A DNA stretch of 29,276 bases from a virus, in the IMG/VR virus record IMGVR_UViG_3300030385_001486, positions 1 through 29,276 of that record. One strand, given 5' to 3'. The notes beneath the pieces were generated by a model, which worked only from the letters and a program-made list of their open reading frames with translations, was not told where the DNA came from and ran no database searches. A program made the translations under genes and the position numbers. Below are positions 1 through 29,276 of this stretch, piece after piece. Positions within the stretch are counted from its first letter, which is position 1; the number at the start of each line of letters is the position of its first letter.

Positions 1-95
1 ATTTTACCGTCTTCAAATTTAGTTTTGATATAATTAAATCTGTTAGTGTTAAGAGCGTGTTGGATAAAAGCGTAGTCTTTAGAAGAGTAAGTCAT
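1..95 (-). CDS. N-terminal part of the 64-aa early protein (cut by the contig end)
   Basis: Reads MTYSSKDYAFIQ... from an ATG at 95 and runs off the left edge. It is identical to the start of the complete gene at 29076-29270, so it is the same gene seen across the contig junction and not a second copy. This copy shows its true upstream region: leader AACAACTAAATT-ATG and the promoter at 124-157. Function is unknown. Confidence 0.8.
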   Translation of the reverse strand, partial: MTYSSKDYAFIQHALNTNRFNYIKTKFEDGK

Positions 96-98
96 AAT
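1..98. repeat. Terminal direct repeat, left copy
   Basis: Bases 1-98 are identical to 29176-29273. The repeat covers the first 31 codons of a small minus-strand gene plus 3 upstream bases. The simplest reading is a circular or terminally redundant assembly in which the two ends are the same locus. The sequence after the repeat differs (tta here, agt at the right end). Confidence 0.95.
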
Positions 99-123
99 TT
101 AGTTGTTTAGTTATTAATGATAT

Positions 124-157
124 GTAAATATACCAAGTTACTTTGTGATAAAAAAAC
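124..157 (-). promoter_or_regulatory. Early-type promoter P1 (Bacteroidetes-like)
   Basis: On the minus strand a T-tract (150-156) lies 17 bases before TATATTTAC (132-124), which fits the Bacteroidetes -33/-7 pattern (TTTG, then TAnnTTTG) except for the last G. It continues into ATATCATTAATAACT and an ATG at 95. The same block recurs at 1046, 7167 and 18738 and, diverged, at 26934. It would drive the early operon across the circular junction. A 16-base element GTGAAAAAAAGTTGCA (163-178) lies just upstream. Confidence 0.7.
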
Positions 158-180
158 TTTTATGCAACTTTTTTTCACTT

Positions 181-507
181 TTATCTACCTAGCTTACCTC
201 CACCATACTGCCTTAGATGAAAACAAGTCTCTGGTTTGTGTAACCTACTAGTATCTTCCATAGAAGGTTCCCACCATGCATTAACGTTTAAGAGGTGGTC
301 TTTAAGCACTGTGATGATTGTATCTTTACCATCGTAATCCGGTTGTCCCTCAAGTGCTCTAATATGTTCACACATATTCTTATGTAGTTTATCAAATGTT
401 TCCGATTGTCGAACATAATACTCCATTACTCTAGTAATGTGTCCAACCGGATATTTACCTTGACAGTATAGAACATTCTTTGATTCTGTGTTTACCTCTA
501 CTTTCAT
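181..507 (-). CDS. Hypothetical protein, 108 aa
   Basis: Soluble-looking 108-aa protein that I do not recognise. It contains Cys15, Cys46 and Cys95 and a glycine-rich basic C-terminus (QYGGGKLGR). No membrane segment is visible. The start is set by an ATG directly after the leader AACAACTAGAAATT shared by many genes here. It is the last gene of a three-gene unit (1017 to 181) that follows promoter 1046-1080. The early promoter P1 follows its stop. Confidence 0.75.
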   Translation of the reverse strand: MKVEVNTESKNVLYCQGKYPVGHITRVMEYYVRQSETFDKLHKNMCEHIRALEGQPDYDGKDTIITVLKDHLLNVNAWWEPSMEDTSRLHKPETCFHLRQYGGGKLGR

Positions 508-520
508 AATTTCTAGTTGT

Positions 521-712
521 TTAGTTTGTACTATGAATCTTTTTGTTTGCGTATGTACGTTTCATTATGCCTGGTAATGGAGTTAAAGAATCTAACGATG
601 CTCTTTTAATCTTTTTCCAATCTAATGTAAGATTTAGTTCTGATTCTAATTGCTTTAACGTATTGTACATTTCTTGATAATCTTCTTTTGTTGAATGTAT
701 TGTGTACTTCAT
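521..712 (-). CDS. Hypothetical protein, 63 aa
   Basis: Small basic protein, mostly predicted helix in its first 40 residues (KEDYQEMYNTLKQLESEL), with no recognisable domain. Its ATG follows the conserved leader AACAACTAGAAATT. It is the middle gene of the small unit transcribed from the 1046-1080 promoter and is separated from the gene before it by a short hairpin (745-760). Confidence 0.7.
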   Translation of the reverse strand: MKYTIHSTKEDYQEMYNTLKQLESELNLTLDWKKIKRASLDSLTPLPGIMKRTYANKKIHSTN

Positions 713-744
713 AATTTCTAGTTGTTTAGTTAAGTTAAGTTAAG

Positions 745-760
745 GGGAGACTAAGCTCCC
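745..760 (-). terminator. Intergenic hairpin (weak terminator or processing signal)
   Basis: The minus strand reads GGGAG-CTTAGT-CTCCC, a 5-bp stem with 6-base loop, followed by CTTAACTTAACTTAA, not a pure U-tract. It lies between the stop at 766 and the start at 712. A hairpin at 26691-26704 has the same flank (CCCCTTAACTTAA), so the element may be an attenuator or mRNA-stability signal. Confidence 0.4.
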
Positions 761-765
761 TGTTC

Positions 766-1017
766 TTATAAATTTCTGTATCTTATTTTCTCATCAATGT
801 CTGCCATTGTATTCTCATCAATAGTAGCTAATATTTCTGATTTTCTTAATTGTGAATGTCCGTAAGAATCTACTATTTGTCCGTTAAAATAAGTAGTATA
901 GCTGAATCCTCCTTGCTCATACTTCGCAATCTCAACTCTTACTTTATATCCTCTATACTCTCCTTCTGCTAAGTATCTTCCGATGTAGTCTGTATCTCTT
1001 TTAAATTTCAGTTTCAT
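766..1017 (-). CDS. Hypothetical protein, 83 aa
   Basis: Unrecognised 83-aa protein, rich in beta-forming residues in the first 50 (YRGYKVRVEIAKYEQGG) and helical and charged after that. It is the first gene after promoter 1046-1080. Its leader (AATAACTAAAAACAAACATT) differs from the CTAGAAATT type. Probably an early accessory protein, judged only from its promoter. Confidence 0.75.
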   Translation of the reverse strand: MKLKFKRDTDYIGRYLAEGEYRGYKVRVEIAKYEQGGFSYTTYFNGQIVDSYGHSQLRKSEILATIDENTMADIDEKIRYRNL

Positions 1018-1045
1018 AATGTTTGTTTTTAGTTATTAATGATAT

Positions 1046-1080
1046 GTAAATATACTACAAACAAATGAAAGTAAAAAATT
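1046..1080 (-). promoter_or_regulatory. Early-type promoter P2
   Basis: The minus strand has TTTTTTAC (about 1078-1071), an 18-base spacer counted from the end of the T-tract, then TATATTTAC (1054-1046) and ATATCATTAATAACT. The last block is the same as at P1 and P3. GTGAAAT lies just upstream (1087-1081). It sits between the phosphoesterase gene and three small genes. Confidence 0.7.
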
Positions 1081-1115
1081 ATTTCACAAAAAGAATCAAA
1101 AAAAAATGTAATTAT

Positions 1116-2198
1116 TTAGAAGAAGTGTGTTAGGCGTGCAACTTGCCCACTAAATTTAGAGTGAACAAAAGCCTCTACAGCGGTGGGAGTACCTATATAT
1201 CCTTTACGAGCATGCCAAGAATCGGCTGCGCTTGGAGATCTAAGATATTCTACAGTAACGCCTATGAAATCTTTAGCATCTCTCCACTTGTACTTAACCT
1301 TGTGGTGTAAGTGGTGTAAGTACCAGTATCTATATTTAGCATTTGCCCATTCTTGTGGCTTCTCTTGAGCCATGATCAATGGAAGATGATCCATTTTGGC
1401 ACCATCTCCGTGTTCCAATCCAATTAGATTGTTACCATACATATAGTACTTACGATGACGTGCTGAAGCATCTACAGTAACGCTCTTATCTTTCCTAAAC
1501 CAAGCCTTTAAAGCATGAGCTAAGTGGAACCCACTTTGGTAGTCATGGTTACTCATAGAATGAACACAATCTACTGGTGCTATTTCCCTTAAACGTTCAA
1601 CACATCGAACATACAACTCTAAAGCTATCTCAAAGTGTTCCCACCACTTGCCATCTACGTCTTGAGGTGTACCCTTTGTAGTTTGGTTGTATACATTATC
1701 AACATGTAGAATATCGTTACCTATACAGAACAATATCCTATCTACTTTAAAACCTTTCGACTTCTGTATTAAGCCTTCTAATCCTTCCACTACTCTAGAT
1801 ACTGCTATCATTCGATCATAAGCCTCTCCAGTCTCATTTACAGAACAATATTTACCTATATGAATATCAGCAGGATTAATCACTAGCAAATGATCACCGT
1901 CAACATACTTGATTCGATCATACTTTGGAGCTCTATTCTCAAGAAATTCTTTTAGTTTAGATATGACACCATCACTGTTTAAACCACGATTTTCTTTTGT
2001 AACAATTGAGAATCTAGGTTCACCACTTGCACTCTGCCAATGCTTGACACTTATAACGTCTTTTTTGTCAATACCCCTATCTTTAAGGTAGAGGTCTAGA
2101 ACAGAGTTCTCATTGATGTTATCAATACCATTAGCTCTATGCTCAAGAAGCAACTCTAATTCATCCTCACTAAGTCTGTATCTGTTTTCTTTATTCAT
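1116..2198 (-). CDS. Calcineurin-like metallophosphoesterase
   Basis: About 360 aa from the ATG at 2198. An upstream in-frame start at 2237 would overlap the previous gene by 47 bases. Signature blocks of the calcineurin-like phosphoesterase fold appear in order: PADIHIGK (D-x-H), GNDILH, MSNHD (variant of GNHD) and LEHGDG (GHxx/HGD type). These are the usual bimetal ligands, so the enzyme probably hydrolyses phosphoesters, possibly in nucleic acid or nucleotides. The substrate cannot be read from sequence. It follows the lysis region, with an 8-base overlap with the 74-aa gene, and ends before promoter P2. Confidence 0.75.
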   Translation of the reverse strand: MNKENRYRLSEDELELLLEHRANGIDNINENSVLDLYLKDRGIDKKDVISVKHWQSASGEPRFSIVTKENRGLNSDGVISKLKEFLENRAPKYDRIKYVDGDHLLVINPADIHIGKYCSVNETGEAYDRMIAVSRVVEGLEGLIQKSKGFKVDRILFCIGNDILHVDNVYNQTTKGTPQDVDGKWWEHFEIALELYVRCVERLREIAPVDCVHSMSNHDYQSGFHLAHALKAWFRKDKSVTVDASARHRKYYMYGNNLIGLEHGDGAKMDHLPLIMAQEKPQEWANAKYRYWYLHHLHHKVKYKWRDAKDFIGVTVEYLRSPSAADSWHARKGYIGTPTAVEAFVHSKFSGQVARLTHFF

Positions 2199-2415
2199 TT
2201 CTTTTGAATACGGTGAAACATAAAGGAAGTATTGCAATGAACGCTAAGATAACGTTGAGTTCTGTTAAACCATTTTGCGCCATATCTGTGACACTAGCTG
2301 TAACCAAAACTCCACTCACAGATCTCTTAGCTGACCACTTCTTTTGCTTTTGGCCTTCTTTGAAAACTTCACTTATTTTGCCAATAGTATTAGCGATAGC
2401 TTTTATAGGTACCAC
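2191..2415 (-). CDS. Small membrane protein, 74 aa, lysis region
   Basis: Starts at a GTG that overlaps the stop of the preceding gene (TAGTG), which suggests coupled translation. The N-terminal half is basic (KEGQKQKKWSAKR). A C-terminal hydrophobic segment (about residues 51-68, ILAFIAILPLCFTVF) is followed by KRNE. Its position two genes after the M15 endolysin makes a holin or spanin-like role possible. This is inference from context and topology only. Confidence 0.6.
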   Translation of the reverse strand: MVPIKAIANTIGKISEVFKEGQKQKKWSAKRSVSGVLVTASVTDMAQNGLTELNVILAFIAILPLCFTVFKRNE

Positions 2416-2573
2416 TACTTAATTTTATCACCGATAAAGTAGTTGATAAAGTGATCAAACTTAGCAAAGATCTCGTTGTCTTTCTCAGTTGGAGTTAGGT
2501 TAACAATAACTTTAGCCAAAGCCATTATCCCTAAAATAAGTTCACCCCAGTTTTGTGTAATAAATTCAATCAT
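2415..2573 (-). CDS. Small membrane-associated protein, 52 aa (holin candidate)
   Basis: Reads MIEFITQNWGELILG..., with a hydrophobic segment at about residues 10-28 followed by NLTPTEKDNEIFAKFDHF. Very short proteins with one hydrophobic helix, a TPTxKD motif and an amphipathic tail are common next to endolysins in phages of marine and gut Bacteroidetes. I therefore rank it as a holin candidate. Its start lies 6 bases inside the end of the 45-aa gene, and its stop overlaps the GTG of the next. Confidence 0.6.
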   Translation of the reverse strand: MIEFITQNWGELILGIMALAKVIVNLTPTEKDNEIFAKFDHFINYFIGDKIK

Positions 2574-2703
2574 AGTATGTATTTATTTCAATGAATATAA
2601 AAGGTAAATATATGCAAAATTTGTAACCATCCTCATAAGCATCACTATATACACCTATTAGTATACCCGAGTAAACACCTAAACAAATTTCCCATCCATT
2701 CAT
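2566..2703 (-). CDS. Tiny conserved-looking protein, 45 aa
   Basis: Reads MNGWEICLGVYSGILIG..., with two hydrophobic stretches (about 6-18 and 29-38). The ATG overlaps the endolysin stop as TAATG, and the stop overlaps the start of the next gene. The WEIxLGVYxGxLxG pattern resembles small proteins I associate with Bacteroidetes phage lysis regions. Function is unknown; membrane association is likely. Confidence 0.55.
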   Translation of the reverse strand: MNGWEICLGVYSGILIGVYSDAYEDGYKFCIYLPFIFIEINTYYD

Positions 2704-3062
2704 TAGTACAACCAAATTACATTGTCAATTAATTCCTCGTCGTTATCAGCGTGGATAAAAGTTTTTGCTATTCCAATTCTAGTAAAGCCAACAGCCATTA
2801 ATGATTCTACAATTCTCATACGATCACCTGAATTTGCACAAGCAATATCAACTGCCGTGCCTCTTAAATGTGCTGAATTTCTTTTACCGCGTATTTGTTC
2901 GTTTTGGTGCATAGATCTCCATGATGAGTTTATATGAAATGGTATATTAGCTATGCATCTTGCTTCGTCTAACATGATTAAAGTATTCTTATTCATCTTA
3001 TCAAAGCAATTCTCTCCTGCACATTCAAATTCGTCTTTCTCGAAGTATTTTAGCTTCACCAT
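2703..3062 (-). CDS. Peptidase M15 family endolysin
   Basis: A 119-aa protein of the small M15A (Peptidase_M15_3) type, expected to cleave the peptide part of peptidoglycan at lysis. Zinc ligands are visible as SAHLRGTAVDI (His65, Asp72) and FIHAD (His104). The family consensus is SxHxxGxAxD followed by xxHxD. No signal peptide is seen, so export would need a holin. It overlaps the preceding 48-aa membrane protein by 7 bases and is followed by three tiny membrane-type genes. Confidence 0.85.
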   Translation of the reverse strand: MVKLKYFEKDEFECAGENCFDKMNKNTLIMLDEARCIANIPFHINSSWRSMHQNEQIRGKRNSAHLRGTAVDIACANSGDRMRIVESLMAVGFTRIGIAKTFIHADNDEELIDNVIWLY

Positions 3063-3202
3063 TTTTTCTTAATTATCTTACAAATATTATAAGCTAAAGC
3101 ACTTAGCAAAACTAATATAGACAACACTTGGTTTACATTAGTTAAAGTGAGTGCAAAAGCTCCTAAGTTAATTGAGTTTAATTCTAAAACCTCTTTTGTC
3201 AT
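3056..3202 (-). CDS. Single-pass membrane protein, 48 aa (holin candidate)
   Basis: Reads MTKEVLELNSINLG..., with one hydrophobic helix at about residues 24-42 (VLSILVLLSALAYNI) and a lysine-rich end (KIIKKKW). Short size, one helix, a positive C-terminus and an overlap with the endolysin start fit a class III-like or pinholin-type holin. Homology is not established. Confidence 0.55.
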   Translation of the reverse strand: MTKEVLELNSINLGAFALTLTNVNQVLSILVLLSALAYNICKIIKKKW

Positions 3203-3269
3203 TTGATTTTATCTTTGCCAAGTACACTTTAAGTTTCTTAACGTTTTTCTTTTTAGGTTTATAAGCCAT
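3168..3269 (-). CDS. Tiny basic protein, 33 aa
   Basis: Reads MAYKPKKKNVKKLKVYLAK... and is highly lysine-rich. The ATG shares a base with the stop of the connector gene (TAATG at 3269-3271), the same coupling seen at neighbouring gene borders, which supports translation. It also overlaps the start of the 48-aa gene. Function is unknown. Confidence 0.45.
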   Translation of the reverse strand: MAYKPKKKNVKKLKVYLAKIKSNDKRGFRIKLN

Positions 3270-3769
3270 TAATCTATTTTGATTCCAGGATTGAAAGCAT
3301 TCCCGATAGGTGATATGTCTTCATTACTGTTGGTTGAATACTCTGGAAAGGAAGAGCTATTATATATCAAATATTCTATAATCCTTTGACCATAAAACTC
3401 TGCACTATCTCTCTCTTTTCCAATCAACCAATCAACTTCATCTTTAGTGGCTGCGTTTCCGTTCTCACTATTCTTCTGTGTGATACTTCCATTTGCTATC
3501 TTGAATGAAATAAATGGTAGAGCCTCCATGATCGAATAGTGCACTAATGCGTCTTGTATATAATCATTTAGCAAAGTTAAGTAAGCTCCGCCAGTGGACC
3601 CTGCTGCGATTTCTGTTATTAGTTTATCATAAAGTTGAGTACCAAGAATAGCTTGAAGATGTTTATCTTGAGCTTGCTTTACGAAAGGTAACAAATACTC
3701 AGTGTCAATATTGTAATTTAACGCTGTAGTAGTTTTTAACCTATCTTCTGAAATGAATAAAACTGCCAT
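3269..3769 (-). CDS. Head-tail connector-like protein (DUF6712-like)
   Basis: A 166-aa protein starting MAVLFISEDRLK, with LPFVKQAQDKHLQAILGTQLYDKL and later DALVHYSIMEALPFISFK, then ERDSAEFYGQRIIEYL. These blocks match my recollection of the DUF6712 helical connector family in Bacteroidetes phages, analogous to HK97 gp6-type adaptor proteins that dock on the portal. Its position just after the portal supports this. The start overlaps the stop of the 58-aa gene. Confidence 0.7.
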   Translation of the reverse strand: MAVLFISEDRLKTTTALNYNIDTEYLLPFVKQAQDKHLQAILGTQLYDKLITEIAAGSTGGAYLTLLNDYIQDALVHYSIMEALPFISFKIANGSITQKNSENGNAATKDEVDWLIGKERDSAEFYGQRIIEYLIYNSSSFPEYSTNSNEDISPIGNAFNPGIKID

Positions 3770-3945
3770 TAGTTTCCGTTATAGTATGATTTCTCTATTT
3801 TCAGAGATCTAGCAACAGATGTTCTTTTATGATACTTATCACCTTTAACTGTCTCGACAACCTCGACTATCGTGCCATCTCTCTCTGTTTTTTTTGTCAC
3901 CTTATCTTTTGGTGTTGCTTTCTTTTCTTCTCTACCTCTTGCCAT
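3769..3945 (-). CDS. Small basic protein, 58 aa, between portal and connector
   Basis: Reads MARGREEKKATPKDKV... and ends RSLKIEKSYYNGN. It has no hydrophobic segment and is strongly charged. It begins 1 base after the portal stop and its stop overlaps the connector start (TAATG), so it is embedded in the operon. Probably a minor virion or assembly factor; function is not recognisable. Confidence 0.6.
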   Translation of the reverse strand: MARGREEKKATPKDKVTKKTERDGTIVEVVETVKGDKYHKRTSVARSLKIEKSYYNGN

Positions 3946-3946
3946 A

Positions 3947-5707
3947 TTATCTTCTTAAACTTCCTTTATTCGGAGTATCTATTGGTGCTATCGATTCTTT
4001 TCCTTTTTGTACAACGTAAGGATTGTTACCAACTCTCTTTTCGTTTTCCATTCCTTTGTTCGGCAAGAACTTACCAGCATCTTGCTTTCTAAAATATATT
4101 CTTCTCATCCATCCGTGATAGCAATTTACTCCTCCCTTCCACATAAATAAATCATAGGTAGATCTTCCTTTCGGAGCAAAACTGCCGTTAACTCCTGCGC
4201 GACCCATTCGTTTTATATCTTCATATCTAAATTCTATCCCTGAATCCGACATCATAATCATTTGGGTGCAAAAGAGTCTGCTAGGATTCTTAGCGCTTTG
4301 GGAGGCTGTTTTGGTAAATGCATACCGAACTTTGTAGAGACCTTTGTCTCCCCATTTTGACTTTTCACCTACTCTTGAATCTGAAGAATTTGGCATCCTA
4401 TCAAAATGCTCAAACTCCTTATGAAAAGCTGGATTGGTAGTGTCAACGATTTCTTCACTTAATAACTCCCATTCGTCATCATCGTTAACTTCTCCATAAG
4501 TCTCCAATTCATCTAATAGTTCTTGTGACTTATTATCATCTAAAAAAGGACGTTTATCTTTATCAGAACTCATTTTCACTCCTGTCTCTTTCTCTATAGT
4601 GTCCTTGTCGACAACCTCAATATCATCTAGGAACTCTATTGGTTGAAGCGTGATAAAATATATGTCAAGATTAATACTATTAACCTGAAGGACCCTAGTA
4701 ATTGCATCCAATATGATGTTTTGCTTAGGTCTAATAACAGTATTGTCAAACAACTGAGAGGCAACTTTGATTTCTTCGGCATTATTCCCTAAACCTGTTT
4801 TATCTTTAATACCAAATAACATTGGTGATGTTACACGGTGGCCAACTAATATCTTTTTAGTACACTCTTCAGAGAGAAACTTATATTGCTCACTTGCATC
4901 GGAAATAGGTATCTGCTCTATGGTTGTTTGTGATGAAGCATTATCATTGAATGATAAAACGAATTTCTTACCAGCTGTTGATGTAAATTTCTGAGTGATC
5001 TTCCTCTCAATTGCATCTTGTTCCTCTTTAGTTGGCGTTCCATTATTGAAATTTAACATCATTGATGGAGCAAATCCATTTTGAATGTTAGTCAAATGGT
5101 AGTTACTTATTTCCTCATCGATCTCTGACCATTGTAATGATCCTTGATAATCGACAGGAGTAAAGTAGAAGAACCCTGGTGAATACGGTTGTAAGACTAA
5201 TATTTGACTATCACTAGACTTTCTAACGCCATCAAATGCTTCTATTCTAATTGGCTTATATTTGTCTTTTCTAAACTGTGACCAATCGTCGGAATAATAG
5301 TACGCTTTGATCTTACCATCTTCAGCTTTCTCTGGCCTGATATTCTGTATTGGAATATGAGTTGCCTTCTTTATTTCAGTTTTGCCTTTATTCCAAACAA
5401 TGTTGAATGATGCTTGACCTAAAAGTTTAAGATCTAAACAAACTTTCCTTAAGTCCTCATCTTTGAAGATCATCTTTAGTTTAGCGTAATCTAAAGGATG
5501 TTTATTTGCATCTGTTGCTGCTAAACCTTGACCATAGATCATTTCACCTACTCCGGTTATGATAGCATTGTTCACTGCACTACCATTGAACCTCTCAATT
5601 AAGTAATCGTAGTAATTGTTATTCTCTCCATATTCAATCCATTCTCTAGCGGGACTTTCCACTATTTTTGGAGTTGTTACAGAAGCCATGTTCACTAATT
5701 CTATCAT
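3947..5707 (-). CDS. Portal protein with C-terminal extension
   Basis: A 586-aa protein. The core (about residues 1-400) has portal features: YYDYLIERFNGSAVNNAII near the N-terminus, a beta-rich middle, and TSPMLFGIKDKTGLGNNAEE, similar to the helical stem region of HK97/SPP1-type portals. It should form the dodecameric DNA channel at the capsid vertex. The last 150 residues (about 440-560) form an extra domain with CTQMIMMSDSGIEFRYEDI, a segment YDLFMWKGGVNCYHGW and RRIYFRK. I believe this domain is usual in Bacteroidetes phage portals; its job is unknown. The gene lies far from the capsid genes and 3 bases after the 141-aa gene. Confidence 0.8.
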   Translation of the reverse strand: MIELVNMASVTTPKIVESPAREWIEYGENNNYYDYLIERFNGSAVNNAIITGVGEMIYGQGLAATDANKHPLDYAKLKMIFKDEDLRKVCLDLKLLGQASFNIVWNKGKTEIKKATHIPIQNIRPEKAEDGKIKAYYYSDDWSQFRKDKYKPIRIEAFDGVRKSSDSQILVLQPYSPGFFYFTPVDYQGSLQWSEIDEEISNYHLTNIQNGFAPSMMLNFNNGTPTKEEQDAIERKITQKFTSTAGKKFVLSFNDNASSQTTIEQIPISDASEQYKFLSEECTKKILVGHRVTSPMLFGIKDKTGLGNNAEEIKVASQLFDNTVIRPKQNIILDAITRVLQVNSINLDIYFITLQPIEFLDDIEVVDKDTIEKETGVKMSSDKDKRPFLDDNKSQELLDELETYGEVNDDDEWELLSEEIVDTTNPAFHKEFEHFDRMPNSSDSRVGEKSKWGDKGLYKVRYAFTKTASQSAKNPSRLFCTQMIMMSDSGIEFRYEDIKRMGRAGVNGSFAPKGRSTYDLFMWKGGVNCYHGWMRRIYFRKQDAGKFLPNKGMENEKRVGNNPYVVQKGKESIAPIDTPNKGSLRR

Positions 5708-5709
5708 AT

Positions 5710-6135
5710 CTAACTCTTAATGTATACGTAATTTCTAGTGGTTGGGTTTGCATGTTGAGTATATTCTACCTCGCTTGCATCATCTATAGTCGCTAATCCT
5801 CTCCATCTAATACCTAAAATAGAAGAATCAGTAGGATCAGTATTAGTAGTACTTGTCTGTTCACGAATAATAACATCATATTGTGAGTTAACACTTAACC
5901 CGTTTATCCCATATCCTGTCGAGTTAATTCCAAAAATAAACTCAATTGCTCTTTGGTTTTCTATTACGTGATCAGCTCTAGCGGATCCTAGTCTAGGGAA
6001 CACTTGTGAAGATTTGACTCTAGTTTGTTTATCGATAACTGTTATCAAAAAAGAATTTACTTCTGGATCAGCACACTCATTGTAAATATTCGCATATAGT
6101 TTGTTGTCGCTTATTTGTTTGATCCAATGTTCCAT
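5710..6135 (-). CDS. Hypothetical protein, 141 aa, upstream of portal
   Basis: Beta-rich, unrecognised protein starting MEHWIKQISDNKLYANIYNE. It shares its start with the stop of the 67-aa gene (6135) and is followed after 2 bases by the portal. The location suggests a structural or assembly role. No catalytic motif or membrane segment is visible. Confidence 0.7.
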   Translation of the reverse strand: MEHWIKQISDNKLYANIYNECADPEVNSFLITVIDKQTRVKSSQVFPRLGSARADHVIENQRAIEFIFGINSTGYGINGLSVNSQYDVIIREQTSTTNTDPTDSSILGIRWRGLATIDDASEVEYTQHANPTTRNYVYIKS

Positions 6136-6338
6136 TACCCTTTCTTTGTCTTTTTAGTTTTCTTTTCAACTATAGAACTATCGACTTTACAATTACGTTT
6201 ATTAGCATACATCTCAGCAAACTCATGTGCACTCGCTTGATCATCAAAGTATTTTGTGATGAATATAACATCATCAACTAAATGTGTCACCTTGAATACG
6301 CTTTTGTTGTTTAACTTAACTTTATCTAAGTAGATCAT
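6135..6338 (-). CDS. Hypothetical protein, 67 aa
   Basis: Small protein with a beta-rich start (MIYLDKVKLNNKSVFKV), a helical middle (QASAHEFAEMYANK) and a lysine-rich tail (EKKTKKTKKG). It overlaps the start of the 141-aa gene by one base. Unknown function; possibly nucleic-acid binding given the basic tail, which is inference only. Confidence 0.65.
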   Translation of the reverse strand: MIYLDKVKLNNKSVFKVTHLVDDVIFITKYFDDQASAHEFAEMYANKRNCKVDSSIVEKKTKKTKKG

Positions 6339-6354
6339 AGTTTAACTTATATAT

Positions 6355-6528
6355 CTAAATAGAAAACATGTGAAATTGTTTCCAATATTCTTTTCTAAAA
6401 TAAGCTTTTAATTCGTTCAAAGTGAATAGCTGTTGCCATTGATTGCATTGGCACCTGTAACCTTCTTTAGTCTTGATTACATTATCCGATTTTAGCCAAG
6501 CTTTAAATTCCTCAATATGATAACTCAT
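6355..6528 (-). CDS. Hypothetical protein, 57 aa
   Basis: Reads MSYHIEEFKAWLKSDNV..., with a CQC motif (Cys26, Cys28) and aromatic residues throughout. The ATG at 6528 is preceded by AACAACTAGAAATT, the conserved leader of this genome, which supports it as a real gene. Fills the 6339-6533 gap. Confidence 0.6.
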   Translation of the reverse strand: MSYHIEEFKAWLKSDNVIKTKEGYRCQCNQWQQLFTLNELKAYFRKEYWKQFHMFSI

Positions 6529-6533
6529 AATTT

Positions 6534-6725
6534 CTAGTTGTTTAAAGGGTCATTAACATATTTATGATTCTCTTTTACACTATTAACAAGTATATTGAAA
6601 TCTTCTGTATCAACATCTCTCCTTGTTAACCAAAGAATATTGAATAATTCTTGTTGGATTTGGTAAGGACTTCTAGTTGATAAGTCTTTAGCGATTTTCA
6701 TAATTTCTTGATTGTTGAATCTCAT
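6534..6725 (-). CDS. Hypothetical protein, 63 aa
   Basis: Mainly helical small protein (MRFNNQEIMKIAKDLSTRSP...). The start is set by the conserved leader AACAACTAGAAATT. It belongs to the run of small genes following promoter 7167-7200. Unknown function. Confidence 0.65.
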   Translation of the reverse strand: MRFNNQEIMKIAKDLSTRSPYQIQQELFNILWLTRRDVDTEDFNILVNSVKENHKYVNDPLNN

Positions 6726-6731
6726 AATTTC

Positions 6732-6760
6732 TAGTTGTTTAGTTGTTTAGTTGTTTAGTT
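6732..6760. repeat. Period-8 tandem repeat in leader (TAGTTGTT, 3.6 copies)
   Basis: Reads TAGTTGTT x3 plus TAGTT on the plus strand (AACAACTA on mRNA). It forms the leader of the 63-aa gene at 6725 and also contains the stop of the 55-aa gene (6747-6749). It looks like expansion of the translation leader unit. Confidence 0.85.
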
Positions 6761-6914
6761 TTGAATCTAATTCATTAATAGAATTATCTATCCACCATAG
6801 AAATTTTATGATAGGATTGGAAAGTTTCCATCCTCTATTAAAATTTAATCTATGAGCTAAATTACCGAATTGTGCTGCGTGGTTCTGATTGATGTAAGAA
6901 ATTAACTTTTTCAT
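6747..6914 (-). CDS. Hypothetical protein, 55 aa
   Basis: Reads MKKLISYINQNHAAQFGNLA..., with FLWWIDNSINELDSKL near the end. The ATG at 6914 follows a leader of repeated AACAACTA, as for neighbouring genes. The stop codon lies inside the next gene's repeated leader. Unknown function. Confidence 0.6.
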   Translation of the reverse strand: MKKLISYINQNHAAQFGNLAHRLNFNRGWKLSNPIIKFLWWIDNSINELDSKLNN

Positions 6915-6918
6915 AATC

Positions 6919-6942
6919 TAGTTGTTTAGTTGTTTAGTTGTT
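6919..6942. repeat. Period-8 tandem repeat in leader (TAGTTGTT, 3 copies)
   Basis: Three exact copies of TAGTTGTT (AACAACTA on the mRNA strand) directly before the 55-aa gene, between it and the stop at 6944. Confidence 0.85.
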
Positions 6943-6943
6943 T

Positions 6944-7135
6944 TTATCTTAAGCAGTATTTCTCGATAGTAGCATCGCTTAGGTAGCTACCTTGTAAAGT
7001 GAATAGTCTGTTTCCTTTGTACAATACCACCCAATTCCCTTTTGTAGTCGATTGAACCTTAATATCATTCAAATTCTTGATTGAACCTCTACATGTTTGT
7101 ACGTAGTCTAATAAATGTAATGCTTCCTTATTCAT
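6944..7135 (-). CDS. Hypothetical protein, 63 aa
   Basis: First gene after promoter 7167-7200, with leader AACAACTAGAAATT. It starts MNKEALHLLDYVQTC, and the middle is beta-like (NWVVLYKGNRLFTLQG). No domain is recognised. It begins a set of five small genes placed between the tail tube and portal genes. Confidence 0.65.
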   Translation of the reverse strand: MNKEALHLLDYVQTCRGSIKNLNDIKVQSTTKGNWVVLYKGNRLFTLQGSYLSDATIEKYCLR

Positions 7136-7166
7136 AATTTCTAGTTGTTTAAGTTATTAATGATAT

Positions 7167-7200
7167 GTAAATATACTCTAAATATCTTTAATAAAAAAAT
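7167..7200 (-). promoter_or_regulatory. Early-type promoter P3
   Basis: The minus strand has TTTTTTTAT (7199-7192), then TATATTTAC (7175-7167) and ATATCATTAATAACT, the same layout as P1 and P2. GTGAAAT lies upstream (about 7207-7201). It sits 30 bases after the terminator of the structural operon, so it starts a new transcript through the small genes and probably the portal. Confidence 0.7.
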
Positions 7201-7229
7201 ATTTCACAATAAAGTTTTAGAGAAAGTGC

Positions 7230-7259
7230 AAAAAAAAGCCCCTCAGTTAAGAAGGGCTT
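7230..7259 (-). terminator. Rho-independent terminator after the capsid/tail-tube genes
   Basis: The minus strand reads AAGCCCTTC-TTAACT-GAGGGGCTT followed by T6 beyond the stem, a 9-bp stem (one G-U pair) with a 6-base loop. It lies 27 bases after the tail tube stop and ends the large late transcript. Confidence 0.85.
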
Positions 7260-7285
7260 AATAAATTATAGTATAAAGAACTCTA

Positions 7286-7846
7286 TTAAGAAGTCACTAT
7301 AGTTATGTTAGATGAGATTGCATCAAAAATAGTTGATGATCCCGGTTCTACAAACATTGCTGCTCTTTGTTCTCTTCCTGTTATCGTTAAATTGTAACCA
7401 CTCATATCTCCAAGCGCTTTACCAACTGATACTGTTCCTCCAGTAACCGTTGCTCCATTATAAGCTCCAACTAAATAACATTGTCCAAATCCTGTTGTCT
7501 CAGAAATGTTGTTATCTTCAACAAATATTTGAAAACGTCCTTGTGATAGTATTTTCAAATACTTCAAAGCGTCTTTAGTTAAATTTGGCAATGCTAAATT
7601 CAATGCCTGCTCATAAAATACGGTTCCATTCTCTTCAGAAACTGTTACTGTCTCTGTGTATTCAGAACCTTGTGGATTTAAAGCATATTTGTAAACAGAA
7701 GTAGTACCGCTAGTAACAGTCAATTGACCGTCTGCGTCTATAGTATAGTCTCCAAGTGTATCGTGATTAGCGAAGAATACATTACGTATCCCACCAACTG
7801 ATTCTCTACACTCTAAGCCTCTACCATTTCCTATTAAACATGCCAT
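7286..7846 (-). CDS. Probable major tail tube protein
   Basis: A 186-aa beta-rich protein starting MACLIGNGRGLECRESVGG, with a C-terminal block GKALGDMSGYNLTITGREQ. The GxxxGDMxGYxLTxTGxE pattern resembles tail tube proteins of Bacteroidetes siphophages. It follows the major capsid gene by 13 bases and is the last gene before the terminator, so high expression is expected. A minor capsid or decoration protein is the main alternative. Confidence 0.6.
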   Translation of the reverse strand: MACLIGNGRGLECRESVGGIRNVFFANHDTLGDYTIDADGQLTVTSGTTSVYKYALNPQGSEYTETVTVSEENGTVFYEQALNLALPNLTKDALKYLKILSQGRFQIFVEDNNISETTGFGQCYLVGAYNGATVTGGTVSVGKALGDMSGYNLTITGREQRAAMFVEPGSSTIFDAISSNITIVTS

Positions 7847-7859
7847 ATATTAAGGGATA

Positions 7860-8753
7860 TTAAGAGTATAAAACCATATCTGCTCCTGTAGAATAACCTA
7901 CACCAGCATTAAATTTTATAACCAAGTTAACATTATCAGAACCATCAACCATCGTTTGATCTAATAATTTAACCTCTGTCATATCTGATTCTAAATCAGT
8001 AGCGAAGAACATATTAGATTTGCGACCTGCAACCATAGTATCTGCTGACATTCCTGGAGCTAATTTAATAGCGATACCTTGGAAGTTAGCTGCAGTTACT
8101 GCTGCGTTGAATTCATTTAGATAACCTAATGTTGATTGAGCTTGTACGTAGTACTTCCATGCTGCTGTACCTACGAAGATAGCTAAATCATCATGTCCAT
8201 ATACTGCGTTAGGAATTGCATCACGAACTTTCCCAAGTTCAGCAACGATGTTAGCTGCTGATAAAGTACCTGCTGATACATCTACTACTGCTGCATCTGC
8301 TGTCATTAAAGCTTCGAACCCGTCGAATTCACCGCCAGTTCCTGCTGCTCCTGCCCAAATAGATTTCTCTACTTGTTGACCAACTAATGCTCCAGTATAA
8401 GAGATTAAATAATTAGCGAAGTCTGTTTGAAGTGTTCCATCAAGACCTGCTCTCATGTTTTCACCTGCCCAAGTAGATAACCAGTCGTTTTTACATAACG
8501 CTCTGTTTACTTGAAGTCGTTTAGGTGCTAAAGCTTTTTCAACGTATGTTACATCACCTGCTGATGTGAATGCGCAAGTAGCGTCTGCCACTGCTGCGTT
8601 AGCCATACTAAAGTTTCTTAAGTTTACTTTGTATGCTACATTCGGTAACAACGTCAAATTGCTCTTTCCTAGTGTCTCACCGCTTAAAAGAGATGCTGAT
8701 AAATATCCAGCTGCTGCTTTTCCGGCGTACAATTTAGTTAAAGAATCTGCCAT
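7860..8753 (-). CDS. Major capsid protein
   Basis: A 297-aa alanine- and glycine-rich protein, MADSLTKLYAG..., lying between a scaffold-like gene and the tail tube gene. Its length, its composition, the segment KNDWLSTWAGENMRAGLDG, an internal DDLAIFVGTAAWKYY block (like the HK97-fold P-loop region) and the nearby XkdF-type protease all point to a HK97-fold capsid subunit. No known family signature is obvious, so the call rests mostly on position and general character. Confidence 0.75.
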   Translation of the reverse strand: MADSLTKLYAGKAAAGYLSASLLSGETLGKSNLTLLPNVAYKVNLRNFSMANAAVADATCAFTSAGDVTYVEKALAPKRLQVNRALCKNDWLSTWAGENMRAGLDGTLQTDFANYLISYTGALVGQQVEKSIWAGAAGTGGEFDGFEALMTADAAVVDVSAGTLSAANIVAELGKVRDAIPNAVYGHDDLAIFVGTAAWKYYVQAQSTLGYLNEFNAAVTAANFQGIAIKLAPGMSADTMVAGRKSNMFFATDLESDMTEVKLLDQTMVDGSDNVNLVIKFNAGVGYSTGADMVLYS

Positions 8754-8756
8754 TTT

Positions 8757-9377
8757 CTAAGAATTGTGTTTATTAATTAAATAAGTTACTCGTTGTGTAG
8801 GACTTAATTTACTAAAGTCCATAGTAGTATTAGTAGTGGCTTGACTAAACGATCCTTCTGGATTTGGTTTAATTTCGTTACCAACTTTTTCAAACTCCTC
8901 TACCTTAGCTTTGTTTTCCGTAGCCACGGTTTTGAAAGTTTCAAATTCTTGTTTAATGCTAGCGAATTCTTGTACTAAGTTTTCTAGTACTCCGATTGCT
9001 TGCACTAATGCGTCTTTTTGTTGAGTGTCTGAGTCGCTTAACTCTTTAGTAGCTTTCGCTTCCTCTACGACTTCTTCAACTTCTTCTTCAGGCATCCCAA
9101 TTTTGGCGATGACTCCTTCTTCCTCTATCACTAACAAACTACCATCAGCTAAAACATACTCACCTACTGGTAAAGCTTGTTTCTCTTCTTCGACCACAAT
9201 GAAAACGTTTGCACCTACTTCAAAAGCGTCAGCACTAATAACTGTACCATCTTCTAAAGTAGCTTCTTCGAACTTCATGTGTTCTTTGGCTTCTGATAAT
9301 TCCTCAGGAGTAGGAGCAGAGTTACCGACAACCTCGACCATACCTAATAGTTCTTTGATTTTGTCTAATGCATCCAT
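8757..9377 (-). CDS. Scaffold-like head protein
   Basis: A 206-aa, very acidic protein. Residues about 35-95 contain two similar beta motifs (TLEDGTVISADAFEVG and YVLADGSLLVIEEEG). A glutamate-rich linker follows, then a helical, coiled-coil-like stretch (about 115-160, VQEFASIKQEFETFKTV). The C-terminus ends with KLSPTQRVTYLINKH. Acidic coiled-coil proteins between protease and capsid genes are normally scaffolds removed at maturation. No enzymatic motif is seen. Confidence 0.65.
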   Translation of the reverse strand: MDALDKIKELLGMVEVVGNSAPTPEELSEAKEHMKFEEATLEDGTVISADAFEVGANVFIVVEEEKQALPVGEYVLADGSLLVIEEEGVIAKIGMPEEEVEEVVEEAKATKELSDSDTQQKDALVQAIGVLENLVQEFASIKQEFETFKTVATENKAKVEEFEKVGNEIKPNPEGSFSQATTNTTMDFSKLSPTQRVTYLINKHNS

Positions 9378-9420
9378 GTGTCTTGAACAATTGTTTATAT
9401 ATTAATAAATAGAGTTGAAC

Positions 9421-10023
9421 CTAGCTTGTTTTAGTTTCAACCTCGTTGATTATATCTCTCAATCTATTAAGTACATCATCTTTTTTCATTTTGATGCCTC
9501 TAGAGTCTTTAGTATCGAAGTACCCTTCAATTGAAAAGCCTTTCACTTCTCCTTCTTTAATATAATTGCTCCAAACATCTTCATTCTCTATTTTCATACA
9601 AGCTACCCAAGTCCCTACTGGGTATTTGAAGCCGTATATAGCAGATTTGTCTCGTTTAGAATCTTCAACTATCCAAGTTTCTATTGTTGTTATACCATTG
9701 ACGGCTCTTTCGTGTCCTAGAGTTGTTGATTGATGTTTAGAATTGATCATATAAAGCTCTTCAACTCTACGAATAGTATCTTTAGAAAAGAAACAATTGA
9801 ACTTCTTTCCTTCTGCATCTAATCTAAGTATTGGAGAATCTGGTATCATCACTGCTCCCATCACTATTCTCTTCTCATCGTTTACTGTTGCAAACTTTTG
9901 CGGTTTACCAGTTTTACTGAAATAAACGAAGTTCTCTTGGATAGCAGGGTCTTCCACTAAACTAATAGCGAATACTCCAACATCTGCATCTTCTTCGTTT
10001 AAGATAAATTCGACTAATTTCAT
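9421..10023 (-). CDS. XkdF-type prohead protease (Peptidase_S78_2-like)
   Basis: I place the start at the ATG at 10023 (MKLVEFILNEED...), one base after the tape measure stop, rather than at 10071, which would overlap it. The roughly 200-aa protein has FAISLVEDPAIQENFVYF near the N-terminus, GAVMIPDSPILR, STTLGHERAV and VKGFSIEGYF near the C-terminus. These blocks match the XkdF putative serine protease family, which processes scaffold and capsid. It precedes the scaffold and capsid genes, the usual order for a maturation protease. Confidence 0.75.
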   Translation of the reverse strand: MKLVEFILNEEDADVGVFAISLVEDPAIQENFVYFSKTGKPQKFATVNDEKRIVMGAVMIPDSPILRLDAEGKKFNCFFSKDTIRRVEELYMINSKHQSTTLGHERAVNGITTIETWIVEDSKRDKSAIYGFKYPVGTWVACMKIENEDVWSNYIKEGEVKGFSIEGYFDTKDSRGIKMKKDDVLNRLRDIINEVETKTS

Positions 10024-10024
10024 G

Positions 10025-11515
10025 TTATAAACTTGTTTGGTTATGAATATATGCGTTTGCTTCTTGAGCATCTGTAACTTCTTGTGATATTACATACGCT
10101 TGAACGGGTTCGTTATTATTACTATTGACTGCTCCAACTACGTCTCCTAAGTTGGTTGTTTGTGGTATTGATTGACCTATAGTTTGACCCATAGGAGTTG
10201 CTGAAGGCATGGAAGGCATAGAGCCACCTGAACTCGCTCCAGGTACATCTGTTTCCATTATCCTTTTTACGTTAGATAATCCTCCTGCAATAACGGCTGC
10301 TCCAGTTAAGAATCCAGCTACACCACCTTGAGCAAATGCTTTGTTAGCACCGACAAAGGTATCAATAATAGCGGAAGCAACAGCAAGTTGTTTATTATCG
10401 CCTGCTAAACTACTTAAGGCTCCAGCTAATTGTGAAGCTGCTTGCAGTTGATTCATCGTATTAGCTTTAGTTAACTCTATCTCTTCATCTGTAGCCTCTT
10501 TTTTAGCTTGAGTCATCTGCTTCAACATTCTTTTGTTAGTTCTTATTAGAACCCCAGCAGTTTGGTTTGCATCGTCTATTTTTATTTGGCTAATTGTTTT
10601 TGTTTCCAAGGCAATTATACCGTTAGATGCCTCACGTTCTCTTTCAGCTTCAAATTCAGCCATCCTAACTTCCTCGATAGCTTTCTTTTCTAAAGTAGAT
10701 ATTTGAGTCGTTAAACGTTTTGCATTTCTTGCTCTGGTAGCTCTGATATTTATCAAATTTATTTGAGCATCAGCTTCCTCTTGAAGATCATCCCGTGTAG
10801 ATTCTCCTAAAGCATTTTGAGCTGCAATTGCATCATACTTAATTTGAAGTAAGTTCTCTTCTTGGTCTGCTTGTTCATCCACTAATCTCATAGCTTCTTT
10901 CATCATTGCTAACCTAGTCGATGCTGCTATATTCTCATCTAAAGCTGCTGCTTCAGCCTCTCTAATGATCACGTTATTCTTTGCTTTCTGAACACTAAAC
11001 TCTCTTTCAAGATCTAACAATTCATTAAGTTGTTTCTTTAAGTCTGCCGCTGCTTTCGCTTCTCGCATGATCTCATCTCCTAATCCGGTAAAAGTGTCTT
11101 TCATTCCTTCAATAGCTCCTTTGTAATCGCCACTGAAAAACGCTAATATAGCTTCTCCAAAACTTGAAATCCTATCAACAACAACATCAACAGCAGCTCC
11201 TACTGCAGCCATTACTTCGCTTAACTTATCAGCTCCTCTTGTAGTTTTAGTAAAGTACATCACTAAAGATCCTAAAGCGATAACAAGTAATCCAACACCT
11301 GTTGCTGCTATAGCTCCTTTAAGAGTCTTCATAGTGATGATCACTTTTTTTATACCACCTTTAACCAAAGCCATAGCTCCTGCTAATTTAGTTGAAGCCG
11401 CTGCAAATAATCCTTGTTCTTTAGTAGCTTGACCAATCTCTTTACTTGTCTCACCAACCTCTTTAGTAACTTGTGAGGCATCTGTCGTGAGTTTTATTTT
11501 ATACTCTTCTGCCAT
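10025..11515 (-). CDS. Tape measure protein
   Basis: A 496-aa protein with an N-terminal segment rich in T, E and A (VTKEVGETSKEIGQATKE), a basic region, and a hydrophobic stretch at about residues 68-90 (AIAATGVGLLVIALGSLVMY). A long charged helical region (about 150-370) follows, and then an Ala/Gly-rich hydrophobic block near 385-425. This layout is typical of tape measure proteins that set tail length and enter the membrane at DNA delivery. At roughly 1.5 angstrom per residue the tail would be about 75 nm, an inference. It starts inside the end of the 50-aa gene. Confidence 0.8.
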   Translation of the reverse strand: MAEEYKIKLTTDASQVTKEVGETSKEIGQATKEQGLFAAASTKLAGAMALVKGGIKKVIITMKTLKGAIAATGVGLLVIALGSLVMYFTKTTRGADKLSEVMAAVGAAVDVVVDRISSFGEAILAFFSGDYKGAIEGMKDTFTGLGDEIMREAKAAADLKKQLNELLDLEREFSVQKAKNNVIIREAEAAALDENIAASTRLAMMKEAMRLVDEQADQEENLLQIKYDAIAAQNALGESTRDDLQEEADAQINLINIRATRARNAKRLTTQISTLEKKAIEEVRMAEFEAEREREASNGIIALETKTISQIKIDDANQTAGVLIRTNKRMLKQMTQAKKEATDEEIELTKANTMNQLQAASQLAGALSSLAGDNKQLAVASAIIDTFVGANKAFAQGGVAGFLTGAAVIAGGLSNVKRIMETDVPGASSGGSMPSMPSATPMGQTIGQSIPQTTNLGDVVGAVNSNNNEPVQAYVISQEVTDAQEANAYIHNQTSL

Positions 11516-11646
11516 ATCTCTTTTTTAAATTGTTTCCATGCTTCTCTCGCACTCTCAGGGTACTTCAATCTACCAAACAATATGTTATTATATTTGGTCT
11601 CTTTGATCTCTCCTGAATTAACTAATCTAATAATCTCACTAAACAT
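11494..11646 (-). CDS. Small protein, 50 aa, before tape measure
   Basis: Reads MFSEIIRLVNSGEIKETKYN... and is helical and basic towards the end (AWKQFKKEIWQK). It fills the gap between the 983-aa tail gene and the tape measure and overlaps the latter's start by 22 bases. It contains no start leader of the CTAGAAA type. A tail assembly accessory is possible from position alone. Confidence 0.5.
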   Translation of the reverse strand: MFSEIIRLVNSGEIKETKYNNILFGRLKYPESAREAWKQFKKEIWQKSIK

Positions 11647-11664
11647 ATTATGTTGTTTATAGTG

Positions 11665-14616
11665 TTAAACTGTTTGTATATCTAAAACGGCTCCGTAAAT
11701 CTCGTCTGTACTAGCTCCTATTTCGTAGTTAAGGGTAAAATATTCCCCTTCTACACTTGGCCATGCGGTTATTACTTGCAAAGTATTTGCCGTTCCGGAA
11801 CCCCTTGATGTTGTAGAATCTGATGTTGTACGGCCTGTATACGCTTCCATTGACCTATTTTGGCTTGAATAAATATTAAACGCTGTTACTTCATATCCTA
11901 TAGGCACAAAGGTAGACGCATATACTTTCGCTCTATATACGTATACAGTCGGTTGTATGCTTCCTAGTAGATCACGCGAATAGCTTTGTATACTACTATC
12001 GCTCCACGTTTTAAATTGGTCAGCTTTTATATATATTTTTGAAGTGGTAACTCCTCTGTAGAGGTTTGGAGTGTTAGATGTAACTGCCCAAGTAGTCTTC
12101 CCGAGTGCTGCGCTCCAAGTTAAGACTTCCCCATCACCAGCTTCCTTACCAAGCTGTTTTATATTACCATCAAGATACACATCTGTTCCACCATCCTTCT
12201 TCGTTCTAATCTCCAGAGCTCCATGACCTAGTTCTACAATACCTCCAGTAGAATTAACATCCATCAAATTACTCCATTTCACTGGGGGATAAACAGGTTC
12301 GTCTGGACTTGTATCTATATTCCAATAACATTTATTATTGTTCCACGTTAAATTATTTACCTCGCAACACTGTTGGGTTGGTGTAGCAGATGAGCCATTA
12401 GGGTTTGTCCAGCTAGTTGTGCCGTCTAAACCAGAGGACACATAGTTGAGATTGCAGCCTGCTATAATTATGGTGTCATTAGAATTATTATCTACGATCT
12501 TCAGTAACTCGACTTGAGTTGATTTGTTTTTACCTAAAGCATACGAAGATATTTTGTTCACTCTATAATAAGTATCTTCAATAAAGATCTTATCGTTATA
12601 ATTGAATTCAGCAATATCCTCTGGAGTTAAATAGAAGTTAGCTATCAACACTCTTGCATCTGAACTATATATGCTATTTAGATATTTACGCCAGCACTTA
12701 GAATACGTGTCCGTTGTTGTTTGTTGTTCTACAAAATACTGTAGGTGAAATGCATATCTACTTTTGAATCTAATATCCTCATCTGTAGAGGTAACCATTG
12801 TAGAAGCCATTGAGTAATGATGACAAAAAGGATACTGTGTAAAAGAAGTCGCTGCACCTGTAGCTTGAGACCATAATTTATATGTTGAGCAACTTTTTAA
12901 ACCAGAGTAATAAAACAATTTTGGTTTAGTTTTCACATAAGAGTATTGGCCATCCTCTTGTTTGTAGAACCTTCCGGATATGATATCGTGATTAGGTAAT
13001 ATAGAGGCATTGAACGATGAGAAGATGCTTTTGACCTCTAATGATCCTTGTCCAAAATCTCCATCTAAATCTAGTTCGTAACTATTGTATATGTTTCTAT
13101 ATTGATCTAACCAATAAGTGTTTAGATAATCCTCATCTTCTAAATCTTTAAAGTTCAATTTTGCTTTGCGATATTCGTTCGTTGGTTTTATAGACACATT
13201 GCTATTTCGATCAAGCTTCTCACTCCAATCAACTGAACTACCTGCATCATAATAGTCTTGAGCTGGTTCAACATTTAGTTGTTTAGGGGTGTCTTTATCT
13301 AATTCAATGATTAAATTATAACGAGAACAAATAGATGAAACGAAATCAACTTGTTTGTCTATCGGTAGTAAGTTATTATCAGCACTGAAATCTAATGTGG
13401 AACCTTCTTCGCTAATAGGAGCCAAATACAATTGAACATTACTTTGATCCTTATAAATAGTTAAAGTATTAGTGGCACTTGAAAAGTATACCTCAAAATA
13501 TACTTCATCAGTTCCTCCTTCAAGAGCAATGTAAGGACTTAGTATCTCGACATTTTGATTTCCTGTAGCTAAATTAAATATACTAAAGTCAGATCCATTC
13601 CAAGGTCCAATGATTTCTTGAGAGAAAGAAGCATCGTTTAGCTTTTTCATGTAGACAGTAGCTACCGTAGTTGTAAATGCAGAAAACTCGTATCCTAAAT
13701 TTAATTTAAACTGATAGTAGCCAGTTAACGGAACATCATAATAAGGTGCAGCTGCAGCATTATTAAAGTTACCTCCTAAATCAAAGAAATCCCCTGTTGG
13801 ATTCGTTGAGGTATCATCATCTAAATCTAAAACAGTTGTTGTTGATATTACTTGATTAGTTGAAAGACCTACTCGAAAAGAATCTTGATATGTATATGCT
13901 ACTGTTTGAAACTCGTTTGCAATAGTCATGTATTGCTTAGCAAAGAAATCAGTAGCAAAGAAGGTTGAGTTTACTGTGTAACCGATGCTACTTAATATTC
14001 TCTCAAATAATACCTTTACATTTATAGTTGGCTTTAATCTAGAGGGCATTAAACCACCTGTAGCAGAAGGTCCTGTTATGCTATCACTAGTGTACCCATA
14101 TCCATAGTCAATTATTGGATAAAGTATCTCAGATCCTGTTTGGCCTGCAGACGTAGTATAAGTAACGTTACCACTCCAAGAATCAACTACATTATCGTAA
14201 GATAAAACATGATTGAAGTCGCTAAGATCTAATTCGTTTAACTTGCTTTCGCCAAGTGAAGATGCTATATTTGATATTGTTCCAAAGACTACGGCTTCGT
14301 AATATTGAGTGGAATTATTTACATTCAAAAGTTGCAAATATCCTTCAAATACAACGTTGCTATCTACATATATAGTTGCTTCACATTTTATTGATGAATC
14401 AAAGTCACCTCCACTAACCACCACACTATAGAAGTGAGAAAAGAAATCGTTGTTTATTGTAGTGAAAGGTAAAGTAAATGATTGAGTAAAGTCAGATTTC
14501 TGAGAACCTAGATCTTGTATCTCTTTAGCTGAATAGTTTCCTTTTATGGAAACATCACTTATATCTAAGAAATATTGATCCGAGGTGACTTGACTTTTTA
14601 CTACTAATTGAACCAT
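11665..14616 (-). CDS. Large tail/baseplate protein, 983 aa (possible receptor-binding part)
   Basis: The largest gene. The N-terminal 150 residues (MVQLVVKSQVTSDQYFLD, LGSQKSDFTQSFTLPFT) resemble a family of Bacteroidetes phage tail proteins that open with a beta domain containing SxxxSFTxPxT. The middle is beta-rich and aromatic. A linker with clustered cysteines follows (TQQCCEVNNLTWNNNKCYW, about residues 740-760). The C-terminal 200 residues carry LEIRTKKDGGTDVYLDG and GDGEVLTWSAALGKTTW, typical of trimeric fibre or spike modules. Overall a distal tail structural protein, perhaps contacting the host. It overlaps the previous gene by one base. Confidence 0.7.
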   Translation of the reverse strand: MVQLVVKSQVTSDQYFLDISDVSIKGNYSAKEIQDLGSQKSDFTQSFTLPFTTINNDFFSHFYSVVVSGGDFDSSIKCEATIYVDSNVVFEGYLQLLNVNNSTQYYEAVVFGTISNIASSLGESKLNELDLSDFNHVLSYDNVVDSWSGNVTYTTSAGQTGSEILYPIIDYGYGYTSDSITGPSATGGLMPSRLKPTINVKVLFERILSSIGYTVNSTFFATDFFAKQYMTIANEFQTVAYTYQDSFRVGLSTNQVISTTTVLDLDDDTSTNPTGDFFDLGGNFNNAAAAPYYDVPLTGYYQFKLNLGYEFSAFTTTVATVYMKKLNDASFSQEIIGPWNGSDFSIFNLATGNQNVEILSPYIALEGGTDEVYFEVYFSSATNTLTIYKDQSNVQLYLAPISEEGSTLDFSADNNLLPIDKQVDFVSSICSRYNLIIELDKDTPKQLNVEPAQDYYDAGSSVDWSEKLDRNSNVSIKPTNEYRKAKLNFKDLEDEDYLNTYWLDQYRNIYNSYELDLDGDFGQGSLEVKSIFSSFNASILPNHDIISGRFYKQEDGQYSYVKTKPKLFYYSGLKSCSTYKLWSQATGAATSFTQYPFCHHYSMASTMVTSTDEDIRFKSRYAFHLQYFVEQQTTTDTYSKCWRKYLNSIYSSDARVLIANFYLTPEDIAEFNYNDKIFIEDTYYRVNKISSYALGKNKSTQVELLKIVDNNSNDTIIIAGCNLNYVSSGLDGTTSWTNPNGSSATPTQQCCEVNNLTWNNNKCYWNIDTSPDEPVYPPVKWSNLMDVNSTGGIVELGHGALEIRTKKDGGTDVYLDGNIKQLGKEAGDGEVLTWSAALGKTTWAVTSNTPNLYRGVTTSKIYIKADQFKTWSDSSIQSYSRDLLGSIQPTVYVYRAKVYASTFVPIGYEVTAFNIYSSQNRSMEAYTGRTTSDSTTSRGSGTANTLQVITAWPSVEGEYFTLNYEIGASTDEIYGAVLDIQTV

Positions 14617-16169
14617 TAGATATATTGTTTAAGTTCGTGAGCGTACTCGAAAGTGAACGAGTATTGTATCAGCTTATCAGTTAGCTGTGTCTTATACTTT
14701 AAATTACTTGTTGATAAATTAAGTGGGATCACCTTCTGTTCTACTGCATCATCTCCAACCTCTACCGGTTGAATGAGTAGTACATCATTTGACTGTAGTA
14801 ATCCTTTGAAATAATCATTGAATTCCTCAACTAAAAATCCTGTATTCAAAGTTAAGCTTTTAGAACCAGTAGTCTTTTGTACTTTTCCTCTTTCAAAACT
14901 ATCTAAACTAAAGGCTACTTCATTCCAAGAACCTGGATTCTTTTTATAACTCGTTTCTTTCTTCATGTTAATAGTCATAGAGGAATTGTTATCAAAGTAG
15001 TGGTAATCCCAACAACCAAATTTATTCTTCCACGCTATTGTATGACTATCAAACTTAGAGCAATCTGCATATTCAAATAATAGAGTTTCTGATACTCGAT
15101 CTGCTTCATCATCCCAAATAAGTACTGTACCAGTTCCTGTACCTGCGCCTGTTGCAAAGAATGCAGTTCCTGTTATGCTATCGTCTGCGCCTATCAAAGT
15201 GAAATCTGTTGTTCCTGTGAAAGAGATCACAACATAATCCCCTGGTTTTAGAGTGGTAACACTTACTGTAGATACAGAAGACAAGTCACTGTTATTCACC
15301 TGAGCAGTGTAGTACTTATCAGTAGGAGTTCTTTGATAGTTACCAGCATTAAAGTATTTAATTTTAGATACGTTTGCTCCACCTATACTAGCAAATAGTA
15401 ACATTTCATCTTCAGTAGTAGCAGTACCTGAGTTTATTCCACCAAAATTAGCATCCTGATACATGCTTATTTTCCCAGTGTAATTAGTATATGTTGTATT
15501 TGGGGGTTCTTCGTAGAACTTGATGATATATTTACCACTATCCGAATCGAAATAATCATTATCATTCAACCATGAAATAACTCTATAATCATTAGTTGAT
15601 GTTCGATGAGCAATCAATCCATTAGTACCGTTTATAGCAGTTGTAGAAGCTGGTAATTTAGTTAGAAATTTAGATATGTTACCTGTTTCCATACCATAAC
15701 TATCTACATCAAGCACCATGAGATCTTCCCATTCGTTTGCGTAATTCATTATAGCATAAATCTGGTCTGAAGCACTTGAAGTTACGGCTATCGTTCCTCC
15801 GTCTACAATTGCATATTCCTCATAGAACTTTAGTGTTACTAACCTTAAAGTATCAGTGTTGAAACTCATTACCTTGTCATTGTATACACCATCGGTAGGA
15901 TTTGGTATGTTCTGAGGCATTAAGTGTATAGAATCATATTGAGTACCTACAATAGTGTTAACATGTTTGTTGGTTACCTTCGTATAGTTCTTTACTATTC
16001 TCTCTATGTTAAAGTGAGCAGCACCATTATTGTTTTTGGGTTGCTTTAATTGTGCTTGCTTTACTCCACCAATATATACATTAATAACAAACTTAAAGTT
16101 GAACACGGGTGTCGTATTACTTGTAGTTGTTACAATCCAATAATTGCTTCGTGTTGCTGTTGTAGCCAT
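14616..16169 (-). CDS. Tail structural protein, 517 aa, with inserted GTTDFT domain
   Basis: The N-terminus (SNYWIVTTTSNTTPVFNFKF, then INVYIGG) resembles Bacteroidetes phage virion proteins with a short beta domain. Residues about 307-349 form a compact glycine-rich module, LKPGDYVVISFTGTTDF..GAGTGTGTV, which recurs in many unrelated phage structural proteins and looks inserted here. The C-terminal third contains a segment with WKNKFGCWDYHYFD and ends YSFTFEYAHELKQYI. Probably a distal tail or baseplate component working with the 983-aa protein. It shares its start base with the stop of the gp10-like gene. Confidence 0.65.
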   Translation of the reverse strand: MATTATRSNYWIVTTTSNTTPVFNFKFVINVYIGGVKQAQLKQPKNNNGAAHFNIERIVKNYTKVTNKHVNTIVGTQYDSIHLMPQNIPNPTDGVYNDKVMSFNTDTLRLVTLKFYEEYAIVDGGTIAVTSSASDQIYAIMNYANEWEDLMVLDVDSYGMETGNISKFLTKLPASTTAINGTNGLIAHRTSTNDYRVISWLNDNDYFDSDSGKYIIKFYEEPPNTTYTNYTGKISMYQDANFGGINSGTATTEDEMLLFASIGGANVSKIKYFNAGNYQRTPTDKYYTAQVNNSDLSSVSTVSVTTLKPGDYVVISFTGTTDFTLIGADDSITGTAFFATGAGTGTGTVLIWDDEADRVSETLLFEYADCSKFDSHTIAWKNKFGCWDYHYFDNNSSMTINMKKETSYKKNPGSWNEVAFSLDSFERGKVQKTTGSKSLTLNTGFLVEEFNDYFKGLLQSNDVLLIQPVEVGDDAVEQKVIPLNLSTSNLKYKTQLTDKLIQYSFTFEYAHELKQYI

Positions 16170-16696
16170 TATTTAGTTTTATTTAATTCGTCCAAAGTTT
16201 GCTTCATGAATTTATCAAAATCTAAGCCATAAGATTTCTTAATTTGCGTTGGTAGTTTCTTGAAGTTCTCTTTGAAAGCATTTGTAAAAAAACCAGTACC
16301 TTTAAAGCCAAACCTATTTATCTTTCTTGTGATCACGAAAGCAATTGATCTTTGTTGTTGTGACTTGTTCTTCCATGCAACAAATTGACCTTTACTATTT
16401 CTTGGTCTTAAGTTCTTTCGCTGTACCCATTGTAGTATATTCTTGAATGTAGTACCTCCACTACTTTTCTTAGCTCCACCTCTACCTTTATCTATATACT
16501 CTCCATAATTTAAGTAGTTAAACTTAAGTGCAAAAGCATTTGCTGTTATAGCTAAATCATAGTCAAGTGATTTCATTAATTTACCAGTATCATAACCGCG
16601 TTTCCCTGTTATTAAAAGACTAGCGGCTCTCTGTACAGTTTTCTTACCAAACTTTCTCAATGCTTTTTGTAGATGCTCTCCTTTAAAGTCTGCCAT
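16169..16696 (-). CDS. HK97 gp10-like neck/tail completion protein
   Basis: A 175-aa basic protein. The block DTGKLMKSLDYDL followed by NYLNYGEYIDKGRGG is the usual pattern of the HK97 gp10 family (TGxLxxSL, then YxxYVExG), which sits at the head-tail interface or acts in tail completion. The C-terminal half is basic and helical (FTNAFKENFKKLPTQIKK). It lies 2 bases after the terminator-like gene. Confidence 0.65.
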   Translation of the reverse strand: MADFKGEHLQKALRKFGKKTVQRAASLLITGKRGYDTGKLMKSLDYDLAITANAFALKFNYLNYGEYIDKGRGGAKKSSGGTTFKNILQWVQRKNLRPRNSKGQFVAWKNKSQQQRSIAFVITRKINRFGFKGTGFFTNAFKENFKKLPTQIKKSYGLDFDKFMKQTLDELNKTK

Positions 16697-16698
16697 TG

Positions 16699-17157
16699 TT
16701 ACCTATCCATAGGTGAAGTACAAGCTGTGTTATGACTTGGTACTGTTATGTTGAATGTTCCTTTCCATCCAGCTAGGAGGTTCTCAAACTGATCAGTGAA
16801 AGGTTCGCATGTTAACGATTCTGGCATTGCAATATCTTGAGTTACCACAGATCTAGTTGAGTAACTTCCAGTTCTAAACTCTCTAAATATATCTGCTAAT
16901 ATCAAGAAAGTTTCGTTTAATCGGTATTCAATATCACTATCATCAACATCAACTAGATCCATAATGAGAAGATCAAACGTAAATGTGAAGGTAGCTTTAT
17001 TAATTGTCGCGCTAGTTTCGACCAAATGAGCTTTAGTAAACACATCTGTGCTTTCGAGATCTGCTTCAAATATATCACCAGTTGTGAATGTAGTAATCTT
17101 CTCATGTTGATCACAAATACTTCTAAACGTATCGACAATATCTTTATAGCTTTTCAT
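16699..17157 (-). CDS. Tail terminator-like protein
   Basis: A 152-aa mixed alpha/beta protein starting MKSYKDIVDTFRSICDQHEKITTF. It has an alternating pattern TINKATFTFTFDLLIMDLVD and a helix ETFLILADIFREFR. Size and secondary-structure order fit tail terminator or completion proteins, and it lies between the chaperone and the gp10-like gene. No decisive motif, so the name is from context. Its start overlaps the stop of the frameshifted chaperone ORF by 4 bases. Confidence 0.5.
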   Translation of the reverse strand: MKSYKDIVDTFRSICDQHEKITTFTTGDIFEADLESTDVFTKAHLVETSATINKATFTFTFDLLIMDLVDVDDSDIEYRLNETFLILADIFREFRTGSYSTRSVVTQDIAMPESLTCEPFTDQFENLLAGWKGTFNITVPSHNTACTSPMDR

Positions 17158-17872
17158 TTCTTTATGCTGTTTCTTTCTTTAATATAATTAACGTATGTTA
17201 AAGTCTTTCTAATATTGATCTTCGTTACTTCATCAATCTTGAGAACATCCTCTCCACATAACATCATTAAGACAGAGTACCAACCCCACTTCTTTCCAAA
17301 TCTTGCTGCTGACTCTGAGGTTGATCCTCCTGTAAAGACTCCAGTGTACTCTTCAAGTATTCGCTGCCTAAATTGTAAAAAAAAACAAGGCAACTTTGGG
17401 CTACTGATGCTGGCATCTTTTCTTTGAACATTCTGGCACGTGCCTCTATGTTTGCATCGTAAGGTTTGATTAGATACTTTCCTTCTCCTTCTGTTGATAC
17501 CTCACGATAAAGGATTGCCATTATCAAATGTAGGTTCTTGTCAAGGTCTTTACACAAGGTATCGATATCCATAAACTCACCTGTTGAGATGTTATTCAAA
17601 TCAGGGTTAAAACCATATTTCTTCCCTTCTAGGCTCACAAATTTCATTAGTTGTATTTGCTCATTAGTCATCTCGCAAAGTTTCCTGTACATCACCAAAA
17701 GATCCGATACTTTAACTCTGTCAATGTTATGATCATTCACATTTTCAACTAACAACTTAATGATCATCTTTGCCTTATCAAGATCTTCAATCTCAAGCTT
17801 ATCGACTCTAGTCAACTCCATCATCTGGCCTAGTGAGATCTCATTTAAGTCTTGTGGTATTTTTACCTTCAT
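17154..17872 (-). CDS. Tail assembly chaperone, -1 frameshift fusion form
   Basis: If ribosomes slip back one base at 17384-17378, the first 165 residues of the chaperone ORF join 74 residues of the next frame (LQFRQRILEEY...), giving about 239 aa. The second part contains FGKKWGWYSVLMMLCGEDVLKIDEV, a conserved-looking block that has no ATG of its own (the frame opens only at a TTG). This mirrors lambda G/G-T and the chaperones of most long-tailed phages. The two proteins coat the tape measure during tail assembly. The fusion is inferred from the overlap and slippery site. Confidence 0.75.
17267..17872 (-). CDS. Tail assembly chaperone, unshifted form (201 aa)
   Basis: The helical N-terminal domain has KIPQDLNEISLGQMMEL and KLCEMTNEQIQLMKF. 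A segment LEGKKYGFNPDLNNISTGEF with FMDIDTLCKDL resembles chaperone-like proteins (GKxYGFxPxLxxITxGEFxDLDT) of Bacteroidetes phages. In the zero frame the last 36 residues after the slippery site are Q/S/E-rich and low complexity (EDQPQSQQQDLERSG), as expected when the conserved reading lies in the other frame. It begins 32 bases below the terminator at 17905-17931. Confidence 0.75.
   Translation of the reverse strand: MKVKIPQDLNEISLGQMMELTRVDKLEIEDLDKAKMIIKLLVENVNDHNIDRVKVSDLLVMYRKLCEMTNEQIQLMKFVSLEGKKYGFNPDLNNISTGEFMDIDTLCKDLDKNLHLIMAILYREVSTEGEGKYLIKPYDANIEARARMFKEKMPASVAQSCLVFFYNLGSEYLKSTLESLQEDQPQSQQQDLERSGVGTLS
17378..17384 (-). other. Slippery heptamer T TTT TTT for -1 frameshifting
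   Basis: In the zero frame the mRNA reads GTT TTT TTT TAC (Val163-Phe-Phe-Tyr), so T-TTT-TTT fits the X-XXY-YYZ pattern. It lies in a 9-base homopolymer (17377-17385). A sequencing indel could mimic the overlap, but the conserved-looking downstream frame and the gene's position argue for programmed slippage. Confidence 0.75.
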
Positions 17873-17904
17873 ATTAGTAAATAGAATTTAGTTAGTATTG
17901 TAAC

Positions 17905-17931
17905 AAAAAAAAGACCTTCCGTAGAAGATCT
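17905..17931 (-). terminator. Rho-independent terminator with UACG tetraloop
   Basis: The minus strand reads AGATCTTC-TACG-GAAGGTCT followed by a T-run (17912-17905), an 8-bp stem closed by a C(UACG)G tetraloop, which is very stable. It ends the two-gene unit that starts at promoter 18738-18771. Confidence 0.9.
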
Positions 17932-17951
17932 CTTTCTCATTGTTGGGAGGA

Positions 17952-18518
17952 TTATTTTACTTTAGCAATTAATTCTTCTGTTGTTGTTTCTTCTTGATCT
18001 ACAAATGACCATAGTGTTATCCATTTTCTTTTTTTAGGTTCAGTTGAAAATGTGAATCCTTCGTTTGTATCGTGTTCATAACAATCTAATATATTTTTTT
18101 GTTCTAGTGAAGATAAAACTCCTCTTAATTTAGTTGCTGGAATTTTAGTTCCTTTTACAATATCTTTAGTATCTATATCTGAATAACCTTCTCCTCCAAT
18201 CCACGGTGCTAAACCATCAAGTAGAAAGTCAAATACTTTGGTTTCCATCTCAGTAAGTTTAGAGTACTTCTGAAAAGGAACTTCAACCTCTTCAGTTGTT
18301 TCGTTTGTGTTAGGATGTTTAGCAACAGCGAAGAGGCTTACAATATCTCTACTAAATATACCTTCAGCAAGGTATTGAAAGTATAGATCTTCGTAATTAA
18401 AGTCTCCTAAGTTATATCCAACGTAAGGAATGATGTCCTTATTCAGTTTAACTCTGTGAGATACTACCGCTGCTAGCATCATTCTTTTTTGAGTTGGTTT
18501 AAGTTTGAAAGTAGTCAT
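17952..18518 (-). CDS. Winged-helix-like protein, 188 aa, in moron-like unit
   Basis: Unrecognised protein with a probable winged-helix region at about residues 112-150 (SDIDTKDIVKGTKIPATKLRGVLSSL, then EQKNILDCY), where two helices precede a recognition helix and a wing. It may bind DNA and act as a regulator; no partner is known. The leader AACTAAAAACTTACATT before its ATG is a near copy of that before the 59-aa gene upstream. Both are transcribed from an early-type promoter and end at a strong terminator between packaging and tail genes. Confidence 0.7.
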   Translation of the reverse strand: MTTFKLKPTQKRMMLAAVVSHRVKLNKDIIPYVGYNLGDFNYEDLYFQYLAEGIFSRDIVSLFAVAKHPNTNETTEEVEVPFQKYSKLTEMETKVFDFLLDGLAPWIGGEGYSDIDTKDIVKGTKIPATKLRGVLSSLEQKNILDCYEHDTNEGFTFSTEPKKRKWITLWSFVDQEETTTEELIAKVK

Positions 18519-18529
18519 AATGTAAGTTT

Positions 18530-18709
18530 TTAGTTGTTGATTTCGATTAATATAGAAAAACCTAGTTTTCTAAGCGATTGGATTGTTCTTATATTGATAA
18601 CTTCCATAGTGTCAATAAATTGAATCTTAGAAGTCATGTTGTAGTTAAATTGCTTAAAAGTTCTTCCTAATTCGATTTGTTCTAATAAATATGTTTGAGA
18701 AGTTGTCAT
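18530..18709 (-). CDS. Hypothetical protein, 59 aa, first gene of moron-like unit
   Basis: Reads MTTSQTYLLEQIELGRTFKQ... and ends KLGFSILIEINN; helical then beta-like. The ATG at 18709 is 28 bases below the -7 element of promoter P4, with leader AACTAAAAACTTACATT. Its stop overlaps the leader of the 188-aa gene. Unknown function. Confidence 0.6.
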   Translation of the reverse strand: MTTSQTYLLEQIELGRTFKQFNYNMTSKIQFIDTMEVINIRTIQSLRKLGFSILIEINN

Positions 18710-18737
18710 AATGTAAGTTTTTAGTTGTTTGTGATAT

Positions 18738-18771
18738 GTAAATATAAGACAAACTCGATTAACCTTAAAAC
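18738..18771 (-). promoter_or_regulatory. Early-type promoter P4
   Basis: The minus strand has GTTTTAA (18771-18765), an 18-base spacer, then TATATTTAC (18746-18738) and ATATCAC. It shares TATATTTACATATCA with P1-P3, but not the long T-tract. It lies just after terL and initiates the 59-aa/188-aa unit. Confidence 0.65.
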
Positions 18772-18799
18772 TTTTCGTGATTTATTTTGAAATCTTTTT

Positions 18800-19966
18800 T
18801 TACTTTATTGAATATTTACCTATGTTAGGTCTAGCTTTAGTCATGATAACTGCATATCTGATTGCATCTATAGCATGATTATAATTATCAATAGGCTTAT
18901 TCAATAAATATCCGTTCTTATCCTCTTGCCACTTATAGTTATTAAACTCATTGATCAACGAAGAACTATTAGCTGTTACTTTAAGCTTATATCTCTTTAA
19001 GAGATCAATACCTATATTAATACTATCCTTTCCTTTAGATGCAGGTTTTATATTGAAGCCTAGTCTATATATCTCTTCGATTGATTTAGGCTCTGCAGAA
19101 TCTGCAAAAATAGGTCGTTGTCGATCAAGCCCGTAGTTGTGTAGATGGCGAGCAATATCCTGGTTAGTGAGTCCACGTTCATATATTAGTTCATTAAATA
19201 TTAGAGAGTCTTCTTGCTCGTATACTTCTATTAAAGCAGTGGGATCATTGGTGTAACCAAAATCGAGACCTGTTGCAACTAACTTAGCCTCTTCAGATAC
19301 TTGACCCACTACTTGTACGTCATTAAATATAACTGATCTACTAAATCCACGTTCACCTAATCCGTAGATCTTCCAATACTCTTCGTCAGTTCCTCTAAGT
19401 CTCTCGATTTCTTTAACTAATTCTGCTCCTAAGAATGGATTATCGAGATAGGTTGATTTGATAAACGTGCAATCTTCTCTGGTGATCACTTTGTCGTAGA
19501 TCCAGTGGTGTGAATCAGATGGGTTGTAATCTAAAAAGATCTTAGTCTCAGTTCTAACTAATAACTGAAAGAAATCTTCCCATGTTAATTCGTTAGCTTC
19601 ATTACAGAATAGGTAGTGTCGCTTAGCACCTCTCTTCTTCTGAGGTTGATCCAATGAAATGAACTCAAATAGATTATTGTTAAGCTTATAAGTGTGCTCA
19701 GATTTGTTGTGACAAGATTCGTCATAGAGGTCTAAAGTATTTAAGATCTCAAAGAAGTCTCTCATCACTGATAACTTAAGACTTGGTAACGACTTTCTAA
19801 CAATTGAGAACACGCAGTTAGATACCTCAAAAGATTTGACTATGAGGAGTTGACAGATAGAATAGGTCTTACCAGATCTCGTACCACCTTGGTTTACGAC
19901 AATCTTGGTAGGAGCCTTATAGTTCCTATCGAATACGTTACTCGTTTTTATCTTTAATGTCGACAA
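18800..19966 (-). CDS. terL: Terminase large subunit
   Basis: A 388-aa packaging motor. The N-terminal ATPase has Walker A GGTRSGKT (residues 27-34) and a Walker B-like stretch LFCNEANE (120-127). The C-terminal RNase H-like nuclease shows acidic residues Asp236 (GLDFGY), Asp290 (IFADSAEP) and Asp368 (HAIDAIRY). The arrangement matches the PBSX/Terminase_3-type family. It cuts concatemers and drives DNA into the prohead. It overlaps terS by 29 bases. Confidence 0.93.
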   Translation of the reverse strand: MSTLKIKTSNVFDRNYKAPTKIVVNQGGTRSGKTYSICQLLIVKSFEVSNCVFSIVRKSLPSLKLSVMRDFFEILNTLDLYDESCHNKSEHTYKLNNNLFEFISLDQPQKKRGAKRHYLFCNEANELTWEDFFQLLVRTETKIFLDYNPSDSHHWIYDKVITREDCTFIKSTYLDNPFLGAELVKEIERLRGTDEEYWKIYGLGERGFSRSVIFNDVQVVGQVSEEAKLVATGLDFGYTNDPTALIEVYEQEDSLIFNELIYERGLTNQDIARHLHNYGLDRQRPIFADSAEPKSIEEIYRLGFNIKPASKGKDSINIGIDLLKRYKLKVTANSSSLINEFNNYKWQEDKNGYLLNKPIDNYNHAIDAIRYAVIMTKARPNIGKYSIK

Positions 19967-20312
19967 TCTCTACTTCTATTTTAGTTATCTTATCTCCTTG
20001 TGATGATATATCTAACTCACTACGTTCAGTGTAACCTCGTTTCTTACCTTTAGTTTTTAGGTAGAACATAGTTGATTGTGGATTCCCATCTCTTATTTGA
20101 TCAAACAAAGCTGTCTCTGCAAAGTCTAAAGCTTCGTTTTGAATCTCTTCTACTTCACGTGCAAACTCTGCATCTTCTTTAATCCACTTATAGTAATTAG
20201 TACGTGATAAATTCAATGTTCCTAGAGCGTGCGTAACTACACCTAAACTCTTCTTTAGTGCTTCGATCACCTGCTCCTTCGCGCGCGTTGTTCTATTTTG
20301 TTCTCTCTTCAT
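19938..20312 (-). CDS. terS: Terminase small subunit
   Basis: A 124-aa protein with an N-terminal helix-turn-helix (about 13-45, KKSLGVVTHALGTLNLSRTN, then YYKWIKED) and a helical oligomerisation part (EFAREVEEIQNEALDFAETAL). FYLKTKGKKRGYTER and an acidic tail follow. KGKKRGYxER before the tail is common in phBC6A51/Terminase_2-like small subunits that select the packaging site. Directly upstream of terL. Confidence 0.85.
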   Translation of the reverse strand: MKREQNRTTRAKEQVIEALKKSLGVVTHALGTLNLSRTNYYKWIKEDAEFAREVEEIQNEALDFAETALFDQIRDGNPQSTMFYLKTKGKKRGYTERSELDISSQGDKITKIEVEIVDIKDKNE

Positions 20313-20676
20313 AGGCTTCGTATATTTGTCTCAGCTCTTCTACTGTTTGCTTTACACAGCTTCCACAGCTCGTTACTTTCTTATTCATTCCGAATATCTC
20401 GTTATATATGTTTGTCAAATTTATGTTTTCTTGGTGATCAACTCTATCGCTTCTAATACCTTTAAAGATTCTCCTTAGGATAGACAATTGAGCACTTGTA
20501 ATTTCAGTCTCTCTATCCCACTTATCTATCGGACATTTAGTGAATGCTATTCTAGCTTTTATTTGCATAAAGCAACCACACTTCTTACACTGCTGAGTCG
20601 ACTTTCTAAAGTGTTTACATTTCTTACAGATTGTTAGTCTATCGTTCAAGTTCTTTGTACTCGCTTGCAGCTTCAT
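20293..20676 (-). CDS. Zinc-binding protein, 127 aa (DUF6171-like N-terminus)
   Basis: The N-terminus has paired cysteines C17-x2-C20, C30-x2-C33, C35 and C48-P, in the arrangement CxxCxHF...CxxCGCxM...CPxxKW, as in small zinc-ribbon DUF6171-like proteins. The C-terminus has CGSCVKQTVEELRQIYEAYEE. It links the sigma-like gene and terS with overlaps on both sides. Such genes commonly precede terS in Bacteroidetes phages; the role is unknown, possibly in packaging or late regulation. Confidence 0.7.
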   Translation of the reverse strand: MKLQASTKNLNDRLTICKKCKHFRKSTQQCKKCGCFMQIKARIAFTKCPIDKWDRETEITSAQLSILRRIFKGIRSDRVDHQENINLTNIYNEIFGMNKKVTSCGSCVKQTVEELRQIYEAYEERTK

Positions 20677-21172
20677 CTTTTAGATAGTTTTTAACGTTCT
20701 TTAATGTTGTATAAATTGATGTTGTAGATATATTGGTCTCTTTAGCTAAAGTCCTAATACTTTTACCTGATGAATAATAAACTTGAAATAGTAGTTTATC
20801 GTATTCATGAAGATCTTGAAGTTTGTTATCTATAAAGTCAATTTTGTTTTCTCTTTCTTTATGCCAATCTACATCATCAAATGATTCGAAGTTCTTAATA
20901 TCGAAGTTTTCAGACCTTAAACGAGTATAGTATTTTGTTTTAAAGGTAGAGTTAGATCTAACGTATTGGTTCATCATCACTCTTGCTGTCCAGAAGATCA
21001 AGTGACCATTATCAATTATAGTATTCATCTTTATTGTATCGTATTCTAATATGATCACAAATACATCTTGTGCTAGATCATTTGCATCAGCAACGTTACC
21101 TTTAGTTATCTTTAAAGATAGTTCATTTATTTTATCATAGTACTTGCTAAAGTCTCGCTTTGATTGTATCAT
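20639..21172 (-). CDS. Phage sigma-70-like factor
   Basis: About 177 aa from the ATG at 21172 (an earlier ATG at 21208 is possible but overlaps the HTH gene more). The N-terminal half has the region-2 signature DANDLAQDVFVIILE (compare DxxDLxQEVFLxLxE). Near the C-terminus YDKLLFQVYYSSGKSIRTLA, then KETNISTTSIYTTLKNVKNYL, has the form of region 4 with its helix-turn-helix. It probably directs host RNA polymerase to late promoters (packaging and virion genes) lying downstream. It sits at the early/late border, below a hairpin-rich leader. Confidence 0.8.
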   Translation of the reverse strand: MIQSKRDFSKYYDKINELSLKITKGNVADANDLAQDVFVIILEYDTIKMNTIIDNGHLIFWTARVMMNQYVRSNSTFKTKYYTRLRSENFDIKNFESFDDVDWHKERENKIDFIDNKLQDLHEYDKLLFQVYYSSGKSIRTLAKETNISTTSIYTTLKNVKNYLKDEAASEYKELER

Positions 21173-21299
21173 AACGTGTTTTGAATGCTTCTTTAGATAT
21201 TGAAACATTATACTTTGTTTTCAATATATTCTTTATCTTAGTAGGACTTAATTTGTTTCTAATTCCTAATAGGATTTCTTGGTTTAGGATTCCTCTCAT
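21147..21299 (-). CDS. Small helix-turn-helix protein, 50 aa
   Basis: Uses the ATG at 21299 (MRGILNQEILLGIRN...). The longer frame from 21362 runs through a terminator hairpin and is less likely. Residues 18-50 (SPTKIKNILKTKYNVSISKE, then AFKTRYDTIKARL) look like a helix-turn-helix. It lies between the terminator-like hairpin and the sigma gene and may help control the switch. Function is inferred only. Confidence 0.5.
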   Translation of the reverse strand: MRGILNQEILLGIRNKLSPTKIKNILKTKYNVSISKEAFKTRYDTIKARL

Positions 21300-21317
21300 T
21301 TCTATTCTTTTTAAATT

Positions 21318-21350
21318 AAAAAAGGATCCAAGTCTATTGACAGGGATCCT
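21318..21350 (-). terminator. Terminator-like hairpin ahead of the sigma gene
   Basis: The minus strand has AGGATCC (21350-21344) and GGATCCT (21329-21323) as a perfect 7-bp stem with an inner GTC-AATA-GAC stem, followed by TTTTTT. It would end the early transcript, or act as an attenuator for a transcript started at the 21391-21398 promoter. Confidence 0.8.
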
Positions 21351-21364
21351 CTTCGTAAACAACT

Positions 21365-21382
21365 AAAAACCAGATGACTGGT
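21365..21382 (-). promoter_or_regulatory. Palindrome ACCAG-TCAT-CTGGT near a transcription start
   Basis: A 5-bp inverted repeat with 4-base loop (21369-21382), followed on the minus strand by TTTTAG. It lies 9 bases below the -7 element at 21398-21391, where the transcript start would be. It could be an operator or a small hairpin at the RNA 5' end. Confidence 0.45.
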
Positions 21383-21390
21383 AGGTATTA

Positions 21391-21398
21391 CAAATATA
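21391..21398 (-). promoter_or_regulatory. -7 element TATATTTG (perfect TAnnTTTG)
   Basis: The minus strand reads GTTATATTTGTAATACC. TATATTTG matches the Bacteroidetes -7 consensus fully, better than the P1-P5 set. A clear -33 TTTG at the right distance is not seen. It is placed to transcribe the HTH, sigma and packaging genes. Confidence 0.5.
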
Positions 21399-21439
21399 AC
21401 AAAATTTGTAAAGTATTTTAGACTTTGTTAACTTTTTTT

Positions 21440-21571
21440 CTAAGATCCACATGCTTCGCAGTCTTCATTATCTATAGCGCAAACTTCAGGTTGAGGTTTG
21501 TCTTCTAAAGAACCTAACCAATCATCGAAATTTACATCTTTCACTTCTTTTACTGTTTCAGTTTGTTTCAT
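21440..21571 (-). CDS. Small acidic protein, 43 aa
   Basis: Reads MKQTETVKEVKDVNFDDWLG... and ends DNEDCEACGS, with three cysteines in the last 14 residues. Last gene before the early terminator. Unknown; the C-x6-C-x2-C cluster might bind metal. Confidence 0.5.
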   Translation of the reverse strand: MKQTETVKEVKDVNFDDWLGSLEDKPQPEVCAIDNEDCEACGS

Positions 21572-21598
21572 ATCTTTAATATTAAATAGAGATTGTAC

Positions 21599-21985
21599 TT
21601 ATGTGTTTAACACACTTATGTAGACTCCTGGGCAATGTTTATCATATTCGTATGGTAAAAAGATTGGGATCATTTCATCTGCGTTATCATCGCTAATCCA
21701 TCCATACTTTACCATTTGATCTTGTACTGTTTGTGCTGGGTTTAAGTAATCGAATTTGTGTCTGCTTTTCCTTACGAACTTAAACATAATTTTGTAAGGC
21801 TTTTTGTTTTGTGAGTCTGCTCCTTTTAGTAGTGCTTGGAACTCTTTCTTATACCTTAACCATTCTCCTTTAGTTTCCTTATAGTACCTCATAGTTTGTT
21901 TAGAACCTATAAAGTATTTACCTGTCCATCTTCTTGAATTCTTACTTGATGGAACATTAGTTGGAATGAAAATTGATTTAGTCAT
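21599..21985 (-). CDS. RusA-like Holliday junction resolvase
   Basis: A 128-aa protein with the RusA layout: an N-terminal beta strand and NSRRW-GKYF, then FDYLNPAQTVQDQMVKYG (Asp79 and Asp89) and ISDDNADEM (Asp99, Asp100). RusA family enzymes use a set of aspartates in a D-x(n)-D-L/M...DD pattern. It would resolve branched replication or recombination intermediates before packaging. It overlaps the previous gene by 8 bases. Confidence 0.8.
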   Translation of the reverse strand: MTKSIFIPTNVPSSKNSRRWTGKYFIGSKQTMRYYKETKGEWLRYKKEFQALLKGADSQNKKPYKIMFKFVRKSRHKFDYLNPAQTVQDQMVKYGWISDDNADEMIPIFLPYEYDKHCPGVYISVLNT

Positions 21986-22643
21986 CTTTTAGATCTTCTC
22001 TTAAATTTACTCCTGCTTTCTCCCATTCTCTGAAGTGTTGTTTTAAAACAAATTCTCTCGACATTGTTTTAGCATTATAGTCTTTTCTTTCATTGGACCT
22101 TCTTTTCCTTAGTTTTATATCTTGCTCTATTCTACTCTTTATTTTTAGTTTCTCTTTGTCATCTAATATAATCATTTTTTTGTCTTCAAAGAACTTATAA
22201 ACAAAATCTACTCCTGTTATTACAAATGATCCATCTTCACAATACTTTTCATAAGGTTCAAAGATACATAGCTCACGCCACTCTTTCTCTATCTCTTTCA
22301 ATTCCTCTGGGCTTTTCGTTATTTCTAATAGTAACTTATTGTCGTCTTGCATTTGTTTTAGTCTATATGCATTAGAATTCATTTTTGCTTCTCTCAACCA
22401 ATTGTTCCATGTTCTAGGGTTTACTGCCATTTGGTCTTTCTCCCTAACTCCTTTACTGAAAGCTATTAAGATCTCATCCTTTGTTAAGGTGTAGTATCTT
22501 TTAGATATATCATCAGCTAACATATTTGCTAAAACTTTTCTATCTGTCTCAGCTCTTTTTTGGCTCATTTCAAACAATGTTTTATTTACAACGTTAAAAC
22601 AAAATTCTACTAAATCTGGTGTTGCTTCTTTTCCTACATTCAT
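21978..22643 (-). CDS. Replication accessory protein, possible helicase loader
   Basis: A 221-aa, highly charged helical protein. The N-terminal half has YYTLTKDEILIAFSKGVREK followed by VNPRTWNNWLREAK, a pattern I associate with replication-region proteins of Bacteroidetes phages and mobile elements. The C-terminal half is basic. No Walker motif is present, so it is not an ATPase loader of DnaC type. It directly follows the initiator-like gene, overlapping by 4 bases. Confidence 0.55.
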   Translation of the reverse strand: MNVGKEATPDLVEFCFNVVNKTLFEMSQKRAETDRKVLANMLADDISKRYYTLTKDEILIAFSKGVREKDQMAVNPRTWNNWLREAKMNSNAYRLKQMQDDNKLLLEITKSPEELKEIEKEWRELCIFEPYEKYCEDGSFVITGVDFVYKFFEDKKMIILDDKEKLKIKSRIEQDIKLRKRRSNERKDYNAKTMSREFVLKQHFREWEKAGVNLREDLKDD

Positions 22644-23305
22644 GATATTTTAGTTTGATCATCCTTAAAACTTAATAGATCTGGGAAATAGGTATCTGCT
22701 AATCCTTTTTCTTTAGACTTATCTTTATTGTTACGTATCCATCTATTAGCTGCAAGCTTCCACTTTTTCATTGGGTTCTTACCAACTTTCCAACCTATGT
22801 TTTCGTAGTATTCATAGAAATCTAATGCTATAAATTTATTACTTAATTTCTCAACAAAATAACTTTCTACCTCATTAAAAGAATTTGGTTTGTTTTGTTT
22901 TGCTCTAACAGGTTTACCTGTTTCTGTATTTGTATTATTAGTCTTTATTATTATACTTGAAGTAGAGTTCAACTCTGATTTGAAGTTTTGTTCAATACTG
23001 CTTTGAACCCCTGTTAAAGTCTGCTTTGAAGTAGAGTTCAACGCACTTTTAAGTATTCTAGTTCTACCATTAAAAGAATGTAACCTAAGGAACTTCAATT
23101 CTATTAAATGGTTTATGGATTTTGATATATGCGTTTTAGACACATTTAAGAACTCAGCAAAATAATCATTAGATGCAAAGCATCCTTTATCTCCTTTATC
23201 CAGGGAATCAATCTCTACCAGCAGGATCTTCTCTATCCATGTTAGATCTCTATTGAGATAAACATTTCTTGGGATCCATATACCTTGGAATTTACGATCT
23301 CTCAT
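22640..23305 (-). CDS. Replication initiator/organizer with winged HTH
   Basis: A 221-aa protein. The N-terminal winged helix (about 1-95) has IPRNVYLNRDLTWIEKILLVEI, then NDYFAEFLNVSKTHISKSINHL, as in HTH_36 replication proteins. A low-complexity N/T/K linker follows, and then a C-terminal block (about 160-195) FYEYYENIGWKVGKNPMKKW, then KLAANRW, seen in phage replisome organizers and DnaD-like initiators. It likely binds the origin and recruits host helicase. The start overlaps the dCTPase stop (TAATG). Confidence 0.75.
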   Translation of the reverse strand: MRDRKFQGIWIPRNVYLNRDLTWIEKILLVEIDSLDKGDKGCFASNDYFAEFLNVSKTHISKSINHLIELKFLRLHSFNGRTRILKSALNSTSKQTLTGVQSSIEQNFKSELNSTSSIIIKTNNTNTETGKPVRAKQNKPNSFNEVESYFVEKLSNKFIALDFYEYYENIGWKVGKNPMKKWKLAANRWIRNNKDKSKEKGLADTYFPDLLSFKDDQTKIS

Positions 23306-23763
23306 TAGTAGTTGTTTTTTTGTCTATCAATGTTCTCAGCGTTTTTGCTAATATACATATTAAATAATTGACTACCGGTCATGTTGATACTCACAGCAAA
23401 GTTTATTAAGAAATGAAAAGCATCTACGATCTCAAATTTAAGTTCTTTTAGATCTCTATCTGATAGATCATCAATAGTCATTTTGTCAGCTAAAACATGG
23501 TTTGCTTTCCAATATTTCCATGCAGCATTTCCAATACCATCATCAATTCCACCTAATGCATCAAACATCTCACTCAACTCATCCTCAAGGGCGTGCTTAT
23601 TCGTACACCAGAACGACGCAAGTTCTTTTAGTGATAAATCATTAAACTTAAAACCATAGGTACCCTCTTGTGTGCGTTTCTGAAGATCAAAAATGAAGTC
23701 CCAATCTTCTGATTTCCCCAATTTAGTATGGAGATCTGCGCATTTGTTATCTTTGTTTGCCAT
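23305..23763 (-). CDS. dCTP/dUTP pyrophosphatase (T4 gp56-like, all-alpha)
   Basis: A 152-aa protein of the dimeric all-alpha NTP pyrophosphatase (dUTPase_2) family. Visible blocks: ALEDELSEMFDALGG (about 58-72, metal-binding acids), NAAWKYWKANH (79-89), LKELKFEIVDAFHFLINF (105-122, E-x2-D) and MYISKNAENIDRQ (136-148). The order and spacing follow T4 gp56 (VWKKWKARY, IKFELVDIFHF, YYLKNKENFERQ). T4 gp56 hydrolyses dCTP and dUTP, supplying dCMP and keeping unmodified C out of phage DNA. A plain dUTPase is the alternative. Its place 230 bases from the hydroxymethylase supports the dCTPase role. Confidence 0.8.
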   Translation of the reverse strand: MANKDNKCADLHTKLGKSEDWDFIFDLQKRTQEGTYGFKFNDLSLKELASFWCTNKHALEDELSEMFDALGGIDDGIGNAAWKYWKANHVLADKMTIDDLSDRDLKELKFEIVDAFHFLINFAVSINMTGSQLFNMYISKNAENIDRQKNNY

Positions 23764-23764
23764 C

Positions 23765-23998
23765 TTAAAACATTTTTAGTTGAGTTTGTATTATCTTAAT
23801 TTGAGAAGCTCTATAATCTATTTTGCCAAAGTATACCTTTAGACCATCGATAACATCTCCAACCTCTACACTTAAAGGTCTCTTTTTATTGTCATACCAA
23901 TTAACGATATCACCATCACTTAATTCAAGCATATAAGTCTTAACATACTCATATTTCAATTGCTTGAAAGGAAGTATTTTAGTCACAGTTGCTTTCAT
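23765..23998 (-). CDS. Unknown 77-aa protein inside the modification cassette
   Basis: Beta-rich small protein (MKATVTKILPFKQLKYEYVK, GDIVNWYDNKKRPLSVEVGD), which could be an OB-like barrel; no family recognised. The ATG overlaps the hydroxymethylase stop (ATGA) and its own stop is 1 base from the dCTPase start, so it is translated with them. Its place between two hmC enzymes makes it a candidate accessory factor. Confidence 0.65.
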   Translation of the reverse strand: MKATVTKILPFKQLKYEYVKTYMLELSDGDIVNWYDNKKRPLSVEVGDVIDGLKVYFGKIDYRASQIKIIQTQLKMF

Positions 23999-24660
23999 AG
24001 TTTCTGAATATAGTTTTTAGTTTTCATGTTGAAGTGTCTTTCATAAACATGTAAATTCTGTGCAAAATGAATATACTGACCAGGTTTACAATCTAAACTT
24101 TTACAAACCATATTTAGTAATTTAATAAAGCAATAAGTATCATTGCAAAAACCATATACTAAATCGTTAGATCTCATCATGACAGTCATATTAAGTTTAT
24201 CACTATCTGGAGTAAAGTAGAATTGGATTGATAAAGTACAAGGAGTATCTTTAGAATATTCTTTATGTTCTTTAGCATCGTAAATAGATACAACTGCTTG
24301 TCTAGTATATTTATCTTTAGCTAATTTCTTAATAACATACTTCAGTTGATCATTCCTCATCCATTGATAACCATAGTTACTGTTAACATAACCACGCTCA
24401 TCCATGTGATTGTACCAAATATTAGCTGTTTGAGCCATGATACTTGCATCTCTATCTCCACTTAGATACCATTCCCATTCTTGTTGAGCATAGTCTATAT
24501 TGAATTTACGCCAAGGAGTCTTAACGACACACTCTGTGGTATCTAATATAGTGAACATTTGATTGTATATTGCTTTCGTTCCTTGTACGTCTACACCTTT
24601 CTCTAAGATCTTATCGTACATTGTTTCAAAAGCTTCAGTTACTGTTTTGAAGTTCCACAT
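23995..24660 (-). CDS. dCMP hydroxymethylase (T4 gp42-like, thymidylate synthase fold)
   Basis: A 221-aa member of the thymidylate synthase superfamily, near T4 gp42 in size (about 246). Key residues: Glu61 (EWEWYLSGD), VNSNYGYQW (92-100), Arg120 (YTRQAVVSIY), catalytic Cys141 (DTPCTLSIQF), phosphate-binding Arg163-Ser164 (MRSNDLVYGF), Asp174 (FCNDTY) and His204 (NLHVYERHF). In thymidylate synthases the position of Asp174 is Asn (E. coli Asn177), which reads uracil; in T4 gp42 it is Asp179, which selects cytosine. The enzyme should convert dCMP plus methylenetetrahydrofolate to 5-hydroxymethyl-dCMP. A dCMP methyltransferase remains possible. Confidence 0.85.
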   Translation of the reverse strand: MWNFKTVTEAFETMYDKILEKGVDVQGTKAIYNQMFTILDTTECVVKTPWRKFNIDYAQQEWEWYLSGDRDASIMAQTANIWYNHMDERGYVNSNYGYQWMRNDQLKYVIKKLAKDKYTRQAVVSIYDAKEHKEYSKDTPCTLSIQFYFTPDSDKLNMTVMMRSNDLVYGFCNDTYCFIKLLNMVCKSLDCKPGQYIHFAQNLHVYERHFNMKTKNYIQKL

Positions 24661-24814
24661 CTTTTAGTTGTATTGGGTATTTAATTCTACTTCCTTTAAT
24701 TGAGCACATATAAACTTCTCTACCATCATAGAGAACTATTAGATCATGACAAGTACCTTCATACTTTTGACCTAACCAGGTAAATTTAACTTGTAAGCCT
24801 TTTAAATTCCTCAT
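24635..24814 (-). CDS. Small protein, 59 aa, between glucosyltransferase and hydroxymethylase
   Basis: Reads MRNLKGLQVKFTWLGQKYEG... and is beta-rich, with VLYDGREVYMCSIKGSRIK. It begins 29 bases inside the end of the glucosyltransferase and ends 26 bases inside the hydroxymethylase start, so the three are probably translated together. It looks like a small SH3-like or OB-like barrel; function is unknown. Confidence 0.6.
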   Translation of the reverse strand: MRNLKGLQVKFTWLGQKYEGTCHDLIVLYDGREVYMCSIKGSRIKYPIQLKDVELQNSN

Positions 24815-25766
24815 GTTGTTTCTTTATTAGTTCGTTACTATAAGCATTTACTAAATTTCGTACGTCTTGCTTAGATCTAACGTACAGTAGTTTTCTTAAT
24901 TCCGGATCCTTAATGATCGTCATATCTCGATCGTATTGAATCGGTATAGCTGCTAAACAATTTGAAGCTAAAGTTTCATATAATCTAAAAGTGATCACAT
25001 TGTTTTCATGTTCAGCATCTCCTAAAACTAAACTAACTTTGCACTGATCAAGCTTGTGCATCAAGTCAGCATGTTTAAGTTTCTTAGTATATGGAACATC
25101 AACTTTATTAGTTTTGTATCCTATAAGTAATGATTTAGCATTTTGTGGCATGTATTGTTGTACAAGTTTTTCTCTATGAGAACCTCTACGATCTCCATAA
25201 TAAACTACATCATGCCTTTTAGGTATCAACTCATCAATTGCTGGTTCTAATAGCTTACCAAAGATCTTCCCAAAAAAGTCGAACTTAGATACCTTGACTG
25301 TTTTATACTTTTCGTCATTCCAAAATTTAGCTAAGTCATTACCTGGAAATAAGTAAGTTGCTCTATGTAAGTGTTCTTCCCAATTGAGTACTTCGTCTTC
25401 TGTAAAAGTATCAGCTTGTCTTTCATTGATCTTAACAGCTGGATTTGTTGGTTTGATTCTAGGATCAGTACATAATATAGCTAAATCATTTTCATAGTTA
25501 GCCATTTTACGAATCTTCTCAATAGTATCATCACCAATAACTCCACCAAAGAAATTAGGTTGACTTAACTGAATGATCACTTTATCATAGCAATTAAGAG
25601 ATTTCGTTTCAAATATATCTTTAAACTTTTCAAAGTTCTTATTAGTTCTACCAGCTTTACCGATCAAATCCATATTATAGGTTTTAGATAAGTAAACTGA
25701 TTCAAGACCAGAGTGATTGTTTTCTACACACTGAATATTTGAATAAATGTTGATTAGTGCTTTCAT
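24786..25766 (-). CDS. DNA beta-glucosyltransferase-like enzyme (T4 beta-GT homologue)
   Basis: A 326-aa GT-B fold candidate that aligns by eye with T4 beta-glucosyltransferase (351 aa) over most of its length. YDKVIIQLSQPNFFGG (60-75) corresponds to T4 YDRLIVVNSSINFFGG. LCTDPRIKP with Asp101 corresponds to LFTDIRLP with catalytic Asp100. VVYYGDRRGSHREK (187-200) corresponds to VIYGGSFRSGQRESK. SLVLGDAEHENNVITFRLYE (245-264) and TLASN correspond to ALIIGDKNYNDNFITLRVWE and TMASD, including the UDP-glucose-binding Glu. It should transfer glucose from UDP-glucose to hydroxymethylcytosine in DNA. It begins the cassette whose next enzymes supply hmC; sugar and linkage are not proven. Confidence 0.85.
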   Translation of the reverse strand: MKALINIYSNIQCVENNHSGLESVYLSKTYNMDLIGKAGRTNKNFEKFKDIFETKSLNCYDKVIIQLSQPNFFGGVIGDDTIEKIRKMANYENDLAILCTDPRIKPTNPAVKINERQADTFTEDEVLNWEEHLHRATYLFPGNDLAKFWNDEKYKTVKVSKFDFFGKIFGKLLEPAIDELIPKRHDVVYYGDRRGSHREKLVQQYMPQNAKSLLIGYKTNKVDVPYTKKLKHADLMHKLDQCKVSLVLGDAEHENNVITFRLYETLASNCLAAIPIQYDRDMTIIKDPELRKLLYVRSKQDVRNLVNAYSNELIKKQHEEFKRLTS

Positions 25767-25963
25767 ATCTTAGTTTTTAGTTCTTTATCTTCTATAATAG
25801 TTCTCTTATTTTCTTTGATCTTACCAAATTGTCTTTGATAACCCTCTTCTAAATCCATTGCAGACTCTCTACATCTGCAATAGTCCATGTGGTGTGTTCT
25901 TATACTATCAGAGAGTTGGTTATCTCCACATAGTTCACATTGCCATTCAAGTATTATTCTCAT
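25763..25963 (-). CDS. Small cysteine/histidine-rich protein, 66 aa
   Basis: WQCELCGDNQ (CxxC, Cys9/Cys12) and THHMDYCRCRES form a probable single zinc-binding module. ESAMDLEEGYQR and a basic tail follow. Similar short Zn proteins occur in Bacteroidetes phage early regions. It overlaps the glucosyltransferase start by 4 bases (ATGA) and may be co-translated with it. Function unknown. Confidence 0.65.
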   Translation of the reverse strand: MRIILEWQCELCGDNQLSDSIRTHHMDYCRCRESAMDLEEGYQRQFGKIKENKRTIIEDKELKTKI

Positions 25964-26232
25964 CGAGCTTTCTTTTGTGTATAGTTGTTCAATGCTCCTA
26001 AATAAGCTACTGCATCAAGTAAGTTATCTTCTTTATAGTTATAAGAGTGTCTAGAGAGCTTTAATGCTACGAGGCATATATACATATCCTCAGCTGTAAT
26101 ATCTTTCCCTGTGGAAGCCCGTACAATTGCTGCTGCTCTTTCCATGCCTTCAGAGAAAGGACCGTACATTCGTTCCTTCTCATCAGATCTTTCATTGATT
26201 ATTCTGTTTGCTTCTTCTAAGATATTCATCAT
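25960..26232 (-). CDS. DUF6378-like protein, 90 aa
   Basis: Helical protein with RSDEKERMYGPFSEGMERAA, then AEDMYICLVALKLSRHSYN, then DNLLDAVAYLGALNN. This matches the DUF6378 pattern found in many phages (RxxxYGxxxxNxxxxA...DVxxxMxxLKxAR...DxxxDxxGYxA). Its distant resemblance to all-alpha MazG-like folds has led to suggestions of a nucleotide role, but no activity is established. It overlaps the next gene by 4 bases. Confidence 0.7.
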   Translation of the reverse strand: MMNILEEANRIINERSDEKERMYGPFSEGMERAAAIVRASTGKDITAEDMYICLVALKLSRHSYNYKEDNLLDAVAYLGALNNYTQKKAR

Positions 26233-26238
26233 AGCTGC

Positions 26239-26451
26239 TTAATTTAGAAGGTTTAAGTCTACTAACTTGTTCACTAAAACGACACAATGTTTTGCGTCTT
26301 TAATTACTTTGCCATCCAATTCTAATACCCATTTAGAAGATCTTCTACTAAACCAAATATTAATATCGTGAGTTTCGTTTTCAACATTGAAGATACCATC
26401 TCTTAACGAGTTGAAGTCTTTAATTTCTTGTAATAATTGTGTTGCGTCCAT
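26239..26451 (-). CDS. Hypothetical early protein, 70 aa
   Basis: MDATQLLQEIKDFNSLRDGI, then INIWFSRRSSKWVLELDGKV, a helix then beta-hairpin layout; no family recognised. The ATG follows CAACTAGAAACT, a variant of the conserved leader. It lies in the operon starting at promoter 26934-26967. Confidence 0.65.
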   Translation of the reverse strand: MDATQLLQEIKDFNSLRDGIFNVENETHDINIWFSRRSSKWVLELDGKVIKDAKHCVVLVNKLVDLNLLN

Positions 26452-26473
26452 AGTTTCTAGTTGTTATTGTTAC

Positions 26474-26668
26474 TTAAGCTTGTTCGTCAAGACTAATTTC
26501 GAATTCTAAATTTAATTCGTTTAACTCATCTGTGAAGGTGAAGAAATGACTTGTAGATTCGAAGATAAAAATGTTTGAACCATCTTGCTCGAAGCTTAAC
26601 TCTAAGTTATTCGCTATATTAATAGCTTGTAAAGTATCTCTTAACGAAGTTTCAATTATTAAAGCCAT
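26474..26668 (-). CDS. Hypothetical early protein, 64 aa, acidic
   Basis: Starts MALIIETSLRDTLQAINIAN and is acidic at the C-terminus (FEISLDEQA). Its middle (LSFEQDGSNIFIFESTSHFF) loosely resembles the same part of the 64-aa protein at 29076-29270, so the two may be distant paralogues. Leader AACAACTAGAAACT. Function unknown. Confidence 0.65.
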   Translation of the reverse strand: MALIIETSLRDTLQAINIANNLELSFEQDGSNIFIFESTSHFFTFTDELNELNLEFEISLDEQA

Positions 26669-26690
26669 AGTTTCTAGTTGTTTAAGTTAA

Positions 26691-26704
26691 GGGGCCGAAG
26701 CCCC
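26691..26704 (-). terminator. Intergenic hairpin with UUCG tetraloop
   Basis: The minus strand reads GGGGC-TTCG-GCCCC, a 5-bp stem with a very stable tetraloop, followed by TTAACTTAA rather than a U-tract. It lies between the 62-aa and 64-aa genes. The flank CCCCTTAACTTAA is shared with the hairpin at 745-760. Attenuation or mRNA protection is more likely than full termination. Confidence 0.5.
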
Positions 26705-26714
26705 ATTTTATTGC

Positions 26715-26903
26715 TTATTTTATTTTGAAAAAACCAACTACTTTTTGGGTTTTCATTTTGATAATGTTCATAGTGTTATATGATTCATCGCTAAAATCAA
26801 ATTGAAGTTGGTATTCTTCATTTTTGTAAAACATAGGTGTTAATGTTAAAAATCTTTCGATTTGGAAGATGTTTCCTACTTGTTCGATTGTGAATGCTTT
26901 CAT
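26715..26903 (-). CDS. Hypothetical early protein, 62 aa
   Basis: MKAFTIEQVGNIFQIERFLT and a basic C-terminus (KTQKVVGFFKIK); no family recognised. First gene after promoter 26934-26967, with leader ACACTAGAAATT. Confidence 0.65.
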   Translation of the reverse strand: MKAFTIEQVGNIFQIERFLTLTPMFYKNEEYQLQFDFSDESYNTMNIIKMKTQKVVGFFKIK

Positions 26904-26933
26904 AATTTCTAGTGTTTAGTTAATTAGTATGAA

Positions 26934-26967
26934 GTAAAAGTACCACAAACAATTCAAACAAAAAAAC
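26934..26967 (-). promoter_or_regulatory. Early-type promoter P5 (diverged)
   Basis: The minus strand has TTTTTTTG (26966-26959), then TACTTTTAC (26942-26934) and TTCATACTAATTAACT. Spacing matches P1-P4, but -7 reads TACTTTTA. It lies 29 bases below the GTGAAAAAAA element, as in P1, and starts the operon that carries the modification genes. Confidence 0.6.
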
Positions 26968-26971
26968 TTTT

Positions 26972-27009
26972 TGCTACTTTTTTTCACATTCTATGCAATT
27001 TTTTTTCAC
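26972..27009 (-). repeat. Two GTGAAAAAAA-TxGCA elements, 22 bp apart, with DnaA-box-like site
   Basis: GTGAAAAAAAGTAGCA (26987-26972) and GTGAAAAAAAATTGCA (27009-26994) repeat about two helical turns apart. A third copy, GTGAAAAAAAGTTGCA, lies before P1 (178-163). On the plus strand TTTTTCACA (26980-26988) fits the loose DnaA-box pattern TTWTNCACA. Operator, UP element or origin site are all possible. Confidence 0.6.
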
Positions 27010-27266
27010 TAGCAATGTTCTTTACATCTAGGACACAGTCTCCAATCATCAACTAGTTCTATAGTACAACACACAGAATGCTCCGTAGAGAACTTCAATT
27101 GTTCCTCTATTGTATCATACAGATCTTCAGTATAAAACAATCGATCCTCATAGGTAAACCAATACTCATTAGTAGATATACCTACAGAAAGATCTATAGG
27201 TTGCAAGTCTTCAAACTCACAACCCATAGATTCTAACTTCTCCTTTAGATTAAAAAGGGAGATCAT
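27009..27266 (-). CDS. Hypothetical early protein, 85 aa, with C-terminal CxxC
   Basis: MISLFNLKEKLESMGCEFED, acidic, ending EHSVCCTIELVDDWRLCPRC, then KEHC. The cluster CC...CPRC..HC could bind one zinc ion. It overlaps the SSB-like gene by 17 bases. Not recognised. Confidence 0.65.
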   Translation of the reverse strand: MISLFNLKEKLESMGCEFEDLQPIDLSVGISTNEYWFTYEDRLFYTEDLYDTIEEQLKFSTEHSVCCTIELVDDWRLCPRCKEHC

Positions 27267-27576
27267 CTGTTTCTTTAGGTTTAGCTATAGTCTCTTCAAC
27301 ATCATCTATAGCGTCATTCTCTAATAACCTCCAAGCTCTGATATTTACAAAGTATCGACCTTCCCATTCTCTACCAGCTAAATTGATGCCAATATTTACT
27401 TGTTGATCAACTTTAAGTTTACTTGAGATCTCATCAATACCTTTATTGGTGAATTCCACAGGTATCTCTCTATCATACATAGCATCTGTCTGCTCTATGA
27501 TAACTACTTGCTTTTTGAACTTTTCACTGAATGTTTCAACATCCATGATCTTCACTACTTTTCCTTTTACTTCCAT
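27250..27576 (-). CDS. SSB-like OB-fold protein (DUF3127 family)
   Basis: A 108-aa protein. Residues 1-85 form an OB-fold-like strand pattern: MEVKGKVVKIMDVETFSEKF, then KKQVVIIEQTDAMYDREIPV, and GREWEGRYFVNIRAWRL. This matches DUF3127, a Bacteroidetes-centred single-strand DNA-binding-like family. The end TDDLPF is the typical acidic SSB tip (DDxPF) that recruits replication and repair partners. It should coat ssDNA during replication. It overlaps the DnaA-like gene by 10 bases. Confidence 0.85.
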   Translation of the reverse strand: MEVKGKVVKIMDVETFSEKFKKQVVIIEQTDAMYDREIPVEFTNKGIDEISSKLKVDQQVNIGINLAGREWEGRYFVNIRAWRLLENDAIDDVEETIAKPKETDDLPF

Positions 27577-28049
27577 AATTGTGTTAATTGAGATTTGAGT
27601 TTATTTGCGGTTTGCTTCATTAATTTACTTTCCATAAGAACAGAGTCATGTCGCATTTTCAATGTTTCATATTTATTCTTCAGTTCCATATAGATTTCGA
27701 TATCTATTACTTTACCTTTCTTTAATACGAATTCATCGACAGTTTCGTTATAACAACTCTTTAATTGATCATAGCTTATTCTATAGTAATCATATTGGCC
27801 ATAGCTTATCTCATGCATTTTGAACCAATGATGAGGGTTAGTATGGTTACCTACTTCGTCTTCAGTTAAGAAGTTGGCTATAGCTTGAAAGCCCCATCCT
27901 CCTTCCTTCAAAATAGCTGTCACTAATTGTCTAGCTTCAACTATAAATCTTCTTCGATCCTTAGATCTCACAAGAGCCGGAGTTGCTTTACATTGTTCAG
28001 CAGCACCTAATAATACGGCATCTGCAATTTCATTACTAATCTTCTTCAT
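27567..28049 (-). CDS. DnaA domain IV-like DNA-binding protein
   Basis: A 160-aa protein with no ATPase part. Residues about 24-80 (PALVRSKDRRRFIVEARQLV, then a segment WGFQAIANFL and NHTNPHHWFKMHE) follow the layout of DnaA domain IV: R/K-rich helix with VxARQ, a helix-turn-helix, then the DHTTVxHAxxK signature, here NHTNPHHWFKM. The C-terminal 50 residues form a coiled coil (ELKNKYETLKMRHDSVLMES). It may bind DnaA-box-like sites as a phage initiator or as a competitor of host DnaA. Homology is by eye and moderately strong. Confidence 0.7.
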   Translation of the reverse strand: MKKISNEIADAVLLGAAEQCKATPALVRSKDRRRFIVEARQLVTAILKEGGWGFQAIANFLTEDEVGNHTNPHHWFKMHEISYGQYDYYRISYDQLKSCYNETVDEFVLKKGKVIDIEIYMELKNKYETLKMRHDSVLMESKLMKQTANKLKSQLTQLWK

Positions 28050-28252
28050 AATAAACGTATTATTTTTATTAGCGACATTTTGCTCGCTGTTGATATTCTT
28101 TTTAGTTGATCATAAGTAAACTGTTCCTCGTTGATGAAAAGTTTTCTTAAAGTTGGTTGCGTTATATCTAATTCCACACATGCACGTTCTTTTGTCGTAT
28201 ATGTATCAAATAAGACTTGTTGCAAAGGTGTCTTAGGTGTCCACGTTCTCAT
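28046..28252 (-). CDS. Small HTH DNA-binding protein, 68 aa
   Basis: Residues about 21-65 (TKERACVELDITQPTLRKLF, then YDQLKRISTASKMSLIKII) fit a helix-turn-helix of Cro/XRE type: a helix, a turn at DITQP, a recognition helix TLRKLF, then a supporting helix. A likely early transcription regulator. The stop overlaps the start of the DnaA-like gene by 4 bases. Confidence 0.65.
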   Translation of the reverse strand: MRTWTPKTPLQQVLFDTYTTKERACVELDITQPTLRKLFINEEQFTYDQLKRISTASKMSLIKIIRLL

Positions 28253-28254
28253 AT

Positions 28255-28629
28255 CTATTTCAATTTAAAGTTATCAGCTTCATCTTCACTGTAATGGCCA
28301 AGTTCGTAGAACCCAGTAAGCTTTAATACTGCTCGACTCATAGCACGTTTCTCAGCCATAGCGACAGGGTATGCGTTTGAAGTATTCCCAGGAGAAGCTT
28401 CACCAAATGTTTGGATTCTTTGTTCACCATTCCCAGCAGTCGCTTTTATAATGATGCACTTGTTATCTGCTGAATTATGAATTAAGTCATAATGTATCTC
28501 AATATGGTTTTTAGCTTGTATCTTATCGATACCTCCTCTTGAAATAATTGTGTAGAACTTATGCTTAAAGATATCGTCTGGCGTCAAACCATTCTTTTTG
28601 TAAAGTTCATTTAGTTTTTTCGCGTCCAT
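28255..28629 (-). CDS. Conserved phage early protein, 124 aa, unknown
   Basis: Contains a segment with YTIISRGGIDKIQAKNHIEI and TFGEASPGNTSNAYPVAMAE, then KRAMSRAVLKLTGFYELG. The AEKRAxSRAVLKLxGFYE pattern recurs in Bacteroidetes phage proteins near replication genes and loosely recalls phage recombination (Erf/Sak-like) proteins, but I cannot confirm that. The ATG follows AACAACTAGAAACT, the conserved leader. Confidence 0.65.
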   Translation of the reverse strand: MDAKKLNELYKKNGLTPDDIFKHKFYTIISRGGIDKIQAKNHIEIHYDLIHNSADNKCIIIKATAGNGEQRIQTFGEASPGNTSNAYPVAMAEKRAMSRAVLKLTGFYELGHYSEDEADNFKLK

Positions 28630-28634
28630 AGTTT

Positions 28635-28829
28635 CTAGTTGTTTGTTATTGTTTTAGAGAATTCATATTCTTGAATTGTACCGTTAGTTGGGTTCTTATC
28701 TCCGTTAGACCATGCTTGGTAAATTTCACAACATCTTGAATACTCGTCGTTTAATTGTTGTTCTATCATCTCATCACGATCTAACTGCTGAATTCTTGTG
28801 TTTAAAAATAATTCTTTTAGCTTTCCCAT
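28635..28829 (-). CDS. Hypothetical early protein, 64 aa
   Basis: Charged helical protein (MGKLKELFLNTRIQQLDRDE, then EQQLNDEYSRCCEIYQAWS), with adjacent cysteines. It starts 1 base below the stop of the 67-aa gene. Not recognised. Confidence 0.65.
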   Translation of the reverse strand: MGKLKELFLNTRIQQLDRDEMIEQQLNDEYSRCCEIYQAWSNGDKNPTNGTIQEYEFSKTITNN

Positions 28830-28830
28830 C

Positions 28831-29034
28831 TTAGTCGATTTTATAGAATATCACTGTCCAATCCTGTCCGTACTTCTTTCTTAATCCTTCCATCTTAATG
28901 ATTGCCTCTTCCTTAGATCCAGTTATATCGATTTCCTCATAAGGACCTTCTTTATAGCTTCCAACAATCTTATATCGATCTCTTATCTTAAGATCTTTCA
29001 ATTGCTCATGTACATCTCCAAAAATGTGTTCCAT
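28831..29034 (-). CDS. Hypothetical early protein, 67 aa
   Basis: Charged protein (MEHIFGDVHEQLKDLKIRDR, then EEAIIKMEGLRKKYGQDWTV), alpha/beta in pattern. Leader AACACTAGAAACT before the ATG, followed by the 64-aa gene. Not recognised. Confidence 0.65.
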   Translation of the reverse strand: MEHIFGDVHEQLKDLKIRDRYKIVGSYKEGPYEEIDITGSKEEAIIKMEGLRKKYGQDWTVIFYKID

Positions 29035-29075
29035 AGTTTCTAGTGTTTAGTTAATTAGTTAGTTGATATATTTTT

Positions 29076-29270
29076 TTACCACTTACAGAAATTAACGTGA
29101 TGTGGGTTTACTTTAGCAGCTTCAACTAAATCAAATAAAGTGAAGAATAAGGAATCACTACCACATTCGATATATATTTTACCGTCTTCAAATTTAGTTT
29201 TGATATAATTAAATCTGTTAGTGTTAAGAGCGTGTTGGATAAAAGCGTAGTCTTTAGAAGAGTAAGTCAT
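29076..29270 (-). CDS. Hypothetical early protein, 64 aa (complete copy)
   Basis: MTYSSKDYAFIQHALNTNRF, then FEDGKIYIECGSDSLFFTLF; unknown. First gene of the early operon. Its promoter is at 124-157 on the circular map. The only upstream bases in this copy (29271-29276, aatagt) match the left copy for 3 bases and then differ. Confidence 0.75.
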   Translation of the reverse strand: MTYSSKDYAFIQHALNTNRFNYIKTKFEDGKIYIECGSDSLFFTLFDLVEAAKVNPHHVNFCKW

Positions 29271-29273
29271 AAT
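29176..29273. repeat. Terminal direct repeat, right copy
   Basis: Identical to 1-98. The last three bases of the window (agt, 29274-29276) do not match 99-101 (tta) and may be an assembly end artefact. Confidence 0.95.
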
Positions 29274-29276
29274 AGT

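Follow-up and report, generated by a model that had tools for sequence, protein, structure and literature searches.

The usual explanation of the early-to-late switch of a phage is a transcription factor. In the PR'-tR' arrangement of phage lambda, on which Q acts, a terminator stands immediately behind the promoter, at the junction of the early and late genes and ahead of the packaging genes. IsrK, a trans-acting RNA of the Gifsy-1 prophage, stops at an intrinsic terminator of its own, and read-through of that terminator yields the mRNA for downstream phage regulators, in a manner tied to late regulation (PMC4825925). It activates a single target, its own read-through mRNA, by refolding (PMC4825925). 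The c4 RNA of P1 and P7 is a 77-nt antisense phage RNA that pairs with a ribosome-binding region and blocks translation; its target is the ant mRNA and its role is immunity (PMC12197685). In Listeria, SreA and SreB are terminated leader RNAs of a downstream gene that are reused as trans-acting sRNAs (PMC4825925).

The locus described here lies in a 29,276-base virus record, the whole of which was analysed and is called the window below; the phage belongs to a group of uncultured phages of Bacteroidota type. Its genes are on the minus strand, with the early and replication genes at the high-coordinate end and the terminase and structural genes at lower positions. The record probably covers almost a whole genome, circular or terminally redundant, since a 98-nt repeat lies near both ends (bases 1-98 are identical to 29176-29273). 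A thymidylate synthase-like gene (23995-24660, minus strand) adjoins a beta-glucosyltransferase-like gene (phrog_7922; 24786-25766, minus strand), a pair that may point to modified phage DNA. Between the early genes and the terminase genes, a promoter is followed by a terminator-like hairpin and then by a helix-turn-helix (HTH) gene and a sigma-like gene. Like IsrK, this leader would give rise to both a terminated RNA acting in trans and a read-through mRNA, as predicted here from sequence; unlike IsrK, its candidate pairing segment (the seed) matches many separate gene starts, the predicted outcome is repression, and the search of Rfam returned no family match for the leader RNA, the only hits being at chance level and far below gathering scores. 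It resembles c4 in its predicted pairing at translation starts and differs from it in having many targets in the genome and a seed that follows a shared start motif. SreA and SreB are bacterial SAM riboswitches, whereas no ligand-binding structure is seen in the phage leader. In contrast to lambda, no clear Q gene or Q-binding site was found, and the regulator behind the terminator is an ECF-like sigma factor. The leader further differs from IsrK, c4 and SreA/SreB in its position ahead of a sigma-terminase operon, and by sequence it is a member of none of them. A literature search gave IsrK and c4 as the nearest systems and nothing on these phages; a leader sRNA with many targets in its own genome is apparently undescribed.

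The reading that we favour, with a probability of about 0.6, is that region 21398-21318 serves both as a regulatory RNA unit and as the leader of the HTH-sigma-terminase operon, and that the terminated RNA represses the phage's own genes in trans. The parts of the leader are as follows.

21391 to 21398, minus strand: Bacteroidota-type -7 promoter element TATATTTG, of the TATATTTG or TATATTAGCA type in relatives
21369 to 21382, minus strand: 5' hairpin of the leader RNA, ACCAG-TCAT-CTGGT, not conserved in sequence
21357 to 21370, minus strand: seed directed against start regions, GTTTTTAGTTGTTT, predicted to be unpaired
21318 to 21350, minus strand: intrinsic-terminator-like hairpin AGGATCC...GGATCCT with an inner GTC/GAC stem and U6
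21318 to 21386, minus strand: predicted 69-nt terminated leader RNA, the proposed sRNA, with approximate predicted ends

The initial annotation had described a -7 element, a palindrome at the likely start site and a 7-bp hairpin with U6. The first is present as TATATTTG at 21398-21391, in a promoter for which no good -33 TTG element was seen. The hairpin also stands (21350-21323): AGGATCC at 21350-21344 pairs with GGATCCT at 21329-21323 around an inner 3-bp stem, and T6 occupies 21323-21318. The palindrome is found at 21382-21369, but the transcription start considered there was 21391, which is the last base of the -7 element; the start is expected about 4-8 nt further on, at about 21387-21383, and the palindrome would therefore lie near the 5' end of the RNA. 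An operator role for it is unsupported because its sequence is not conserved: the relatives L012 and L002 have different hairpins, and most other lineages have no comparable one. From the expected start to the end of the U-tract, the RNA would measure 69 nt, a size typical of sRNAs (50-250 nt), with its own promoter and terminator, all judged by sequence features. It is predicted to fold into the 5' hairpin, an open seed (mean probability unpaired 0.82) and the terminator, a predicted layout that is the usual build of a base-pairing sRNA.

The operon behind the leader comprises the following genes.

21147 to 21299, minus strand: 50-aa HTH protein, first gene behind the terminator (model of three helices, pLDDT 91.7)
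20639 to 21172, minus strand: ECF-like sigma factor, 177 aa
20293 to 20676, minus strand: Zn-ribbon protein (DUF6171-like), a conserved neighbour
19938 to 20312, minus strand: terminase small subunit, TerS (phrog_309, 5e-7)
18800 to 19966, minus strand: terminase large subunit, TerL

The small HTH and sigma-like genes are thus where they had been annotated, the former as an ORF at 21299-21147 and the latter at 21208/21172-20639, with the ATG at 21172 as the conserved start. The sigma-like protein matches the phage sigma family phrog_1740 (E=8.7e-7), and a Sigma70_r2 match is found in 12 of its 17 family members (best 2.1e-5), the window protein itself falling below the Pfam cut-off. The top PDB matches returned by Foldseek for its AlphaFold model (pLDDT 70) are ECF sigma factors. 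By profile and model, the protein is ECF sigma-like, with both region 2 and region 4 folds predicted; its matches to Q families are weak and at the HTH level (PF06530, E=0.012; phrog_79, E=0.009). The three-helix model of the HTH protein (pLDDT 92) has no convincing relative in the PDB, and the protein has no Pfam family. Relatives of the sigma, HTH and Zn-ribbon proteins were fetched from viral contigs in several searches. HTH, sigma, Zn-ribbon, TerS and TerL are consecutive in the window and in L002; in L005 and L012 the Zn-ribbon gene is separated from TerS by other small genes. No relatives were found in cellular genomes, nor any prophage with the HTH-sigma block, and cultivated phages yielded neither a sigma relative nor a relative carrying that block.

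The stretch between the two hairpins (21370-21357, minus strand), GUUUUUAGUUGUUU, is complementary to a repeated start motif, UAAACAACUAGAAAUUAUG, that precedes about 14 of the 56 phage genes. Repeat analysis gave CTAAACAACTAGAAATTATG on the coding strand before many genes, and the seed GTTTTTAGTTGTTT is the reverse complement of AAACAACTAAAAAC, a form related to CTAAACAACTAGAAATTATG. On the coding strand, AACAACTA occurs 20 times against 1.9 expected, and AGTTGTTT only 2 times. When the coding strand of the window was scored for complementarity to all start regions, the leader came out as its best anti-start segment (score 63, next 26, among 29,194 scanned positions). Pairing at or below -13.5 kcal/mol is predicted for 14 of 55 gene starts vs 5 of 530 internal ATGs, and pairing at -12 kcal/mol or better for 15 of 56 starts, a count reached by none of 300 shuffled seeds; because the targets form one repeat family, their matches are not independent and these counts overstate the evidence. 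Relative to the start codon, the predicted duplexes usually extend from about -19 to about -4. The starts of the terminase, tail and portal genes are not among the strong matches. An open stretch between hairpins that is complementary to the phage's start motif argues for a trans-acting sRNA, and not for an attenuator alone. Predicted targets include the following start regions.

18710 to 18744, minus strand: start of gene 18530-18709, with a 14-nt perfect complement, AAACAACTAAAAAC, and its own promoter, TATATTTACATATCAC
18519 to 18553, minus strand: start of gene 17952-18518, with a 13-nt complement; the L002 orthologue, with AAATAACTAAAAAC, matches the changed seed
26669 to 26703, minus strand: start of gene 26474-26668 (-20.5 kcal/mol)
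28630 to 28664, minus strand: start of gene 28255-28629 (-17.0 kcal/mol), no promoter element nearby
26452 to 26486, minus strand: start of gene 26239-26451
508 to 542, minus strand: start of gene 181-507
713 to 747, minus strand: start of gene 521-712
1018 to 1052, minus strand: start of gene 766-1017, with its own promoter
6529 to 6563, minus strand: start of gene 6355-6528
6726 to 6760, minus strand: start of gene 6534-6725, with tandem 8-nt motif copies
6915 to 6949, minus strand: start of gene 6747-6914, with tandem 8-nt motif copies
7136 to 7170, minus strand: start of gene 6944-7135, with its own promoter

Other features were seen around these starts. The tandem copies of the 8-nt unit AACAACTA, at 6739-6760 and 6926-6947 (minus strand) before two small genes, look as if the start motif had been multiplied. 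Four similar promoters, TATATTTACATATCA, stand directly before the start motif at 92-140, 1014-1062, 7135-7183 and 18706-18754 (minus strand), and two promoters of this kind are also found in the L002 genome. A GGGGCTTCGGCCCC hairpin at 26691-26704 (minus strand) lies just upstream of a target start region, and a similar one precedes the gene at 712; such hairpins are possible terminators or processing sites.

Given that the targets of the window are one repeat family, support for the sRNA reading has to come from repetition across genomes. The L002 seed, AGTTATTTT, is matched by start regions of its own genome, AAATAACTAAAAAC (14 nt), CAAAATAACTAAAA (14 nt) and AATAACTAAAAA (12 nt), one of which belongs to the gene after terminase, whose orthologue in the window (17952-18518) carries AACAACTAAAAAC. 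The L142 seed CATAGTTAGTTT is matched by the start motif AAACTAACTATG, the L132 seed CTTCTTAGTT by AACTAAGAAG directly before an ATG, and the L185 seed has a 16-nt perfect match to a start region of its own genome. When seeds were swapped among 11 genomes, own seeds fitted own starts better than exchanged ones (p=5e-5); the lineages, having common ancestry, are only partly independent. Within the coding strand, the leader ranks first as an anti-start segment in L002 (29; next 16), L012 (18; next 17), L132 (15; next 10) and L185 (18; next 16), and it is near the top in L142 (3 of 19,917 scanned positions equal it), L134 and L150. Pairing energies at gene starts did not differ significantly from those at internal ATGs in L005, L062, L074, L125, L126 and L151, and the L105 seed is partly paired in the predicted fold. 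Ten more distant genomes, which have a related sigma gene (35-37% identity in part of the group) and no such leader at the locus, gave mostly low-complexity A/T matches.

The architecture of the leader is kept in every inspected locus that has the HTH gene and enough upstream DNA, i.e., about 30 loci with 18 distinct leaders. The conserved order is a -7 element (TATATTTG, TATATTAGCA or a close variant), a U/G-rich stretch containing AGTTGTTT or a variant of it, a G+C-rich hairpin, 5-10 T and the HTH start codon. Hairpin sequences vary among the 18 leaders, and all fold at about -15 to -21 kcal/mol and are followed by at least 5 U. In an alignment of 14 leaders, both partners have changed in 7 of 9 stem pairs, and covariation scores 0.613 vs 0.322 in shuffles; none of 500 shuffles reached 0.613, and all slid versions scored lower. 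The set was restricted to these 14 because MAFFT aligned the most divergent leaders poorly; the leaders of the window and of its closest relatives, L002, L012 and L005, lie outside this set and were folded singly. The attenuator-like leader is real, and the changes in its stem indicate that selection has maintained a hairpin of the intrinsic-terminator kind between the promoter and the gene. Since this hairpin separates the promoter from the HTH-sigma block, transcripts from this promoter must pass it, as had been proposed for sigma expression in the initial annotation; the conserved promoter, hairpin and U-tract precede the whole HTH-sigma-Zn-ribbon-TerS-TerL block. Distant sigma relatives (the L007 group) have no such leader at the sigma locus. 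A scan for the promoter and seed as a DNA pattern returned 17 contigs, nearly all of them chance matches in coding-looking DNA. One, L094, presents another context: on an unrelated-looking phage contig, at 5496-5600 of the reverse-complemented locus, a promoter, TTTTTTAGTTGTTTT and a terminator-like hairpin lie divergent to an operon of structural appearance and may be a free-standing version of the leader RNA.

The leader could regulate only its own operon. Its hairpin would then stop most transcripts, antitermination or read-through would time sigma and terminase expression in the manner of lambda PR'-tR' with Q, and the seed would be a spacer or the site of an antitermination factor. In its favour, the terminator is conserved and in every case separates the promoter from the first gene, at the early/late junction and upstream of the terminase block. 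Such a device leaves unexplained, however, that no other segment of the genome is as good an anti-start sequence as the spacer and that the spacer covaries with the start motifs, and neither a conserved antiterminator structure nor a leader peptide was found, so that we regard attenuation in cis as the whole function as unlikely. A leader peptide is improbable because the window leader has no ATG. Antiterminator pairing of CCTAACAA with TTGTTAGG is confined to leaders of the L061/L062 type and is absent from the window, L002, L005 and L012. In the L062 leader (about L062 2890-2995), CCTAACAA close to the 5' end could pair over its full length with TTGTTAGG within the left arm of the terminator, and may be an antiterminator limited to that subclade. 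A start motif with a 15-codon ORF at 21374 on the opposite strand is not kept in relatives.

The seed might instead pair with the HTH start in the read-through mRNA, in the manner of c4 or IsrK, with all other matches being by-products of the shared start motif. In one subclade (L131, L136, L140, L143, L149/L150), the HTH start does carry AAAACAACT(A), complementary to the seed, with -15.4 kcal/mol in L150. Yet the window, L002, L012 and L142 show no such complementarity of the HTH start (-3.1 kcal/mol in both L002 and L142), and in these four genomes the seed is still matched to other genes, which makes this autoregulation in cis improbable as the main role.

There is very little chance that the motif is a DNA operator, bound by the HTH or sigma protein and inverted in the leader. 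The HTH gene adjoins the leader, and four copies of the motif in the window lie directly behind strong promoters. Nevertheless, there is no -7 element close upstream in 10 of the 14 strongest targets, which also indicates that the start motif is not a promoter site, and the position of the motif is fixed relative to the ATG, with tandem copies at an 8-nt period.

Finally, an ordinary terminator of the upstream early operon beside a chance-like U-rich spacer, with no regulation, is hardly credible: that operon (RusA and a 43-aa ORF) is codirectional and has its end about 40 nt upstream of the -7 element, but such a terminator would have no need of a promoter ahead of it in all 18 leaders, or of a seed that covaries. 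The 43-aa ORF (21440-21571, minus strand) has a conserved C-terminal Cys tail, CAIDNEDCEACGS, and in L002, L005, L142 and others a small protein encoded upstream of the leader finishes with a tail of this kind. Near the same position, the L126 genome has a 47-aa ORF with a seed match in its start region.

Under the favoured reading, in which the terminated leader RNA acts in trans, the host-type promoter would make mainly a short RNA of roughly 69 nt that stops at the terminator hairpin and U6. The seed would pair with the start motif of twelve or more genes of the phage itself and block ribosome loading, so that these genes would be repressed when the leader promoter fires. The silenced set would consist of small phage genes, a predicted glucosyltransferase gene and the two genes that directly follow terminase. 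Read-through of the terminator, or transcription from upstream, would produce the HTH, sigma and Zn-ribbon proteins and terminase, and one promoter would thereby couple the shut-down of one gene set with the late and packaging programme. Autoregulation would be added in the subclade whose HTH start can pair with the seed as well. Little is known of phage RNA regulation in Bacteroidota, the presumed host phylum. Ribosomes of this phylum initiate without Shine-Dalgarno pairing and depend on adenines upstream of the start (-3, -6, -12, -13) and on reduced structure (PMC9976891). One can reasonably presume that a seed duplex blocks initiation, because starts of this type need unstructured regions and upstream adenines.

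In its fuller form, the proposal is that a small RNA terminated in the sigma-terminase leader switches off a dozen or more genes via a phage-specific start motif, and that seed and motif co-evolve as a private translational code tying early shut-off to late onset. We consider this wider claim about as probable as its opposite. The relatives supply natural variants of seed and motif, which makes compensatory mutants simple to design. If the proposal is true, the leader RNA would be a multi-target regulon sRNA acting on the phage's own genes: a single RNA would silence a phage gene set via the shared start motif, and its read-through would start the late programme.
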